NCBI RefSeq assembly: GCF_012999535.1
Contig: NZ_JABBWV010000015.1
Location: forward strand, 62,001 to 126,000
Reading direction: 5' to 3'
Origin: Microbispora sp. H11081
Lineage (GTDB): Bacteria; Actinomycetota; Actinomycetes; Streptosporangiales; Streptosporangiaceae
DNA: 64,000 nucleotides
Position 1 is the first letter of the stretch; each line of letters begins with the position of its first letter. The notes beneath the pieces are model-generated. The model was not told the DNA's origin. It saw only the letters and a program-made list of their open reading frames with translations, and made no database searches. Positions 1 through 64,000 of this stretch are shown here, piece after piece. Position numbers and translations under genes: made by a program.

Positions 1-694
1 GGTACGACACCCACTCGGCCTCGGCGCCCTCCGGGATGAGCTCGTACGGAATGCCGGGGGCCACCTTCAGGCAGGCGGCGGGGGCGCGGGCCACCAGTTC
101 GAGCACGACCGGCCAGGCGGGGGAGTAGGCCATCGGGTCGAAGGTCCGTCCCCGCGCTCCGCGCCTGGCGGGATCGGCGAACAGCAGGCCGTAGCCTCCG
201 GGGTCGGCCAGCGCGGCGTCACCCGTGCGGACCGAGGCCAGGGAGGACAGGCCGAGCGCGGCGGCGTTGGCGCGGGCGACCTCCACGGTCAGCGGGTCGA
301 GGTCCACGGCGTCCACGGCGCAGCCCGCCCGCGCCAGCGCGAGGAGGTCGCCGCCGATCCCGCAGCAGACGTCGAGCACGGTGGGGCCGCCGTCCGGCAG
401 GGTTTCGGCGCGGATCCTCGTGGCGCGATGCGCGGCGACCTCGGGGCGCGTGGCCTGCTCGAGCCCGTGCGGGGTGAAGTACATGACGGCGGCCTCGGGG
501 CCGAACTTGGCCTCGGCCCGCCGCCGCAGCGACGCCTGGGTGAGCGCCGCCGCCGTCAGGTCCGCCGGGTGGCCGCGGCGCAGCGCGCTCGCGGCGGCCA
601 CCGGGTCGGCGCCGTCGGCGAGGATCCGCGTCGCCTCGTGCAGGGCGGCCTGCCCGGTGGGCGTGAGCAGCATGCGGAAGGCGTCCAGGTCCAC
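1..694 (-). CDS. Class I SAM-dependent methyltransferase, THUMP-like family (C-terminus cut by window edge)
   Basis: About 231 codons are visible from a GTG start at 694; the frame runs off the left edge. The N-terminal third is helical (begins VDLDAFRMLLTPTGQAA). The Rossmann part carries the SAM-binding motif VLDVCCGIGGDLLALA, then an acidic loop AVDAVDLDP and FADPARRG, which fits actinobacterial proteins annotated as THUMP-like-domain methyltransferases. The substrate is unknown; RNA is an inference from the family name only. It is transcribed away from the MarR gene to its right with a gap of about 50 bp. The start is chosen because the protein aligns from this codon; no strong ribosome site is seen. 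Confidence 0.75.
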   Translation of the reverse strand, partial: MDLDAFRMLLTPTGQAALHEATRILADGADPVAAASALRRGHPADLTAAALTQASLRRRAEAKFGPEAAVMYFTPHGLEQATRPEVAAHRATRIRAETLPDGGPTVLDVCCGIGGDLLALARAGCAVDAVDLDPLTVEVARANAAALGLSSLASVRTGDAALADPGGYGLLFADPARRGARGRTFDPMAYSPAWPVVLELVARAPAACLKVAPGIPYELIPEGAEAEWVSY

Positions 695-743
695 GCCCGC
701 GACGCTACACCGCCCGGCGGCGGCGCCGATCCGCCGGACGTGG

Positions 744-1322
744 TCAGCAGGGGCCGGCGTCGCCGAGCGAGGTGAGCAGCTTGCGGAGAAGCACGGAGAG
801 CTGGGCCCGGTCCTCGCCGGTGAGGCCGGCCAGCAGTCGCTCCTCGTTGGCCACGTGACCGGAGAGCAGCGCGTCGACCAATGCCCGGCCCTCGCCGGTG
901 AGGGTGATCAGCACCATGCGGCGGTTGGCGGGCGAGACCTCCCGGTGCACCAGTCCCTTGGCGGCGAGGCGGTCCACCCGGTTGGTGAGCGCGGCGGAGC
1001 TGACCATGGCGGCGGTGGCGAGGTCGCTCATGCAGAGCCGGTGGTCGGGGTTGGACCGGAAGAGCGTGGCGAGCACGTCGAACTCCCACGGCTCCAGGTC
1101 GTGTTCCGAGAAGTGCTCCTTGATGCCCCTCTCCAGCAGCCTGGAGGCGCGGGAGATCCGCCCGGCCACCCCCATGGCCGAGCAGTCCACGTCAGGGCGC
1201 ACCTGGGCCCACTGGCCGAGTATCCGGTCGACGGCGTCGGCGCGCATGGTGCCGGTGCCTATCGTGCCGCCGGTGCCTGTGGTGTCGTCGCCGGTGGTCT
1301 CGTCGGCGAGGGTGTCGTTCAT
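744..1322 (-). CDS. MarR-family transcriptional regulator
   Basis: 192 aa from ATG 1322; an in-frame ATG at 1247 gives a 167-aa protein that drops a Thr/Gly-rich low-complexity head, and I cannot decide between them. A winged helix-turn-helix is clear (EFDVLATLFRS, then LATAAMVSSAALTNRVDRL as recognition region, then a wing with SPANRRMVLITLT), and the last third is the dimerisation helix. It is divergent from an NAD(P)-binding reductase gene. The 135-bp gap holds three copies of an 8-mer and a promoter, so it probably represses its neighbour and itself in response to an unknown ligand. Confidence 0.85.
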   Translation of the reverse strand: MNDTLADETTGDDTTGTGGTIGTGTMRADAVDRILGQWAQVRPDVDCSAMGVAGRISRASRLLERGIKEHFSEHDLEPWEFDVLATLFRSNPDHRLCMSDLATAAMVSSAALTNRVDRLAAKGLVHREVSPANRRMVLITLTGEGRALVDALLSGHVANEERLLAGLTGEDRAQLSVLLRKLLTSLGDAGPC

Positions 1323-1381
1323 AGCGCGCAGCGGCCTGGGTCCTCCGCCGCTCCTCCTCCACCGTCCATGGTAGCCGACAC

Positions 1382-1443
1382 TTCGACGTTGAAATATCTT
1401 CCGGCCGTACGCTAGCCTCTACGTCGAACAGTACAACGTCGAA
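1382..1443. promoter_or_regulatory. Divergent promoter with three ACGTCGAA boxes (putative MarR operator)
   Basis: The 8-mer ACGTCGAA occurs at 1421-1428 and 1436-1443 on the plus strand and at 1382-1389 on the minus strand. A sigma-70-like promoter, TTGAAA (1389-1394), 18-bp spacer, TAGCCT (1413-1418), sits between and over these boxes and reads into the reductase gene. Binding by the adjacent MarR protein is inferred. Confidence 0.55.
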
Positions 1444-1457
1444 ATGTTTGAGGTAGA

Positions 1458-2303
1458 ATGATGAAGGTCCTGCTGCTCGGCGCCACGGGGTACATCGGCT
1501 CGGTGCTGGCGGAGCGTCTCGGCGAACACGGCCACGAGGTCGTCTCACTCGTCCGCGCGAAGCCCCGCGACACCGCCGTGCCCGGCGAGGTGCGCCACGG
1601 CGACATCAACGAACCCGGGACGCTCAGGGCGGCGGTGACGCCGGACATCGACGTCGTCGTGCACGCGGCCAACCCCGTCGGGGACGAGGCGGCCGACGTC
1701 GCGGCGATCGAGGCGCTGGCCGGCGGCGGGGCGCGACTCGTCTACGTCAGCGGCGTCTGGGTGCTCGGCGCCACCACGGAGGCGGCGGACGAGGACGCGC
1801 CGGTCAATCCCATCGCACTGTCCGGCTACCGGCCGCGGGTGGAGAGGCTGGTGCGCGACTCGGGCGGCGTCGTCGTCAGGCCGGGCATCGTCTACGGCCG
1901 GGGCGCCGGCATCCCCACGCTGCTCGTCTCCCCCGAGAGGGAGGACGGCCGGTACGTCCACGCGGGCGGCCCGGTGCCGACGTGGCCGACCGTCCACGTC
2001 GACGACCTGGCCGACCTGCTGGTGCTCGCGATCGAGAAGGCCGAGCCCGGCAGCCTCTTCCACGGCGTCGCGGAGGAGGCGGTGAGTGTCGCCGAGATCG
2101 CGGCGGCGGCCGGCCGTACGGGGAGGGCGGTGCCGTGGCGGATCGACGAGGCGGCCGAGGCGCTCGGCCGTCCGTTCGCCGAGGGGCTGGCCCTGAGCCA
2201 GGTGGTGAGCGGCGATCTCGCGAGGAAGGTGCTCGGATGGGAGCCGCGCCGTCCGGGCATCGTGGACGACGTGCGCTCCCGTCCGTCGGCCTCCCGCGTC
2301 TGA
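1458..2303 (+). CDS. NAD(P)-dependent atypical short-chain reductase/epimerase
   Basis: 281 aa. It starts with the nucleotide-binding glycine motif KVLLLGATGYIGS followed by a Rossmann fold. It carries a partial extended-SDR active site (YVSGVWVLGAT in place of a typical serine strand; the YxxxK pair is not obvious), so it resembles the atypical NAD-binding SDRs. ATG at 1458 and 1461 are both possible. It is divergent from the MarR gene and probably controlled by it. The substrate is unknown; a redox or quinone-type role is common for such pairs but not shown here. Confidence 0.75.
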   Translation: MMKVLLLGATGYIGSVLAERLGEHGHEVVSLVRAKPRDTAVPGEVRHGDINEPGTLRAAVTPDIDVVVHAANPVGDEAADVAAIEALAGGGARLVYVSGVWVLGATTEAADEDAPVNPIALSGYRPRVERLVRDSGGVVVRPGIVYGRGAGIPTLLVSPEREDGRYVHAGGPVPTWPTVHVDDLADLLVLAIEKAEPGSLFHGVAEEAVSVAEIAAAAGRTGRAVPWRIDEAAEALGRPFAEGLALSQVVSGDLARKVLGWEPRRPGIVDDVRSRPSASRV

Positions 2304-2322
2304 CCTGCGATGCCGGTTCGTG

Positions 2323-2351
2323 TTGACTGTCACGCGCCACTTGCATACTGT
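2323..2351 (+). promoter_or_regulatory. groES-groEL promoter
   Basis: A -35 box TTGACT (2323-2328) is followed by a -10 region within 2344-2351 (CATACT at 15 bp or TACTGT at 17 bp spacing). The CIRCE operator begins seven bases downstream, so HrcA would sit on the transcription start. Confidence 0.6.
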
Positions 2352-2357
2352 TTCGTG

Positions 2358-2384
2358 TTGGCACTCTCCTACTGAGAGTGCCAA
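2358..2384. promoter_or_regulatory. CIRCE operator (HrcA binding site)
   Basis: A perfect 9-9-9 inverted repeat: TTGGCACTC (2358-2366), nine-base spacer, GAGTGCCAA (2376-2384). This is the classical CIRCE with a G/C change in the third position of each arm, placed directly after the groES promoter. Heat-shock control by HrcA is established for this element; hrcA itself is not in the window. Confidence 0.95.
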
Positions 2385-2473
2385 TAGCGACGAGACAGGT
2401 CTGACACCCGCGACGGCAGGCCGCTGGTCGCCTCTTCAGCTCATTCATCGCAATCTGAAGGGGAGGTCCGATC

Positions 2474-2785
2474 GTGACGACCGCCACCAAGGTTCCCGTT
2501 AAGCCGCTCGGCGACCGCATCGTGGTCCAGCCGCTTGAGGCCGAGCAGACCACCGCCTCCGGCCTGGTCATCCCGGACACCGCCAAGGAGAAGCCGCAGG
2601 AGGGCCGCGTCCTCGCTGTGGGTCCGGGCAACTGGGACGAGGACGGCGAGAAGCGCATTCCGCTCGACGTCAAGGAGGGCGACGTCGTCCTCTACAGCAA
2701 GTACGGCGGCACCGAGGTCAAGTACGGCGGCGAGGAGTACCTGGTGCTCTCGGCCCGCGACGTGCTCGCCATCATCGAGAAGTAG
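2474..2785 (+). CDS. groES: Co-chaperonin GroES (Hsp10)
   Basis: 103 aa, normal length. It starts at GTG 2474 with ribosome site GGGGAGG at 2460-2466. It contains the GroES signature [20 protein letters not shown], the mobile loop and the C-terminal strand [13 protein letters not shown]. It caps the GroEL ring in the cytoplasm during ATP-driven folding. It is the first gene of a groES-groEL transcript under a CIRCE operator. A strong hairpin separates it from groEL, which may set the ratio of the two products. Confidence 0.98.
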
Positions 2786-2800
2786 GCCGCGTCGGCCAGT

Positions 2801-2829
2801 GGAGCCCCGGGTTAAGCGCCCGGGGCTCC
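2801..2829 (+). terminator. Hairpin in the groES-groEL gap (processing site or attenuator)
   Basis: An 11-bp perfect stem, GGAGCCCCGGG (2801-2811) with its complement at 2819-2829 and a 7-base loop. No T-run follows, and the groEL ribosome site starts only 12 bases later. It is more likely an RNA-stability or partial-attenuation element than a full terminator. Confidence 0.6.
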
Positions 2830-2851
2830 GCGCGCTCACAAGGAGACCTGA

Positions 2852-4474
<1,623 letters not shown>

Positions 4475-4477
<3 letters not shown>

Positions 4478-4510
4478 TCGAGTCCGCTGATCGAGTCCGC
4501 TGATCGAGGC
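4475..4510 (+). repeat. Short tandem repeat that includes the groEL stop codon
   Basis: A 13-bp unit TGATCGAGTCCGC occurs at 4475-4487 and 4488-4500, and a third partial unit (TGATCGAG) starts at 4501. The TGA of the first unit is the groEL stop, so each unit adds another TGA. Confidence 0.85.
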
Positions 4511-4548
4511 GGGCGGCCCTCCCGGCCGCAGGCCCCGTAGGTAGCATC

Positions 4549-4590
4549 CCGCGCCCCGCGCCCGCCCAGAAGGCGGACCGCGGGGCGCGC
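4549..4590 (+). terminator. Probable groEL transcription terminator
   Basis: A long GC hairpin: outer arms GCGCCCCGCG (4551-4560) and CGCGGGGCGC (4579-4588), inner arms CCGCC/GGCGG around a CAGAA loop, then CGCTTTTCC just downstream. It lies 75 bp after the groEL stop and before the sigma-factor gene. Confidence 0.65.
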
Positions 4591-4858
4591 CGCTTTTCCG
4601 CCCCTTGTTCCGTGCCGTGCGCCCGGGGCGCGCCGCCGGAAGCGCGGCCGGGGTGTGGCAGGGCCGCGGGCAATGAGAACGACCCGCATACTTCTTTTTC
4701 GCTGTCAAGCCGTCGCGTATATATCTCGCGTTTTGGGCATTCCGGTTGGAAGGTTCCAACAGGTGAGTGGCCGAATGATTACGGTCCGTTATCGACGCGT
4801 CAATGTGACCAATCCGTAGCCGTTAACCATGACGACATGAACGATCGCGGCGGGCATC
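4591..4858 (+). promoter_or_regulatory. Sigma-factor upstream region with a 16-bp palindrome
   Basis: The groEL-sigma gap is 381 bp and has no gene. After the terminator it contains an AT-rich patch (4716-4725) and a perfect palindrome GTTGGAAGGTTCCAAC at 4745-4760, about 100 bp upstream of the sigma start. The palindrome is a candidate operator; the regulator is unknown. No clear -35/-10 pair with standard spacing was found. Confidence 0.45.
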
Positions 4859-5485
4859 ATGCGTAACGTGACCGAGGGATGCGTCGCCGACGCCGCAACT
4901 GGGGTAAGGCTTGCGACGAGATCGGATGAGTCCGACCTCAGGGAACTGACCAGCCTTGCCGTACAGGGAGATCGCACCGCGATCGAATCACTGCTGGGGC
5001 ATCTGCGCCCGATGGTGGTCCGGTACTGCAGGGCTCGACTGGGCAGGGTGTCCGGTCAGTACCACATAGCCGACGACGTGGCCCAGGAGGTGTGCATCGC
5101 GGTGCTGTCCGCGCTGCCGCGCTACCGCGACATGGGCCGCCCGTTCGCGTCGTTCGTCTTCGGCATCGCCTCGCACAAGGTGGCCGACGCCCTGCGGAGC
5201 TCCGTCCGCTCGGCCGTGCCGACGCAGGACCTGCCCGACGGGCCGGACGAGGGCCCGGGGCCCGAGGAGACGGTGGTGCGCTACATCGAGGCGCAGCACG
5301 CCAGGGACCTGCTGGCCCGGCTCCCGGACACCCAGCGTGAGCTCCTCATCCTGCGGGTGGTCTCGGGCCTGTCGGCCGAGGAGACGGGTAATGTACTCGG
5401 CATGTCACCGGGCGCCGTCCGGGTCGCGCAGCATCGCGCGCTCGCACGGCTCCGGCAACTCGCCGAGTTGGAGTCGATTGCGTGA
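4859..5485 (+). CDS. sigD: ECF-type RNA polymerase sigma factor, SigD/ShbA-like
   Basis: 208 aa. Sigma region 2 spans about residues 40-115 ([18 protein letters not shown] is the 2.4-like helix) and region 4 about 150-205 ([33 protein letters not shown], a helix-turn-helix). No extra C-terminal domain. Its place between groEL1 and guaB is that of SigD in mycobacteria and, as I recall, of the hrdB-activating factor ShbA in Streptomyces. The next gene overlaps it by 4 bp and looks like a short anti-sigma. ATG 4859 was chosen; GTG 4868 is possible. Confidence 0.88.
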
Positions 5486-5697
5486 CCACGAAACGTCGTC
5501 GCAGGGTGCGCCACCCGCGGTCGTACGGCGATGCTGATCTGGAGGGCGACGTAACGAGGACGGACGCCGTCCTCGACGCGCTCGCCCGCAGAGAGCCGGT
5601 CGGCGGCACGGACGCCGCCGTCCGGTTGCTGGGCGCGCTGATCGCCGACGTGGACAGTCAGCGGCTCTCCTCCGTGTCGATCACGCCGTCCACGTAG
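5482..5697 (+). CDS. Short RsdA-like anti-sigma factor, sigma-binding region only
   Basis: 71 aa, GTG start overlapping the sigma stop (GTGA), so translation is probably coupled. After a basic head it has D-x4[16 protein letters not shown] then [17 protein letters not shown], which matches the sigma-binding peptide of RsdA, the anti-SigD factor of mycobacteria, by pattern and position. The membrane helix and extracellular domain of full-length RsdA are absent; the gene stops inside the end of the opposing DUF5319 gene. It could be a minimal cytoplasmic anti-sigma or a decayed remnant. Confidence 0.6.
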
Positions 5698-6035
5698 CCC
5701 CGGGCGTACTCCCAGCTTACGTAGTCGGCGGGATCGGGCTGGTAGGCAGGCTCGTGCACCTGCGGCCGGCCGTTGTCGATCATCTGGCGCAGGTTGCCGC
5801 GCAGCAGGTCCCAGTCGAAGTAGTGCTGTTCGCCGCACTCCGGGCAGTCGAGCACGAGCCCGAGCACGCCCTGGGGTTCGAGCAGGGAACGGAAGACCTC
5901 CACGTCGGCGAGATCGGTCAGCGCCTCGTCGCGCTCGGCGAGCGTCAGCGGCTCCACGTCGTCGGGTGTTCCAAGCTCCGCCGCGGGGTCGTTGGGGTCA
6001 TCCGCGAACGGGTCGCGGGGGACGTCTTCCAGCAC
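5658..6035 (-). CDS. DUF5319 family protein with a Cys pair
   Basis: 125 aa. GTG 6035 was chosen because AAGGTGGGA precedes it; GTG 6044 adds three residues. Acidic N-terminus (DPFADDPNDPAAELG), then a conserved core with DCPECGEQHYFDWDLL and a C-terminal [14 protein letters not shown]. The CxxC suggests metal binding or redox, unproven. The family is found beside guaB and sigD across actinobacteria (Rv3412 type). Its 3' end overlaps the short anti-sigma gene by 40 bp on the other strand. Function unknown. Confidence 0.85.
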   Translation of the reverse strand: MLEDVPRDPFADDPNDPAAELGTPDDVEPLTLAERDEALTDLADVEVFRSLLEPQGVLGLVLDCPECGEQHYFDWDLLRGNLRQMIDNGRPQVHEPAYQPDPADYVSWEYARGYVDGVIDTEESR

Positions 6036-6115
6036 GCATCCCACCTTATGACCACCGCCCCCTCCACGAGTGAAAGTGCGCCTCATCTGCTCGTCGGGCC
6101 GCGGGCGCGGACCCG

Positions 6116-7120
6116 TCACAGCCAGCCGCGGCGGGCGGCCTCCACCCCCGCCTGGAAGCGGGACTGCGCCCCGAGCTCCGACATCGCCTCGGCGAACCTG
6201 GCACGGACCGTGCGTACGGACACCCCGAGGTGGCGGGCGACGGCGTCGTCGGACAGGCCGTGGGCGGCCAGCCGTAACACCTGCAGCACGTTGTTGTGCG
6301 GGGAGATCGGCGCGGCCCGGGCCCACAGCTCCTCGAACAGCGCCCGCAGCGCGCCCACCGCCACCGGGGCGTGGACCAGGTAGCAGTTGTAGGAGTGCTC
6401 GGGCAGCGGGACGCCCCACTCCGCGGGCAGGCCCGCGGCGCCGTCGCCGAGCGCGAAGAACCAGCTGGGCACCGCGTCGAGGGTGCGCAGCCCCGCGCCC
6501 ACGGCGGAGAACCGCCCGCGCACCTCCCGTACGGCGGGCGAGGACAGGGCGTCGAGCGCCACGACCAGCCGCAGGCGCAGGATGCCGTCCGCGGCGGCCT
6601 GGAGCCACTGGCCGCCGTACCCGTCCGCGAACCTGGCCATGGTCCGGCGGTCGGGCACGGCCATGACCAGCTCGGCGGGGGGCGCCTGCAGCGCGAGCCC
6701 GATGACGCTCTCGCAGAGCTCGTCCGCGCCGCTCATCGGCTCGACGGAGAACCTGCCGCTGCGCCAGTCGCGGCCGGCGTCGTAGTGATGGGCCAGACGG
6801 CCGGCCGCGGCGAGCACCTCGTCGATCTGGCGGGTCTCCCTGGCCATGCGGTCCAGCCGCTCCGCCACCAGCCGCCCGATCGCCGCGGCCGGGTGCCGTA
6901 CGGAGAACTCCTCCCGCCGCCGGTCCACCGCGCCGAGCCGTACGAGCCCGTCCAGGGCGTCGAGCACGTCCTCCGCGGGCCTGCCGACCACCTCGGCCAG
7001 CTCCGTCAGCGTGGCGCGATGCAGCCGCAGCATCGCCGTGTAGAGGGCCGCCTGGCAGGGGGAGAGGCCGAGGCCTTCGAGAGGGCCGGTCTGGGGATGG
7101 GCGTTGCGCGTCGTGCTCAT
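6116..7120 (-). CDS. LuxR-type regulator with N-terminal TrmB-like domain
   Basis: 334 aa from ATG 7120, preceded by GACGGAG. The N-terminus (GLSPCQAALYTAMLRL to LVRLGAVDR, about residues 15-75) is a TrmB-like winged helix; the middle contains a ligand or phospholipase-D-like fold; the last 60 residues are a LuxR-type helix-turn-helix (LRLAAHGLSDDAVARHLGVS, then VRTVRARFAEAM). Such proteins in actinomycetes are often pathway or developmental regulators, with unknown ligand. It is a single gene, facing away from guaB. Confidence 0.8.
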   Translation of the reverse strand: MSTTRNAHPQTGPLEGLGLSPCQAALYTAMLRLHRATLTELAEVVGRPAEDVLDALDGLVRLGAVDRRREEFSVRHPAAAIGRLVAERLDRMARETRQIDEVLAAAGRLAHHYDAGRDWRSGRFSVEPMSGADELCESVIGLALQAPPAELVMAVPDRRTMARFADGYGGQWLQAAADGILRLRLVVALDALSSPAVREVRGRFSAVGAGLRTLDAVPSWFFALGDGAAGLPAEWGVPLPEHSYNCYLVHAPVAVGALRALFEELWARAAPISPHNNVLQVLRLAAHGLSDDAVARHLGVSVRTVRARFAEAMSELGAQSRFQAGVEAARRGWL

Positions 7121-7526
7121 GCTCGCTCCGTCGGTGGTCACACATGGTCCCCAGCGCTGATCGGACCGCGCTGGTCGCATCGGCCGCACTGGCCCGTGGT
7201 GCGAAAACGGCTCCCGGCGTCCCGCGCCCCGACTTCCGCCTCATCCCCGCATCGCTTCGCGTCGTGAGAATAGCTCGGCTTTTCCGCGCTGTCCGTCCCG
7301 TTCGCACATTCGGTACGACCGGATGCGGCGGCTTTTGCAGGGATGCGGGCGATCACATTTCCTTTCGGTCGCGTTTTCGAAAGCGGAAATGCATCTTTGT
7401 GCAGTTGCACGTTACGCCATTGCGCGTTGACGTTCCGTGACGCATCCTTGACCCAGCGTTAGCCGGGAACGCCGCGACCGCCGGGCACGGAGGGGGGCTC
7501 GACGGAGTGGCAGGCGCGACGCGTGG

Positions 7527-7562
7527 AAGTGGGGGGACCGGGAGCCGGTCCCCCCACTTTTT
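7527..7562 (+). terminator. Strong intrinsic terminator with no upstream gene on its strand
   Basis: A perfect 15-bp stem, AAGTGGGGGGACCGG (7527-7541), loop GAG, complementary arm 7545-7559, then a run of Ts ending at 7562. The T-run is on the plus strand only. All genes in the 1.8 kb upstream are on the minus strand. Confidence 0.85.
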
Positions 7563-7574
7563 GTGCCGGCCCTC

Positions 7575-9159
<1,585 letters not shown>

Positions 9160-9192
9160 TTCGCACCCGAAGAAACGGAAAGAACAAGCGAT

Positions 9193-10311
9193 ATGACACA
9201 GGTGGAGATCGGGCGCGGCAAGAGCGGACGGCGTGCCTACGCGCTGGACGAGATCGGCATCGTGCCCTCCCGGCGCACCCGCGACCCGGAGGAGGTGTCG
9301 ATCTCCTGGCAGATCGACGCCTACCGGTTCGACTCTCCGCTCGTGGCGAGCCCGATGGACAGCGTCGTGTCGCCGCAGACGGCCATCGAGATCGGACGCC
9401 TCGGCGGCCTCGGCGTGCTCGACCTCGAAGGCCTCTGGACCCGCTACGAGGACCCGGCGCCGCTGCTCGAGGAGGTCGCGACCCTCGACAGGGAGGCCGC
9501 GACCCGGCGGCTGCAGGAGATCTACACCGCGCCGATCAGGGACGAGCTGATCGGCCGGCGCATCGAGGAGATCCGTTCCGCCGGTGTCACCACCGCCGTA
9601 CGGCTGTCGCCGCAGCGCACCGTGCAGCACCACAAGGCCGTGATCGACGCGGGCGTGGACATCTTCGTGATCCGCGGCACGACGGTCTCCGCCGAGCACG
9701 TGTCGGGCCAGGCCGAGCCGCTCAACCTCAAGCAGTTCATCTACGAGCTCGACGTCCCCGTCATCGTGGGCGGCTGCGCGACGTACACGGCCGCGCTGCA
9801 CCTCATGCGGACCGGCGCGGCAGGCGTGCTCGTCGGCTTCGGCGGCGGCGCGTCGCACACCACGCGCAACGTGCTGGGCGTGGTCGTGCCGATGGCGACC
9901 GCGATCTCCGACGTGGCCGCGGCCCGCCGCGACTACATGGACGAGTCCGGCGGCCGGTACGTCCACGTCGTGGCCGACGGCGGCATGGGCGGCTCCGGCG
10001 ACATCGCCAAGGCGATCGCCTGCGGCGCCGACGCCGTCATGGTGGGCTCGCCGCTCGCGCGGGCCACCGAGGCCCCCGGCCGCGGGTTCCACTGGGGGTC
10101 GGAGGCCCACCACCCCGAGCTGCCGCGCGGCAAGCGGGTCGAGTTCGGCACGATCGGCACGCTCAAGGAGATCCTGCACGGCCCGTCGTCGCTGGCCGAC
10201 GGCTCGATGAACCTGCTCGGCGCGCTGCGCCGCACGATGGCCACGGCCGGCTACTCCGACCTCAAGGAGTTCCAGCGCGTCGAGGTCGTCGTCGCCCCGC
10301 CGCAGCGCTGA
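9193..10311 (+). CDS. guaB3: GuaB3, IMP dehydrogenase-related protein without CBS domains
   Basis: 372 aa. It shares the IMPDH/GMP-reductase barrel (SPLVASPMDSVVSPQTAIEIGRLGG; ADGGMGGSGDIAKAIACGADAVMVGSPLA) but has no CBS module. In the catalytic loop the sequence is GGGASHTTR, so the position of the IMPDH cysteine is His222. Actinobacterial GuaB3 has no agreed function, although cyanobacterial GuaB3 has been described as an IMPDH. It lies directly after guaB, as in many actinobacteria, and ends at a strong hairpin. Confidence 0.92.
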   Translation: MTQVEIGRGKSGRRAYALDEIGIVPSRRTRDPEEVSISWQIDAYRFDSPLVASPMDSVVSPQTAIEIGRLGGLGVLDLEGLWTRYEDPAPLLEEVATLDREAATRRLQEIYTAPIRDELIGRRIEEIRSAGVTTAVRLSPQRTVQHHKAVIDAGVDIFVIRGTTVSAEHVSGQAEPLNLKQFIYELDVPVIVGGCATYTAALHLMRTGAAGVLVGFGGGASHTTRNVLGVVVPMATAISDVAAARRDYMDESGGRYVHVVADGGMGGSGDIAKAIACGADAVMVGSPLARATEAPGRGFHWGSEAHHPELPRGKRVEFGTIGTLKEILHGPSSLADGSMNLLGALRRTMATAGYSDLKEFQRVEVVVAPPQR

Positions 10312-10318
10312 GGTGTCA

Positions 10319-10348
10319 CCCGGAGCGGGGGCCGGCTCCCGCTCCGGG
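10319..10348. terminator. Hairpin terminator between guaB3 and a convergent response regulator
   Basis: A perfect 11-bp stem: CCCGGAGCGGG (10319-10329) pairs with CCCGCTCCGGG (10338-10348), loop of 8. No T-run. Its position between convergent genes suggests it works in both directions. Confidence 0.65.
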
Positions 10349-10351
10349 CGT

Positions 10352-10389
10352 CCTGCCCCGCTCCGTACGCCCTGCCCCGCTCCGTACGC
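10352..10389. repeat. 19-bp tandem duplication
   Basis: CCTGCCCCGCTCCGTACG occurs at 10352-10369 and again at 10371-10388 (period 19), directly after the guaB3 terminator. A simple local duplication in noncoding DNA. Confidence 0.8.
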
Positions 10390-10403
10390 CCGAGCGCCGG
10401 GGG

Positions 10404-11066
10404 TCAGCGGTCGCGCGGGGTCACCAGGCCCGACTCGTAGGCGATGACCACGAGCTGCGCGCGGTCACGCGCGTGCAGCTTGGCCATGGCCCGGTTGATG
10501 TGGGTCTTGGCGGTCAGCGGGCTGATCACCATGCGTTCGGCGATCTGCTCGTTGGACAGGCCGCGGGCGACCAGGGCGACGGCCTCGCGCTCGCGGTTGG
10601 TCAGCTCCCCCAGCTCGATCCCGGCGCCCAGATGGAGCGGCTGGGTCACGTACCGGTCGATCAGCTTGCGGGTGATCGACGGCGCCAGCAGGGCGTCGCC
10701 GCGCGCGGCGACGCGTACGGCGTGCAGGAAGTCCTCCGGCACGATGTCCTTGACGAGGAAACCGGCGGCGCCGGCGCGCAACGCGTCGAAGACGTACTCG
10801 TCCAGGCCGTAGTTGGTCAGGATGACGACGTGCACCCCGGCGAGGGCCGGGTCCGCGGCGATGCGCCGGGTCACCTCGATGCCGTCGGCGGCCGGCATCT
10901 GGATGTCGACGAGGGCGATGTCGGGCAGATGCTCCCCGACCAGGGCCAGGCACTCCATCCCGTCGCCCGCCTCGGCGACCACCTCGATGTCGTCTTCGAG
11001 GTCGAGAAGCGCGCGGAATCCGCTGCGCAGGAGCGGCTGGTCGTCGGCCAGCAGGACCCGGATCAC
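10404..11066 (-). CDS. NarL/LuxR-family response regulator
   Basis: 220 aa from GTG 11066, overlapping the kinase stop by 4 bp. Receiver domain: VLLADDQPLLRSG with acidic pair, phospho-Asp in DIALVDIQMPAADG, Lys in GFLVKDIVPED. C-terminal helix-turn-helix: LTNREREAVALVARGLSNEQIAERMVIS (in two parts), then TAKTHINRAMAKL. It is the DNA-binding partner of the DesK/NarX-type kinase just upstream. Targets are unknown. Confidence 0.93.
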   Translation of the reverse strand: MIRVLLADDQPLLRSGFRALLDLEDDIEVVAEAGDGMECLALVGEHLPDIALVDIQMPAADGIEVTRRIAADPALAGVHVVILTNYGLDEYVFDALRAGAAGFLVKDIVPEDFLHAVRVAARGDALLAPSITRKLIDRYVTQPLHLGAGIELGELTNREREAVALVARGLSNEQIAERMVISPLTAKTHINRAMAKLHARDRAQLVVIAYESGLVTPRDR

Positions 11067-12169
11067 GGCGGCACCGGCAGTTCGGCGTGGACGGTGAAGC
11101 CGCCCTCGCCGCGCGGCTCCGCGCGGAGGTGACCGCCGAGGGCGGTGACGCGTTCGCGCATCCCGAGCAGTCCGACGCCGGGCACGGGCGCGGCGCCCGG
11201 ACATGCCTTCCCGTCGTCGTCGACCCGCACGACCAGGGCGCCGGGACGGTAGCCGATCCGGACCGTCGCCGTGGTGGCGGAGGCGTGCCTGGCGACGTTG
11301 GTGAGCGACTCCTGGACGATCCGGTAGGCGGTCCTGTCCACCGCGGCCGGCACGTCGTCTCGCTGTCCCTCGATCGTCAGCGTCGCGTCCAGGCCGGTCG
11401 TACGGGCGCGTCGCACCAGGTCGGGGACGTGGTCGAGCCCACGCGCCGGGTTCTCGTCGTCGCGCAGCGCCTCCAGGGTCGCCCGCAGCTCGCGAGCCGC
11501 CTCACGGCCGGCGTCCCTGATAGCGAGCAGGGCCTCCGGCACCTGCTCCCCCCGCTTGCGCGCCACGTGCACGGCGACTTCGGCCTGCACCTTGATGACC
11601 GAGATCTGGTGGGTCAAAGAGTCGTGCAACTCCCGCGCGATGTGCAGCCGCTCCTCGTCGGCGCGGCGGCGCGCGGTCTCCTCACGGGTCCGCTCGGCCT
11701 CCTCGGCCCGCCGCTCGGCCTGCCGCAGCGCCTCGCCCGCCGCGCCGGCCGCGATCAGCCAGGCCAGTTCGAGGGCGCCACGAGCCTGCGCGAGCGCCGC
11801 GCCCGTGTCGTGCAGGCCCGAGGCCATGGCCGCGAGAGGGAGCGCGGCCAGCATCGTCACACTCGCCGCCACCGTGACGGCGCGGTGTCCCGCCCGCATC
11901 GCGGCGTACACCGCGAACAGGAACGCGACGGCGGGCACGTCGAAACCGGCCGCCTGGTAACCCACCGCGCACAGCCCGGTGACGGCCAGGACGGGGACCG
12001 GTGCGCGGCGTCCGGCGGCCAGCGCCAGGCCGCCGGACGCGAGCAGCGCGAAGCCGACCGGATCGAGGCCGGTCGCGGGGTCCTGCTTGGACAGCCCTGT
12101 GACCACCAGCGCCGCCGCCACGCAGACGGCGATCGCCCCGTCTATGACACCGGGCCGGACTGTCCTCAT
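11063..12169 (-). CDS. Sensor histidine kinase, HisKA_3 (NarX/DesK) type
   Basis: 368 aa. Four or five hydrophobic segments in residues 10-150 form a membrane sensor without a large outer domain; a coiled coil of Arg/Glu follows (RQAERRAEEAERTREE), then the phospho-acceptor box ERLHIARELHDSLTHQ and an ATPase domain (IVQESLTNVARHA, VRVDDDGKA, GLLGMRERV). It is the first gene of a kinase-regulator pair; the stop overlaps the regulator GTG. The signal is unknown, possibly envelope-related given the sensor layout. Confidence 0.92.
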   Translation of the reverse strand: MRTVRPGVIDGAIAVCVAAALVVTGLSKQDPATGLDPVGFALLASGGLALAAGRRAPVPVLAVTGLCAVGYQAAGFDVPAVAFLFAVYAAMRAGHRAVTVAASVTMLAALPLAAMASGLHDTGAALAQARGALELAWLIAAGAAGEALRQAERRAEEAERTREETARRRADEERLHIARELHDSLTHQISVIKVQAEVAVHVARKRGEQVPEALLAIRDAGREAARELRATLEALRDDENPARGLDHVPDLVRRARTTGLDATLTIEGQRDDVPAAVDRTAYRIVQESLTNVARHASATTATVRIGYRPGALVVRVDDDGKACPGAAPVPGVGLLGMRERVTALGGHLRAEPRGEGGFTVHAELPVPP

Positions 12170-12387
12170 GCGCGCACCCTAGCCCGGCGCGGGCGCGGGG
12201 GACTCCTCCGCGCGGATGATCGGCCGGCTACCGCCCCCGCGGTACTCGCGCCGCCCCCGTGGCGTACGCGGCAGCGGGGTGCGGCGCCGGCGGCAGCGTG
12301 AACGGCCCGCCCACGGCGGACGACGGGCGGCGGGTCCGGCGGACATGCTCGGGTCACGTCCCGTCGTACGAGGAGAAAGAGCACCTC

Positions 12388-12816
12388 ATGTCCGTGCGTC
12401 ACCTGTTCGCCGCCGCCCCGACCGCCCTGCTCGGATCCGCCGGGCAGGCGACGTCGCCGGTGGTCCATCTCCTGGTTGAGCCGGCCGGCGCCTACACCAT
12501 GACCGCAGGACGCCTCTGGGCCCTGGTGGCCATGGTGCTGGGGCTGGCCGGCGTGGCCGTCGGCGGGCTGGCCCTGGCCCGCTCCGCGGGCCGTATCCGC
12601 GTCGGCGACGCGAGAAGCGGGGCCGTCGTGGCGCTGGTGGCCGGGCTGACCGGCACGGTCGTCGGCGGCCTGGTCGTGGCCGCCGCCGACGGTGGTCCCG
12701 GCGCCGGCTACGGGATAGTCGGGGGCTACGTCGCCCTGGTGGTGGGGCCGGCCGCCGCGGTCGTCAGCGGGCTGGCGCTGAGTCGTTCCCGCCGCGCGGG
12801 TGACCGGTCGGCGTAG
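12388..12816 (+). CDS. Small membrane protein, DUF6223-like
   Basis: 142 aa from ATG 12388, with AGGAG at 12371. N-terminal signal-like stretch (LFAAAPTALLGSAG), then LLVEPAGAYTMTAGRLWALV and three hydrophobic helices rich in Gly/Ala/Val separated by short basic loops. It resembles actinobacterial proteins named DUF6223; I am moderately sure of the family and know no function. It lies between the two-component operon (divergent) and a convergent LysR gene. Confidence 0.7.
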   Translation: MSVRHLFAAAPTALLGSAGQATSPVVHLLVEPAGAYTMTAGRLWALVAMVLGLAGVAVGGLALARSAGRIRVGDARSGAVVALVAGLTGTVVGGLVVAAADGGPGAGYGIVGGYVALVVGPAAAVVSGLALSRSRRAGDRSA

Positions 12817-12831
12817 GGCCGGCGGCGGGCC

Positions 12832-13788
12832 TCAGCGACGGGCGCGTACGTGGGCGGGCACGAGGCGGGCGGCACGCCCCAGGGTCGCCACGAAGGCGGC
12901 GGCGAGGGGATCGGGGCGGCCCCGCGTGTAGGCCGTCATGACGCGCTCCACGGGCGGCCTGGGCCACAGCACGCGTCCGTCGAAGTGGGGCGGGATGACG
13001 TTGGCGGGCACCAGGGTGGGCCCCAGCCCGGCGGCGGCGAGGACGGGCGCGGCGGCGGTCTGCTCGGTGCGCACGGCGGCCCGCGCCTGGAACCCGGCGG
13101 CCGCGCACGCCTGGTCGAGGATCTCACCGAGCCCGTTGCCCGGCGCGAAGTGCACCCAGTCGCGGCCGGCCAGCGCCGCCAGATCCACAGACTCCCCGGC
13201 GTCGTCCCCGGCGTCGTCCCCGGCGTCGTCCCGAGCGTCCTCGTCGTCGGCCGGGCGGCCCGCCGGGTCGTCCGCGGGGAGCACGACGAGGAACGGTTCG
13301 GTCCCGAGCGGCGTGATCTGGCCGTCCCAGTCGCGCGGGGCGGGCCCGATGGCGAGGTCCGCCTGGCCGGCCAGCATCGCCTCGCGCAACTGCTCGGCGT
13401 GCGGATGCTCGAACAGCCTGACCCGTACGCCGGGATGTGAGCGCCGCCAGGCGCGCAGCGCGGGCGGCAGCACGCCGAGGCTCACCGAGTAGAGGGTCGC
13501 GACCTGGAGCTCACCGGTCTCCAGCCCACCGGCCTGCCGTGCCGCGCACCGCGCCCGCTCCGCGTCGGCCAGCGCGGCCCGGGCGTGCGGCAGCATCGCC
13601 CGGCCCATCGCGGTGAGCCGCACCGCTCGCGGGAGCCGTTCGAGCAGCGGGCCGCCGACCTCGCGTTCGAGCGCCCGCACCTGGTGGGACAGCGCGGGCT
13701 GGGACACGTGGAGGAGTTCGGCCGCCCTGGTGAACGACCCCTCGTCCACGATCGCGACCAGATATTCGAGCTGCCGCAGGCTTGCCAT
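12832..13788 (-). CDS. LysR-family transcriptional regulator
   Basis: 318 aa. N-terminal helix-turn-helix (MASLRQLEYLVAIVDEGSFT, AAELLHVSQPALSHQVRALE), then a two-lobed effector domain. Within the effector domain is a polar insert of DDAG repeats encoded by a 12-bp tandem repeat, which is unusual for the family. It is divergent from a PRISE-type reductase gene 70 bp away and probably controls it. Confidence 0.93.
   Translation of the reverse strand: MASLRQLEYLVAIVDEGSFTRAAELLHVSQPALSHQVRALEREVGGPLLERLPRAVRLTAMGRAMLPHARAALADAERARCAARQAGGLETGELQVATLYSVSLGVLPPALRAWRRSHPGVRVRLFEHPHAEQLREAMLAGQADLAIGPAPRDWDGQITPLGTEPFLVVLPADDPAGRPADDEDARDDAGDDAGDDAGESVDLAALAGRDWVHFAPGNGLGEILDQACAAAGFQARAAVRTEQTAAAPVLAAAGLGPTLVPANVIPPHFDGRVLWPRPPVERVMTAYTRGRPDPLAAAFVATLGRAARLVPAHVRARR
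13194..13229 (-). repeat. 12-bp tandem repeat inside the LysR gene
   Basis: Three copies of CCCCGGCGTCGT at 13194-13205, 13206-13217 and 13218-13229 (plus-strand reading), coding for repeated Asp-Asp-Ala-Gly. The period keeps the reading frame, so copy-number change would only lengthen a loop. Confidence 0.85.
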
Positions 13789-13793
13789 GAACA

Positions 13794-13835
13794 GAGATTA
13801 TCGGAGCTGTGAAATCCATGTCTTGGACTAATCTC
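13794..13835. promoter_or_regulatory. Inverted repeat in the LysR-reductase intergenic region
   Basis: GAGATTA (13794-13800) and TAATCTC (13829-13835) form a perfect 7-bp inverted repeat spaced by 28 bp, filling most of the 70-bp divergent promoter. A LysR tetramer could bridge it; this is inferred. Confidence 0.4.
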
Positions 13836-13858
13836 AGCGGCCGCCCGAAGCTTGGACC

Positions 13859-14917
13859 ATGGACACGGACCACAAGGTCGCCCTCGTCGTCGGGGCGAAT
13901 GGCGTCATCGGCCGCAATCTGATCGATCATCTCGTGGAGCTCGGAGACTGGGACGTGATCGGCCTGTCCCGGCGGGGCGGGACCGACGCGGGCCGGGTCA
14001 GGCACATCGCCGTGGACCTGCTGGACGCGGAGGACCGCCGGGAGCGGCTGCGCGGCCTCGACCGCGTCACCCACGTCTTCTACGCCGCCTACCAGGACCG
14101 GCCGACCTGGGCGGAACTGGTGCCGCCCAACCTCGCCATGCTGGTGAACGTCGTCGAGGCGGTGGAGGCCGCCGCACCCGGCCTGCGCCACGTCAGCCTG
14201 ATGCAGGGCTACAAGGTGTACGGCGCGCATCTCGGGCCGTTCAAGACGCCCGCGCGGGAGGACGACCCCCACCACATGCCGCCGGAGTTCAACGTGGACC
14301 AGCAGAACTTCCTCGAAGAACGCCAGAGGGGCAAGGCGTGGACGTGGTCCGCGCTGCGTCCCTCGGTCGTGTGCGGGTTCGCCCTCGGCAACCCGATGAA
14401 CCTCGCCATGGTGATCGCGGTGTACGCGGCCGTCTCCAGGGAGCTGGGCCTGCCGCTGCGGTTCCCCGGCAGGCCGGGGGCCTACCACGCGCTGCTGGAG
14501 ATGACCGACGCGACGCTGCTGGCCAAGGCCACGGTGTGGGCGGCGACCAGTGAGGCCTGCGCCAACCAGGCGTTCAACATCAACAACGGCGATCTCTTCC
14601 GGTGGGAGGAGATGTGGCCGGAGATCGCCCGCTTCTTCGGCCTTGAGGTTGCGCCGCCGCTCCCGATGTCGCTGGAGGTCGTCATGGCGGACAAGGGGCC
14701 GCTGTGGGACTCGATGGTCGAGCGGCACGGCCTGATGAAGAACTCCTACGAGGAGGTGTCGTCCTGGCGCTTCGGCGACGCCGTCTTCTCCTGGGACTAC
14801 GACTTCATCGCGGACGGCTCCAAGGCGCGGCGGTTCGGATTCCACGAGTTCGTCGACACCAGGAAGATGTTCCTGGACATCTTCGCCGGCTTCCGCCGCC
14901 GCGGGATCATCCCGTGA
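13859..14917 (+). CDS. PRISE-type short-chain reductase (progesterone 5-beta-reductase/iridoid synthase-like)
   Basis: 352 aa. NADP motif ALVVGANGVIGRNL; family blocks SLMQGYKVYGAHLGPFKTP, WTWSALRPSVVCGFALGNPM, AVYAAVSRELGLPLRFPG and NQAFNINNGDLFRWEEMW are all typical of PRISE enzymes, which reduce activated C=C bonds of enones. The usual NFYY block carrying the catalytic Tyr reads EFNV here (PPEFNVDQQNFLEE), so activity may differ. Divergent from a LysR gene. The substrate is unknown. Confidence 0.82.
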   Translation: MDTDHKVALVVGANGVIGRNLIDHLVELGDWDVIGLSRRGGTDAGRVRHIAVDLLDAEDRRERLRGLDRVTHVFYAAYQDRPTWAELVPPNLAMLVNVVEAVEAAAPGLRHVSLMQGYKVYGAHLGPFKTPAREDDPHHMPPEFNVDQQNFLEERQRGKAWTWSALRPSVVCGFALGNPMNLAMVIAVYAAVSRELGLPLRFPGRPGAYHALLEMTDATLLAKATVWAATSEACANQAFNINNGDLFRWEEMWPEIARFFGLEVAPPLPMSLEVVMADKGPLWDSMVERHGLMKNSYEEVSSWRFGDAVFSWDYDFIADGSKARRFGFHEFVDTRKMFLDIFAGFRRRGIIP

Positions 14918-14953
14918 ACGCGCCGCGCCACCAGAGGGGGCCGGGGCCGCCGG

Positions 14954-16102
14954 TCAGGGGTGGCGGGCCCAGGCGCCGCGCCGCATCACGCCGGCGACCT
15001 CCAGGTCGTCGTCGAGCACGACCAGATCGGCGTACCTGCCGACCGTGATCGAGCCGACCTCGCCGTCCAGGCCGAGGACGCGGGCGGGGGTGAGGGAGGT
15101 CATGCGGGCGGCGTCCACCAGCGACCGCCCGACCTCACGCACCGTGCGGCGGAAGGCCACGTCCATCGTGAGCGTGCTGCCCGCGATCGGGCCCGGCTCC
15201 CCGGAGACGCCGGAGGCGATCCTGGCCACCCCGTCGACGACGTCGACGGTCATCGGGCCGAGCGGGTAGCGCCCGTCGCCCATGCCGGCCGCCGCCATGG
15301 CGTCGGTGACCAGCGCCGTGCGGTCCGCGCCCGCCGCGTCCATGGCCAGGCGCAGCATGGCCGGGTGGACGTGGACCCCGTCGTTGATGAGTTCCACCGT
15401 CACCCGCTCGTCCTGCAGCAGCGCGGCGACCGGGCCGGGCGCGCGGTGGCCCAGCGGCGGCATCGCGTTGTAGAGGTGGGTCGCCACGCTCGCCCCCGCC
15501 TCGATGCCGTCGAGCGTCCGCTCGTAGGTGGCGTCGCTGTGCCCGAGGGCCGCGACGATCCCCTCGGCGGCGGCGTCCCTGATCACGTCGAGCGCGTTAG
15601 GCAGTTCCGGGGCGATCGTCAGCATCCGTACGTGCCCGCGCCCCGCCTTGACCAGCGCCCGGAACTCCGCCCGGTCAGGCTCGCGCAGCAGCGCGGGCTC
15701 GTGCGCCCCGCACCGCGACCGGGCGATGTACGGCCCCTCGAAGTGGACGCCGGCGAGCAGGCCCTGCTCGCACAGGTCGGCGAGCGACGCGGCGGCCCGC
15801 GTGAGCGTGTCCGGCGCGGCGGTGACCAGGCTGGCCATGAGGGTGGTCGTGCCGCGTCCGAGATGGAAGGCGGCGACCTCGGCGGCGGTCTCCGGGTTCC
15901 CCTCAGGGAAGCTCCCCCCGGCGCCGCCGTGGCTGTGGATGTCGACGAAACCGGGGACGACGGTGCGTCCGCCCAGGCCGAACCCGTCGCGCGGCGCCTG
16001 TCCGCGCCCTATGTGGGTGATCCTGCCGTCCTCGATGGTCAGCCAGCCGTCGTGCACGCCGTCGGGAGTGACGACGCGGGCATCGGAGAGAGTCACGCTC
16101 AT
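14954..16102 (-). CDS. nagA: N-acetylglucosamine-6-phosphate deacetylase
   Basis: 382 aa, usual length. Amidohydrolase barrel with metal motif GFVDIHSHGGAGGSF, GVHFEGPYIA, GHSDATYE, ATHLYNAMPPLGHR and the catalytic Asp in ALVTDAMAAAGM; the C-terminal small domain ends in GRYADLVVLDDDL. It removes acetate from GlcNAc-6-P in amino-sugar use and cell-wall recycling. It is a single gene, divergent from glpD. I do not see a convincing DasR site in front of it. Confidence 0.95.
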   Translation of the reverse strand: MSVTLSDARVVTPDGVHDGWLTIEDGRITHIGRGQAPRDGFGLGGRTVVPGFVDIHSHGGAGGSFPEGNPETAAEVAAFHLGRGTTTLMASLVTAAPDTLTRAAASLADLCEQGLLAGVHFEGPYIARSRCGAHEPALLREPDRAEFRALVKAGRGHVRMLTIAPELPNALDVIRDAAAEGIVAALGHSDATYERTLDGIEAGASVATHLYNAMPPLGHRAPGPVAALLQDERVTVELINDGVHVHPAMLRLAMDAAGADRTALVTDAMAAAGMGDGRYPLGPMTVDVVDGVARIASGVSGEPGPIAGSTLTMDVAFRRTVREVGRSLVDAARMTSLTPARVLGLDGEVGSITVGRYADLVVLDDDLEVAGVMRRGAWARHP

Positions 16103-16213
16103 GCCGCCATCCTTCCGCGTACGGCCCGCAAGTGCCGCCGCGGGTCCCGGAGCGGGCGCGCGGGCGGCTCCGGCCGTCCGCCGAGCGCCTGGCGCGGGGA
16201 CGAGTTCACCGAC

Positions 16214-16233
16214 TTTCCGGAGATCATCGGAAA
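16214..16233. promoter_or_regulatory. Inverted repeat between nagA and glpD
   Basis: TTTCCG (16214-16219) and CGGAAA (16228-16233) with an 8-bp spacer, in the 215-bp divergent gap, about 85 bp before glpD. A weak operator candidate. Confidence 0.3.
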
Positions 16234-16317
16234 AGTGGGCGAAAAGGATGGATTCCCGGGTGGCTACTCGTGGGTAGATTTACTCGGCACAGGTGCAAGC
16301 GGTACAGAAGGAGCTTT

Positions 16318-18078
16318 ATGACGGCGAGGATGGGCACGGCGCGACTCGGCCCGGCGGAACGCACCGCAGCCCTGGCACGGATGGAGGCGCAGGAACTCGA
16401 CGTCGTCGTGATCGGCGGCGGCGTGGTCGGCGCGGGCGTCGCGCTCGACGCCGCGACCCGCGGGCTCTCCGTCGGCCTCGTCGAGGCGCGCGACTTCGCC
16501 TCGGGCACGTCCTCGCGGTCGTCGAAGCTGATCCACGGCGGGCTGCGCTACCTGGAGCAGCTCAACTTCGACCTGGTCAGAGAGGCCCTGCGGGAGCGTG
16601 CCCTGCTGCTCAAGCGGATCGCGCCGCACCTGGTCAGGCCGGTGCCCTTCCTGTATCCGCTCACCCACGCGGGCTGGGAGCGGCCGTACATCGGGGCGGG
16701 GCTCGTGCTCTACGACACGCTCGGGCTGTCCTTCGGCCTCACCCGGGGCGTGCCCGGGCACCGCCACCTGACCCGCCGCCAGGCCCTGCGGGTCATCCCG
16801 TCGCTGCGGCGGTCGGCGTTCACCGGCGCCGTGCAGTACTGGGACGCCCAGGTGGACGACGCCCGCTACGTGATGACCACGCTGCGCACCGCCGCGACGT
16901 ACGGCGCGCACGTCGCCTCGCGGGTGCAGGCGATCGGCTTCCTGCGGGAGGGGGAGCGGGTCACCGGAGTGCGGGTCTGCGACCTGGAGACCGGCGCGGA
17001 ACTGGACGTGCGGGCCCGCCAGGTGGTCAACGCCACCGGCGTGTGGACAGACGACATCCAGCAACTCGTCGGCGGCCGGGGACAGATCCACGTGCGGGCG
17101 TCCAAGGGCATCCACCTCGTGGTGCCGCGCGACCGCATCCACTCGCGCAGCGGCCTGATCATGCGCACCGAGAAGTCCGTGCTGTTCGTCATCCCCTGGG
17201 GGCGGCACTGGGTCATCGGCACCACCGACACCCGCTGGAACCTGGACAAGGCACACCCCGCTGCCTCCCGGGCGGACATCGACTACCTGCTCGACCAGGT
17301 CAACTCCGTCCTCGCGGTGCCGTTGACCAGGGACGACGTCGAGGGCGTGTACGCCGGGCTGCGGCCGCTGCTGGCCGGGGAGTCCGAGGAGACCTCGAAG
17401 CTCTCGCGCGAGCACGTCGTCGCCCACCCCGTGCCCGGGCTGGTCATGGTGGCCGGCGGCAAGTTCACGACGTACCGGGTCATGGCGGCCGACGCGGTGG
17501 ACGCGGTCGCGCTCGGCCTCGACCAGCGCGTGCCGCCGTCGTGCACCGACCAGGTGCCGCTCGTCGGCGCGGAGGGCTACCAGGCGCTGTGGAACTCCCG
17601 CCACCGCATGGCGCGCTCCTCGGGACTGCACGTGGCGAGGATCGAGCACCTGCTGGAGCGGTACGGCTCGCTGATCGACGAGGTGCTCGCGATCATCGAG
17701 GCCGACCCCTCGCTCGGCCGGCCCCTCGACGGCGCCGACGACTACCTGCGGGCGGAGATCGTGTACGCCGCGACGCACGAGGGCGCGCGGCACCTCAACG
17801 ACGCGCTGACCCGGCGCACCCGCATCTCAATCGAGACCTTCCACCGGGGCACCGCGGTCGCGGGGGAGGCCGCCGAGCTCATGGCCGGCCCGCTCGGCTG
17901 GGACGGCGATCAGGTCAAGCGCGAGGTCGAGTACTACACCAAGCGGGTCGAGGCGGAGCGGGCCTCCCAGGAGCAGGACACCGACCAGGAGGCCGACGCG
18001 ATCCGCCTCGGCGCGCCGGAGATCGTTCCCGTCGCGCCCCCGCGCGACCTCGCGAAGGCGCGGGGGAGCGGAAGCTGA
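16318..18078 (+). CDS. glpD: Glycerol-3-phosphate dehydrogenase/oxidase (FAD)
   Basis: 586 aa from ATG 16318, with AAGGAG at 16309-16314. FAD motif VVVIGGGVVGAGVALDAATR, then GTSSRSSKLIHGGLRYLEQ, a GlpD signature. C-terminal helical DAO_C domain carries EIVYAATHEGARHLNDALTRRTR. It oxidises sn-glycerol-3-phosphate to DHAP at the membrane surface and passes electrons to quinone. Glycerol uptake and kinase genes are not in the window. Confidence 0.96.
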   Translation: MTARMGTARLGPAERTAALARMEAQELDVVVIGGGVVGAGVALDAATRGLSVGLVEARDFASGTSSRSSKLIHGGLRYLEQLNFDLVREALRERALLLKRIAPHLVRPVPFLYPLTHAGWERPYIGAGLVLYDTLGLSFGLTRGVPGHRHLTRRQALRVIPSLRRSAFTGAVQYWDAQVDDARYVMTTLRTAATYGAHVASRVQAIGFLREGERVTGVRVCDLETGAELDVRARQVVNATGVWTDDIQQLVGGRGQIHVRASKGIHLVVPRDRIHSRSGLIMRTEKSVLFVIPWGRHWVIGTTDTRWNLDKAHPAASRADIDYLLDQVNSVLAVPLTRDDVEGVYAGLRPLLAGESEETSKLSREHVVAHPVPGLVMVAGGKFTTYRVMAADAVDAVALGLDQRVPPSCTDQVPLVGAEGYQALWNSRHRMARSSGLHVARIEHLLERYGSLIDEVLAIIEADPSLGRPLDGADDYLRAEIVYAATHEGARHLNDALTRRTRISIETFHRGTAVAGEAAELMAGPLGWDGDQVKREVEYYTKRVEAERASQEQDTDQEADAIRLGAPEIVPVAPPRDLAKARGSGS

Positions 18079-18081
18079 CCG

Positions 18082-20022
18082 TCAGCCGAAGGGGATCCAC
18101 GCCCGGTCGGCCAGCGTGGCCGCGTCGCTGACCTTGAGGCCGTTGTCGGACAGGGTCCACAGGTCGTCGCCGATGACGAGGGAACGGCGGATGCCCTGGC
18201 CGGCGGGGGCGAAGCCGCTCCTGCCGGCCTGCCCCGGGTGGCTGACGACGCCCAGCTTGGTGATCTCGCGGTCGCCCACCCGCAGGGCGAGGGCGGCGCT
18301 CCCCGCGATCCCGCCCTCGGTCCAGTTCACGAGCGGGAGCACGGCCAGCCCGGTGGCGGGCCAGTAGAGGAAGGCGTGCGGGTCCCACTCGGCCTCCGAG
18401 CCCGACCGCTCCTGGTGGAACCGCGACAGCACGGCGGGCGCGGCCGGGTCGGAGACGTCGAACAGCGAGATCTGCGTGCCGAGCGTGCGGCCCTCATCGC
18501 TCGCCTCCTGGCCCACGCCGATCAACCGCCCCTCGCCCGCCGGGTGGAGATAGGCGGAGAAGCCGGTGATCTTCAGCTCGCCGGTGACCTTCGGCGCGGC
18601 CGGGTCACGCAGGTCCAGCGCGTACAGGGGGTCGGTCTGGCGGAACGTCACCACGTAGCCGAGGCCGTCCATGAACCGGACGGAGTAGATCCGTTCGCCC
18701 CTGCCGAGGCCCGTCACCGAGCCGGTCGGGGAGAGCGTGCCGGCGTCGAGCACGTACACGCCGCTCTCGCTGCCGGACGCCTCCGCGCCGCTGGTCGTCG
18801 CCACCCGCAGATGGCCGTCGTACTCCGACAGGGAGTACTGGTTCAGCAGCCGTCCCGGCACCGATCCCGAGGCGACGTAGCGCGGGGCGCCGGGGGCGGA
18901 GACGTCGAAGCGGTGCACCTCCGTGCGCTCGGGGGGAGCGGTGGGCGTGGGCGCGGTGGCCGTCGCGCCGGGGATGGGCGCCACGTCGATCGGGCGGGCC
19001 GCCCACCACAGCGGGTTGCTGGTGACGTATAGGCTGCCCGCCGTCCCGTACACGGTGTCGCCGTCGGCCGCGACCGCGATCGGCGTGGGCGAGCCGAACG
19101 GCGTGGCGGCGGCCAGGTCGATCGTGTGGATGGTCAGCATCGAGGCCCCGGTGAAGCGCTCGGGATGGCTGACCCGGTCGCAGGCGACCCGCTCGGTGCG
19201 GCTCACACCGCCGGACTCGACGTCGTACGACGGCAGCCACGCGTCCGCGGGGGCGGACAGCACGGCCTGACGGTTGCCTTCGAGCAGTTCCTTCTCCGCC
19301 TCGTTCCCCTTCGGCGGGGGGAAGACGATCGCCGGCTGGGACCTGGCGACGAGCCGCACCACGGAGCCGGTCTGCCGGGCGTCGACGTGGTGCCCCCGCA
19401 CGGTCATCGCGCCGAGGACGCGCGGCTCGCCGGACAGGTCCACGAGGACGTATCTCGGGCCGCCGGGACCGTCCGCGGGCCTGGCCGTCGTCCCGAAGGG
19501 AATCACCCCGCCACCCTCGAACAGCACGAGCGCGCGGTCGCCGTGGACCAGCAGGTCGGCCTGGGCCCACGACTGGTCCTCGGGGACGAGCCGCAGCGTC
19601 GCCGTGACCTTCCGGCTCCTCGCGTCCACGACGCGCAGCACGCCCGCCGTGACCGTGACCACCCGTTCGCCGTCCGTCTTCACGAGGTCGGGCTCGTCCA
19701 CGCCCGCCTCGTGGGTGTTGGTGGTCGAGTGGGACGGCTGCCCGGACGCCGCCTCCCTGCCCGCGGCGACATCGGAGCGGGCCATGAGGAGCAGGCTCTC
19801 CTCGAAGCCCCAGGGGGTGACGTTCCGCGCGGCCGCCTGCCGCAGCCCTTCCGTCAGTTCGTCGCAGCCCGCGTACGCGACGAGCCGCACCTTCCCGGTC
19901 AGGTCGGCGGGGGAGGGCGGCGAGTCCGGAGTCGTACGGCCACCCGCGCAGGCCGTGGCTCCGGTGGCCCCCATGGCCAGCAGCGCGGCGACAACGCCGG
20001 CCGTACGGATCGATGTCCTCAT
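18082..20022 (-). CDS. Secreted lipoprotein with beta-propeller domain
   Basis: 646 aa. Signal peptide MRTSIRTAGVVAALLAMG with a lipobox-like GATAC (Cys25), then a Pro/Ser linker. The bulk is a beta-propeller of the PF09826 type, recognised from NTHEAGVDEPDLVKTDGERV and repeated blocks such as YVVTFRQTDPLYALDLRDP and GEGRLIGVGQEASDEG. These archaeal and actinobacterial propellers have no assigned function; surface location is inferred from the signal. The gene ends 4 bp after the glpD stop (convergent). Confidence 0.82.
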   Translation of the reverse strand: MRTSIRTAGVVAALLAMGATGATACAGGRTTPDSPPSPADLTGKVRLVAYAGCDELTEGLRQAAARNVTPWGFEESLLLMARSDVAAGREAASGQPSHSTTNTHEAGVDEPDLVKTDGERVVTVTAGVLRVVDARSRKVTATLRLVPEDQSWAQADLLVHGDRALVLFEGGGVIPFGTTARPADGPGGPRYVLVDLSGEPRVLGAMTVRGHHVDARQTGSVVRLVARSQPAIVFPPPKGNEAEKELLEGNRQAVLSAPADAWLPSYDVESGGVSRTERVACDRVSHPERFTGASMLTIHTIDLAAATPFGSPTPIAVAADGDTVYGTAGSLYVTSNPLWWAARPIDVAPIPGATATAPTPTAPPERTEVHRFDVSAPGAPRYVASGSVPGRLLNQYSLSEYDGHLRVATTSGAEASGSESGVYVLDAGTLSPTGSVTGLGRGERIYSVRFMDGLGYVVTFRQTDPLYALDLRDPAAPKVTGELKITGFSAYLHPAGEGRLIGVGQEASDEGRTLGTQISLFDVSDPAAPAVLSRFHQERSGSEAEWDPHAFLYWPATGLAVLPLVNWTEGGIAGSAALALRVGDREITKLGVVSHPGQAGRSGFAPAGQGIRRSLVIGDDLWTLSDNGLKVSDAATLADRAWIPFG

Positions 20023-20067
20023 GCTTCCAAGACGGATCGGATCGGAAACGGGTTCGACGGCCGGGAT

Positions 20068-20100
20068 CTAGGGTTGCTAGGTTGTGCCTAATAGTCCTAG
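20068..20100. promoter_or_regulatory. Nested palindrome, probable TetR operator
   Basis: CTAGG (20068-20072) with CCTAG (20096-20100), and inside them TAGG (20078-20081) with CCTA (20087-20090). Both pairs are symmetric about base 20084. It lies 15 bp before the TetR start, as expected for an autoregulatory operator. Confidence 0.65.
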
Positions 20101-20114
20101 GAAGGGATGGGCGG

Positions 20115-20708
20115 ATGCGAAGGGCCGGGCTTACGGCGGACCGGGTGACGCTCGCCGGCGCCGAACTGGCGGACGAGGCCGGGCTCGACCACGTGACCAT
20201 GTCGGCGGTGGCGCGGCGGCTCGGCGTGAAGGACGCCAGCCTCTACGCGCACGTGCGCAGCCTGGAGGATCTGCGCGGGCGGATCGCGCTGCTCGCCGCC
20301 GACGAGAAGACCCTCCGGATCGCGGAGGCGATCGCCGGACGGGCCGGGAAGGACGCGCTGGTCGCGTACGCGAACGCCTGGCGGCAGTACGCCCACGACC
20401 ACCCGGGCCGATACCTGGCGACGCAGATCCCGATGCGGATCGATCCCGAGCTCGTGGCCCGGGCTCCCGGGCCGCGACGCGCGATCGAGCTGACCTACGG
20501 CATGCTGCGCGCCTACGCGCTGGAGGAGCCCGACCTGACCGACGCGGTCCGGCTGATGCGCAGCACGCTCCACGGCTTCACCAGCCTCGAGGCCGCGGGC
20601 GGGTTCGCGCACGAGCGCCCGGCGCAGGACACGTGGATCCGCTGCCTCGACGCCCTGCACACCCTCCTGGAGCACTGGCCCTCGCGCCCCGAAGGAGACC
20701 CCGCATGA
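20115..20708 (+). CDS. TetR-family regulator with WHG-type C-terminal domain
   Basis: 197 aa from ATG 20115. Helix-turn-helix in residues 5-50 (LAGAELADEAGLDHVTMSAV, ARRLGVKDASLYAHVRSLED). The C-terminal part (RQYAHDHPGRYLATQIPM; MRSTLHGFTSLEAAGGFA) matches the TetR C-terminal WHG family. It overlaps the next gene by 4 bp (ATGA), so it is co-expressed with the hydrolase. A nested palindrome precedes it. The ligand is unknown. Confidence 0.9.
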   Translation: MRRAGLTADRVTLAGAELADEAGLDHVTMSAVARRLGVKDASLYAHVRSLEDLRGRIALLAADEKTLRIAEAIAGRAGKDALVAYANAWRQYAHDHPGRYLATQIPMRIDPELVARAPGPRRAIELTYGMLRAYALEEPDLTDAVRLMRSTLHGFTSLEAAGGFAHERPAQDTWIRCLDALHTLLEHWPSRPEGDPA

Positions 20709-21544
20709 CCAGCCCGATCGTCGGCCGCCTGCGCGTGGACGGCGCCACCCTGCGCTACGAGGTGCGCGGCAGCGGCCCGCTCCTCCTGCTGATCCCCGGC
20801 GGCACGGGCGGCGCGGCCGCCTACGACGGGGTCGCCGACGGCCTGGCCGCCGAATACACGGTCGCGTCCTATGATCCGCGCGGCCTGTCCCGCAGCCCCC
20901 TGGACGACCCGGAGGCCGAGCAGCGGGTCGCGCGGCACGCCGACGACGCGGTGCGGCTGCTTGACCTGCTGTCTCCGGACGCGCCCGCCCGCGTGGCCGG
21001 CTGCAGTTCCGGCGCGATCGTCGCGCTGCACCTGCTCACCACGCACCCCGAGCGCGTCGAGCGGGTCGTGGCGCACGAGCCGCCGGTGGTCGAGGTGCTG
21101 CCGGACGCCGCCGAGCACCGGGCGCTGCTCGCCCGCGTCGCGGACACGTTCCGCCGGGAGGGGCTCATGCCCGCGGCCGCGGTGTTCGCGGCCGGCCTCA
21201 GGAGGCCCGGCGACCCCGTCGAGCCCCCGGCGGCCATAGCGCCGCCGCCGGGCCGGGCCTTGACGGATATGTCGTACTTTCTCGGGCGTATCGTGCCGAG
21301 CTTCATGGCGTACAGGCCGGATGTGGACCGCCTGGCGGCGCTGTCGGACCGGCTCGTGCTCGCGGCCGGCACGGACTCGGTCGGTGAGCTGCCCTATCGT
21401 CCCGCCGCCTTCCTGGCAGAACGCCTCGGCACGGAGCTCGTCCACTTCCCCGGCGGCCACGTGGGGCTCACCACGCACCCCGCCGAGTTCGGGGAGACGC
21501 TGCGCGCGGTCCTGAGCGCCCAGCGGCCCATTACCAGGCGGTAG
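20705..21544 (+). CDS. Alpha/beta-hydrolase
   Basis: 279 aa. Oxyanion region LLLIPGGTGGAAAYDGVADG, nucleophile elbow AGCSSGAIVAL (GxSxG with Ser), catalytic His in HFPGGHVGLTTHP. The acid residue is probably in the GTDSVGELP strand. Start codon overlaps the TetR stop; AAGGAG lies 8-10 bases upstream. The substrate cannot be told from the sequence; control by the linked TetR protein is likely. Confidence 0.88.
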   Translation: MTSPIVGRLRVDGATLRYEVRGSGPLLLLIPGGTGGAAAYDGVADGLAAEYTVASYDPRGLSRSPLDDPEAEQRVARHADDAVRLLDLLSPDAPARVAGCSSGAIVALHLLTTHPERVERVVAHEPPVVEVLPDAAEHRALLARVADTFRREGLMPAAAVFAAGLRRPGDPVEPPAAIAPPPGRALTDMSYFLGRIVPSFMAYRPDVDRLAALSDRLVLAAGTDSVGELPYRPAAFLAERLGTELVHFPGGHVGLTTHPAEFGETLRAVLSAQRPITRR

Positions 21545-21564
21545 CCAGGAGCGAGGCTCCGGAA

Positions 21565-21570
21565 TATTCT
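21565..21570 (+). promoter_or_regulatory. -10 box implying a leaderless transcript
   Basis: TATTCT lies exactly at -12 to -7 relative to ATG 21577, and no ribosome site is near that ATG. Transcription would begin at the start codon. A small hairpin (GGAGC 21548-21552, GCTCC 21556-21560) just upstream may end the previous operon. Confidence 0.5.
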
Positions 21571-21576
21571 TCGGCC

Positions 21577-23133
21577 ATGGGTGCCATGAATCGGACGCTC
21601 GACGCGGCCATGGTCGACCGGATCCTCACGCACGTCTCCTCCGAGGGCAAGACGCGGGAGATCCTCGCGCCGTTCACCGGCGACGTCCTGGCCGAGGTCC
21701 CGATCTCCACCCGGGACGACGTCCGGGAGGCGTACGCCAGGGCCGGGCAGGCGCGGGAGGCGTGGGCGGCGCTGCCGGTCCGCGAACGGGTCAAACCCTT
21801 CCTCCGGCTCCACGACGCGCTGCTCGACCGGCGCGCCGACCTGCTCGACGTGGTGCAGTGGGAGACGGGCAAGGCGCGCCGCCACGCGTACGAGGAAGTC
21901 GCCGACGTGGCGGGCTGCGTGCTCTACTACGCGCGGCGGGCGGCCGGGCTGCTGGAGCCGAAGCGCAGGCAGGGCATCTTCCCGGTCGCCACCCGTACGA
22001 CCGAGCTGCGCCACCCCAAGGGCACGGTCGCCGTGATCAGCCCGTGGAACTACCCGCTGGCCCTCGGCGTCACCGACGTCGTCCCCGCCCTGATGGCCGG
22101 CAACGCGGTCGTGCACAAGCCCGACACCCAGACCCCGCTGTCCGCGCTGTGGACGATCGACCTGCTGGCCGAGCTGGGCATGCCGCGCGACATCTGGCAG
22201 GTCGTGCTCGGCGACCCCGAGGAGATCGGCGAGCCGCTGATCGACGGCGCCGACTACGTCGCGTTCACCGGCTCGACGCGCGGCGGGCGGAGGATCGCGG
22301 AAGAGGCGGCCAAGCGGCTCATCGGCTGCTCACTGGAGCTCGGCGGCAAGAACCCGATGGTCGTGCTCGACGACGCCGACCTCGACGTCGCGGCGCAGGG
22401 CGCGATCCGGGCCTGCTTCACCAATGCCGGGCAGCTGTGCCTCTCGATCGAGCGGATCTACGTGCACGAGGCCGTCGCCGCCGCCTTCCGCGACAAGTTC
22501 GTGCGGGCGGTGGAGAACATGAGGATCGGCCCCGGCCTCGACTGGGACCCGCAGATGGGCTCGCTCACCTCGCAGCGGCAACTCGACGCGGTCGTCGCGC
22601 ACGTCGAGGACGCGGTCGCCAAGGGCGCCACGGTGCTGACGGGTGGCCGGCCGCGGCCCGACCTCGGCCCGTTCTTCTACGAGCCGACCGTGCTCGACGG
22701 CGTCGGCGAGGACATGGCCGTCTGCAGGGACGAGACGTTCGGGCCGGTCGTGTCGCTCTACCGCTTCAGGGACGACGACGAGGCGGTCCGCGCGGCCAAC
22801 GACACGGCGTACGGGCTGAACGCCTCGATCTGGACCAGGGACGTCGCGCGGGGCCGCCGCCTCGCCGCCCGGATCAAGGCGGGCACCGTCAACATCAATG
22901 AGGGGTACGGCTCGGCGTACGCCTCCTATGACGCGCCGATGGGCGGGATGAGGTCGTCCGGGCTCGGCCGCCGCCACGGGGCCGAAGGCCTGCTGAAGTA
23001 CACGGAGGTCCAGACGGTGTCGAGCCAGGCCACGTGGCTGGGCTTCGAGCCGATCCTCGGCATGACCTACGACAAGTACGCCGACACCCTCTCCGGCGTG
23101 CTCAAAACCATGAAACGCCTCCACCTCAAATAA
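21577..23133 (+). CDS. Aldehyde dehydrogenase, succinate-semialdehyde dehydrogenase type
   Basis: 518 aa. ALDH fold with SPWNYPLALG, AFTGSTRGGRRIAEEA (NAD site), general base Glu254 in LELGGKNP and nucleophile Cys288 in NAGQLC. The N-terminal extension and the C-terminal block SQATWLGFEPILG are typical of actinobacterial GabD2-type enzymes that oxidise succinic semialdehyde to succinate. Substrate by homology only. It probably starts as a leaderless message. Followed by a tandem duplication and a palindromic repeat element. Confidence 0.88.
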   Translation: MGAMNRTLDAAMVDRILTHVSSEGKTREILAPFTGDVLAEVPISTRDDVREAYARAGQAREAWAALPVRERVKPFLRLHDALLDRRADLLDVVQWETGKARRHAYEEVADVAGCVLYYARRAAGLLEPKRRQGIFPVATRTTELRHPKGTVAVISPWNYPLALGVTDVVPALMAGNAVVHKPDTQTPLSALWTIDLLAELGMPRDIWQVVLGDPEEIGEPLIDGADYVAFTGSTRGGRRIAEEAAKRLIGCSLELGGKNPMVVLDDADLDVAAQGAIRACFTNAGQLCLSIERIYVHEAVAAAFRDKFVRAVENMRIGPGLDWDPQMGSLTSQRQLDAVVAHVEDAVAKGATVLTGGRPRPDLGPFFYEPTVLDGVGEDMAVCRDETFGPVVSLYRFRDDDEAVRAANDTAYGLNASIWTRDVARGRRLAARIKAGTVNINEGYGSAYASYDAPMGGMRSSGLGRRHGAEGLLKYTEVQTVSSQATWLGFEPILGMTYDKYADTLSGVLKTMKRLHLK

Positions 23134-23144
23134 CCCCACCCATA

Positions 23145-23172
23145 AAGCCCCCCTCATGAAGCCCCCCTCATG
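23145..23172 (+). repeat. 14-bp tandem duplication next to palindromic element copy 1
   Basis: AAGCCCCCCTCATG occurs twice in a row (23145-23158 and 23159-23172), directly before the outer arm of the large repeat. Confidence 0.9.
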
Positions 23173-23173
23173 C

Positions 23174-23411
23174 CGTGATCTTGCAGTTTGTCGCAGGCGT
23201 ACGCCTTGAGCTGGAGCGGAACCCTCCGTGATCATGCAGAAAAACTCTCTATCGGCCTCTCACCTCGGACGACATCCACCGTGATCATGCGATTGCATGA
23301 TCACGACATGCGAAAGACGAGGTCGGGGGGTCATCCGCGGAATTACTGCAAGATCACGACGAATAGGCGCCCAGGTGAGCGGCCATCCGTGCGACAAACT
23401 ACAAGATCACG
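23174..23411. repeat. Palindromic interspersed element, copy 1 (complete, 238 bp)
   Basis: Three nested pairs of arms. Outer arms 23174-23195 and 23390-23411 (core GTGATCTTGNAGTTTGTCGC, one mismatch). Middle arms CGTGATCATGCAG (23227-23239) and CTGCAAGATCACG (23346-23358). Central perfect hairpin CGTGATCATGC (23280-23290), loop GATT, complement 23295-23305. Gaps are symmetric: 31 and 40 bp on both sides. No ORF of its own. It lies between a dehydrogenase gene and the start of the GMC oxidoreductase gene. Confidence 0.92.
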
Positions 23412-23425
23412 GTGGTGGGGATGGG

Positions 23426-25129
23426 ATGGGTGGGGTTGTGGATTACGACGTTGTGGTGATCGGGTCGGGGTTCGGCGGGAGTGTGACCGCGCTGCGGCTC
23501 ACTGAGAAGGGTTACTCGGTCGGCGTCATCGAGGCCGGCCGGCGGTTCGACGAGAAGACCCTGCCCAAGACCTCGTGGCGGGCCAGGGACTTCCTGTGGG
23601 CTCCCGCGCTCGGCCTCAAGGGCATCCAGCGCATCCACGTCCTGCGCGGCGCCAACGGCGTGATGGTGCTGGCCGGGGCCGGCGTGGGCGGCGGCTCGCT
23701 CGTCTACGCCAACACGCTGTACGAGCCCCTCGCCCCGTTCTACGAGGACCCGCAGTGGCGCCACATCACCGACTGGAAGGCGGAGCTCGCCCCCTACTAC
23801 GACCAGGCCAAACGGATGCTCGGCGTGGTGGAGAACCCCACGGTGACCGCCGCCGACGAGGTGATGAGGAAGGTCGCGGAGCGGATGGGCGTCGGCCACA
23901 CCTTCCGCCTCGCACCGGTCGGGGTGTTCTTCGGCGAGCCGGGGGCCGAGGTCGACGACCCCTACTTCGGCGGGGTGGGGCCACGCCGACGCGGCTGTGT
24001 CGAGTGCGGCGAGTGTATGACCGGCTGCCGCCACGGCGCCAAGAACATGCTGATCAAGAACTACCTCTACCTGGCCGAGAAGGCCGGGGCCAGGGTCCAC
24101 CCGGAGACCACCGTGACCGGCGTACGGCCCGTCGAGGGCGGCTACGAGATCACGGTGAAGCGCACCGGGGTGTTCGGCTCCACCCGCACGCTGACCGCCG
24201 CCCAGGTGGTCTTCGCGGCCGGCACGTACGGCACCCAGCTCCTGCTCCACCGGCTGAGGGCGACGACGCTGCCCCGGATCTCGCCCCGGCTCGGCGCGCT
24301 GACGAGGACGAACTCCGAGGCGCTGCTCGGCTTCGAGCGCCTCGCCACGAAGGGCGTCAAGCTCAACCGCGGCGTGGCGATCACCTCCTCGATCCATCCG
24401 GACGCGGAGACGCACATCGAGCCGGTCAGGTACGGCGACGGCTCCAACGCCATGGGCCTGCTGCGCACGCTGCTCGTGGACGGCGGCGGCCGGGCTCCCC
24501 GGTGGCTGAAGTTCCTGGGCGCGGCGCTGCGGCGGCCACGCGTGCTGGCCCGGCTGGTCAACCACCGCGGGTGGTCGGAGCGCGCGGTCATCGCCCTGGT
24601 CATGCAGGCCAAGGACAACTCGATCACGCTGTCCATGAAGGGCGGCAGGCTGCGGGCGGGGCCGGGCCACGGCGAGCCGAACCCCACCTGGATCCCGGCC
24701 GGGCACGAGGCCGTACGCCTGGCGGCGGAGGAGGTCGGCGGCATGCCCGGCGGTTCCTGGCTCGACCTGTTCGACATCCCGGCTACGGCGCATTTCCTCG
24801 GCGGCTGCGCGATCGGCGACTCGCCCGAGACGGGTGTGATCGACCCCTACCACCGCGTTTACGGGTACGACGGCCTGCACGTCGTCGACGGCTCCGCCGT
24901 GTCGGCGAACCTCGGGGTGAACCCCTCCCTCACGATCACCGCCCAGGCCGAGCGCGCGATGGCGCTGTGGCCGAACAAGGGCGAGCGGGACCGCCGCCCC
25001 GCCCCCGGCTCGCCGTACGTGCGGCTCACCCCGGTCGCGCCCGTACGGCCAGTGGTCCCGGCGTCCGCGCCGGGGGCGCTGCGCCTGCCCATCGTGGAGA
25101 TCACCGGACCTCCGTCGCCCGACGGGTGA
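23426..25129 (+). CDS. choD: GMC oxidoreductase, ChoD (cholesterol oxidase)-like
   Basis: 567 aa from ATG 23426, 15 bp after a palindromic repeat; GTG 23438 is possible. FAD motif DVVVIGSGFGGSVTALRL, LAGAGVGGGSLVYANTL, a Cys cluster CVECGECMTGCRHGAKN, and the GMC active-site pair: His in AHFLGGC and Asn in NLGVNPSLTI. Matches the mycobacterial ChoD-type protein that sits near guaB3 and guaA; sterol oxidase activity of that type is doubtful, so the true substrate is open. guaA follows after 77 bp. Confidence 0.85.
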   Translation: MGGVVDYDVVVIGSGFGGSVTALRLTEKGYSVGVIEAGRRFDEKTLPKTSWRARDFLWAPALGLKGIQRIHVLRGANGVMVLAGAGVGGGSLVYANTLYEPLAPFYEDPQWRHITDWKAELAPYYDQAKRMLGVVENPTVTAADEVMRKVAERMGVGHTFRLAPVGVFFGEPGAEVDDPYFGGVGPRRRGCVECGECMTGCRHGAKNMLIKNYLYLAEKAGARVHPETTVTGVRPVEGGYEITVKRTGVFGSTRTLTAAQVVFAAGTYGTQLLLHRLRATTLPRISPRLGALTRTNSEALLGFERLATKGVKLNRGVAITSSIHPDAETHIEPVRYGDGSNAMGLLRTLLVDGGGRAPRWLKFLGAALRRPRVLARLVNHRGWSERAVIALVMQAKDNSITLSMKGGRLRAGPGHGEPNPTWIPAGHEAVRLAAEEVGGMPGGSWLDLFDIPATAHFLGGCAIGDSPETGVIDPYHRVYGYDGLHVVDGSAVSANLGVNPSLTITAQAERAMALWPNKGERDRRPAPGSPYVRLTPVAPVRPVVPASAPGALRLPIVEITGPPSPDG

Positions 25130-25161
25130 GTGTGGCCGGGCGGTACGCGTCACCGCGCCGA

Positions 25162-25167
25162 TAGACT
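25162..25167 (+). promoter_or_regulatory. guaA -10 box
   Basis: TAGACT at 25162-25167, 40 bp before the GTG start. The same TAGACTG 7-mer occurs in front of guaB at 7612-7618, although the flanks differ. No good -35 is seen. Confidence 0.4.
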
Positions 25168-25206
25168 GGCGTTACCGCCTCGCTGCCTTCATGGGGGTCC
25201 TTTCCA

Positions 25207-26754
25207 GTGTCCGAGTTCGACACGGTGCTCGTCGTGGACTTCGGCGCGCAGTACGCGCAGCTGATCGCCCGACGGGTGCGTGAGTGCCACGTCTACTCCG
25301 AGATCGTCCCGTCGTCCATGCCGGTCTCCGAGATGCTGGAGCGGAAGCCCAAGGCGATCATCCTGTCCGGCGGACCTTCGTCGGTGTACGCCGAGGGCGC
25401 CCCGCCGGTGCCGGACGGCCTGTTCGAGACCGGGGTGCCGACCTTCGGCATCTGCTACGGCTTCCAGGCCATGGCCCAGGCGCTCGGCGGCGAGGTCGCC
25501 AGGACCGGCTCCGCCGAGTTCGGCGGGACCGCGCTCAAGGTCGTCGACGAGGGACGGCTGTTCGCCGGTCTCCCGGCCGCCCAGACCGTCTGGATGTCCC
25601 ACGGCGACTCGGTGGTCGGCGCCCCTGCCGGGTTCGCCGTCACGGCCGCCACCGACGCCACCCCGGTCGCCGCGATGGAGGACCCCGCGCGCGGCCTGTA
25701 CGGCGTGCAGTTCCACCCTGAGGTGCTCCATTCCGAGCACGGGCAGCAGGTGCTCAAGCACTTCCTGGAGGCGGCGGGCTGCCGTCCCTCCTGGACCATG
25801 CTCAACATCGTCGAGGACGCCGTGGAGGCGGTGCGCGCCCAGGTGGGCGACGGCCGCGCGATCTGCGGCCTGTCGGGCGGCGTGGACTCCGCGGTGGCGG
25901 CCGCGATCGTGCAGCGGGCCATCGGTGACCGGCTGACCTGCGTGTTCGTCGACCATGGCCTGCTGCGTAAGGGCGAGGCGGAGCAGGTCGAGCGGGACTT
26001 CGTCGAGGTGACCGGCGTCAAGCTGCGCGTGGTGGACGCCTCGGAGCGCTTCCTCAAGGCGCTGTCGGGCGTCACCGACCCGGAGGAGAAGCGCAAGATC
26101 ATCGGCCGGGAGTTCATCCGGGTCTTCGAGGACGAGCAGCGCGCGATCCTCGCCGACGGGCCGGTGGACTTCCTCGTGCAGGGCACGCTCTACCCGGACG
26201 TGGTCGAGTCGGGCGGCGGCACGGGCACCGCGAACATCAAGTCGCACCACAACGTGGGCGGGCTGCCGGACGACCTCAAGTTCCAGTTGGTCGAGCCGTT
26301 GCGCACGCTGTTCAAGGACGAGGTGCGGCGGGCCGGCGAAGAGCTCGGGCTGCCTCCGGCGATGGTCTGGCGCCAGCCGTTCCCCGGGCCCGGCCTCGGC
26401 ATCCGGATCATCGGCGAGGTCACCCGCGACCGCCTCGACCTGCTGCGCGAGGCCGACGCGATCGCGCGGGAGGAGCTCACCCGCGCCGGTCTCGACCGCG
26501 ACATCTGGCAGTGCCCGGTCGTGCTGCTGGCCGACGTCCGCTCGGTCGGCGTGCAGGGTGACGGGCGCACGTACGGCCACCCCGTCGTGCTGCGGCCGGT
26601 GTCCTCCGAGGACGCCATGACCGCCGACTGGTCGCGGGTGCCGTACGACGTGCTTTCGCGCATCTCCACCCGGATCACCAACGAGGTCCGCGAGGTCAAC
26701 CGCGTGGTGCTCGACGTAACGAGCAAGCCGCCGGGCACCATCGAGTGGGAATGA
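25207..26754 (+). CDS. guaA: GMP synthase (glutamine-hydrolysing)
   Basis: 515 aa from GTG 25207. N-terminal glutamine amidotransferase: [18 protein letters not shown], nucleophile Cys in [12 protein letters not shown], His/Glu in FHPEVLHS. Then the ATP pyrophosphatase P-loop [13 protein letters not shown] and the dimerisation domain ending [12 protein letters not shown]. It converts XMP to GMP, the step after GuaB. guaB and guaB3 are about 15 kb to the left; the insertion of accessory genes between them is a local feature. Confidence 0.98.
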
Positions 26755-26790
26755 TCCTGGATCAACAGGAATAGATCCGGCGTCTCTGGA

Positions 26791-26796
26791 TAGGGT
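26791..26796 (+). promoter_or_regulatory. -10 box implying a leaderless transcript
   Basis: TAGGGT lies at -12 to -7 relative to GTG 26803, with no ribosome site before that start. This is the geometry of leaderless actinobacterial messages. Confidence 0.5.
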
Positions 26797-26802
26797 GACG
26801 CG

Positions 26803-28020
26803 GTGATAGCCACTCAGCCCGTCACCGCCGCGTCACACCAGGTCACCCGGCTGGCCTGGCTGGACGCACTGCGCGGGATCGGTGCGATGGCGGTGGTCGC
26901 CGAGCACGCGCTGCCCTGGCTCATGCCGTCGTTGCGCCCCTACTGGTTCAGTCTCGGCATGTACGGCGTGCTGGTCTTCTTCCTGGTCAGCGGATACATC
27001 ATTCCCGCGTCGCTGGAGAAGCGGGGCGACGTGGGAGCGTTCTGGATCAGCCGGGTTTTCCGGCTGTATCCGCTGTATCTCCTGGTGATCGTGCTCGTGC
27101 TCGCGATGGCGTTCTGGGTTCCGGTGCGTGCGGAGGTGCCCCGGGACCCCTCGGGCGTGGCCGCGCACGTGACCATGCTGCTCGACGTCGTCCACACCGG
27201 CGCGCTCGCCGACCCGATGTGGACGCTGTCGTACGAGATGGTGTTCTACCTGCTGGTGACGGCGTTGTTCGTGGGTGGCGTGCACCGGCGCAGCGGGCGG
27301 CTGGCGATCGCCTTCGGTCTCGTGGCGGTCGGCGCCGGTCTGGTGCTCTCGGCGCCGCTGCTGCCGGGGCCGTGGCCCGCCGTCGTCTCCTGTGTGCTGT
27401 TCGTCGTGGGCCTGGGCTGCCTGATCACCGGCAGGTTCCGCACGGTCGCGGCGTACGCGCTGGGCCTGATGGCGCTCGTGCTCCTCGTGTTCGGCAGCTA
27501 CGTGCCGTGGTTCGGCGCGGCCATCCTCGCGGTGATGTTCACGGGGACGGCGCTGTACCGGTGGGAGCGCGGGACGGGCGGGCTCGGCCCGGTCGTGGCC
27601 GCGGCGGCGCTGGTGGCCGCCGCGCCGGTGTGGTCGATCCAGGCGGGGTGGTGGTGGGTGCAGCCCGACGTGTGGATCATCACGATGATCCTCGCCGGCG
27701 GGACGTTCGCGCTCGGCATGGCGCTGCGCGGGCGGCGCGTCCCCGGCGTGCTGACCTGGCTCGGGCTGATCAGCTACTCCGTCTACCTGCTGCACCACCC
27801 GCTGCTCAAGTATCTGAACGCGCTCGCGGGCGACCTGCGGTCGCTCCCGCCGACCGGCCGGACGGCTCTCGGGCTCGGTTATCTCGTGGCGCTGCTCACG
27901 CTGAGCTGGGTCACCTACCGCTTCCTGGAGACGCCGGCCCAGGCGCTGGGCCGCAGGATCAGTGGACGGTGGCCGTCGTCTCCGTCCCCGACCGGTCGGG
28001 ATATACCTGTCCCGGGGTGA
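26803..28020 (+). CDS. Acyltransferase family 3 membrane protein (OafA/YrhL-like)
   Basis: 405 aa with about ten hydrophobic helices. Opens with RLAWLDALRGIGAMAVVAEHA, where the conserved Arg and His are the family active-site region; GVLVFFLVSGYIIPASL follows, and LISYSVYLLHHPLLKY near the end. Such proteins O-acylate surface sugars or polymers. It opens a cluster of surface-polymer genes. Its last 62 bp overlap the convergent deacetylase gene. Confidence 0.9.
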   Translation: MIATQPVTAASHQVTRLAWLDALRGIGAMAVVAEHALPWLMPSLRPYWFSLGMYGVLVFFLVSGYIIPASLEKRGDVGAFWISRVFRLYPLYLLVIVLVLAMAFWVPVRAEVPRDPSGVAAHVTMLLDVVHTGALADPMWTLSYEMVFYLLVTALFVGGVHRRSGRLAIAFGLVAVGAGLVLSAPLLPGPWPAVVSCVLFVVGLGCLITGRFRTVAAYALGLMALVLLVFGSYVPWFGAAILAVMFTGTALYRWERGTGGLGPVVAAAALVAAAPVWSIQAGWWWVQPDVWIITMILAGGTFALGMALRGRRVPGVLTWLGLISYSVYLLHHPLLKYLNALAGDLRSLPPTGRTALGLGYLVALLTLSWVTYRFLETPAQALGRRISGRWPSSPSPTGRDIPVPG

Positions 28021-28696
28021 GCTCCTGGCCCTGCAGCAGGGTGGACACCGTCACGAAGCTGTAGCCCTCCGCCGTCAGCATCTGGAGCACCTCGGGCATG
28101 GACGCCACGGTCTCCTTGACGGTCTCGTGCATCAGCACGACCTCGCCGTCGCCGGCCACGTCGAGTGCCCGGGTCGTGAGCAGGTCCACGTGCCGGTAGT
28201 CCTTGATGTAGTCCTTGGTGGCCGTCGTGCCGGGCACCTGGATGAGCCCGAACTTGGCGGTGATCTCCTCCACTCCGCCGTTGCGCAGCCCGCCGGGGGC
28301 GCGGAAGAGCTTCGGGGCCTTGCCGGTCGTCTTCTGGATCAGTCGCTGGCTGTCGCCGATCTTCTTGTTGATCTGGGCGTACGTCAGCTCGGTCAGGTAG
28401 CTGGCGTCCCACGAGTGGTTGCCGATCTCGTGACCCGCCTTGGCGATCATCTGAGTGATCTTCGGGTGCTTCTTCACCTCCGTCCCGATGACGAAGAACG
28501 TCGCCTTCGCCTTGTACTGGGCGAGGGTCTTCAGCAACGTCTGGGTGTACTTCCCCGGACCGTCGTCGAAGGTCAGGGCGATGCACTTGTGGGTCGCGCA
28601 GTACGGTTCATCGGTCCCGCGGGCCTGCGCAGGGGTGGCGGTGGCCGCGGCGAGGGCGCACGCGACGGCCACGGCGATCAGACGACGTACAGCCAT
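27959..28696 (-). CDS. Secreted polysaccharide deacetylase (NodB/CE4)
   Basis: 245 aa from ATG 28696, with GAGGAG just before it. Signal peptide MAVRRLIAVAVACALAAATA ending at APAQARG-like. CE4 motif 1 IALTFDDGPG, motif 2 HEIGNHSWD (metal HxxxH), motif 3 RAPGGLRNG, motif 5 VVLMHETVKETV. It likely removes N-acetyl groups from extracellular or cell-wall sugars. The convergent 62-bp overlap with the acyltransferase could produce antisense pairing of the two messages. Confidence 0.92.
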   Translation of the reverse strand: MAVRRLIAVAVACALAAATATPAQARGTDEPYCATHKCIALTFDDGPGKYTQTLLKTLAQYKAKATFFVIGTEVKKHPKITQMIAKAGHEIGNHSWDASYLTELTYAQINKKIGDSQRLIQKTTGKAPKLFRAPGGLRNGGVEEITAKFGLIQVPGTTATKDYIKDYRHVDLLTTRALDVAGDGEVVLMHETVKETVASMPEVLQMLTAEGYSFVTVSTLLQGQELTPGQVYPDRSGTETTATVH

Positions 28697-28915
28697 GGGG
28701 ATACTCCTCGGGAATCTATAACGCGGCATCGTAACGTGCTTCACGTCACTTCCTCCTCGTCAGTCCGGTTTCTCACCGCCGGTAAATCCGCGCCCACCTG
28801 CGGCGAAGGGCGATTAAACCTTCGGCCAAGGAAGGGAATAACCCGGCCCGTCACGGGTGGGGTTCGCGATGCTGGGCCGGTCGGAAGAGGACCCCGGGCA
28901 TGGTGAGGAGGGCGG

Positions 28916-30790
28916 GTGAAGCGAGCCGCCTCCCGGTCGGCGTGGGGGACGTGGATCGGGTTCGAGTCCTGTCCCGCGCTGCTCGGCCGTCTCGTCGAGG
29001 GCTTCGCCGGTCCCTGGACCGCGCTTGAGGAGGTGCCCGTCCCCGCGCCGCCGTCGGCAGCGGCGGGCGACGCGGACGCGATCCCCGGCACCGTCCCCAC
29101 AGTGAACAGCCCGGACGGCGCGACCGGCGTGGAGCGGGCGCAGGATGGCACCGGCGCGGTCGGATGCGTCGTGCTCGCCGCCCGCTCCCCGGCCGATCTG
29201 CGCAGGGCGGTGCCGCTGCGCGGCCTGCTGCCCACGGCGACGCGGGTCAGGATCGCCGTCGCCGACGTGCCGCCCTGGGCGGCCCAGCCCCTGCCGGCCG
29301 CCGCGCCGGGCGCCTGCTGGCGTCACCTCGCCGAGATGCGGATCGTGCGCCGCAAGCGCGGCTGGCACCTGGACGCCGCCTTCACCGAGCCGGTGCCGGC
29401 CGGTGACGTCGTCGCCCACGTGGCACGCGGCCTGTTCGGCGGGTGCGAGGCGACCACTCCCGTCGCGGGGCTGGAGGGCGGCGGCGCGGCCGACTGGCGG
29501 CCCGGCGACCCCAACGTGACGTTGTCGCCGCCCGGCGGGCCGGTGCCGGACCGCCGCGACGCCCCCGGCTGCGATCTGCCGCTGCCCCTGGCGGAGACGG
29601 CCGGTTCCGTGCCGCCCCTGGACGAGGCCGTGGTCAACCCCATCGGGTTCCGGCAGCATCCCGCGCAGGGGACGGCGGCGCTCGCCGCGCACCGGGACGG
29701 GTTCGTCGTCACCCTCGGCGGTGACACGCTCGTACGGATCCCTGCCGCGGGCCGGGTCACGGACGTCGACGTCGCCCGCCTGCGGGACTTACGCGGGATC
29801 GAGGTGCCCGCGATCGAGGGACGGGCGTCCGCCGTCGCCCGTGTCGTGGCCGCCCTCGCGGCCGCCGGGATCCCGGTCGTCACCGCACCCGACGCCGCCC
29901 GCGACCGGGCGCTCGGCCCCGGCCTGGCCGCCGCGCTCGCCGCCGTGACCCACGAGGCGATCACGTCCGACCTGCGCCGCGAGGAGCTGAGCGTCCGGCT
30001 GCGCAGGGCCGCGCTGCGCGAGCACGGGGCCGCCGCCCGCTGGCGGGGTCTCGCCCTGGCCGCGGGCCTGCCGGTGCCGCCGGAGCCGCGGGTGTCGATC
30101 CTGCTGTGCACGCGCCGCCCTGAGATGGTGCCGTTCGCGGTCGAGCAGATGGGGCGCCAGCGCGGCGTCACCGCGGAACTGATCGTGGGGATGCACGGCT
30201 TCACGGCGGCGGAGACGGTGCTGCCCCGTACGCCGCTGCCGCTCACCGTCATCGAGGCCCCGGCCGCGACGCCGTTCGGCGAGGTGCTGAACCGGATGGC
30301 CGCCGCGGCGTCGGGGTCGTACCTGACGAAGGTGGACGACGACGACTGGTACGGCCCCGACCACCTCGCCGACCTCCTGCTCGCGCGGCACTACAGCGGC
30401 GCGGACCTGGTCGGGACCGCGGCGGAGTTCGTCTACCTGGAGTCGCTCGACGTGACGATCAGGAGGTGCATCGGCACCGAGCGGTTCGCCCCGCTGGTCG
30501 CCGGGGGCACGATGCTGGTCACCCGGGCGGCGTTCGAGGCGGCCGGCGGCTTCCGGCCGCTGGCGAGGACCGTGGACGGCCAGCTCCTGCAGGCGGTGGA
30601 GGCCGTCGGCGGCCGGATCTACCGCACCCACGGCCTCGGCTACATGCTGCGTCGCCGCAGCGCGTACGGACACACCTGGCGCCAGCCCGTGCAGTCGTTC
30701 CTCGCGGCCTATCAGGAGCAGTGGCGCGGGCTGGTCTTCAACGAACTGATGGAGGACGGTGCCGGATGGCGGGCGGAGGTGAGGACGTGA
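28916..30790 (+). CDS. Glycosyltransferase family 2-like protein with large N-terminal extension
   Basis: 624 aa from GTG 28916, with GAGGAGGG upstream. Residues 1-390 are of unknown fold, Ala/Pro/Gly rich, beginning WGTWIGFESCPALLGRLVEG. Residues about 395-610 form a GT-A domain: RVSILLCTRRPEMVPFAVEQ, DxD-like KVDDDDWYGPDHLADL and a C-terminal acceptor helix. It overlaps the next glycosyltransferase by 4 bp. Role in building a surface polymer is inferred from the cluster; donor and acceptor are unknown. Confidence 0.75.
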   Translation: MKRAASRSAWGTWIGFESCPALLGRLVEGFAGPWTALEEVPVPAPPSAAAGDADAIPGTVPTVNSPDGATGVERAQDGTGAVGCVVLAARSPADLRRAVPLRGLLPTATRVRIAVADVPPWAAQPLPAAAPGACWRHLAEMRIVRRKRGWHLDAAFTEPVPAGDVVAHVARGLFGGCEATTPVAGLEGGGAADWRPGDPNVTLSPPGGPVPDRRDAPGCDLPLPLAETAGSVPPLDEAVVNPIGFRQHPAQGTAALAAHRDGFVVTLGGDTLVRIPAAGRVTDVDVARLRDLRGIEVPAIEGRASAVARVVAALAAAGIPVVTAPDAARDRALGPGLAAALAAVTHEAITSDLRREELSVRLRRAALREHGAAARWRGLALAAGLPVPPEPRVSILLCTRRPEMVPFAVEQMGRQRGVTAELIVGMHGFTAAETVLPRTPLPLTVIEAPAATPFGEVLNRMAAAASGSYLTKVDDDDWYGPDHLADLLLARHYSGADLVGTAAEFVYLESLDVTIRRCIGTERFAPLVAGGTMLVTRAAFEAAGGFRPLARTVDGQLLQAVEAVGGRIYRTHGLGYMLRRRSAYGHTWRQPVQSFLAAYQEQWRGLVFNELMEDGAGWRAEVRT

Positions 30791-32415
30791 CGGGGGCTGT
30801 GCGCATCCCGCTCAACGACTACGGGGTGCTGGGGGAGCCGCCCGCGCTCGGGGAGTGGACCCCCACGCGGACGGTGAGCGTGGTGGTCCCCGCCCACCGC
30901 GCGGAGCGCACCCTGCCGCTGACGCTGGCAGGCCTGGCCCGGCAGACGTACCCGGCCCACCTCATGGAGGTCGTGGTCGTGGACGACGGCGAACGGCCCA
31001 TGTCGCCGCCGCTCGAGTCGTACGCGGGGCCGCTGCCGGAGCGGCTGCGGGTGGTACGCCCGCGTGACGGGGAGTGGGGCAGGGCGAGCGCCTGCGCGGC
31101 GGGGGCCGAGGCGGCCCATGGAGAGGTGATCCTCTACCTGGACGCCGACATCGTGCTGTTCCCCGAGCACGTGGAGGCCCAGATGCGCTGGCACCACATG
31201 GCCGACTACCTGGTCGTGCTCGGGCACCTGCGGTTCGTGCCCGGCCTGGACGAGGTCCCGGCGAGCGAGGTGCTCGCGGCCGTCGACGCGGGCGCGGTGC
31301 ACAAGCTCTACGCCGAGGAGGACGCCACGCCGCAGTGGACAGAGCGGCGCTGGGACCAGACCGACGACCTGCGGGCGGCCGGTTTCAGCGCGTTCTCCGT
31401 CATGGTCGGGGCCACCGCGTCGCTGCCCGCCCGCCTGCTGCGTGACGCGGGAGGGCTCGACGCCTCGCTGGTCCTCGGCGAGGACACCGAACTCGGCTAC
31501 CGGCTGGCCCAGGCGGGGGCCGTGTTCGTGCCCGACCGCCGCAGCCGGTGCTGGCACCTCGGCAGGTCGACCGTCATGCGCCGCGAGGCCGACGTGAAGC
31601 GGCACAACTGGCCCCACCTCGCCGAGCGCGTCCCGAGCTTCCGCTGGCTGCGCAGGCACCCCCACCGCTCCTATCTGGTGCCGTACGTCGACGTGGTGGT
31701 CGAGGTGGGGGACGCGTCGTTCGAGGATGTCAGGGCCACCGTCGACGCCGTGCTCGCCGGGCGCCTGCCCGACGTGCGGGTGACCGTCGTCGGGCCGTGG
31801 GGGCGGCTCGGCGGCGGGCGGCGGGACCCGCTCGGCGATCCCGCGCTCGACCTCCGGCTGGTTCTCGCCTGCTACCAGGGCGAGCCGCGCGTGCGGTTCC
31901 GGGAGGCCGTGCCGGACGACTGCTTCCCCGTGCCGTTCCGCTTCCACTGCCCGCCCGGCTGGGTGCCGTCTCGGGGCACCATCGGTTCTGTCGTGAAGCA
32001 CGCGGACCGGCAGCGGCTTGGCGTCGTCTCGCTGGCGCTGGACGAGCGGAAGGACGGCCGCGTCGTCAGCGCCCGGCTGGAGCGCACCGCCGCGATGAGC
32101 CGCGCCCGCCGGTGCGCGGGGCCGGGGGACGACCTCGACGACCTGGTCCACGAGATGTACGGCACGGTGTGGGTCGCGGGCGCCACGTGGGGGTTCCTGC
32201 CCGCCGACATCGCGTCGGCCACCGCGTCGCCGATGCCGGGGCACGACCGGGCCCGCTCCTCCTCCGGATCGCCCCGCTCCGCCCCTGGATGGGTGCGCTT
32301 CACTCCCAGGTCGCTTCGCGCCACCCCTGGATCGCTTCGCTTCGTACGCAGGCCGCTGCGCCGCACGGCCCGGTCGCTCCGCAGGCGCCTGCGGGCGCTC
32401 GTGCGCCCGGCCTGA
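30787..32415 (+). CDS. Glycosyltransferase family 2 protein
   Basis: 542 aa from GTG 30787, with GGAGGTGAGG at 30775. GT-A domain in residues 20-270: TVSVVVPAHRAERTLPLTLA, VVVVDDGERPM, DxD in ILYLDADIVLF, and the late motif LVLGEDTELGYRLA. Residues about 300-470 are a second, unassigned region; the last 60 are an Arg/Ser-rich tail that may contact membrane or polymer. It is cotranscribed with the preceding gene (GTGA overlap), and a TagF-like gene follows after 40 bp. Confidence 0.85.
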   Translation: MTGAVRIPLNDYGVLGEPPALGEWTPTRTVSVVVPAHRAERTLPLTLAGLARQTYPAHLMEVVVVDDGERPMSPPLESYAGPLPERLRVVRPRDGEWGRASACAAGAEAAHGEVILYLDADIVLFPEHVEAQMRWHHMADYLVVLGHLRFVPGLDEVPASEVLAAVDAGAVHKLYAEEDATPQWTERRWDQTDDLRAAGFSAFSVMVGATASLPARLLRDAGGLDASLVLGEDTELGYRLAQAGAVFVPDRRSRCWHLGRSTVMRREADVKRHNWPHLAERVPSFRWLRRHPHRSYLVPYVDVVVEVGDASFEDVRATVDAVLAGRLPDVRVTVVGPWGRLGGGRRDPLGDPALDLRLVLACYQGEPRVRFREAVPDDCFPVPFRFHCPPGWVPSRGTIGSVVKHADRQRLGVVSLALDERKDGRVVSARLERTAAMSRARRCAGPGDDLDDLVHEMYGTVWVAGATWGFLPADIASATASPMPGHDRARSSSGSPRSAPGWVRFTPRSLRATPGSLRFVRRPLRRTARSLRRRLRALVRPA

Positions 32416-32455
32416 GCCGGGCCTACCACCGACCGCCGACTCGCAAGGACAAGCC

Positions 32456-35400
32456 ATGCCCCGCCTGAGCGTGATCGTCCCCATCTACGACGTGGAACCG
32501 TACCTCGCCGGGTGCCTGGCCTCGGTCGCCGCGCAGACCTGGGAGGACGTCGAGGTCGTCATGGTCGATGACGGCTCGCCGGACGGCAGCGCCGCGATCG
32601 CCGCCGGCTTCGCGGCGCGGGACGACAGGTTCCGGCTGGTGAGCCAGGCCAACGCGGGGCTCGGCGCGGCACGCAACACGGGGGTGCGGCACGCGACGGG
32701 GGACTACCTGATGTTCCTCGACAGCGACGACCTGCTACCCGCGCACGCCCTCGAGCACCTCATGGCGTCCCTGGAGCGTACGGGGTCGGACCTCGCCACG
32801 GGCAACGTGCTGCGCCTCGACGCGCGCGGCGCCCGCCAGTCGGCCATGCACAGGGCCGTGTTCGCCGACGCCGCCGCGGCGACCCACATCACCAGGACGC
32901 GCACGCTGCTCCGCGACCGCCTGGTGACCAACAAGCTGTGGCGCCGCTCGTTCTGGGACGCCCACGGGTTCGCCTTCCCCGAGGGCGTGCTGTACGAGGA
33001 CATCGCGGTGGCGCTGCGCGCCCACTTCCTGGCGCGGTCGGTGGACGTCCTGCCCTCGCCGGTCTACGTGTGGCGGCGGCGCGAGGACGGCGGCCGTTCG
33101 ATCACCCAGGACAAGGCCCGGACCGCGCATCTGGAGGACCGGTTCGCCGCCGTGACCCAGGTCCGCCGCTTCCTCAGCCAGCACCACTTCACCGCGCACA
33201 TCCACGCCTGGGACCACGCCGTGCTCGACGGCGACCTCACGAACTTCCTCGACGTGCTCGACCAGGGCACCGCGGAGTTCCGGGAGCGCTTTCTCGACCT
33301 CGCCGGCCGCTACCTGGAGGACGTGGCGCCACCGGTGCTCGACGGGCTGCCCGCCCTGCGGCGCCTGCAGTGGCATCTGGTGCGCCTGCGCCGCCTGACC
33401 GACCTGCTGGACGTCCTGGCCTGGGACCGGGAGGTGCGACCCGACCGGCGGCTCGTCCGCAGGATGGGCGGCCACCATCTGAACGTCTCCCTCCCGCGCT
33501 CCGCCGACATCCCCGCCACCGTCACCAAGGCCAGGGACGAACTCGTCCCGCGTCACCGGATCGACGCGGTCAGGTGGGAGGACGGCGTGCTCGTGGTGGA
33601 GGGCCGCGCCGCCCCGCCGTACCTGCGCCCCACCCGGCGCGTCCACCAGCAGGTCTTCGCGACCCTCGTCCACGAGCGGACGGGACGGCGCGTCCGGGTG
33701 CCCGCCTCGGTCACCAGGGCCCGGATCTCCACGAAGTCGAAGGAACGCGACTGGGGCGGCTTCCGGCTGGCGATCGACCCGGCGGCGCTGGCCAGGCCGG
33801 GCCGCCTCGGCCGGTGGCACGTTGAGTTGCGCGTGCTCCACCGGGGCGCCCTGCGGCGCGGACGGCTGACTGATCCGCGCGTCCCCGTCCCGATTGTCGA
33901 GGGGGCGGGGTATCGCGCCGTGGGCCCCGACCACTACGTCGCGCCGCTCCTCGGGGAGACCGGCGACCTCGTGCTCCGCGCCGAGCGGGAGACCGCCCGG
34001 GTCGTCACCCACGAGGTGCGGGACGGCCGCCTGCGCCTCGTGGGCCACGTCGTCAACGACCTCGGACCGAGCCCGGTGCTCCAGGTCACCCGGCGTCCCG
34101 GCGGCGTTCCCCGCACCTGTCCCGTGCACGTCGACGGGCGGACGTTCGAGGCCGTCGTCGACCTGCGCGACCTACTGCCCCCGAGCCGGGCCGCCGCGTT
34201 CCGGGAGCTCGTGCCGGCGGAGGTCGCCGCGCCGGAGGCATGGTGGGAGGTCACGGTGGTGGCCGCCGACGGCGCGGTCACCCCGGTGACCCTCGCCGAG
34301 GACGTGCCCACCGGCCGGTACGGCCTGGCCGGCCGGGAGATGGTCGTGTCCAGGGACGGCACCGGCGGCCTGGTCCTGCGCGACCAGGCCGCCGCGGCGT
34401 ACGCCGACCTCGCCGAGTGGCTGCCCGGCGGCGAGTTGCTCCTGGAAGGCGGCCTCACCGTGCCGCACGAGATGTCGGCGCTGGTGGTGACCGCGCTCGA
34501 CGCAGCCCCCTGGCGCGGGGAGCGGCTGCTGCCGATCGAGGGCGCGGGGAGCCGGTTCAGGGCCCGGCTGACGCCCGAGCGGGTGTGCTCGGCCGCCGGC
34601 CCGTTGCCGCTGCCGCGCGGCCGGTACGCCCTGTCGATCCGGGCGCGCGCCGCCGGGGGAGGCTGGACCGATCTGCCCTTGGAGCTCGACACGGAGGTGC
34701 CGGCGCCCCACCAGACGGCCCGCCGTACGTTCGGGATCGCCACGTCGGGTCCCGGCAGGGCCGTGCTGACCGTGAGCGGCGACCTGACCGCCGACGAGCG
34801 CGGCAGGAAGGCGCAGCGGGTGCTGCGCGCGACGGCCTATCCGCAGATGAGGGACAGGTCGCTGCGGGACGCCGTCCTGTTCGACGGCGGCGCGGGCACC
34901 CGTTTCGGCGGCAGCCCGAGGGCGGTCTGCGAGGAACTGCGCCGCAGGGGGGCCGACCTGCCGCTGCTGTGGAACGTGCGCGACGGCCAGGTCGCCCTGC
35001 CCGGCGACGTGGAAGCGGTGCGCACGCTGGGGCGGGAACACTACGAGGCCCTCGCCCGGTGCCGCTACGTCGTCACCGACGCGCCGCTGCCGCGCTGGTT
35101 CAGGCGCAGGCCGGGCCAGGTGGTCCTGCAGACCTGGCAGGGGTCCGCCCACGGTGGCGGTGACGCCCGTGACGATGTCGGGGCGGGTCAGTGGACCCAT
35201 CTCCTGTCCCCAGGCCCGCGGTGGACGCCGTCGCTGCGGGGGACGCCGGGCTTCGGCGGGCAGGTGTGGGAGACCGGCCTGCCCTGCGACGACCTGCTGA
35301 CGGGCCCCGGCGCGGAGGAGCGCGCCGCCGAGGTGCGGCGCCGCCTCGGTCTGCCGGAGCCCGCCCGCGTCGTGCTGTACGTCGCGGGGGAGCACGACAC

Positions 35401-35818
35401 GCTCGACGCGGGACGCCTGGCGGACGGGCTGCCTGAGGACCACGTCCTGCTGGTCCGCCGGCTCTCGGAGGCAGGGCCCGACGAGGCGCGCCTGCGGGAC
35501 GTCACCGGCCATCCCGACCCGCACGAGCTGTACCTCGCCGCGGACGTCCTCGTCGCCGGGGACGTGGCGGCCGTGTTCGACTTCGCCGTGACCGGCCGGC
35601 CGGTGCTCCTGCACGCGGGCCGGCCGCAGGACCTGTGGCTCCTTCCAGAGGCGCCGGGGCCGGCGCTGCGGCGCGAGGCCGAGGTGCTCGACGCGGTCGC
35701 ACACCTCGACGAGGTCGCCGACAAGCACCGGGACGCGCACGCCGCCTTCCTGGCGAGGCATCGCCCGATGGCCGACGGCCGGGCCGCCTGCCGCGTGGTT
35801 GACGGCCTGTTCGGCTGA
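32456..35818 (+). CDS. GT2 + TagF-like fusion A: intact GT2, degenerate glycerophosphotransferase half
   Basis: 1120 aa. The GT2 domain (residues 1-330) is intact: LSVIVPIYDVEPYLAGCLAS, VDDGSPDGS with Asp38-39, FLDSDDLLP with Asp89-92. A long beta-rich middle (about 350-800) has no clear family. The last 300 residues align with CDP-glycerol:glycerophosphate glycerophosphotransferases but lack key residues: WQGSAHGG replaces the WHGTP block (Gln895 for His), the second catalytic His block reads VRRLSEAG, and AGDVAAVFDF replaces TDYSS. It is thus probably a working sugar transferase with a dead polymerase half. Compare the next gene. Confidence 0.85.
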   Translation: MPRLSVIVPIYDVEPYLAGCLASVAAQTWEDVEVVMVDDGSPDGSAAIAAGFAARDDRFRLVSQANAGLGAARNTGVRHATGDYLMFLDSDDLLPAHALEHLMASLERTGSDLATGNVLRLDARGARQSAMHRAVFADAAAATHITRTRTLLRDRLVTNKLWRRSFWDAHGFAFPEGVLYEDIAVALRAHFLARSVDVLPSPVYVWRRREDGGRSITQDKARTAHLEDRFAAVTQVRRFLSQHHFTAHIHAWDHAVLDGDLTNFLDVLDQGTAEFRERFLDLAGRYLEDVAPPVLDGLPALRRLQWHLVRLRRLTDLLDVLAWDREVRPDRRLVRRMGGHHLNVSLPRSADIPATVTKARDELVPRHRIDAVRWEDGVLVVEGRAAPPYLRPTRRVHQQVFATLVHERTGRRVRVPASVTRARISTKSKERDWGGFRLAIDPAALARPGRLGRWHVELRVLHRGALRRGRLTDPRVPVPIVEGAGYRAVGPDHYVAPLLGETGDLVLRAERETARVVTHEVRDGRLRLVGHVVNDLGPSPVLQVTRRPGGVPRTCPVHVDGRTFEAVVDLRDLLPPSRAAAFRELVPAEVAAPEAWWEVTVVAADGAVTPVTLAEDVPTGRYGLAGREMVVSRDGTGGLVLRDQAAAAYADLAEWLPGGELLLEGGLTVPHEMSALVVTALDAAPWRGERLLPIEGAGSRFRARLTPERVCSAAGPLPLPRGRYALSIRARAAGGGWTDLPLELDTEVPAPHQTARRTFGIATSGPGRAVLTVSGDLTADERGRKAQRVLRATAYPQMRDRSLRDAVLFDGGAGTRFGGSPRAVCEELRRRGADLPLLWNVRDGQVALPGDVEAVRTLGREHYEALARCRYVVTDAPLPRWFRRRPGQVVLQTWQGSAHGGGDARDDVGAGQWTHLLSPGPRWTPSLRGTPGFGGQVWETGLPCDDLLTGPGAEERAAEVRRRLGLPEPARVVLYVAGEHDTLDAGRLADGLPEDHVLLVRRLSEAGPDEARLRDVTGHPDPHELYLAADVLVAGDVAAVFDFAVTGRPVLLHAGRPQDLWLLPEAPGPALRREAEVLDAVAHLDEVADKHRDAHAAFLARHRPMADGRAACRVVDGLFG

Positions 35819-35834
35819 CCACGCCGCATACGCG

Positions 35835-35850
35835 GGTCAAGAACCGGCAA
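35835..35850 (+). promoter_or_regulatory. Shared 16-mer upstream of fusion B
   Basis: GGTCAAGAACCGGCAA, found again exactly at 42213-42228. Each copy ends 64-65 bp before the chosen start of a plus-strand polymer gene. Possibly an activator site or alternative-sigma promoter part. Confidence 0.5.
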
Positions 35851-35914
35851 AGCGACCGTAAGGCATCGGGGATGGGCCGGGTGGCGCGCCGCCGGGCGTC
35901 GGCATCCTGACGGC

Positions 35915-38905
35915 GTGACGGTGCCTCCCAGCCTCTCGGTGGTCGTCCCCCTGTACGGCGGGGAGGAACACGCCGAGGAGTGCCTCGAATCCCTGCGCGA
36001 CCAGACCCTGGACGACCTGGAGGTGATCCTGGTCGGCCGCCCTAGAGGCATTCGCCCGCCCGACCACAGGTTCACGCTCCTCACGCTCGGCGACGGCGGC
36101 GACGACCCCGGCGTCACGCGCAACACGGGCGCGGCGTGCGCCACCGGGCGCTACCTCGCCTTCGCCGACCCCGGCTCGGTCGTCCCCGCGGACGCCTACC
36201 GCGCGCTGGTCCGCGCACTCGACCACACCGGCTCCGACCTCGCCTGCGGCAGGATCCGCACCTGGACGCCGTACGCGCGGGACACCGCCTCGAAGGCCAA
36301 GGAGCTCCTGCGCACCCACATCACCCGGCATCCGAAGCTGCTCGACGACCCGCGGGCGGGGGGCACCGTGTTCCGCCGCGAGTTCTGGAACCGGCACGCC
36401 TTCGCGTTCCCGGCGGGGCTGGGTGAGGACTTCCCTGTGACGATCCCCGCGCACGTGCTGTCCGCGTCGGCCGACGTGCTCGGTGACGTGGTCTGCCTCA
36501 CCCGCGGGTCCCGGCCGCCCGCCGACCCCCTGTGCCGCCTGCGGGCCATGCTGGAGGTGTCGGACCTGCTCGGCCGGCACGCGCCCGCGCTGCGCACGGC
36601 GTACGACCTGCGACTGGCCGAGGGGCCCGACCTCGACGCGGTGCTGGACGCCGTGCGCGACCACGTCCCCGACGGGATCGCCGAGGCGCTGGGCCGCCTC
36701 GACCCCGGCGCGGTCGAACGGCTGCCGGTCCTCAGGCGGCTGCGGATCCACCTCGCCGCGCACGGCATGACCGGCGAACTGGCGGAGCTACGGACGTTCA
36801 CCGAGTCGGAGATCAGGCACCGGGGCGTGCTCCGGCGAGGGCTGCGCCGCCGCCGCTGGTATCTCGACTATCCCTTCAGGCGCGACCCCCGGCTTCCGCG
36901 CTCGCTGTTCGACGCCACCCGCGACCTGCGGCTCGTCGCCTGCGTGGACGACGTACGCCACACGGAGGACAGGCTCGTCGTGGCCGGGCACGCGTACATC
37001 GCCCATCTGGACAGCGGGCGCAGCCGGATCGATCTGTGGCTCCAGCGGGGCGAGGAGCGCATCACCCTGCCGGTACGGCGGACGGCCAGGCCCGACGTGA
37101 CCGCGGACTCCCGGCAGTCGGTCGCCTGCCACGACGACTCCGGCTTCGAGACCGTGGTCGCGCTCGACGCGCTGCCTCCCGGCCGCTGGGCGCTGCACGC
37201 GCGGGTCCTGGCCCGGGGCGTGACCAGGACCGGGCGGGCGGCGGGAGGCCCGAGCGAACGCGTCTTCGACGCGGGAGGCGTGCGCGTCAGCCTCACCCGC
37301 GACCGCGGGCTCACCCTCGGCCCCGGCGCCGCCGGCGACCCCGATCCAGGCGCCGGTCGCGGTGTATGCGGCCGGATAAGCGCGGTCAGGTGGACGGAGT
37401 CCGGCGAGTTGGTCCTGCAGGGGACAGGACGCCCGCCGGTCGGCCGGATCGTCCTGGAGTGCGGCACGGAGCGGCACGCGTGGCCCGTCCGCCAGGACGA
37501 AGCGGTGCGCACGGTCCGCGAGGACGAGGCGGCGGGGCCGGGTTCCGAGGACGAGACGGTGTGGACGGTCGCGGTCGGCGCGACGGCCGAGGGACTTCCG
37601 CTCCGCAGCGGCACCTGGCGGGTCCTCGCCGTGACACCGGACGGCGGGGAGGAGCGGGTGCGCCTGAGCCCGGCGCTGATCGCCGACCCGCCGAGGCCGC
37701 GGGTCACCGGGTTCCACGAGGTCTCCGTCCGCACCTCGCGCGACGGCGACCTGAGCCTCGCGGTGCGGCCCGCGCTCGGCCCGCACGAGCGCGGGCCGTA
37801 CGCGACGCGCAGGCGCCTGGCCGCGGCGGGGTCCCGGTCGCGGGGGCGCACCGCTCCGCGGAACGCGGCGCTGTTCGACAGCTACGGCGGCGGGCAGTAC
37901 TCGTGCAATCCCCGCGCCGTCTCCGAGGAACTGGCGCGCCGCCACCCGGACGTCGAGATCGTCTGGGTGACCAGGGACGGGCAGTTCGCGGTGCCGCCTG
38001 GCGTACGGCTGGTCCTTTTCGGCTCGCGCGAGCACGAGGAGGCGCTGCGCACCAGCCGTTTCGTCGTGGCCAACCGGCGCACCCAGCCTGGCTGGTACCG
38101 CAAGCCGCGGTGGCAGACGTTCGTGCAGACCTGGCACGGCACGCCGCTCAAGCGGCTGGGGCTCGACCTGGAGGGCATGCCGTACGCGCGACGGGTGCCG
38201 CGCGACGAACTGGCGCGGCAGGTGGCGACCTGGGACCTGCTGCTGTCGCCGAGCCCGTTCGCCACGGCGGCGCTGCGGCGGGCGTTCGGCTACGAGGGGG
38301 AGATCCTTGAGTCGGGTTACCCGCGCAACGACGCGCTCTTCGACCCCGCCCGCGCCCGCGCGGCGCGGCGGCGGCTGGGGCTGCCCGACGATCGGCGGGT
38401 CGTCCTCTACGCGCCGACGTGGCGGGACGACGAGCCCGTGGGGCGGCTCGCGCTGGACCCGGTCCGGGCGGCAGGGGCGCTGGGCGACGACGACGTGCTG
38501 CTCGTGCGGGCGCACTACCTGGTGGCGCGGGACATGACGATCCCGGCCGGAGACCGCATTCGCGATGTCTCGAAATTTCCAGACATGGCGGATCTCCTGG
38601 CCGCCGCGGACGTGCTCGTCACCGACTATTCGTCGGCCATGTTCGACTTCGCGTGCACCGGGAGGCCCATGGTGTTCTTCGCCCACGACCTGGAGCGCTA
38701 CCGGGACGAGGTGCGCGGCTTCTATCTCGACTTCGAGGCCGAGGCCCCCGGGCCCGTACTCAGGACCGGCGACGACGTGCTCGACGTGCTGCGCGACGGC
38801 GACCTCGGACGCTTCGCGGAGCGCTACGAGCGATTCGCCCGCACGTACTGCCCCTGGGACGACGGGCACGCCTCGGCGCGCGTGGTCGCGCGGATGCGGT
38901 CATGA
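35915..38905 (+). CDS. GT2 + TagF-like fusion B: degenerate GT2, intact glycerophosphotransferase half
   Basis: 996 aa from GTG 35915. The N-terminal GT2 fold remains (LSVVVPLYGGEEHAEECLES) but both acidic motifs are gone: VGRPRG replaces VDDGS and FADPGS replaces FLDSDD. The C-terminal half is a complete TagF-type domain: TWHGTPLKRLGLD with His741, ESGYPRNDALF, VRAHYLVARD with His867, VTDYSSAMFDF. TagF enzymes polymerise polyol-phosphate from CDP-activated donors into teichoic-acid-like chains. It overlaps the following membrane gene by 4 bp. The paralogue directly upstream shows the mirror-image loss. Confidence 0.87.
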   Translation: MTVPPSLSVVVPLYGGEEHAEECLESLRDQTLDDLEVILVGRPRGIRPPDHRFTLLTLGDGGDDPGVTRNTGAACATGRYLAFADPGSVVPADAYRALVRALDHTGSDLACGRIRTWTPYARDTASKAKELLRTHITRHPKLLDDPRAGGTVFRREFWNRHAFAFPAGLGEDFPVTIPAHVLSASADVLGDVVCLTRGSRPPADPLCRLRAMLEVSDLLGRHAPALRTAYDLRLAEGPDLDAVLDAVRDHVPDGIAEALGRLDPGAVERLPVLRRLRIHLAAHGMTGELAELRTFTESEIRHRGVLRRGLRRRRWYLDYPFRRDPRLPRSLFDATRDLRLVACVDDVRHTEDRLVVAGHAYIAHLDSGRSRIDLWLQRGEERITLPVRRTARPDVTADSRQSVACHDDSGFETVVALDALPPGRWALHARVLARGVTRTGRAAGGPSERVFDAGGVRVSLTRDRGLTLGPGAAGDPDPGAGRGVCGRISAVRWTESGELVLQGTGRPPVGRIVLECGTERHAWPVRQDEAVRTVREDEAAGPGSEDETVWTVAVGATAEGLPLRSGTWRVLAVTPDGGEERVRLSPALIADPPRPRVTGFHEVSVRTSRDGDLSLAVRPALGPHERGPYATRRRLAAAGSRSRGRTAPRNAALFDSYGGGQYSCNPRAVSEELARRHPDVEIVWVTRDGQFAVPPGVRLVLFGSREHEEALRTSRFVVANRRTQPGWYRKPRWQTFVQTWHGTPLKRLGLDLEGMPYARRVPRDELARQVATWDLLLSPSPFATAALRRAFGYEGEILESGYPRNDALFDPARARAARRRLGLPDDRRVVLYAPTWRDDEPVGRLALDPVRAAGALGDDDVLLVRAHYLVARDMTIPAGDRIRDVSKFPDMADLLAAADVLVTDYSSAMFDFACTGRPMVFFAHDLERYRDEVRGFYLDFEAEAPGPVLRTGDDVLDVLRDGDLGRFAERYERFARTYCPWDDGHASARVVARMRS

Positions 38906-40542
38906 CCCGCGCGCCCCGGCGCACCGCGCCGCCGTCGCAGCCGTCGTCCCGGTCGTCCGCGTCCCGGTCGTCCGCGTCGCGGTCCGCCGAGTCGCCGGAG
39001 CGGCCCGGGTGGCGTGACCTGCCCGGCGTCGTCACCGTCACCGTCGTGCCCGCCGTCGTCGCGCTGGCTGCCGGGCTGTGTAACCTCGGGGGGCCGCCGC
39101 CGTGGCGGGACGAGGCGGCCACCATCAGCGCGGCCGGCCGAACCCTGCCCGAGCTGGCGCACCTGCTGCAGTCGGTCGACGCCGTGCACGGCCTCTACTA
39201 CCTGGTGGCGCACGTCGTCGCCGACCTGTCCGGCACCGGTGAGGTGGCGCTGCGGCTGCCGTCGGTCGTCGCGGGCGCGCTGGCCGCGGCGGGGACCGGC
39301 GCGCTCGGCCGCGCCCTCGGCTCCCCCCGGGCGGGCCTGTACGGCGGCGTGCTGCTGGCCCTCATGCCCATCTTCTCCAGGTACGTCCAGGAGGCCCGGC
39401 CGTACTCGCTGGCGGCCGCGGCGGCCGTGGGGGCGACCCTGCTGCTCCTGCGCCTGGTCAGGTCGCCGACGTCGGGGGTCCTCGCGGCGTACGCGGCGGC
39501 GCTGACCGTGCTCGGCTACCTCAACCTGTTCGCGTTCCTGGTCGCGGCGGCGCACGGCGTCGCGCTGATCCTGTCCAGGGGACCACTGCTGCGCTGGGCG
39601 TGCGCGGCGACGCCGGCGCTGGCGGCCGTGGCGCCGCTGGCCTGGCTCGGCTCCCGGCAGAGCGAGCAGGTGGACTGGATCTCCCCGCCGGACGCGTCCG
39701 ACGTGGGCAGGCTGGCCGTAGAACTGTTCGGCGACCTCGGCGGGGCGACCGGACCCGGAGTGGCCCCCCTGACCTGGGGGCTCGCGATCTTCGGCCTCGC
39801 GGGCGCCGCCGTCGCGGGCGTACGCGGGGCCCGTGCCGCACGCGGCGCGGACGAGCCCACGGCGCGTCACACGCCGGAGCCTCCCGCGGAGGCCCCCGCC
39901 CACGCGCCCGGCGGGCATGGGGCGCTCGTGCGGCTGACGCTGCCGTGGCTGCTGGTGCCCGCGCTGGTGCTGCTCACGATCTCCTGGACGGGCCATCCCG
40001 TGTACGTGTTCCGGTACGTCTTCTGCTGCGTGCCGGCGGCCGCGCTGCTCGCGGGGGCGGGCCTGGCCGCGCTGCCTCCCGGGCTCGCCGCCGCCGTGCT
40101 GGCCGCCTGGCTCGGGCTGTCGGTTCCGGGGCAGTTCGCCACGCGCGGGCCGGACGGCAGGCAGGATGATCCCCGGCCGGTCATGGCGTTGCTCGCGGCC
40201 GAGGCGCGGCCGGGCGACGGGGTGCTGTTCGTCCCCGCCAAGGTCAGGAAATACACCATGGTCTACCCGTCTGTCTTCGGCAGGCTTAGTGACGTGGCGC
40301 TGGCCCTGTCACCGGAGCGGGACGGCAGCTTCCCCGGCCGCGAGACGGGCCCCCGGGCGCTCGCCGCCCGGCTCGACGGGCTGCGCACGCTCTGGGTGGT
40401 CGGGCACACCGGCAGGCACACGATGCCCGCCCGCCGGCGCGCCCTGGTCGCCCGTTCGTTCACCCCGGCCGGCCACTGGACCTTCCGCGGCCTGTTCGTC
40501 GCCCGTTACCTGCCCAAGGACAGGCCGGAACCGTCCCGCTGA
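38902..40542 (+). CDS. Multi-pass glycosyltransferase, GT39/PMT-like
   Basis: 546 aa from ATG 38902 (ATGA overlap). Ser/Arg-rich cytosolic head with a short repeat (SSASRSSASRS), then about 11 membrane helices. The first outer loop has the conserved acidic pair in PPPWRDEAATISAAG and DAVHGLYYLVAHV, typical of actinobacterial polyprenyl-phosphate-sugar-dependent transferases. Likely adds a sugar to a polymer or protein on the outer face. It ends 12 bp before the convergent Stealth gene. Confidence 0.85.
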   Translation: MTRAPRRTAPPSQPSSRSSASRSSASRSAESPERPGWRDLPGVVTVTVVPAVVALAAGLCNLGGPPPWRDEAATISAAGRTLPELAHLLQSVDAVHGLYYLVAHVVADLSGTGEVALRLPSVVAGALAAAGTGALGRALGSPRAGLYGGVLLALMPIFSRYVQEARPYSLAAAAAVGATLLLLRLVRSPTSGVLAAYAAALTVLGYLNLFAFLVAAAHGVALILSRGPLLRWACAATPALAAVAPLAWLGSRQSEQVDWISPPDASDVGRLAVELFGDLGGATGPGVAPLTWGLAIFGLAGAAVAGVRGARAARGADEPTARHTPEPPAEAPAHAPGGHGALVRLTLPWLLVPALVLLTISWTGHPVYVFRYVFCCVPAAALLAGAGLAALPPGLAAAVLAAWLGLSVPGQFATRGPDGRQDDPRPVMALLAAEARPGDGVLFVPAKVRKYTMVYPSVFGRLSDVALALSPERDGSFPGRETGPRALAARLDGLRTLWVVGHTGRHTMPARRRALVARSFTPAGHWTFRGLFVARYLPKDRPEPSR

Positions 40543-40554
40543 CTCGACTCGGTC

Positions 40555-42138
40555 TCAGCGCAGCTCGAACGGCGCCGGGGTGGGGAAGTACGCCTCCAGG
40601 AAGCGCGCCAGCAGGGCGTCCTGCTCGACGGTGGTGGGAGCGGTGTCGTTCAGGCAGAACACGTCGTGCCTGCGCCGGGCGAGCATGCGGCGGAGCTTGG
40701 CGGGCGTCTTCGGCAGCGACAGGTCGACGTAGGTGTAGTCGACGGTGCCGGGGACCGCCCGCCCGCTCAGGTAGCCGTAGTAGTGCGCCAGCGAGGACAC
40801 CACGGAGATGTCCCGCGACGTGCGGAACCTGCTGCGGGCGGTCGCGGTGAACTCCGCCGCGAACCGCTGCTCCAGTTCGTACATCAGCGACCGGCGCAGC
40901 GCGTACGGCACGTGCTTGAGCTTCTGCGTGATCGTGCGGCCGGTCAGGTCCTCCAGGATGCGCCGGTTGTTCATGCCGGCGGCGTGCACCGGCGACTCCT
41001 CGGTCTCCGGCACGCCGAACGGCACGTGGACGGTGCTGGGAAAGAACCGGGTGATCCCGTTGCCCTCGAAGAACGTCCGGGGAGGCAGCGGCCTGCCAAG
41101 GAAGAAGTCGTCGTTGAAGTAGAGGAAGTGCTCGCTGAGCCCGTCGATGTGGTGCAACTGGGTCTCGATGGCGTGGGAGTTGAACACCGGCAGCACCGAC
41201 GGGTCGGTGAAGATGTCCTTGTGGTCGACCACCGCGACCATCGGATGCGTGGTGTCGAGCCACGGCGGCGTCTGGCCGTCGGTGACGATCCACACCCGGT
41301 TGATCCACGGGGCGTACATCAGCAGCGAACGCAGCGAGTAGCGCAGCTCGTCCCTGCTGGTGAAGCGCGCCTCGGTGGTGGCCATCTCGCTCAGCGGCCC
41401 GCCGGCGCGCAGCGACTCGCCGCGCTCTGCCTGGTCGCGGCGGGCCCGCCAGGCCGGGTCGGCGCCGTCCACCCACGTGTAGACGGCGTCGATCGGGAAG
41501 TCGATGTCGTCGAGCAGCCGCCTGGCGAACTCGGGCCGGGTGCGGTAGACGCGAGCCCGGCGGGTGGCGCACGCCAGCGGGGTGAACAACTCCTCGCCGC
41601 CGTCCACGTCGGTGCCCTCCACGGGCACGCGGTCGCAGGCGGGGTTCGGCCTCGGCGCGACCAGCTCGTCACCCTCACGGGCCCAGAACTCCAGGTCGCA
41701 GCCGTTCTCCGGGCCGAGCGTCAGCGTGCGCGAGGGGCTGGCGAAGTACATGGCCACCCGTACGACCCTGGCGTCGCCGAGCAGCGCCGCCGCCCGCCGC
41801 AGCGGACGCATCCGGCCCGCGTCCGCCTGGCGCGCCCGCGGGCCCTGCCTGCCGTACGGCTGCCGCGCCGCGAACAGCGGGTGGTCGCCGGCGGCGAGCG
41901 CGGTGAGCGCGCGGGCGCGCGAGTCCTCCGGCACGGCGACGACGGGCGGCCGGTTCGGCAGCGGCCTGACGCAGAAATAGGGCACGCCCGCCCCGTCCAG
42001 CAGGGCGCACACCACGTCCAGCGTCTCGCGCTGGGCCTGCAGCGGACCCGCGTCAGGGCGGATGAGCGCGGCCCGCGGCGCGGGCTCCCATGACGGCAAC
42101 CGCCCCTGCAGCCGCCGGTACAACGTGACAACGGGCAT
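40555..42138 (-). CDS. Stealth family sugar-phosphate transferase
   Basis: 527 aa from ATG 42138, preceded by GGGGGAGA. All Stealth blocks are present: CR1 IDAVYTWVDGADPAW, CR2 (RDELRYSLRSLLMYAPWINR, VWIVTDGQ), CR3 around HYYGYLSG, and CR4 VFCLNDTAP. The first 220 residues are a separate N-terminal region. Stealth enzymes transfer hexose-1-phosphate units to build phosphodiester-linked capsule or cell-wall polymers. Convergent to the GT39 gene and divergent from the CDP-alcohol phosphotransferase gene. Confidence 0.92.
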   Translation of the reverse strand: MPVVTLYRRLQGRLPSWEPAPRAALIRPDAGPLQAQRETLDVVCALLDGAGVPYFCVRPLPNRPPVVAVPEDSRARALTALAAGDHPLFAARQPYGRQGPRARQADAGRMRPLRRAAALLGDARVVRVAMYFASPSRTLTLGPENGCDLEFWAREGDELVAPRPNPACDRVPVEGTDVDGGEELFTPLACATRRARVYRTRPEFARRLLDDIDFPIDAVYTWVDGADPAWRARRDQAERGESLRAGGPLSEMATTEARFTSRDELRYSLRSLLMYAPWINRVWIVTDGQTPPWLDTTHPMVAVVDHKDIFTDPSVLPVFNSHAIETQLHHIDGLSEHFLYFNDDFFLGRPLPPRTFFEGNGITRFFPSTVHVPFGVPETEESPVHAAGMNNRRILEDLTGRTITQKLKHVPYALRRSLMYELEQRFAAEFTATARSRFRTSRDISVVSSLAHYYGYLSGRAVPGTVDYTYVDLSLPKTPAKLRRMLARRRHDVFCLNDTAPTTVEQDALLARFLEAYFPTPAPFELR

Positions 42139-42212
42139 GGTCTCCCCCTCGAACACGGACTGTAACCGATCGGCGACCGTATTGGCGCACGGTTTACCTA
42201 CCTGTGGAAGAC

Positions 42213-42228
42213 GGTCAAGAACCGGCAA
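42213..42228 (+). promoter_or_regulatory. Shared 16-mer upstream of the CDP-alcohol phosphotransferase gene
   Basis: GGTCAAGAACCGGCAA, identical to 35835-35850. It lies in the 155-bp divergent gap with the Stealth gene and ends 65 bp before ATG 42294. Confidence 0.5.
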
Positions 42229-42293
42229 TGAGATGCCCTGCCTGTTACCGAAGAGCAGGCCAACGGCTACCCGTTGTAGTCATTCTTGCCTGC

Positions 42294-43184
42294 ATGGGGG
42301 GCTTCACGCTGAACGACATACTCGCGACACGCAAGCCGAGGGACTCGTGGTGGACCGTCTTCATGGTCGATCCGCTCGCCTGCCGGCTCGCGCTGCTCGT
42401 GGCTAACCACACTTCGATCACGCCGAACGGGCTGACCAGGCTGTCCATGCTGATCGGCTTCGCCTCGGCGGCCGCGTTCGCGGAGGGCATGCTCGTCGCG
42501 GGGGCGGCGCTGTTCTACCTCAGCTTCACGATCGACTGCATGGACGGGAAGATCGCCAGGCTCAAGGGCACGGGGACGCCCTTCGGCCTGTGGCTCGACT
42601 ACGTCGGCGACCGGCTGCGGGTGGTCTGCTGCGCCTTCGGGCTGGGCTTCGGGGAGTACTCCCGGACGGGCGACGCCGATGTGGTGCTCGCCGCCGTCGG
42701 CGTCGTCGTGCTCGACCTGTTCCGCTATATCAACGGCCCGCAGCTGAAGCGGGTCAAGGACGCCACCCGCGCGCTGGTGGAGGCGCGGCTGGATGGGCAG
42801 TGCGTCCTCGCCGAGAGCGTCCTGCGCGGCAGGCCGCGGGCGGAGCTCGGCCAGGCCGCCGCCGAGTTCGGCCAGGTCGCCGACGAGACCGGCGCCACGG
42901 TGGTCGACCTGCAGAAGGCGTTCCACGCCCGCTTCCCCTGGTACGACAGGTTCCGCGTCTTCCTGGTGCGGCGGCGGGTGCGCACCCACGTCATGAGCGG
43001 CATCGAGTTCCACGCCGCGGTCTTCGTCGTGGCCCCGCTGCTCGGGCCCGCGGCGCTGGTGCCGGTCTCGGCCGTGGCCGGCGCGCTGCTGCTGGCGTTC
43101 GAGATGAGCCTGGTCTACCGCGTCTGGCTGGCGTCGCGCCAGGTGCCAAGCTCCGCCGCCGAGAGAGAGAAGATCCTCGTCTGA
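42294..43184 (+). CDS. CDP-alcohol phosphatidyltransferase family protein
   Basis: 296 aa from ATG 42294. Upstream in-frame starts (42228 ATG, 42204 GTG) exist, and no start has a clear ribosome site. The family signature D-x2-DG-x2-AR-x8-G-x3-D-x3-D is complete (DCMDGKIARLKG, then GLWLDYVGDR). Several membrane helices flank an inserted soluble segment. These enzymes move a phospho-alcohol from a CDP donor to a lipid or polyol. With the TagF-like and Stealth genes it suggests a phosphate-containing surface glycopolymer. Confidence 0.87.
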   Translation: MGGFTLNDILATRKPRDSWWTVFMVDPLACRLALLVANHTSITPNGLTRLSMLIGFASAAAFAEGMLVAGAALFYLSFTIDCMDGKIARLKGTGTPFGLWLDYVGDRLRVVCCAFGLGFGEYSRTGDADVVLAAVGVVVLDLFRYINGPQLKRVKDATRALVEARLDGQCVLAESVLRGRPRAELGQAAAEFGQVADETGATVVDLQKAFHARFPWYDRFRVFLVRRRVRTHVMSGIEFHAAVFVVAPLLGPAALVPVSAVAGALLLAFEMSLVYRVWLASRQVPSSAAEREKILV

Positions 43185-43306
43185 CCTGGCCTGCTCGGCC
43201 TGATCCACCAGCTCGTACGGCGTGCTGCCGTAGGACTCGCGTCATGAGCCGCGCCCGGGGGCGGTGGCCCTGACGTCCGGAAATTTCACCACGGGGGATA
43301 GAACTC

Positions 43307-44347
43307 ATGCATTCGGACAGACCTGTCTTCGTCGTCGGCTGCCCGCGCTCCGGCACCACCATGCTGCAGCTCATGCTGCACTCGCACCCGCGCATCGCGG
43401 TCCCGCCGGAGACGCGCTTCCTCGTCCCGGCCTACTTCTCCCGCCGGGCGTACGGCGACATGCGGCTGGCCGACAACCGGCGCAAGCTGGCGACCTGGAT
43501 CGCCGAGGGCCGCACCACCAAGTTCCACGAGCTCGGCCTGAGCCGTCCCGACTTCGTCCAGGCCGCCATGCTCGGGCCGGGCAGCTTCGGCTCGGTCATC
43601 GGCATGGTCTTCAAGTCCTACGCCGAGCGCTTCGGCAAGCCGCGCTGGGGCGACAAGCGGCCCAGCTACTACCGGCACGTCGAGATGCTGACGCGGATGT
43701 TCCCCGACGCGCAGTTCGTCCACCTCGTCAGGGACGGCCGCGACTGCGTGGCCTCGCTCAAGCAGATGCCCTGGTACAAGGCGGACGCCGTACACGCCAT
43801 GGCCAACTGGGCCGAGGCGATCGACTTCGGCCGGCGGCACGCCCGCAAGCTGCCTGCCGACAGCTTCTACGAGCTGCGGTACGAGGACCTCACCGCCGAC
43901 CCGGAGACCGAGCTGCAGAAGCTGTGCGTGTTCCTCGGCGAGGACTACGACCCGGGGATGTGCGACCCCCGCCACATGGCCGAGCTGGCCGTGCCCAAGC
44001 ACAAGGTGTGGCACAGCAACACCCACGAGGAGGTGACCACCGCCCACTCGGGCAAGTGGGCCTCCCGGCTGGAGCCCTGGGAGATCTCGCTGTGCGAGGA
44101 GGTGCTCGGCGAGCGGCTCACGGCGTACGGCTACGAGCTGAGCGGCGCGCGCAAGGCGGACCGTGACCACGTCGCGGCGTTCAAGGCGGCGGCGGCCAAG
44201 CGCCGCGCGGCGCGGCTGCGCAAGTACAACCGTGACCGGCTCACCCGGCTGCGCGAGCCCGGCCCCCTGGCGGCCCTGCTGACCGAAGGCCAGCGCCGCC
44301 TCGCGGGCCTCCCCCAGCAGCGCACCCCCGAACTCCTCCCTCACTAA
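43307..44347 (+). CDS. PAPS-dependent sulfotransferase
   Basis: 346 aa, with GGGGGA 8-13 bases before ATG 43307. The 5'-phosphosulfate loop is VVGCPRSGTTMLQLMLHSHP, the 3'-phosphate block VHLVRDGRDCVASLKQMPW, and a Lys/Arg-rich C-terminal extension follows. It transfers sulfate from PAPS to an alcohol or amine, probably a sugar of the nearby polymer (inferred). It ends 11 bp before palindromic element copy 2. Confidence 0.9.
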   Translation: MHSDRPVFVVGCPRSGTTMLQLMLHSHPRIAVPPETRFLVPAYFSRRAYGDMRLADNRRKLATWIAEGRTTKFHELGLSRPDFVQAAMLGPGSFGSVIGMVFKSYAERFGKPRWGDKRPSYYRHVEMLTRMFPDAQFVHLVRDGRDCVASLKQMPWYKADAVHAMANWAEAIDFGRRHARKLPADSFYELRYEDLTADPETELQKLCVFLGEDYDPGMCDPRHMAELAVPKHKVWHSNTHEEVTTAHSGKWASRLEPWEISLCEEVLGERLTAYGYELSGARKADRDHVAAFKAAAAKRRAARLRKYNRDRLTRLREPGPLAALLTEGQRRLAGLPQQRTPELLPH

Positions 44348-44358
44348 CCCCCCTAGGG

Positions 44359-44595
44359 CGTGATCTTGGAGTTTGTCGCAGAAAACCCGCCTACCTGGGC
44401 CGATACCCTTCGTGATCATGCAGAAATCGGTGGATGTGCCAGCTGGCCTGCGCGTGTGCCTTTCGTGATCTTGCAATTGCAAGGTCATGAAAGGCGTCCG
44501 CGCAGATGGGAGGCCCTCGTCGGCAAAAAGTGCAAGATCACCAAGGGTATCGGCGCAGGCCAGGGCATATCTCTGCGACAAACTACAAGATCACA
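44359..44595. repeat. Palindromic interspersed element, copy 2 (complete, 237 bp)
   Basis: Outer arms 44359-44380 and 44574-44595; middle arms 44411-44423 and 44530-44542; central hairpin CGTGATCTTGC (44464-44474), loop AATT, GCAAGGTCATG (44479-44489), paired fully if two G-U pairs are allowed. Gaps 30, 40, 40, 31. Part of the outer gaps also pairs: CCGATACCCTT at 44400-44410 and its complement AAGGGTATCGG at 44544-44554. Runs of six C (44348-44353) and six G (44597-44602) flank it. The right arm contains the stop codon of the next gene. Confidence 0.92.
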
Positions 44596-45482
44596 CGGGG
44601 GGTGTTGGTGGTCGCTGGGGGGTTGAAGCGGGAAAAGTCCTCGAAGGCCCAGCGCAGCGGGCTCGCGCCGTCGATCTGGAGCACGCGCTCTACGTCGAAC
44701 TCCACGAGCCGCTGGGCTCCCGGCACACCGCGAGGGTCCCACTCGACCTGCGCGCTGCCGGTCAGGTGCAGCGCGTCGCCGGTGGTCCAGTCGAGGAAGA
44801 GCAGGCCGGCGGCGGGGTTCAGCTCCAGGTTGCCGAGGGTCATGTACATCAGGTTGCCGGCGTAGTCGGGCCAGACGAGCCGCCGGTCGTCCACCACCTG
44901 GACGAACCCGGGGTTGCCGCCCCGGTGCGAGACGTCCGAGCCGAGCCCGGGCGCGTGCGTCGCGACGAAGAAGGTGTCGGCGTTCCCGATCCACTCCCGC
45001 TGGGCGGCCGACAGACGGTCTCCTGACCGAGCCGCCCGCTCACCCGGCTCCAGGTCGCCGATGATCGTACGCCGCTGCAGATACTTCGGGCAGTTGGCGT
45101 ACACCTGCTCGGTCCGTACGCTCAGGCGGTCGCCGTCCCGCCGGGCGCGGCCGTTGATCCGCATCCGGCGCCGCGACCACGGCTCGATGGCCAGCATGCC
45201 GATGTCGCGCTCGTCGTCGAACAGCCCCGCGAGCGGCGCGCCGGGTACCGCCTCGACGAGGATCGCGCGGTCGCCGGCCGCGGCGACGAAGCCCGCGGGA
45301 CCGGTGAGCGGCGCGGCCCACACGCGGCCTTCCCGGTCCTCCGCGCCGATCACGACCATGCGCTGGGACTCCAGGAACCGCGCCGCCACCTCTGGGATCT
45401 CGGCCCGTACGCGGGCCGATCCGTGCTCGGCCAGCCGGACGCCCGCCCGGCGCTGGACCGCGATCTCTCCGGTGTGCCGCAT
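44583..45482 (-). CDS. Pyridoxamine 5'-phosphate oxidase-like flavoprotein
   Basis: 299 aa from ATG 45482, which overlaps the stop of the upstream VOC gene by one base. Split-barrel fold: RMVVIGAEDREGRVWAAPLT, YANCPKYLQRR, FVATHAPGLGSDVSHRGGNP, LNPAAGLLFLDW. Probably binds FMN or F420; reaction unknown. The last codons (Val-Ile-Leu-stop) are read from the arm of a palindromic repeat, so the C-terminus was shaped by that element. Confidence 0.85.
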   Translation of the reverse strand: MRHTGEIAVQRRAGVRLAEHGSARVRAEIPEVAARFLESQRMVVIGAEDREGRVWAAPLTGPAGFVAAAGDRAILVEAVPGAPLAGLFDDERDIGMLAIEPWSRRRMRINGRARRDGDRLSVRTEQVYANCPKYLQRRTIIGDLEPGERAARSGDRLSAAQREWIGNADTFFVATHAPGLGSDVSHRGGNPGFVQVVDDRRLVWPDYAGNLMYMTLGNLELNPAAGLLFLDWTTGDALHLTGSAQVEWDPRGVPGAQRLVEFDVERVLQIDGASPLRWAFEDFSRFNPPATTNTPRVIL

Positions 45483-45925
45483 CAGAAGAAGCCGCAGGTC
45501 GGGGCGTCGGACCGGGGTGCGGGGCGCTCGTCGGCGCCGCTCGGCGCGTAGATCTCCAGCCGGATGCCGTCGGGGTCCTCGAAGAACACGCCGCCCGAGG
45601 AGGCCCCTTCGCCGTGCGGCACGATCCCGCCGTGGTGGATCGCCGCCCCCGTCTCCCTGATGACGGCCTCCGCCCTGCGTACGGCGTCGATGTCCGGCAC
45701 CTGGAAGGACAGGTGGTGCAACCCCGGCAGGCCGGGTGCGAACGTGCCCTCGCTCTGCTGCCACAGCGTCAGCACCAGCGTGCCGTCCTGCGCGAGGAAC
45801 GCGTACCGCCGTGCCTCGTCGGCCGACTCGCCGGTTACGTCGAAGCCGAAGACCTTCCGGTAGAAGCCGACGGACCTGTCGAGGTCGGAGACGTTCAGTC
45901 CGATGTGTCCCGTGGTGAAGCTCAT
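45482..45925 (-). CDS. VOC (glyoxalase/dioxygenase) family protein
   Basis: 147 aa. Two beta-alpha-beta-beta-beta modules: TGHIGLNVSDLDRSVGFYRK with metal His, then LHHLSFQVPDIDAV and FFEDPDGIRLEIYAPSG with metal Glu. Likely a lyase, dioxygenase or binding protein acting on a small molecule. First gene of a two-gene operon with the flavoprotein; the promoter contains two inverted repeats built from CTAAYGGA. Confidence 0.88.
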   Translation of the reverse strand: MSFTTGHIGLNVSDLDRSVGFYRKVFGFDVTGESADEARRYAFLAQDGTLVLTLWQQSEGTFAPGLPGLHHLSFQVPDIDAVRRAEAVIRETGAAIHHGGIVPHGEGASSGGVFFEDPDGIRLEIYAPSGADERPAPRSDAPTCGFF

Positions 45926-45943
45926 AGCCGTTCCCCTTGCTAT

Positions 45944-46009
45944 TTCTAACGGATGGTTCCGTTAGAAGATGAGGGCAGGCTAATGGAACCTGACGATAAA
46001 GTCCATTAG
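45944..46009. promoter_or_regulatory. Two inverted repeats of CTAAYGGA in front of the VOC operon
   Basis: Repeat 1 is perfect: TTCTAACGGA (45944-45953), 4-bp spacer, TCCGTTAGAA (45958-45967). Repeat 2: CTAATGGA (45980-45987), 14-bp spacer, TCCATTAG (46002-46009). The four half-sites share one core with C/T variation. Candidate operator, perhaps for the CGNR protein encoded just upstream. Confidence 0.65.
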
Positions 46010-46052
46010 GAGTCTGGCGGGCCGACCACGCGAGGAGTGAACGCGCGGGGGA

Positions 46053-46640
46053 TCAGGTGTTCTTGTGCTGCCGGTAGTGGCGGGCCGCGCGGGCGCGGTT
46101 TCCGCAGGCCACGGAGCACCACTCCTGGCGCGGGTGCTCCTTGAGGAAGTACAGCACGCACCTGGGCGCCGGGCAGGTGCGGAGTTGCTCCCGCCGCGGC
46201 CCGGCCAGCAGGTCGATGGCGGCGGCCGCGAGCGTCGCCCGGAGGCGGGCCGAGTCGTCGGCGGCCCTGGAGGGCAGCATCCGGGCGCGGGGCCCGTCGC
46301 CGGCCGGCCATTCCAGCCGGGGAGCGACGGGCATCGCCGCCGCGGTGGCGTTGACGAGATCGAGGGAGGGCTCGAAGGCCGGCAGCCGGGCCGCGTCCGC
46401 GCCGCTCGGCGGCGCGGGGGAGACGGCCCGCGCGAGCAGCGCGCGGATCGCCTGTCGCAACGCCACGACCTCGTCGAGCATCTCCGTGGTCGCGGCGAAC
46501 GTGCCGGGGTCGACGCCGAGATCGGGCGCGTGTTCCCGGACCCAGGCGGTCAGGCCGCCGACGTCCTCCAGCGCGTCCACGGGTCCTGAGCGGTCCGCGC
46601 GGACGGTGCTCACGAATTCCAGGGTCAGCAGGGAGGACAT
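46053..46640 (-). CDS. CGNR zinc-finger transcriptional regulator
   Basis: 195 aa. N-terminal ABATE-like domain (LTLEFVSTVRADRSGPVDAL) and a C-terminal CGNR finger: CPAPRCVLYFLKEHPRQEWC, then SVACGNRARAARHY, with four Cys. Ends 127 bp upstream of the VOC gene on the same strand. Its regulon is unknown; the paired CTAAYGGA repeats between the two genes are a plausible target. Confidence 0.92.
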   Translation of the reverse strand: MSSLLTLEFVSTVRADRSGPVDALEDVGGLTAWVREHAPDLGVDPGTFAATTEMLDEVVALRQAIRALLARAVSPAPPSGADAARLPAFEPSLDLVNATAAAMPVAPRLEWPAGDGPRARMLPSRAADDSARLRATLAAAAIDLLAGPRREQLRTCPAPRCVLYFLKEHPRQEWCSVACGNRARAARHYRQHKNT

Positions 46641-46686
46641 CGCGTCAGTCTAACGCGACCGTCCGGCTCCATCCATGAGAACGCCG

Positions 46687-46893
46687 TCAGCGGCGGATGA
46701 TTTTGGCGAGGATGGCGACGAAGGCCGCGAAGCCCAGTCCTCCGACGATGATGGGCGCCATGACGACCGCGTCGGGAACGGGCCCGGCCAGATAGCGGAT
46801 GCCGATGCCGATGAACAGCAGGCCGCACAGCAGGGACATCCAGTCCGTACGGTGTGTCCGGCGCGGGCGCTCGGGCTGGATCTCACGCTGCAC
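46687..46893 (-). CDS. Small two-helix membrane protein
   Basis: 68 aa from GTG 46893. A basic head (QPERPRRTHRTDW) and two hydrophobic helices (MSLLCGLLFIGIGIRYLAG; VMAPIIVGGLGFAAFVAIL), ending KIIRR. Its start overlaps the end of the PspC/LiaF-like gene by 11 bp, so it belongs to that operon. No known family; possibly an accessory of the envelope-stress protein. Confidence 0.75.
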   Translation of the reverse strand: MQREIQPERPRRTHRTDWMSLLCGLLFIGIGIRYLAGPVPDAVVMAPIIVGGLGFAAFVAILAKIIRR

Positions 46894-48634
46894 GGCGCAC
46901 CTCCACGTCGCCGACCCCCGCCTTGACGTGCAACTCGATCGTGGGCGCGTCGCCCTCGACGGGCGTCTCGGGCTCCAGGACGCGGTCGAAGCGCACGTCC
47001 GTGCCGCCCTCGACCCTGTGGTCGATCTTCACCTCGCCCAGCTTGGCCGAGCCGAACACCTCGACGCGGGCGGTCGCCGGGACGATCACGGTGAGCTGTC
47101 CCAGCGACACCGAGGCGTCGAACCTGACCCGGGCGCCCGGCTTGAGCGCGATGTCGCCGAGGTCGAGCTTGCCCTGGCCGATCCCCAGTTCGTACGTCCC
47201 GGGCGACTGGACGGTGCCGACGGGGTGCCAGACGAAGCTGCCGACCTTGCGGGGGATGCCGTTCACCGTCGAACTCCCCACCAAAACGAGGGCCACGATC
47301 GTCCCGGCGGCGACCAGCCCCGCGCCCCGGCCGAACCACGTCGCCACCAGCAGGCCGGCTCCGATCGTGACGAGGACCGCCCCGCCGACGACCGGCAGGC
47401 CGACCGAGCCTGAGCCGGTCCGCTCCAAGGTGACCATGATCCCTCCAACGATCAGGGCGAGGCAGATGGTGAGGACGCCGATGAACGACCTGGGGCGCTT
47501 GGGCTTCGCGGGCCGCACGGGCGGCGGCGCGGGTGGCGCGTAGGGGGACGGCGCGTAGGACGGGTGCGCTTCCCGCGTCATGTAGGGGCCGTGCGGGGCG
47601 AACGGCTCTCCCGACCCGTATCCCTCGCTCCCGGTTCCGTGTCGCCACGTGCCTTGCCTGGCGTCCCGGGCGCCGCTGGGACCGTACGCGACCTCCCGCG
47701 CCTCGCGAGCGAGATCGGACAGCCGCCGGTAGCCGTCGGCGGCCGGAGGCGCGGGGACGGAGGGTCCCGGTGCTCCGGAGGCCCAACCGGCCGGCGCACC
47801 CTGGGCGTGGCCGGATTCCGAGGGGGCGGGCTCCGCGGCCAGACGGGAGACCGGCTCGGCGGCCGGCGGGGCGACGGGCTCGAAGGGCCGGGTCGGCGGG
47901 CCGGCGTCGGCGCGCTCCGCCGCGTCGCCGGGCACGGCCTCCTGGACGAGCGTGTGGTCCACGGCCGTGTCCTCCCTCCTGTCGTCCGAGGCCGGACCGG
48001 GGGTGACAGGGGCGTCCCCGGCGGGGCCCGGCGGCGGCGGAGGCGGGGTCTGCCGCAGCGGCGCTCCCGCCCCGGGCGCACCGGCGCCGTACGGCTCCCA
48101 GCCGGGCGGCGGAGTGGGGGGCGCGAACGGCGCGAACCTCGGGGCGGCGCGGGTCATGCCGCGCCGTCCGGTCGCCCGGTCGGGCATCGACTTGGCCATG
48201 GTCAGCAGGTCGACGCCGCGCGCGTGGGCGGCCATCAGCACGATGGCCAGCAGCGTGCCGACCACGATCGTGCCGCGGTTGATCCCCCCGGACGCGACGT
48301 TGACGATCAGGCCGAACGCGAAGACGGCGGCGAGCAGCGCGAGCACGGTCTCGGCGTCGAACAGCCGCCGGGTCCACTGCTCCAGATGGCCGGGGCCGCC
48401 GTCCGGCCTGCGCATCAGCAGGAACGCCGCGACGTACAGCATGACGCCGATGCCGGAGGCGAGGACCAGCACAGCGAAACCGACCCGGAAGAGCACGGGG
48501 TCCATGCCCGTGAACCTGCCGAGGCCCGCGCAGACCCCTGTGATCATGCGGCCGTCCCCGGAACGGCTCAGCGCCTTCTCGGGCTCGGGCGGGCCTGCGG
48601 GGTCGGGAGCGGGGGTGGATGGTGCCTCGGTCAT
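46883..48634 (-). CDS. PspC-domain envelope protein with LiaF-like C-terminus
   Basis: 583 aa. PspC domain in residues 20-80 (LSRSGDGRMITGVCAGLGRF, TGMDPVLFRVGFAVL), two more helices, a long Pro/Ala/Gly linker (about 165-385), two to three helices, then a soluble beta-rich end (GQGKLDLGDIALKPGARVRF; VEVFGSAKLGEVKIDH) like the LiaF/DUF2154 cell-wall stress domain. Likely senses envelope stress. It is divergent from a PspC-containing kinase gene; the 116-bp gap has palindromic sites. Confidence 0.85.
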   Translation of the reverse strand: MTEAPSTPAPDPAGPPEPEKALSRSGDGRMITGVCAGLGRFTGMDPVLFRVGFAVLVLASGIGVMLYVAAFLLMRRPDGGPGHLEQWTRRLFDAETVLALLAAVFAFGLIVNVASGGINRGTIVVGTLLAIVLMAAHARGVDLLTMAKSMPDRATGRRGMTRAAPRFAPFAPPTPPPGWEPYGAGAPGAGAPLRQTPPPPPPGPAGDAPVTPGPASDDRREDTAVDHTLVQEAVPGDAAERADAGPPTRPFEPVAPPAAEPVSRLAAEPAPSESGHAQGAPAGWASGAPGPSVPAPPAADGYRRLSDLAREAREVAYGPSGARDARQGTWRHGTGSEGYGSGEPFAPHGPYMTREAHPSYAPSPYAPPAPPPVRPAKPKRPRSFIGVLTICLALIVGGIMVTLERTGSGSVGLPVVGGAVLVTIGAGLLVATWFGRGAGLVAAGTIVALVLVGSSTVNGIPRKVGSFVWHPVGTVQSPGTYELGIGQGKLDLGDIALKPGARVRFDASVSLGQLTVIVPATARVEVFGSAKLGEVKIDHRVEGGTDVRFDRVLEPETPVEGDAPTIELHVKAGVGDVEVRRAA

Positions 48635-48680
48635 GGTCCCATCCTGTCGTCGCCCGCCGTGTCTCTGCCATCGGGGGAAC

Positions 48681-48729
48681 CCCTGACTCGACCCCGACCC
48701 CTCAGGGATGCGGTCAGGGCATGCCCTGA
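48681..48729. promoter_or_regulatory. TCAGGG/CCCTGA operator cluster
   Basis: A perfect 16-bp palindrome TCAGGGCATGCCCTGA at 48714-48729, plus CCCTGA (48681-48686) and TCAGGG (48702-48707): four half-sites within 49 bp, between divergent PspC genes. Probable binding site of the response regulator encoded at 49965-50603. Confidence 0.6.
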
Positions 48730-48750
48730 TGCGCTCATGGCCCGTGACGT

Positions 48751-49968
48751 GTGACGATGCTTCCCGAGATGTCTGAGATGCCTAACGCCCCCGTGGCGTA
48801 CCCCCGGATGGTCCGGCCCCTCGCGGGCCGGGTGGTCGCGGGCGTCGCGCAGGGCGCCGCCGCCCAGCTGCGGCTCGACCCCGTCGTGCTGCGCCTCGCG
48901 TTCGTGCTGCTCACCGTGGTCGACGGGCTGGGGCTCGTGGCGTACGCCGCGCTGTGGATGTTCACCCCCAAGGAGGACGTCCCCAAGGAGGAGGCGAAGG
49001 GCCGCGAGCCGGCCCGTGACTGGGGCCAGCTCGCCGCGTACGGCGTGCTCTGGCTGGCCCTGGCGGGCTTCGCCTGGCTGACCGGCGCGTCCAGCGGCGG
49101 GTTCGGCATGTGGCCGATCGCGGTCGGCGGCATCGGCGCGCTGATCCTTTGGCAGCAGGCCGACCCGGGGAGGCGGCAGCGGTGGATGTCCGGCGCGGTG
49201 AAGCAGGTCAGCGCGAGCTGGGTGCGCACCGGCGTGGGGGCGCTGCTCGTCGTCGTGGGCGCGATCGGCTTCCTCGCCGCGAGCGGCGAGCTGGCCAAGG
49301 CCAGGACCGGGCTGGTGTTCACCGCGGTAGTCGTCGGCGGCATGTCGATGATCGCCGCGCCCTGGCTCGCCTCGCTGGTCAAGGAGCTCCAGCGCGAGCG
49401 CACCGAGCGCATCAGGCAGGAGGAGCGGGCCGAGGTGGCCGCCCACGTCCACGACTCGGTGCTGCACACGCTCACCCTGATCCAGCGCAACGCCCACGAC
49501 GCCCGTGAGGTCGTGCGCCTGGCCAGGTCGCAGGAGCGGGAGCTGCGCAACTGGCTGTACCAGCCCAAGCAGGACGCCGACGCCACCCTCGCGGCGGCCG
49601 TACGGCGGGTCGCGGCCGAGGAGGAGGACGCCCACGGGGTGCAGATCGAGGTCGTCTGCGTGGGCGACTGCGAGCTGAACGAGGGCCTGGTGGCCCTGCT
49701 GCACGCGGCCAGGCAGGCGATGGTCAACGCGTGCAAATACAGTGGGGCTCCGGTCGTCTCCGTCTACGCCGAGGTCGAGCCCGACGAGGTGACGGTGTTC
49801 GTCCGGGACCGTGGCAAGGGCTTCGTGCTCGACGACGTCCCGGGGGACCGGATGGGCATCCGCCAGTCGATCATCGGCAGGATGGAGCGCAACGGGGGAA
49901 GCGCCAGGGTCAGGACCGAGCCAGGCGACGGAACCGAGGTCATGCTGACCATGAAGAGGGAGCGATGA
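48751..49968 (+). CDS. PspC-domain sensor histidine kinase (MacS-like)
   Basis: 405 aa from GTG 48751; in-frame ATGs at 48757, 48769 and 48778 are possible starts, none with a clear ribosome site. PspC domain at about residues 20-75 (PLAGRVVAGVAQGAAAQLRL), three further membrane helices, dimerisation box VAAHVHDSVLHTLTLIQRNA with the acceptor His, and an ATPase domain (ARQAMVNACKYSG; FVRDRGKGFVLDDV). The layout equals MacS of Streptomyces. Its ATGA overlap links it to the response regulator. Confidence 0.87.
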   Translation: MTMLPEMSEMPNAPVAYPRMVRPLAGRVVAGVAQGAAAQLRLDPVVLRLAFVLLTVVDGLGLVAYAALWMFTPKEDVPKEEAKGREPARDWGQLAAYGVLWLALAGFAWLTGASSGGFGMWPIAVGGIGALILWQQADPGRRQRWMSGAVKQVSASWVRTGVGALLVVVGAIGFLAASGELAKARTGLVFTAVVVGGMSMIAAPWLASLVKELQRERTERIRQEERAEVAAHVHDSVLHTLTLIQRNAHDAREVVRLARSQERELRNWLYQPKQDADATLAAAVRRVAAEEEDAHGVQIEVVCVGDCELNEGLVALLHAARQAMVNACKYSGAPVVSVYAEVEPDEVTVFVRDRGKGFVLDDVPGDRMGIRQSIIGRMERNGGSARVRTEPGDGTEVMLTMKRER

Positions 49969-50603
49969 AGACCGTACGCGTGCTGATCGTCGACGACCAC
50001 CGGCTGTTCCGTTCCGGTGTGCGGGCCGAGCTGGGGCCGTCGATCCAGGTGATCGGCGAGGCCGAGGACGTGGAGTCGGCCGTGAAGACGATCGCCGAGC
50101 TGGAGCCCGACGTGGTGCTGCTCGACGTGCACATGCCGGGCGGCGGCGGCCAGGAGGTGCTGCGGCGCGTGCTCGGCTCGGGCTCCCAGGTGCGTTTCCT
50201 CGCGTTGTCGGTGTCGGACGCGGCCGAGGACGTGATCGGGGTCATCCGGGGCGGCGCCCGGGGCTACGTGACCAAGACGATCAGCGGCGCGGAGCTGACC
50301 GACGCGATCGTCCGCGTGTCGGAGGGCGACGCGGTGTTCTCACCGCGGCTGGCCGGCTTCGTGCTCGACGCGTTCGCCTCGACGGAGGCCCCGCCCATCG
50401 ACCCGGAGCTCGACTCGCTGACCCAGCGCGAGCGTGAGGTGCTGCGGCTGATCGCGCGGGGCTACGCCTACAAGGAGATCGCCAAGGAGCTGTTCATCTC
50501 GGTGAAGACCGTCGAGACGCACGTGTCGAGCGTGCTGCGCAAGCTGCAGCTGTCCAACCGGCACGAGCTGTCGCGCTGGGCCACCGCACGACGCCTGGTC
50601 TGA
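49965..50603 (+). CDS. LuxR-family response regulator (MacR-like)
   Basis: 212 aa. Receiver with VLIVDDHRLFRSGV, phospho-Asp in DVVLLDVHMPGGGG, Lys in GYVTKTISG; C-terminal helix-turn-helix LTQREREVLRLIARGYAYKE, VKTVETHVSSVLRKLQ. It overlaps the PspC kinase by 4 bp. Probably controls the divergent PspC/LiaF-like operon and itself through the TCAGGG palindromes. Confidence 0.92.
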   Translation: MKTVRVLIVDDHRLFRSGVRAELGPSIQVIGEAEDVESAVKTIAELEPDVVLLDVHMPGGGGQEVLRRVLGSGSQVRFLALSVSDAAEDVIGVIRGGARGYVTKTISGAELTDAIVRVSEGDAVFSPRLAGFVLDAFASTEAPPIDPELDSLTQREREVLRLIARGYAYKEIAKELFISVKTVETHVSSVLRKLQLSNRHELSRWATARRLV

Positions 50604-50646
50604 TCCCGTCTGGTGCGATCGCCCTCCGGCGTGCGACGCTCGGTGA

Positions 50647-52107
50647 ATGGGCCGTGACGTACCTTCCGTCTCCTTCACCCGGGAGGACCGCCGACGCTAC
50701 CGGGACAAGGTGAAGCTGTCGCTGGACGTCCTGGCCGACATGCTGCGGGCGTCGCGGTTCTCGTTCGACCGGCCGCAGATGGGCATGGAGATCGAGCTGA
50801 ACCTGGTCGACTCCCGGGGCGAGCCGGCGATGAAGAACGCCGAGGTCCTGGCCGCCATCGCGGAGCCCGACTGGGCGACGGAGCTGGGGCAGTTCAACGT
50901 CGAGATCAACGTCCCGCCGCAGGTGCTGTCCGGCGAGGGCACCCGCCTGCTTGAGGAGTCCGTACGGCTGCGCCTCAACCGGGGGCAGGAGCGGGCGGCG
51001 CGCGTCGGCGGGCAGCTCATGCTGGTCGGCATCCTCCCGACGCTTCGCGAGAGCGACGTCAGCGAGGGGACGCTGTCGGCCAACCCGCGCTACAAGCTGC
51101 TCAACGAGCAGATCTTCGCGGCCAGGGGCGAGGACCTGCACCTCATGATCGAGGGAGTGGACCGGCTCGACACCTACGCCGACAGCATCACCCCCGAGGC
51201 GGCGTGCACGAGCGTGCAGCTCCACCTGCAGGTCAGCCCGGAGACGTTCGCGGAGCACTGGAACGCGGCCCAGGTCATCGCCGGGCCGCAGGTCGCGATC
51301 GCGGCCAACTCGCCGTTCCTGTTCGGCAGGGAGCTGTGGCGGGAGACCAGGATCAGCCTGTTCGAGCAGGCCACCGACACCCGGCCGGAGGAGCTGAAGG
51401 CCCAGGGCGTGCGGCCGCGCGTCTGGTTCGGGGAACGATGGATCACCTCGGTCTTCGACCTGTTCGAGGAGAACGTCCGCTATTTCCCCGCGCTGCTGCC
51501 TCTGTGCGACGAGGAGGATCCGAAGCGGGTGCTGGAGGAGGGCGGGGTGCCGGAGTTGCACGAGCTGCGGCTGCACAACGGCACCGTCTACCGCTGGAAC
51601 CGCCCCATCTACGACGTCTCGGACGGCGTCCCCCATCTGCGGGTGGAGAACCGCGTGCTCCCCGCCGGTCCCACGGTGGCCGACATCGCGGCCAACGCCG
51701 CGTTCTACTACGGGCTCATGCGCGTGCTTCCCATGGCCGAACGGCCCGTGTGGTCCCGGATGTCCTTCGCCGCCGCCGAGGACAACCTCCGCAACGCCGC
51801 GAGGTACGGTCTCGACGCCCGCCTCTACTGGCCCGGCCTGGGCGAGGTGCCCGCCGCCGAGCTGATCCTGCGCAGGCTGCTGCCGATGGCCTACCACGGG
51901 CTCGACCTGTGGGAGGTCGACCCGGCCGAGCGCGACCGGCTGCTCGGCATCATCGAGCGGCGCTGCGTGACCGGCCGTACGGGGGCGGACTGGCAGGTCA
52001 GGACGGCCCGGGCGTTCGGCGGCGACTACGAGGCACTGCGCCGCATGACTCTGCGCTATCTGCAGCACATGCACACGAACGAGCCGGTCCACACCTGGGG
52101 CATGTGA
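50647..52107 (+). CDS. Glutamate-cysteine ligase family protein (GCS2)
   Basis: 486 aa. GCS2 fold: FDRPQMGMEIELNLVDSRGE near the start (Glu metal/substrate residues), QFNVEINVPPQVL, CTSVQLHLQVSPE, and LRVENRVLPAGPTVADIAAN. Such actinobacterial enzymes may make gamma-glutamyl amides; true gamma-glutamylcysteine synthesis is unproven because actinomycetes use mycothiol. ATG 50647 lacks an obvious ribosome site. Single gene. Confidence 0.88.
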   Translation: MGRDVPSVSFTREDRRRYRDKVKLSLDVLADMLRASRFSFDRPQMGMEIELNLVDSRGEPAMKNAEVLAAIAEPDWATELGQFNVEINVPPQVLSGEGTRLLEESVRLRLNRGQERAARVGGQLMLVGILPTLRESDVSEGTLSANPRYKLLNEQIFAARGEDLHLMIEGVDRLDTYADSITPEAACTSVQLHLQVSPETFAEHWNAAQVIAGPQVAIAANSPFLFGRELWRETRISLFEQATDTRPEELKAQGVRPRVWFGERWITSVFDLFEENVRYFPALLPLCDEEDPKRVLEEGGVPELHELRLHNGTVYRWNRPIYDVSDGVPHLRVENRVLPAGPTVADIAANAAFYYGLMRVLPMAERPVWSRMSFAAAEDNLRNAARYGLDARLYWPGLGEVPAAELILRRLLPMAYHGLDLWEVDPAERDRLLGIIERRCVTGRTGADWQVRTARAFGGDYEALRRMTLRYLQHMHTNEPVHTWGM

Positions 52108-52140
52108 AGTCTCGTACCAAAGGCAGTTTTTGCCGTCTGA

Positions 52141-52156
52141 ATGGGTATTCACCCAT
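52141..52156. promoter_or_regulatory. Palindrome at the metalloprotease promoter
   Basis: ATGGGT (52141-52146), 4 bp, ACCCAT (52151-52156), ending two bases before ATG 52159. A TATTCA hexamer inside it would serve as the -10 of a leaderless message, so a bound protein would block transcription. Confidence 0.4.
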
Positions 52157-52158
52157 AG

Positions 52159-52848
52159 ATGACCCGCCGTGTACTCGCCGCGTTCCTGTTCGTGGTGTTC
52201 CTGGTCGCCTCGTGCGGCACGCTCACCGAGTCTCCGCCCGACCGGGCCCAGCCGGGAGACGCCGAGTCCGGGGGCCGGACGCCCTGCGAGGGCGCCGGTG
52301 ACGACTTCCCGGGCGACGTCGCGCTCGCCCGGTGCCTGACCGAGTGGTTCTGGGCGCGCCGCTTCGAGCAGAGCGGGGGCGCCTACCGTCCGATCACCCG
52401 CTTCGTCGCCTACGAGGGGAACGGCGGCCCCGACTGCGGCGGGCAGCCGGCCGTGCCGGAGAACGCCTTCTACTGCCCGTACGGCCACTTCATCGCCTAC
52501 GACGCGGCCTGGCTGGAGGCGATGTACGACCAGATGGGCGACGGCGCGGTCTACGTCGTGATCCCGCACGAGCTGGGGCACGCCGTGCAGGCCCAGCTCG
52601 TGGACGACTTCCGTTTCAACGTGGAGCGGGAGTTGCAGGCCGACTGCTACGCGGGCGCCGCGCTCAGCGGCCTGATCCGCGTCGGGGTGCTGGGCGCGGA
52701 GCAGGGCGACGAGGAGGAACTGCTCGCCAACCTCGAGGCGGCGGGCGATCCCACCGACGTCTGGTGGACCCCGGACGCCCACGGATCGCCAGAACTGCGC
52801 CAGCAGTACTTCGCCCGCGGCTACAACGACGGCGTGGGAGCCTGCTGA
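52159..52848 (+). CDS. Secreted neutral zinc metalloprotease-like lipoprotein
   Basis: 229 aa. Signal peptide RRVLAAFLFVVFLVASC with lipobox VASC (Cys19). Zinc site HELGH in VIPHELGHAVQAQ and a downstream acidic block ELQADCYAGAAL, as in the YpfJ-type neutral zinc metallopeptidase family. Two Cys pairs may form disulfides. Probably a membrane-anchored outside protease; target unknown. The start has no ribosome site and may be leaderless. Confidence 0.87.
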   Translation: MTRRVLAAFLFVVFLVASCGTLTESPPDRAQPGDAESGGRTPCEGAGDDFPGDVALARCLTEWFWARRFEQSGGAYRPITRFVAYEGNGGPDCGGQPAVPENAFYCPYGHFIAYDAAWLEAMYDQMGDGAVYVVIPHELGHAVQAQLVDDFRFNVERELQADCYAGAALSGLIRVGVLGAEQGDEEELLANLEAAGDPTDVWWTPDAHGSPELRQQYFARGYNDGVGAC

Positions 52849-52934
52849 GGCGGCGTACGGCATGCTGACGTCCGGGAGGCCGTGAAAGGGCTCCGGAGCC
52901 CTCGGGGTTTCCGGGGCGAGAGGACGGAGGACGG

Positions 52935-53756
52935 GTGAAGCCTGCGGTCGCGGGATGCGTCGGGGTGCTCGCCGCGGCGAACGTGCTCAACAACCGGATC
53001 GCCAGGCGGTGGGCGCCGGTGACCTCGGCGGTCGCGACGGGGACGCTGCTGGTGGTCGCCAGGCGTGCGGGGCTGACCTGGCACGAGCTGGGCTTCCGCG
53101 ACGCCCGCGCCGGTGCGGTGACCGGGGGCGCGCTCGCCGCCGCCGTCGCCGCCGGGTACGCCGCCGGGGTGGCGCTGCCCCGCACCCGGCCGTTGTTCAA
53201 GGACCAGCGGGCGCTGGCGCTGTCTCGCCGCCGCGTGCTGGAGGAGGCGCTGGTCCAGGTGCCCTTCGGGACCGTGCTGCTGGAGGAGGTGGGCTTCCGC
53301 GGTGTGCTGCCCGCCCTGCTCGGCCGCGTCATGCCCGCGCGTGCGGCGGTCGCCGGCTCGGCCGCGCTGTTCGGGCTGTGGCACGTGCTGCCCGCGCTCG
53401 ACATGGCCAGGGCCAACCCCGCCCTCGGCCGGCTGACCGCGGGGGAGACCCCGGCCGAGGCCGCCGGCCCGGTCGATCCGGAGCGGCCCGTACGGGCGGG
53501 ACGCGGGCGGGCAGGACACGGCCTGCGGACAGGAGGGCCCGAGGCAGGACGGCCGGCGGAGGCGGGACGGCTGGTGGCGGGGACGGTGGTGTCCACCGCG
53601 GTCGCCGGGCTCGGGTTCCACGCCCTGCGGCACCGAGCCGGGCTGCTCGCCCCCGCGCTGCTCCACCTGGCGACCAACTCCCTCGGCTACGCCGCCGCCC
53701 GGGTGGCCAGCCGCCTGGATCAGCCCTCGCGGGGGTCGGCCAGGCCGGTCCGGTAG
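52935..53756 (+). CDS. CPBP-family intramembrane metalloprotease
   Basis: 273 aa from GTG 52935, with GGAGGAC upstream. Motif 1 LLEEVGFRGVLPALL (EExxxR), motif 2 FGLWHVLPALD, motif 3 LLHLATNSLGY, on six to seven hydrophobic helices. A hydrophilic Gly/Arg insert (about residues 180-215) lies between motifs 2 and 3, which is longer than usual. Related to type II CAAX proteases. The 3' end overlaps the convergent response regulator by 37 bp. Confidence 0.9.
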   Translation: MKPAVAGCVGVLAAANVLNNRIARRWAPVTSAVATGTLLVVARRAGLTWHELGFRDARAGAVTGGALAAAVAAGYAAGVALPRTRPLFKDQRALALSRRRVLEEALVQVPFGTVLLEEVGFRGVLPALLGRVMPARAAVAGSAALFGLWHVLPALDMARANPALGRLTAGETPAEAAGPVDPERPVRAGRGRAGHGLRTGGPEAGRPAEAGRLVAGTVVSTAVAGLGFHALRHRAGLLAPALLHLATNSLGYAAARVASRLDQPSRGSARPVR

Positions 53757-54478
53757 GCGTACGCGACCGCTTGGGCCCGGTCCCGGAGGCGGGCCTTCGC
53801 GAAGAGGTTGTTGATGTGCGTCTTGACCGTGGCCTCGCTGACGAACAGGGCCTGCGCGATCTCGCCGTTCGACAGGCCGTGCGCGATGAGCCGCAGGACC
53901 TCCGCCTCGCGTGGCGTCAGCCCGTCCGGCGGTGTCCCGGTCCTCCCTGTGCCCGCTGCCGTCCCGGTGTCCGTCGGCCTCCCAGTGCCTGCCGGCCTCC
54001 CGGTGCCGTGCGAGCGGGGAGCCGGTGCGGGGACGGGGCCGGGGGCCCGCGCGGGCGGCTCTGTGACGGCGTTCAGCAGGCGGCGCTGCACGCCGGGGTC
54101 GAACTGGGCGTCGCCGTTCATCACCGTGGTCACGGCGCGGGCGATCTCCTCCGCGTCCGCGCTCTTGGTGAGGAAGCCGCGCGCCCCCGCCCGCAGGGCG
54201 GCGAAGACCGACTCGTCGTCGGTGTACGTCGTGAGCACCACGACCTGGGTGCCGGGGAAGCGGGCGCGGATCGCGCGGGTGGCCTCCACACCGTCCATCC
54301 TGGGCATGCGCAGGTCCATGAGCACCACGTCGGGCCGGTGGTCCGCGACCAGTCGGAGCGCGGCCTCGCCGTCGCCCGCCGACCCCACGACCTCGATCTC
54401 CGGCAGCAGGCCGAGCAGCAGCACGAGCCCTTCGCGTACGACCGACTGGTCGTCGACCACGAGCACGCGGGCGGTCAC
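53720..54478 (-). CDS. LuxR-family response regulator with long linker
   Basis: 252 aa. Receiver: VLVVDDQSVVREGL, Asp in DVVLMDLRMPRMDG, Lys in GFLTKSADAEE. A 45-residue Pro/Gly/Thr linker, encoded by repetitive DNA near 53935-54010, separates it from the helix-turn-helix LTPREAEVLRLIAHGLSNGE. The linker is unusually long for this family. Start overlaps the kinase stop by 4 bp. Confidence 0.93.
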   Translation of the reverse strand: MTARVLVVDDQSVVREGLVLLLGLLPEIEVVGSAGDGEAALRLVADHRPDVVLMDLRMPRMDGVEATRAIRARFPGTQVVVLTTYTDDESVFAALRAGARGFLTKSADAEEIARAVTTVMNGDAQFDPGVQRRLLNAVTEPPARAPGPVPAPAPRSHGTGRPAGTGRPTDTGTAAGTGRTGTPPDGLTPREAEVLRLIAHGLSNGEIAQALFVSEATVKTHINNLFAKARLRDRAQAVAYAYRTGLADPREG

Positions 54479-55632
54479 GCCGGCATCCGCAGTCTGACCC
54501 GGAAGCCGTCCTCCGTCTCGCCGGCCTCCAGGGCGCCGCCGAGAAGCTCGGCCCGTTCGCGCATGCCCACGAGACCGTATCCTCCACCCGGCGTTCCCGG
54601 CTGGTCGCTCGGGGGGTTAACGACCTCCAGTTCGCACGCTCCGTCGCGGAAGTCCAGCCGCAGGGCGACGGGGGAGCCGGGCGCGTGCCGCCGCACGTTG
54701 GTGACGGCCTCCTGCGCGGTACGGATCACCGCGAGCTCGATCTCCGGGGGCAGGCGGCGTCGCGGGCCCAGGATGTCGAGCGTGCACTCCGTGCCGGTGG
54801 CCTGGCGGAACTCCTCGGCGAGCGCGTCCAGGGCGGAGGGGAGCGGCGGCGTGTCGTCCCGCAGCGCGGCGACGGCCCTGCGGGCCTCCTCCAGGCCGTT
54901 CTTGGCCAGTTCGCGGGCGCGTTCGACCCGGTCGAGCGCCTCCGTGGACCGGTCGGCGCGCAGCAGCAGCCGGGCGCCCTCCAGATGCACGATCTGCGCC
55001 GACAGGGAGTGCGCGAGGATGTCGTGGATCTCCCTGGCGATCCGGGCGCGCTCGGCAAGCACGGCCTCGCCCTCCTGGGCGGCGGCGGCGGCCCTGCGCT
55101 GTTTGACGGCGTAGGCGACCGCGAAGACCACGCAGATCGAGACGCACAGGCCGAGGTCGCGCTGCCGCGCCTCGGGGGAGACCGGCGGCAGCAGTCCGAT
55201 GGCGCTCGATCCCAGGCCCGTCAGGGCCAGCAGCAGGAGCGGCAGCGACCATCTCAGCGGATGCCGTACGGCGGCGGCCCCGACGGCGAACATGAGCACG
55301 GCGACGGCCGGGCTGCTGTCCGAGACCATGTCGAGGGCGATGGCCGCCACGATGGTGAGCCCGACGAGGACGGCCTCCGCCGGCCCGCCGTTCCAGCGTC
55401 CCGGCAGGATCGGCCGCAGCCGGATGACGACCATGAGGGACAGCGTCACGGCGATCGCGGCGGTCAGCGCGCTGATGGCGAGCCGGTCGCCGTTCAGGCC
55501 GAACCCCGGATGGCCGGTCGCCTGCCCGCCGACCAGCAGGGCGATCACAGCCAGCCGCAGGAACACGCCGGCGATCGCGTTCCTGCGGCTGGACTCTCGG
55601 CCGGCCTGGACATAGCCGTCACGACTGGGCAC
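54475..55632 (-). CDS. Sensor histidine kinase, HisKA_3 type
   Basis: 385 aa from GTG 55632. Five or six membrane helices, dimerisation box ERARIAREIHDILAHSLSAQ, ATPase motifs IRTAQEAVTNVRRHA and GYGLVGMRERAELLG. Forms a two-component pair with the following regulator and a three-gene operon with the membrane protein whose stop lies 9 bp upstream. Signal unknown. Confidence 0.92.
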   Translation of the reverse strand: MPSRDGYVQAGRESSRRNAIAGVFLRLAVIALLVGGQATGHPGFGLNGDRLAISALTAAIAVTLSLMVVIRLRPILPGRWNGGPAEAVLVGLTIVAAIALDMVSDSSPAVAVLMFAVGAAAVRHPLRWSLPLLLLALTGLGSSAIGLLPPVSPEARQRDLGLCVSICVVFAVAYAVKQRRAAAAAQEGEAVLAERARIAREIHDILAHSLSAQIVHLEGARLLLRADRSTEALDRVERARELAKNGLEEARRAVAALRDDTPPLPSALDALAEEFRQATGTECTLDILGPRRRLPPEIELAVIRTAQEAVTNVRRHAPGSPVALRLDFRDGACELEVVNPPSDQPGTPGGGYGLVGMRERAELLGGALEAGETEDGFRVRLRMPA

Positions 55633-55641
55633 GTCCCGACG

Positions 55642-56130
55642 TTAGCGGGCCGTCTGGATGCCCGATGCGGGGCCGGTGGGCAGGGCGTTCGCCCGCCGGG
55701 CGACGACGAGGAACTGCACGCCGAGAGTCACCCCGACGAACAGGAGCACGGAGTTCTGCGACGAGGCGAGGCCGAGGAAGGAGGTGAGGGCCATCATCGC
55801 GACCCGGACGGCGATGGAGCCCACCCAGGCGATGAGGGTCGGGACGCCGCCCTGCGCCCACGCCACGCCGCGCTGGTCACGCCACACGCGCGTCGTCATG
55901 GCCCGCAGCACGCCAAGACCGGCGGCCACGAGGAGTTCCGCGACGAGCACCGCGATGCTCAGGGACGCGTGACCGGCGTCGACGAGCCCGCCGCCGCTGA
56001 GGCCGGCCAGGATCATCACGGCGGCGATGATCGCCCCCACGGGCCTGGCGACGGGCCTCGGCCTCATCTGCCGATAGATCACGACGGCGACGACGACGAG
56101 GGTGAGGGCGACGATCTGTGTGGTTTCCAT
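55642..56130 (-). CDS. Four-helix membrane protein
   Basis: 162 aa. Hydrophobic helices at about residues 5-20, 32-48, 58-75 and 98-145, with a basic patch YRQMRPRPVARPVG. Resembles DUF1453-like membrane proteins, not certain. First gene of an operon with the kinase and regulator, so it may take part in sensing or be the regulated product. Confidence 0.75.
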   Translation of the reverse strand: METTQIVALTLVVVAVVIYRQMRPRPVARPVGAIIAAVMILAGLSGGGLVDAGHASLSIAVLVAELLVAAGLGVLRAMTTRVWRDQRGVAWAQGGVPTLIAWVGSIAVRVAMMALTSFLGLASSQNSVLLFVGVTLGVQFLVVARRANALPTGPASGIQTAR

Positions 56131-56352
56131 GCGCTCGACGGTAGGAATATCGGGCGCGCACCGGATCGGCGCGAGGGTGGAGAACAGGGGTGGAGATCAG
56201 GCGATCTCCACCCCCGGGTGGACGAGGCCCATGGGAGAGCGGCGAGGCGGGCTGGGTGGGGGATCGACGAGGGGTTGCGTGTCGGGGGCGTCGGTAGTCC
56301 CTGGGGTGTCGCGGCTTTGGGGCGGCGGCGCGCCCCGCTTGGATGCCGGGGC

Positions 56353-57072
56353 TCAGGCGGTGTTGATCCGCTGGAACGCCTCCGCGTACGAGCCCTCGGG
56401 GAGGCCCGCGGCGGCGGCGTGGCCGGAGAGCCAGCCCTTGACCATGCCGTCGAGGTCGGGGATGTGCGCGGTCTGGCTCTCGTGCGCCCGCAGCGCCGCG
56501 ATCTTGCGGTCCACGGTGGCGGTGACGTCGACGTAGTGGTTGACGGTCATGCCGCCCGTGAGCCACACCTCGCGGACGGTCCAGGCTTCGAGCCCTTCGT
56601 CGGTCAGCAGTTCGGGGAAGGCGTACGGGTTGCGCGCGTCGGGGTAGACCGCGTCGAGGGTGGCGCCGCCGACGGCGCGGTGGTCGGGGTGGCTGGGGCC
56701 GAGCCGCTCGTAGTTACGGTCGGGGCTCGACGTGACGACCAGGTCGGGGCGCACCTGGCGGATCACGCGTGCGATGTCCCGCCGCAGGCCGAGCGTCTGC
56801 TCGACCATGCCGTCCTGGTAGCCCAGGAAGCGCAGGTCGCCGACGCCCACGCACTTGGCCGCGGCGGTCTGCTCGGCGCGGCGCAGCGCCGCCATGCCGC
56901 CGTTGTCCACCGCCCGGTCGAACCCGCCCGCGTCGCCATTGGTGACCAGGCAGTACACGACCTCCGCGCCGGAGTCGGTCAGCCTCGCGACCGTTCCCGC
57001 GCCGCCGAAGTCGATGTCGTCGGGGTGTGCGACGACCACCAGCACCTTCTTGATTTCCGCCTCGTCCAGCAC
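56353..57072 (-). CDS. PIG-L family N-acetylglucosaminyl deacetylase-like protein
   Basis: 239 aa from GTG 57072, chosen because GAGGAGG (57079-57085) precedes it; ATG 57087 is inside that region. Zinc motif VVVAHPDDIDFGGAGTVAR, then LGPSHPDHRAVGGATLDAV. The family includes MshB and Mca of mycothiol metabolism and sugar deacetylases. The exact substrate is not visible. Divergent from pcrA. Confidence 0.9.
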   Translation of the reverse strand: MLDEAEIKKVLVVVAHPDDIDFGGAGTVARLTDSGAEVVYCLVTNGDAGGFDRAVDNGGMAALRRAEQTAAAKCVGVGDLRFLGYQDGMVEQTLGLRRDIARVIRQVRPDLVVTSSPDRNYERLGPSHPDHRAVGGATLDAVYPDARNPYAFPELLTDEGLEAWTVREVWLTGGMTVNHYVDVTATVDRKIAALRAHESQTAHIPDLDGMVKGWLSGHAAAAGLPEGSYAEAFQRINTA

Positions 57073-57153
57073 GTGCGACCTCCTCATTGTGTGGCACATC
57101 ACCTTAAACGTGACTTGCCGGGCGAGTGGGCCCCGGATGTCGGTGCGCGGCCA

Positions 57154-57159
57154 TAACCT
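57154..57159 (+). promoter_or_regulatory. pcrA -10 box, probably leaderless
   Basis: TAACCT ends seven bases before GTG 57167. An AGGAGG directly abuts that GTG with no spacer, which is unusable as a ribosome site, so a leaderless message is the simplest reading. Confidence 0.45.
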
Positions 57160-57166
57160 AAGGAGG

Positions 57167-59410
57167 GTGTCCACCCGAGCCGCCACTCATCCATTGCTCG
57201 ACGGCCTCAACCCGCAGCAGCGGGACGCCGTCATCCACCAGGGCAGCCCGCTGCTGATCGTCGCCGGGGCCGGCTCCGGAAAGACCAGGGTGCTGACGCA
57301 CCGTGTCGCGTACCTGCTGGCGGAGCGCGGTGTCCAGCCGGGGGAGATCCTCGCGATCACCTTCACCAACAAGGCCGCCCGCGAGATGAAGGAGCGGGTC
57401 GACAAGCTCGTCGGGCCGCGGTCCAGGGCCATGTGGGTCATGACGTTCCACAGCGCCTGCGTACGGATCCTGCGGCGCGAGGCGAAGCGGCTGGGCTTCA
57501 CCTCCAGCTTCTCGATCTACGACCAGGCCGACTCCCAGCGGCTCATGGCGATGGTGTGCCGCGAGCTCGACCTCGACCCCAAGCGCTACCCGCCGCGGTC
57601 CTTCTCCGCGCAGGTCAGCAACTTCAAGAACGAGCTGATCGACTACGAGACGGCGGCCGACCGGGCCTCGACCCACCTGGAGCGCACGCTCGCGGAGGCG
57701 TACCGCACCTACCAGCGGCGGCTCACCGAGGCCGGCGCGATGGACTTCGACGACCTGATCATGCTGACGGTCACGCTGTTCCAGCTCTTCCCCGACGTGG
57801 CGGAGCACTACCGGCGGCGGTTCCGGCACGTGATGGTCGACGAGTACCAGGACACCAACCACGCGCAGTACATGCTGATCCGCGAGATGGTCGGGCGGCC
57901 CGAGGTGCGCACCGCCGACGGCGACGTGGTGCGGGAGGGTGTGGAGCCCTCGGAACTGGTGGTCGTCGGCGACGCCGACCAGTCGATCTACGCGTTCCGC
58001 GGCGCGACTATCCGCAACATCCTGGAGTTCGAGCGCGACTACCCCGACGCGCGGACGATCCTGCTGGAGCAGAACTACCGCTCCACGCAGACGATCCTGA
58101 ACGCCGCCAACGCGGTCATCTCCCGCAACGAGGGCCGCAAGCCGAAGAACCTGTGGTCCGACCAGGGCGCGGGACCGAAGATCATCGGATACGCCGCCGA
58201 CAACGAGCACGACGAGGCCATGTTCGTCGCGCAGGAGGTCGACCGGCTCGGCGACGACCACGGGGTCGTCCCCGGCGACGTGGCGGTCTTCTACCGCACG
58301 AACGCCGCCTCCCGGGTGTTCGAGGAGATCTTCATCCGCACCGGCCTGCCGTACAAGGTCGTGGGCGGGGTGCGCTTCTACGAGCGCAAGGAGGTCAAGG
58401 ACCTGCTCGCCTACCTGCGGGTCCTGGCCAACCCGAACGACACGGTGTCGCTGCGGCGCATCCTCAACGTGCCCAAGCGCGGCATCGGCGACCGCGCCGA
58501 GGCGATGGTCGAGGCTTTCGCCAACCGGGAGCGCATCGGCTTCTGGGAGGCGTTACGCCGTGCAGACGAGGCGCCGGGGGTGGCCACCCGCTCGCTCAAC
58601 GCGATCCGCGACTTCGTCACGATGCTCGACGAACTGCGCGCCAAGGAGCTTCCGCTGTCGGACCTGGCGGAGGAGGTGCTGAGCGCCACCGGCTACCGCA
58701 CGGAGCTGGAAACCTCGGGCGACCCGCAGGACGAGAGCCGGCTGGAGAACCTCAACGAGCTGATCTCGGTGGCCGCCGAGTTCGAGGAGGCCAACCCCGA
58801 GGGCACGCTCGTCGACTTCCTGGAGCAGGTCTCGCTGGTCGCCGACGCCGACCAGATCCCGGACGGCGACGACCACGGCGGCGTGGTCACGCTGATGACC
58901 CTGCACACCGCCAAGGGCCTGGAGTTCCCCGTGGTGTTCCTCACGGGCATGGAGGACGGCGTCTTCCCGCACATGCGCTCGCTGAGCGACCCCAAGGAAC
59001 TGGAGGAGGAGCGCAGGCTGGCGTACGTCGGCATCACCCGGGCCAGGGAGCGGCTCTACCTGTCGAGGTCGGCGGTCCGCTCGGCGTGGGGCGCGCCGTC
59101 GTTCAACCCGGCCTCGCGCTTCCTGTCCGAGGTGCCCGGCGACCTGGTCGAGTGGCGCGGCGACCCGGGCAAGACCGCCTGGTCCGCCGCGACCTCCCGC
59201 CCGGCCGCCCGTACGGCTCCCGCGCAGAGGGCCGGAGGCCGGCAGGTTCCGAACCTGTCGCCGGGCGACCGGGTCACCCACGACACCTTCGGGCTCGGCA
59301 CCGTGGTGGCGGTGGACGGTCAGGCGGAGAAGACCCGTGTGAAGATCGACTTCGGGAGCGAGGGCGAGAAGACGCTGCTGCTCGCCTACGCGCCGATCGA
59401 CAAGCTCTGA
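57167..59410 (+). CDS. pcrA: ATP-dependent DNA helicase PcrA/UvrD
   Basis: 747 aa from GTG 57167; ATG 57137 is an alternative that adds ten residues. SF1 helicase: LNPQQRDAVIHQGSPLLIVA, Walker A GAGSGKTRVLTHR, Walker B VMVDEYQDTNHAQY, GDADQSIYAFRGA, LEQNYRS, motif V TLHTAKGLEFPVVF, motif VI YVGITRARERLYL. The C-terminal Tudor-like RNA-polymerase-binding end (LSPGDRVTHDTFGLGTVV) is present. Works in repair and replication restart. The stop lies in a 14-bp tandem duplication. Confidence 0.97.
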   Translation: MSTRAATHPLLDGLNPQQRDAVIHQGSPLLIVAGAGSGKTRVLTHRVAYLLAERGVQPGEILAITFTNKAAREMKERVDKLVGPRSRAMWVMTFHSACVRILRREAKRLGFTSSFSIYDQADSQRLMAMVCRELDLDPKRYPPRSFSAQVSNFKNELIDYETAADRASTHLERTLAEAYRTYQRRLTEAGAMDFDDLIMLTVTLFQLFPDVAEHYRRRFRHVMVDEYQDTNHAQYMLIREMVGRPEVRTADGDVVREGVEPSELVVVGDADQSIYAFRGATIRNILEFERDYPDARTILLEQNYRSTQTILNAANAVISRNEGRKPKNLWSDQGAGPKIIGYAADNEHDEAMFVAQEVDRLGDDHGVVPGDVAVFYRTNAASRVFEEIFIRTGLPYKVVGGVRFYERKEVKDLLAYLRVLANPNDTVSLRRILNVPKRGIGDRAEAMVEAFANRERIGFWEALRRADEAPGVATRSLNAIRDFVTMLDELRAKELPLSDLAEEVLSATGYRTELETSGDPQDESRLENLNELISVAAEFEEANPEGTLVDFLEQVSLVADADQIPDGDDHGGVVTLMTLHTAKGLEFPVVFLTGMEDGVFPHMRSLSDPKELEEERRLAYVGITRARERLYLSRSAVRSAWGAPSFNPASRFLSEVPGDLVEWRGDPGKTAWSAATSRPAARTAPAQRAGGRQVPNLSPGDRVTHDTFGLGTVVAVDGQAEKTRVKIDFGSEGEKTLLLAYAPIDKL

Positions 59411-59422
59411 TCGACAAGCTCT
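59395..59422 (+). repeat. 14-bp tandem duplication spanning the pcrA stop
   Basis: GATCGACAAGCTCT at 59395-59408 is repeated at 59409-59422. The stop TGA (59408-59410) is formed at the junction, and the second unit would encode the same last residues. Confidence 0.9.
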
Positions 59423-59504
59423 GATCGCGTCCAGGGGGCCGCGGCCGGTGGCTGTGTCGCGGGCGGCGGCGTCCGTAAGACCGCGGCCGGTGGGCGTAAG
59501 CGAA

Positions 59505-59544
59505 ACGGCCGGCCCCGGGGGGAGACCCACCCGGGACCGGCCGT
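59505..59544. terminator. Bidirectional terminator between pcrA and a convergent secreted-protein gene
   Basis: ACGGCCGGCCCCGGG (59505-59519) pairs with 59530-59544 with one mismatch; a further GGG/CCC pair can form in the 10-base loop. No T-run. It sits between convergent genes. Confidence 0.65.
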
Positions 59545-59607
59545 CGATGGCCTGTGCCGCGCGAGGGGTTCGGTCGCGCGGCGTTCACTCACATCCGGTC
59601 GTGCGGC

Positions 59608-60525
59608 TCAGTTGGGCAGGATGACGGTGCCCTGCGTGTCCGGCACGTCGCCGTCGATGTCGTTCAGCCCGGCGACCTTGCTCTTCGGCGGCGCCTTGAC
59701 CGTGACCTTCTTGCCCCAGCCGGCGAACGTGATGACGTCGGACAGGCTGAAGGCGACGGAGTCGTCCTCGAGCTTCATCGTCAGCTCGGCGCTGGCCGAG
59801 GCGCGGCGGACGAGCTGGTCGGCGCCGATCCACAGCTTCCAGGACACCATGGTCTTGCCCGGGTTGGCGCCCAGGCCGGCGAAGCTGTCCTTGATGCCCG
59901 GGTTGGTCTTCATGAGCTGCGACAGCGTGATGGTGCCGCGGTAGAGGGTGGTATTGGCGCCGTTGACGCTGCCGCCAGGCCCCTTGGCCTTGGTGGTCGC
60001 GAGGACCGTCTTCAGGCTGCGCCAGTCGGCGGGGTTGACGAACTCGCCCAGGCTCACCGAGGAGCCCGGCCGCTGGCCGGGGACGCGCAGCCAGGTCTTG
60101 CCCTCGGGCAGCAGGCTGGAGTAGAACCCGCCGGAGAGGTAGCCCGTGCTGCCGATGACGATGACGCGGAGGGGCTTCTCCGCCTCCTTCAGGTCCTCGT
60201 TCTCCTCCTTCAGCAGCTCGTTGTACTTGAGCTTCTGCGTGCTGTCGGAGGCGACGACGCCGGAGCGGCCGAAGGCGAGGCCGCCGTTCGCGGTGAATTT
60301 GATCGCGGTGATGCCGGCGAAGCGCATCGTGCCCGTGGAGACGTACCGCACGCCGTGGCCGGCGACGTAGTGCTTGCGCAGCGCCGCGACCGGGTCGGCG
60401 GCGGCCTGGGCCTGCGCGGGGGTCTGCGCCCGCGCGGGGGTTTGAGCCTGCGCGGGGGCGGCGACGGCGGGCGCCACGAGCGCGGCCGTTGCGGCGCACG
60501 CCAGCGCCATGATTGCTCGCTTCAA
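59608..60525 (-). CDS. Secreted protein of unknown function, TTG start
   Basis: 305 aa if started at TTG 60525, which has GGGAGGA at 6-7 bases; ATG 60510 lacks a site and would remove the Lys-Arg head of the signal peptide. Signal: KRAIMALACAATAALVAP with AQA cleavage, then an Ala/Gln/Thr repeat (AQTPARAQTPAQAQA). The mature part has strands such as RYVSTGTMRFAGITAIKF and VSWKLWIGADQLVRRAS, reminiscent of LolA/LppX-type lipid-carrier folds, low certainty. Confidence 0.7.
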   Translation of the reverse strand: MKRAIMALACAATAALVAPAVAAPAQAQTPARAQTPAQAQAAADPVAALRKHYVAGHGVRYVSTGTMRFAGITAIKFTANGGLAFGRSGVVASDSTQKLKYNELLKEENEDLKEAEKPLRVIVIGSTGYLSGGFYSSLLPEGKTWLRVPGQRPGSSVSLGEFVNPADWRSLKTVLATTKAKGPGGSVNGANTTLYRGTITLSQLMKTNPGIKDSFAGLGANPGKTMVSWKLWIGADQLVRRASASAELTMKLEDDSVAFSLSDVITFAGWGKKVTVKAPPKSKVAGLNDIDGDVPDTQGTVILPN

Positions 60526-60663
60526 GGTGAATCCTCCCGTAGTTGCCCTCATGATCGAGAGGGCAGCTCGGAAATCTTCGCGATGTCTGGTCACAGCAAT
60601 GTCACGAAATTCCACATTTTTTGTGAGTTTCCAGGTCATTGCGGGGTATGCGGCCTGATTATC

Positions 60664-60678
60664 ATTTCGCCGCGAAAT
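60664..60678. promoter_or_regulatory. Palindrome in front of the MarR gene
   Basis: ATTTCGC-C-GCGAAAT is a perfect 15-bp palindrome, 20 bp before the MarR start and in the divergent gap with the secreted-protein gene. Likely autoregulatory operator. Confidence 0.55.
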
Positions 60679-60698
60679 GTTCGTAGCGAAAGGGCGTC

Positions 60699-61142
60699 AT
60701 GGAGGAGAAAACGGCGGTCGAGGAGATATCCCGGCTCTATCCCACGGTCCACCGGCGTCTGCGTACGTCCAGCCGCCTGCTGCCTGGCCGTGACCTGACC
60801 GCCCGCATGGCGTCGGTCCTGTGTTACCTGATGTCGTGCGGGCCGCTCACCGTGGGCGACCTGGCCGCGCGTCTGCGGCTGTCGCGCGCGGCGACCACCG
60901 AATTGCTCGACCGCGTCGAGATCCGGGGGCTCGCCGAACGGACGCGCGACGAGCGTGACCGGCGGCGCGTCTACGTACGGATCACCGAGCGGGGGCGTGC
61001 CGCCGCGGGCGCGGACGGCGACGTCGACGCGCCCGACGACGACCCGCTCGCGACGGCCGTGCGCATGATGACCCCGCAGGAGAGGCAGGGGCTGGTGGAC
61101 GGCCTGCGCGCGCTGCTCAGGGAGCGGCCCGCGATCGGCTGA
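60699..61142 (+). CDS. MarR-family transcriptional regulator
   Basis: 147 aa. Winged helix: [40 protein letters not shown], wing [20 protein letters not shown]. Acidic stretch ([11 protein letters not shown]) before the C-terminal helix. Divergent from the secreted-protein gene; a 15-bp palindrome lies just upstream. Confidence 0.9.
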
Positions 61143-61218
61143 CGAGGGGCCGTTCCCCGGGGATGCGGGGCGCGGCGGTTACGCTTCGGGCAGCGAGCAC
61201 CATCTGCGGGAGGTCGTC

Positions 61219-61620
61219 ATGGCAGGCAGGATTCGGGTCGTCATCGCAAAGCCGGGGCTCGACGGGCACGACCGCGGGGTCAAGGTGGTGGCGAGGGCGC
61301 TGCGCGACGCGGGCATGGAAGTCATCTATACGGGGCTGCACCAGACGCCGGAGCAGATCGTTCGTACGGCGGTCCAGGAGGACGCGGCGGCCATCGGGCT
61401 GTCCATCCTGTCCGGCGCCCACATGACGCTGTTCGCCCGGCTCTTCGAGGTGCTGCGTGAGGAGGGCGCCGATGACATCGTGGTATTCGGCGGTGGAATC
61501 ATTCCCGATTCTGACATTCCCGAATTGCACAAGATGGGGGTGGCCAGAATCTTCACGCCGGGGGCCACGACGCAGGAGATCGTGGAATGGGTCCGTTCGG
61601 CGGTTCCAGCCACCGTTTAG
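61219..61620 (+). CDS. Stand-alone B12-binding subunit of an acyl-CoA mutase (IcmB-like)
   Basis: 133 aa, with GGGAGG at 61208. Complete cobalamin-binding domain: [20 protein letters not shown] (DxHxxG with the cobalt-ligand His), [26 protein letters not shown]. Such separate small subunits belong to isobutyryl-CoA mutase or related mutases; the large subunit is not in the window. It lies 158 bp before sucC, so its product links branched or propionate-type acyl-CoA flux to succinyl-CoA. Confidence 0.88.
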
Positions 61621-61778
61621 GCCATTTGCCCAACCTTGCCGTACTTGAGGGTTGTTGGCAAGGCTCGGGTGGGACCCGATGACGTGGTCACGCCGGCACG
61701 GGGACTAGGCTTCATGCGCGGAAACGTCGGGCGGGAACGACGGCGCCCGGCCTCGGACATCAAAAGGGACGGACCCTC

Positions 61779-62960
61779 GTGGACCTGTTCGAACATCAGG
61801 CGAAGGAGCTCTTCGCGGAGTACGGCATCCCGGTGCCGCGCGGTATCGTCGCGGAGACACCGGAGGAAGCGCGGGCGGCTGCCGAGCAGCTGACCGGACG
61901 CGTTGTCGTCAAGGCCCAGGTCAAGACCGGTGGGCGCGGCAAGGCCGGCGGTGTGAAGGTGGCCGACGACGCCGCCGACGCGTACGCGAAGGCGACGCAG
62001 ATCCTCGGCATGGACATCAAGGGCCACACGGTCCACAAGGTCCTGATCGAGGAGGCCAGCCAGATCGCGGAGGAGTACTACTTCTCCTTCCTCCTCGACC
62101 GCGCCAACCGCTCGTTCCTCGCCATCTGCTCGGCTTCGGGCGGCATGGACATCGAGGAGGTCGCGCACACGGCGCCGGAGAAGGTGGCCAAGGTGCCGGT
62201 CAGCTCGCTGACGGGCATCGACCGCGCCACGGCCCGCGAGATCGCGGTGGCCGGCGGCCTGCCGCAGCAGGCGCTGGACGGCGCCGCCGAGCTGATCGAG
62301 AAGCTCTGGGCCGTGTTCGTAGACGAAGACGCCACGCTCGTCGAGGTCAACCCGATGATCCTGTCGGCAGACGGCCAGGTGAAGGCGCTCGACGGCAAGG
62401 TCACCCTCGACGACAACGCGAACTTCCGCCAGGCGGAGCACACCGCGTACGTCGACAAGGCGGCGGAGGACCCGCTGGAGGCCCGGGCCAAGGAGAAGCA
62501 CCTCAACTACGTCAAGCTGGACGGCAACGTCGGCATCATCGGCAACGGCGCGGGGCTGGTCATGTCCACGCTCGACGTCGTGGCGTACGCGGGCGAGGAG
62601 TTCCCCGGCCAGCCCAAGCCGGCCAACTTCCTCGACATCGGCGGCGGCGCGTCGGCCGAGGTCATGGCGAACGGCCTGGAGATCATCCTGTCCGACCCGT
62701 CGGTGAAGTCGGTCTTCGTGAACGTCTTCGGCGGCATCACGGCCTGCGACGCCGTCGCGAACGGCATCGTCTCGGCCTTCGATCTCCTGCGGAGCCGTGG
62801 CGAGGAAGTGACCCACCCGCTGGTCGTCCGCCTGGACGGCAACAACGCCGCCCTCGGGCGGCAGATCCTGGCCGATGCCGCGTTGCCGCGGGTCGAGCTG
62901 GTCGACACCATGGACGAAGCGGCCAAGCGCGCCGCAGAGCTCGCAGCGGTAGGTGCGTAA
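61779..62960 (+). CDS. sucC: Succinyl-CoA synthetase beta subunit (ADP-forming)
   Basis: 393 aa from GTG 61779. ATP-grasp domain: [51 protein letters not shown]; the C-terminal part has [14 protein letters not shown] and [19 protein letters not shown]-cycle step succinyl-CoA to succinate with ADP or GDP phosphorylation. The stop overlaps the sucD start by one base (TAATG), fixing equal expression. Confidence 0.98.
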
Positions 62961-63832
62961 TGGCTATCTGGCTCACCGAGAACAGCAAGATCATCGTCCA
63001 GGGCATGACCGGCGGCGAGGGCACCAAGCACACCCGCCGCATGCTCGCCGCCGGCGTCAAGGTCGTGGGCGGCGTGAACGCCCGCAAGGCCGGCATCACG
63101 CACGAGGGCCTGCCGGTCTTCGGCACGGTCCAGGAGGCCATGGAGCAGACCGGCGCCGACGTGTCCGTCGTCTTCGTGCCCCCGGCCGCCACCAAGGCCG
63201 CCGTACGCGAGGCCATCGACGCGGAGATCCCGCTGTGCGTGGTCATCACCGAGGGCGTGCCGGTCCACGACACGACCGAGTTCTGGGCGTACGCCGTGTC
63301 CAAGGGCAACAAGACGCGCATCATCGGCCCGAACTGCCCCGGCATCGCGTCGCCCGGCGCGTCCAACGCGGGCATCATCCCGGCCGACATCACCACGAAG
63401 GGCCGTGTCGGCCTGGTGTCGAAGTCGGGCACGCTGACCTACCAGCTCATGTACGAGCTGCGCGACATCGGCTTCTCGACCTGTGTGGGCATCGGCGGCG
63501 ACCCCGTCATCGGCACCACGCACATCGACGCGCTCCAGGCGTTCCAGGAGGACCCGGAGACCGACGCGATCGTGATGATCGGCGAGATCGGCGGCGACGC
63601 CGAGGAGCGCGCCGCGGCCTACATCGACGAGCACGTGACCAAGCCGGTCGTCGCCTACGTGGCCGGGTTCACCGCGCCCGAGGGCAAGACGATGGGCCAC
63701 GCGGGCGCGATCGTGTCCGGCTCCGCCGGTACGGCCCAGGCCAAGAAGGAGGCGCTGGAGAAGGTCGGCGTCCGCGTTGGCCGTACCCCCAGCGAGACCG
63801 CCCGCCTCATGCGCGACCTCATGTCCGCGTGA
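62960..63832 (+). CDS. sucD: Succinyl-CoA synthetase alpha subunit
   Basis: 290 aa. CoA-binding Rossmann domain: [47 protein letters not shown]; phospho-His in [20 protein letters not shown]. Start is coupled to sucC. The stop TGA at 63830-63832 lies inside the outer arm of palindromic element copy 3, so the element begins within the last codons. Confidence 0.98.
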
Positions 63833-64000
63833 TCTTGTAGTTTGTCGCAGAGGGTGCTGTTGACCTGCGCCGTCACCCTTGGTGATCATGCAGTCAACAG
63901 GCGCCCGGCGCTCCTGCCAGCGGTTTCGTCATTCGTGACCTTGCACTTCCCGGTGAAGTGCAAGGTCACGATGCGTATAGGGCCAGCTCACGGGGGGTGC
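63828..64000. repeat. Palindromic interspersed element, copy 3 (cut by window edge)
   Basis: Outer arm 63828-63849, 31-bp gap, middle arm GGTGATCATGCAG (63881-63893), 40-bp gap, centre hairpin CGTGACCTTGCACTTC (63934-63949) with its perfect complement at 63955-63970. The gap sizes equal copy 1 exactly. The remaining half should continue about 65 bp past the edge. Confidence 0.88.

Follow-up and report, generated by a model that had tools for sequence, protein, structure and literature searches.

Dispersed intergenic repeats are often taken to be leftovers of mobile DNA. The element described here, from Microbispora sp. H11081, raises the question of whether that account suffices for a repeat whose short words keep mirrored distances while the bases between them vary. 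It was studied in a window of 64,000 nucleotides (positions 62001 to 126000 of contig C7 in G000, a 7.38-Mb draft genome of 50 contigs), where a preliminary description had noted two complete copies and one half copy, with words 31 and 40 bp apart on either side of a center. The boxes sit at the positions claimed for them: with up to one mismatch allowed, GTGATCNTGCA is matched 26 times in the window, compared with a mean of 2.74 after shuffling, and none of 100 shuffles reached 26. The spacing is likewise regular and mirrored, but the unequal distances resolve into a single 53-bp period, the inequality arising because words of unequal length (22 bp and 13 bp) had been used (31 + 22 = 40 + 13 = 53).

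Copy 1 is a complete element of three boxes facing three (23174 to 23411, outer box to outer box). Its left arm begins with the 22-bp outer box A (CGTGATCTTGCAGTTTGTCGCA, 23174 to 23195, plus strand) and continues with box B (23228 to 23238, plus strand); boxes C and C′ meet head to head in a 24-bp near-palindrome at the center (23281 to 23304), followed on the minus strand by box B′ (23347 to 23357) and the 22-bp right outer box A′ (23390 to 23411). The boxes start at 23175, 23228, and 23281 in one arm and at 23294, 23347, and 23400 in the other, 53 bp apart within each. Copy 2 (44359 to 44595), also complete with three boxes per arm, lies between converging genes, with boxes at 44360, 44412, and 44465 on the plus strand (spacings of 52 and 53 bp) and at 44478 (two mismatches), 44531, and 44584 on the minus strand (53 and 53 bp). 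The copy at 63828 had been taken for a half copy, yet it is a full element that occupies the window through position 64000 and runs past its end to approximately 64076. Boxes at 63829, 63882, and 63935 (plus strand) and 63959 (minus strand) fall inside the window, and the right arm lies at G000:C7:126012-126074 (64012 to 64074 in window numbering). The central hairpin of this copy (63934 to 63970) has a 17-bp stem in its own genome.

The preliminary description had made its reading depend on whether copies elsewhere in the genome keep their spacing, and they do. Of 263 spacings between neighboring boxes of the same direction, 256 measure 52 to 54 bp, the exceptions being 41, 51, 55, 63, 64, 106, and 107 bp; in other species, this holds for 234 of 249 spacings, a count in which some loci appear twice. 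Exact boxes number 255 genome-wide, compared with none for a control pattern read backwards, and the exact outer word TGATCTTGTAGTTTGTCGC occurs 86 times. From 71 stretches fetched around box matches and one later stretch containing the element, box chaining gave 121 arms, or 123 once the later locus was added. These arms occupy at least 69 loci, a lower bound drawn from 100 of 147 and 100 of 255 box places listed; L297 was reached only via matches of a search with the L107 neighborhood, not via the box list. Three boxes of the form GTGATCWTGCA point inward in 95 of the 123 arms; 23 arms have four boxes, 4 have five, and 1 has two, although a few long chains in these counts overrun the element center. 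Sorting by facing partner yields 51 full elements and 21 half arms, 15 of them solitary and 6 forming three inward pairs (L079, L107, and L297) with 0.86 to 2.5 kb between the half arms.

Across 93 three-box arms, the outer box follows the consensus CGTGATCTTGTAGTTTGTCGCA almost invariantly, in part because the same words served to find the loci. Inner boxes are immediately preceded by TTC, and another word, GACCTG, is conserved 20 bp upstream of them. The commonest form of the center is a 24-bp palindrome, with an offset of 13 in 29 of 48 paired elements. Spacers had been said to differ strongly between copies, and overall this is so (mean identity of 0.38 between arms of this genome), but there are exceptions such as L135 and L073, whose spacers are alike. 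Conserved geometry with free spacers most likely reflects protein phasing, as had been proposed, given the spacing above and the persistence of boxes over spacers in orthologs. Helical phasing may be the reason for the 53-bp pitch, although spacings other than 53 bp are too few for proof of this, and the signal of center offsets near 10.5 to 11 bp (P = 0.04 to 0.08) is too weak. Two contigs of the draft, L106 (C18:1-9000) and L123 (C43:1-2000), begin at an element and adjoin on the M. rosea locus L046; the palindrome seems to have interrupted assembly there.

Boxes at resident copies are kept better than their surroundings. In gapped alignments of orthologs (29 of 31 pairs usable, from 20 loci of this genome), identity was 95.2% in outer boxes and 94.3% in inner boxes, whereas spacers reached 76.6% and flanks 86.5%; boxes were not required in the relative, but relatives had been retrieved either with the outer-box word or through their similarity to copy 1, and this favors the outer box. 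Ungapped comparison of 52 arm pairs from 24 loci, with arms chosen by box matches, gave 97.0% for the core of outer box A, 91.6% for B, and 92.7% for C, against 64.6 to 72.3% for spacers; the contrast is smaller in the gapped alignments, yet it persists. Our own loci and most orthologs were found by box words, so that decayed copies were missed. Five pairs from two loci escape this bias, having been fetched by flanking genes alone, and in these, which took in only relatives having the element, identities were 95.2% (outer), 95.5% (inner), 79.1% (spacers), and 89.3% (flanks). From these alignments, and allowing for a partly ascertained sample, the boxes are probably under selection. Length differences of 53 bp between orthologs (L104 versus L016 and L109 versus L048) indicate gain or loss of one module. 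In some 70 copies the 53-bp pitch of the boxes has been maintained and the remaining sequence has drifted, so these copies are apparently of consequence to the cell.

The elements are biased toward gene 3′ ends. Among 70 rows of gene context, 26 were convergent, 35 tandem, 5 divergent, and 4 unclassified, compared with 31 convergent, 85 tandem, and 30 divergent in a 244-kb baseline (Fisher P = 0.003, convergent versus divergent), and gene ends are faced by 74 of 121 arms and gene starts by 34, a split unlikely under equal odds (P = 1.5e-4), the remaining 13 arms facing neither, with the reservation that the simple GC3-based gene caller used was wrong by eye at some loci (e.g., L095 and L129). 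The TGA of the outer box is itself the stop codon of a gene in 26 cases, and a TAG further in serves in 5. Half arms had an end-to-start ratio of 14:5, on inspection close to the 60:29 of arms in full elements, and strict polarity of half elements was rejected.

Outside the outer box, 30 bases average 59% C and 14% G (122 arms), compared with 38% and 35% after 115 control stops, and a strong C excess marks 74% of arm leaders versus 0% of control stops. Such leaders flank both arms, and they occur at 29 of 34 start-facing arms as against 15 of 19 end-facing arms whose stop is at least 20 nt away. Because start-facing arms are equally C-rich, the leader belongs to what surrounds the element, rather than being just a Rho site, and a rut site was rejected as the sole explanation. 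At copy 1, the left leader (23134 to 23173, plus strand) is C-rich, G-poor, and missing at the empty site of 14 relatives, and the right leader (23412 to 23438, minus strand) is G-rich as written, C-rich on the other strand, and directly precedes the start of the next gene. By eye, the left one contains a tandem duplication of approximately 14 bp, which suggests that leaders grow by slippage.

The reading that we favor, on which our confidence and our doubt are about level, is that these elements are phased sites for a DNA-binding protein that form a barrier at gene ends, with rare MITE-like spread and selected boxes. Each arm would usually present three helically phased sites, 53 bp being approximately five turns, to one sequence-specific protein, and in most elements two arms would be opposed across a short palindrome able to form a hairpin. 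With three or four phased boxes bound on one face of the helix, the two arrays would meet head to head. Such a nucleoprotein block, mostly at gene 3′ ends, would most likely serve as a two-way barrier (a transcription roadblock, terminator, or insulator) that keeps neighboring genes apart, probably because RNA polymerase arriving from either side is halted or slowed. The unit, bounded by its inverted 22-bp outer boxes, may have spread rarely in the manner of a MITE, with purifying selection on the boxes retaining the resident copies, which are missing in close relatives, presumably because the protein was lost. Full elements between tandem genes, and inward arms that bracket genes at L079, L107, and L297, count against a terminator role. 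A more specific form of this reading is possible, if tentative: a bacterial insulator-like system in which one protein binds mirrored, helically phased three-site arrays at gene ends, its sites once mobile, now selected in some Microbispora, and lost with the protein in sister species. No cognate binding protein or transposase was identified in this analysis. Transcript ending and the separation of neighboring genes are incompletely understood in actinobacteria, and the element offers a defined, testable site for this question.

The main rival, which we regard as rather doubtful, is a plain nonautonomous transposon (MITE), with boxes that bind a transposase and bring the host no benefit; a mobile past and a present function can both hold. 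The 22-bp inverted ends fit it, as does the paralogous pair L135 (C49) and L073 (C1), in which homology is bounded exactly by the outer boxes, sequence outside is unrelated, and spacer identities reach 0.85 and 0.78 (next-best pair, 0.72). L137 and L113 may be an older pair of this kind (0.72 and 0.63). Patchy presence among close relatives is also consistent with a MITE, and so is copy 1, a lineage-specific gain: in 14 of 14 relatives, it has no counterpart at the same junction, and 14 to 37 bases separate the aligned flanks. Its source was not found by similarity search, the best full-length match elsewhere being 72% identical. The neighbors of copy 2 adjoin only in G002, which is without the element; in other genomes they are separated by kilobases or were incompletely recovered, and none of 19 relative loci fetched for this copy contained a two-box chain. 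The contrast drawn earlier, selection and not recent copying alone, stands, but some copying has taken place. Orthologs that keep boxes (94 to 95%) above spacers (77%) and flanks (87%) are not expected of idle copies, even if ascertainment helps the boxes. Furthermore, L135/L073 is the one clear young-looking pair among 123 arms, and no target-site duplication was seen by eye at copy 1 (14 empty sites) or at L135/L073, although in these comparisons the flanks have been altered by C-rich leaders.

The inward pairs among the loci listed bear on the same question. They enclose an ABC-type ATPase, a deaminase with a glycerate kinase, and an AbiEi/MTES_1575 protein, this last named from a domain search and the others from their translations. 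No transposase was recognized among these open reading frames on reading them, the L107 protein alone being searched against a database; this may count against a plain MITE. The L107 protein (L107:2171-3142, contig C23 of G000) lies between inward arms and combines an AbiEi antitoxin C-terminal domain with a REase_MTES_1575 domain. Among the matches listed, DNA of its gene was found only in G000, G008, and G003, whereas the gene to its left was matched in all 15 genomes; as a trans-acting factor it was rejected, since element-rich G006 is without its DNA among those matches. At L079 (2100 to 4680), inward arms flank two genes of a purine-catabolism-like cluster (names read from translations). 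Fourteen of the 15 genus members have these genes, with or without arms, and G014 has the neighbors only; the arms therefore did not import them within the genus, and a mobile cassette was rejected here. A viral origin was likewise rejected: seven viral contigs contain eight stretches with two same-direction boxes 51 to 56 bp apart, and no mirrored pair is among them.

Within the genus, the element is common in four of the 15 members and scarce in a fifth. Exact boxes number 255 in G000, 106 in G008, 96 in G003, and 77 in G006, compared with 23 to 39 in each of the other 11 genomes. Among the matches listed, the variable box position is C or G, unlike in the element, in 19 of 26 boxes from G011 and in 20 of 28 from G007. 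A similarity search with copy 1 across 41 genomes, from genus to class, returned matches in six (G000, G003, G004, G006, G008, and G025), the one in G025, a member of another family, being marginal. Exact matches to the outer box came from three named Microbispora genomes and from six unrelated records; each of the six has a single match, taken as chance. A tree from five segments places G000 with G008 and G004, and G003 and G006 in a sister group with G010, G012, G007, and G013, inside which support is weak. This presence and absence in close species is a natural experiment: the protein would be expected in G000, G003, G006, and G008 and would be absent or broken in G010, G012, G007, and G013.

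Individual loci differ in which relatives retain the element. At the sucD-like locus (copy 3), arms are present in G000, G004, G006, and G003. After the sucD-like gene, a stem of at least 9 bp aligned with the element center is the longest stem in 14 of 15 species (in G014, the longest is a different one), and in most it carries a related GACC/GATC word. At this place G009 and G011 have TGCAAGATCAT, and G001 has CGCAAGATCAT. The left half of L079 occurs in G000, G003, G004 (box B damaged), G006, and G008, and the right half in G000, G003, and G006; a GTGATC word that resembles a box, located where the first gene there starts, is also found in G001, G009, and G011, which are without intact arms at that site. 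By eye, the traces in these three species at the two loci look like relics. At the L120 locus, the element occurs in G000, G006, and G003 only. Relatives without it (L284 to L293) share by eye a hairpin-like stretch around CGCCCGCCGGGACCAGGCGGG, in variants, before the next gene; L286 (G004) and L292 (G001) have 12-bp tandem repeats (GACCCGACCACT; GAGCCGGCCACT) directly after the end of the same gene, and the two outgroup species, at L294 (G002) and L295 (G005), share another stretch, richer in AT, that contains the words TGATCTT and GGACGATCTAC. A possible "dialect" in species that do not have the element was sought in 400 kb of G001, which showed no spaced word family, a weak test, since in the window with its three elements the true word came only among the first four ranks. 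Loss, interspecies exchange, and gain are not fully separable in this history.

Rigid spacing, mirrored arms, spread over many contigs, and location at gene ends would also suit a nucleoid or supercoiling site, at which the array organizes the chromosome instead of stopping transcription, as BIMEs are reported to be for gyrase or IHF; we judge this explanation unlikely. Least probable of all, and by a step more so, is an RNA-level terminator or 3′ untranslated region element in which a C-rich Rho site and a hairpin act together and the boxes work as RNA. Its attractions are the C-rich, G-poor 30-nt leader, the hairpin that follows the sucD-like gene in 14 of the 15 species, and centers that change at mirrored positions between L126 and L032 (by eye); L119 and L043 similarly have two distinct centers, each largely self-complementary (by eye). 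Pairing outward from the central boxes averages 4.57 bp, compared with 2.39 bp in shuffles, none of 2,000 of which reached it (51 elements). In contrast, mirrored spacers of 47 elements pair at chance in three of four segments (1,000 shuffles), and the innermost is weakly above (z = 2.2). The center is accordingly a hairpin and the whole arms are not, which speaks against an end-to-end RNA hairpin and leaves the structured RNA that had been suggested without support over the full length; a 9/9 spacer match in copy 2, the initial hint of pairing, is a single case among the 47. Moreover, RNA would have no need of a fixed 53-nt spacing, leaders occur at start-facing arms too, 15 half elements are solitary and have no facing arm, and Rfam returned no match in the window at gathering score.

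How, then, does the element that we read as a protein-bound barrier compare with known systems? The earlier remark that no described element with this plan is known agrees with our searches, which gave no named match in Rfam for the window, in the literature, or in phage and plasmid collections for copy 1 (nothing at an E value of 1e-5, a limit near the reach of one exact 31-nt spacer). No name for it was found in the literature covered, which takes in few subscription papers; the box word had its sole match in a Drosophila paper, and the word Microbispora is absent from the main text of two REP papers (PMC12306157 and PMC3733652). CRISPR arrays are direct repeats in one direction, whereas most loci here consist of two opposed arms, each with three or four boxes. 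Intrinsic and Rho-dependent terminators lie at gene ends and involve a hairpin or a C-rich leader, the intrinsic kind having a U tract after its G+C hairpin. The elements share the location, the hairpin center, and the leader, but they have box arms on both sides, and the leader is also found where no gene ends. MITEs are short and noncoding, with inverted ends that delimit the copies and with empty sites in relatives. Our elements are similarly short, have inverted ends, stop at their outer boxes (one clear pair, L135/L073), and have empty sites in relatives; they differ in boxes better conserved than their surroundings, and neither a target duplication (by eye) nor a partner transposase was found. 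Pneumococcal BOX elements, a subject of PMC3049150, are modular interspersed repeats in which an internal module occurs in variable number, and in this they are like the present elements. The difference is that the boxes forming the modules here are conserved while their spacers drift, with a fixed pitch and a mirror plan about a center. REP sequences and BIMEs, as described in the available part of PMC2817692, are dispersed, extragenic, high-copy, mirrored units for which protein binding and a link to transcription termination are reported; BIMEs are proposed there to be nonautonomous elements, and REPs are linked with RAYT transposases. The present elements are also dispersed, extragenic, high-copy, and mirrored. 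However, REP units are imperfect palindromes of 20 to 40 bp in alternating orientation, while boxes A and B here are directional and nonpalindromic at a 53-bp pitch, most arms run three boxes in one direction before the mirror follows in full elements, and the palindrome is confined to the C/C′ center.
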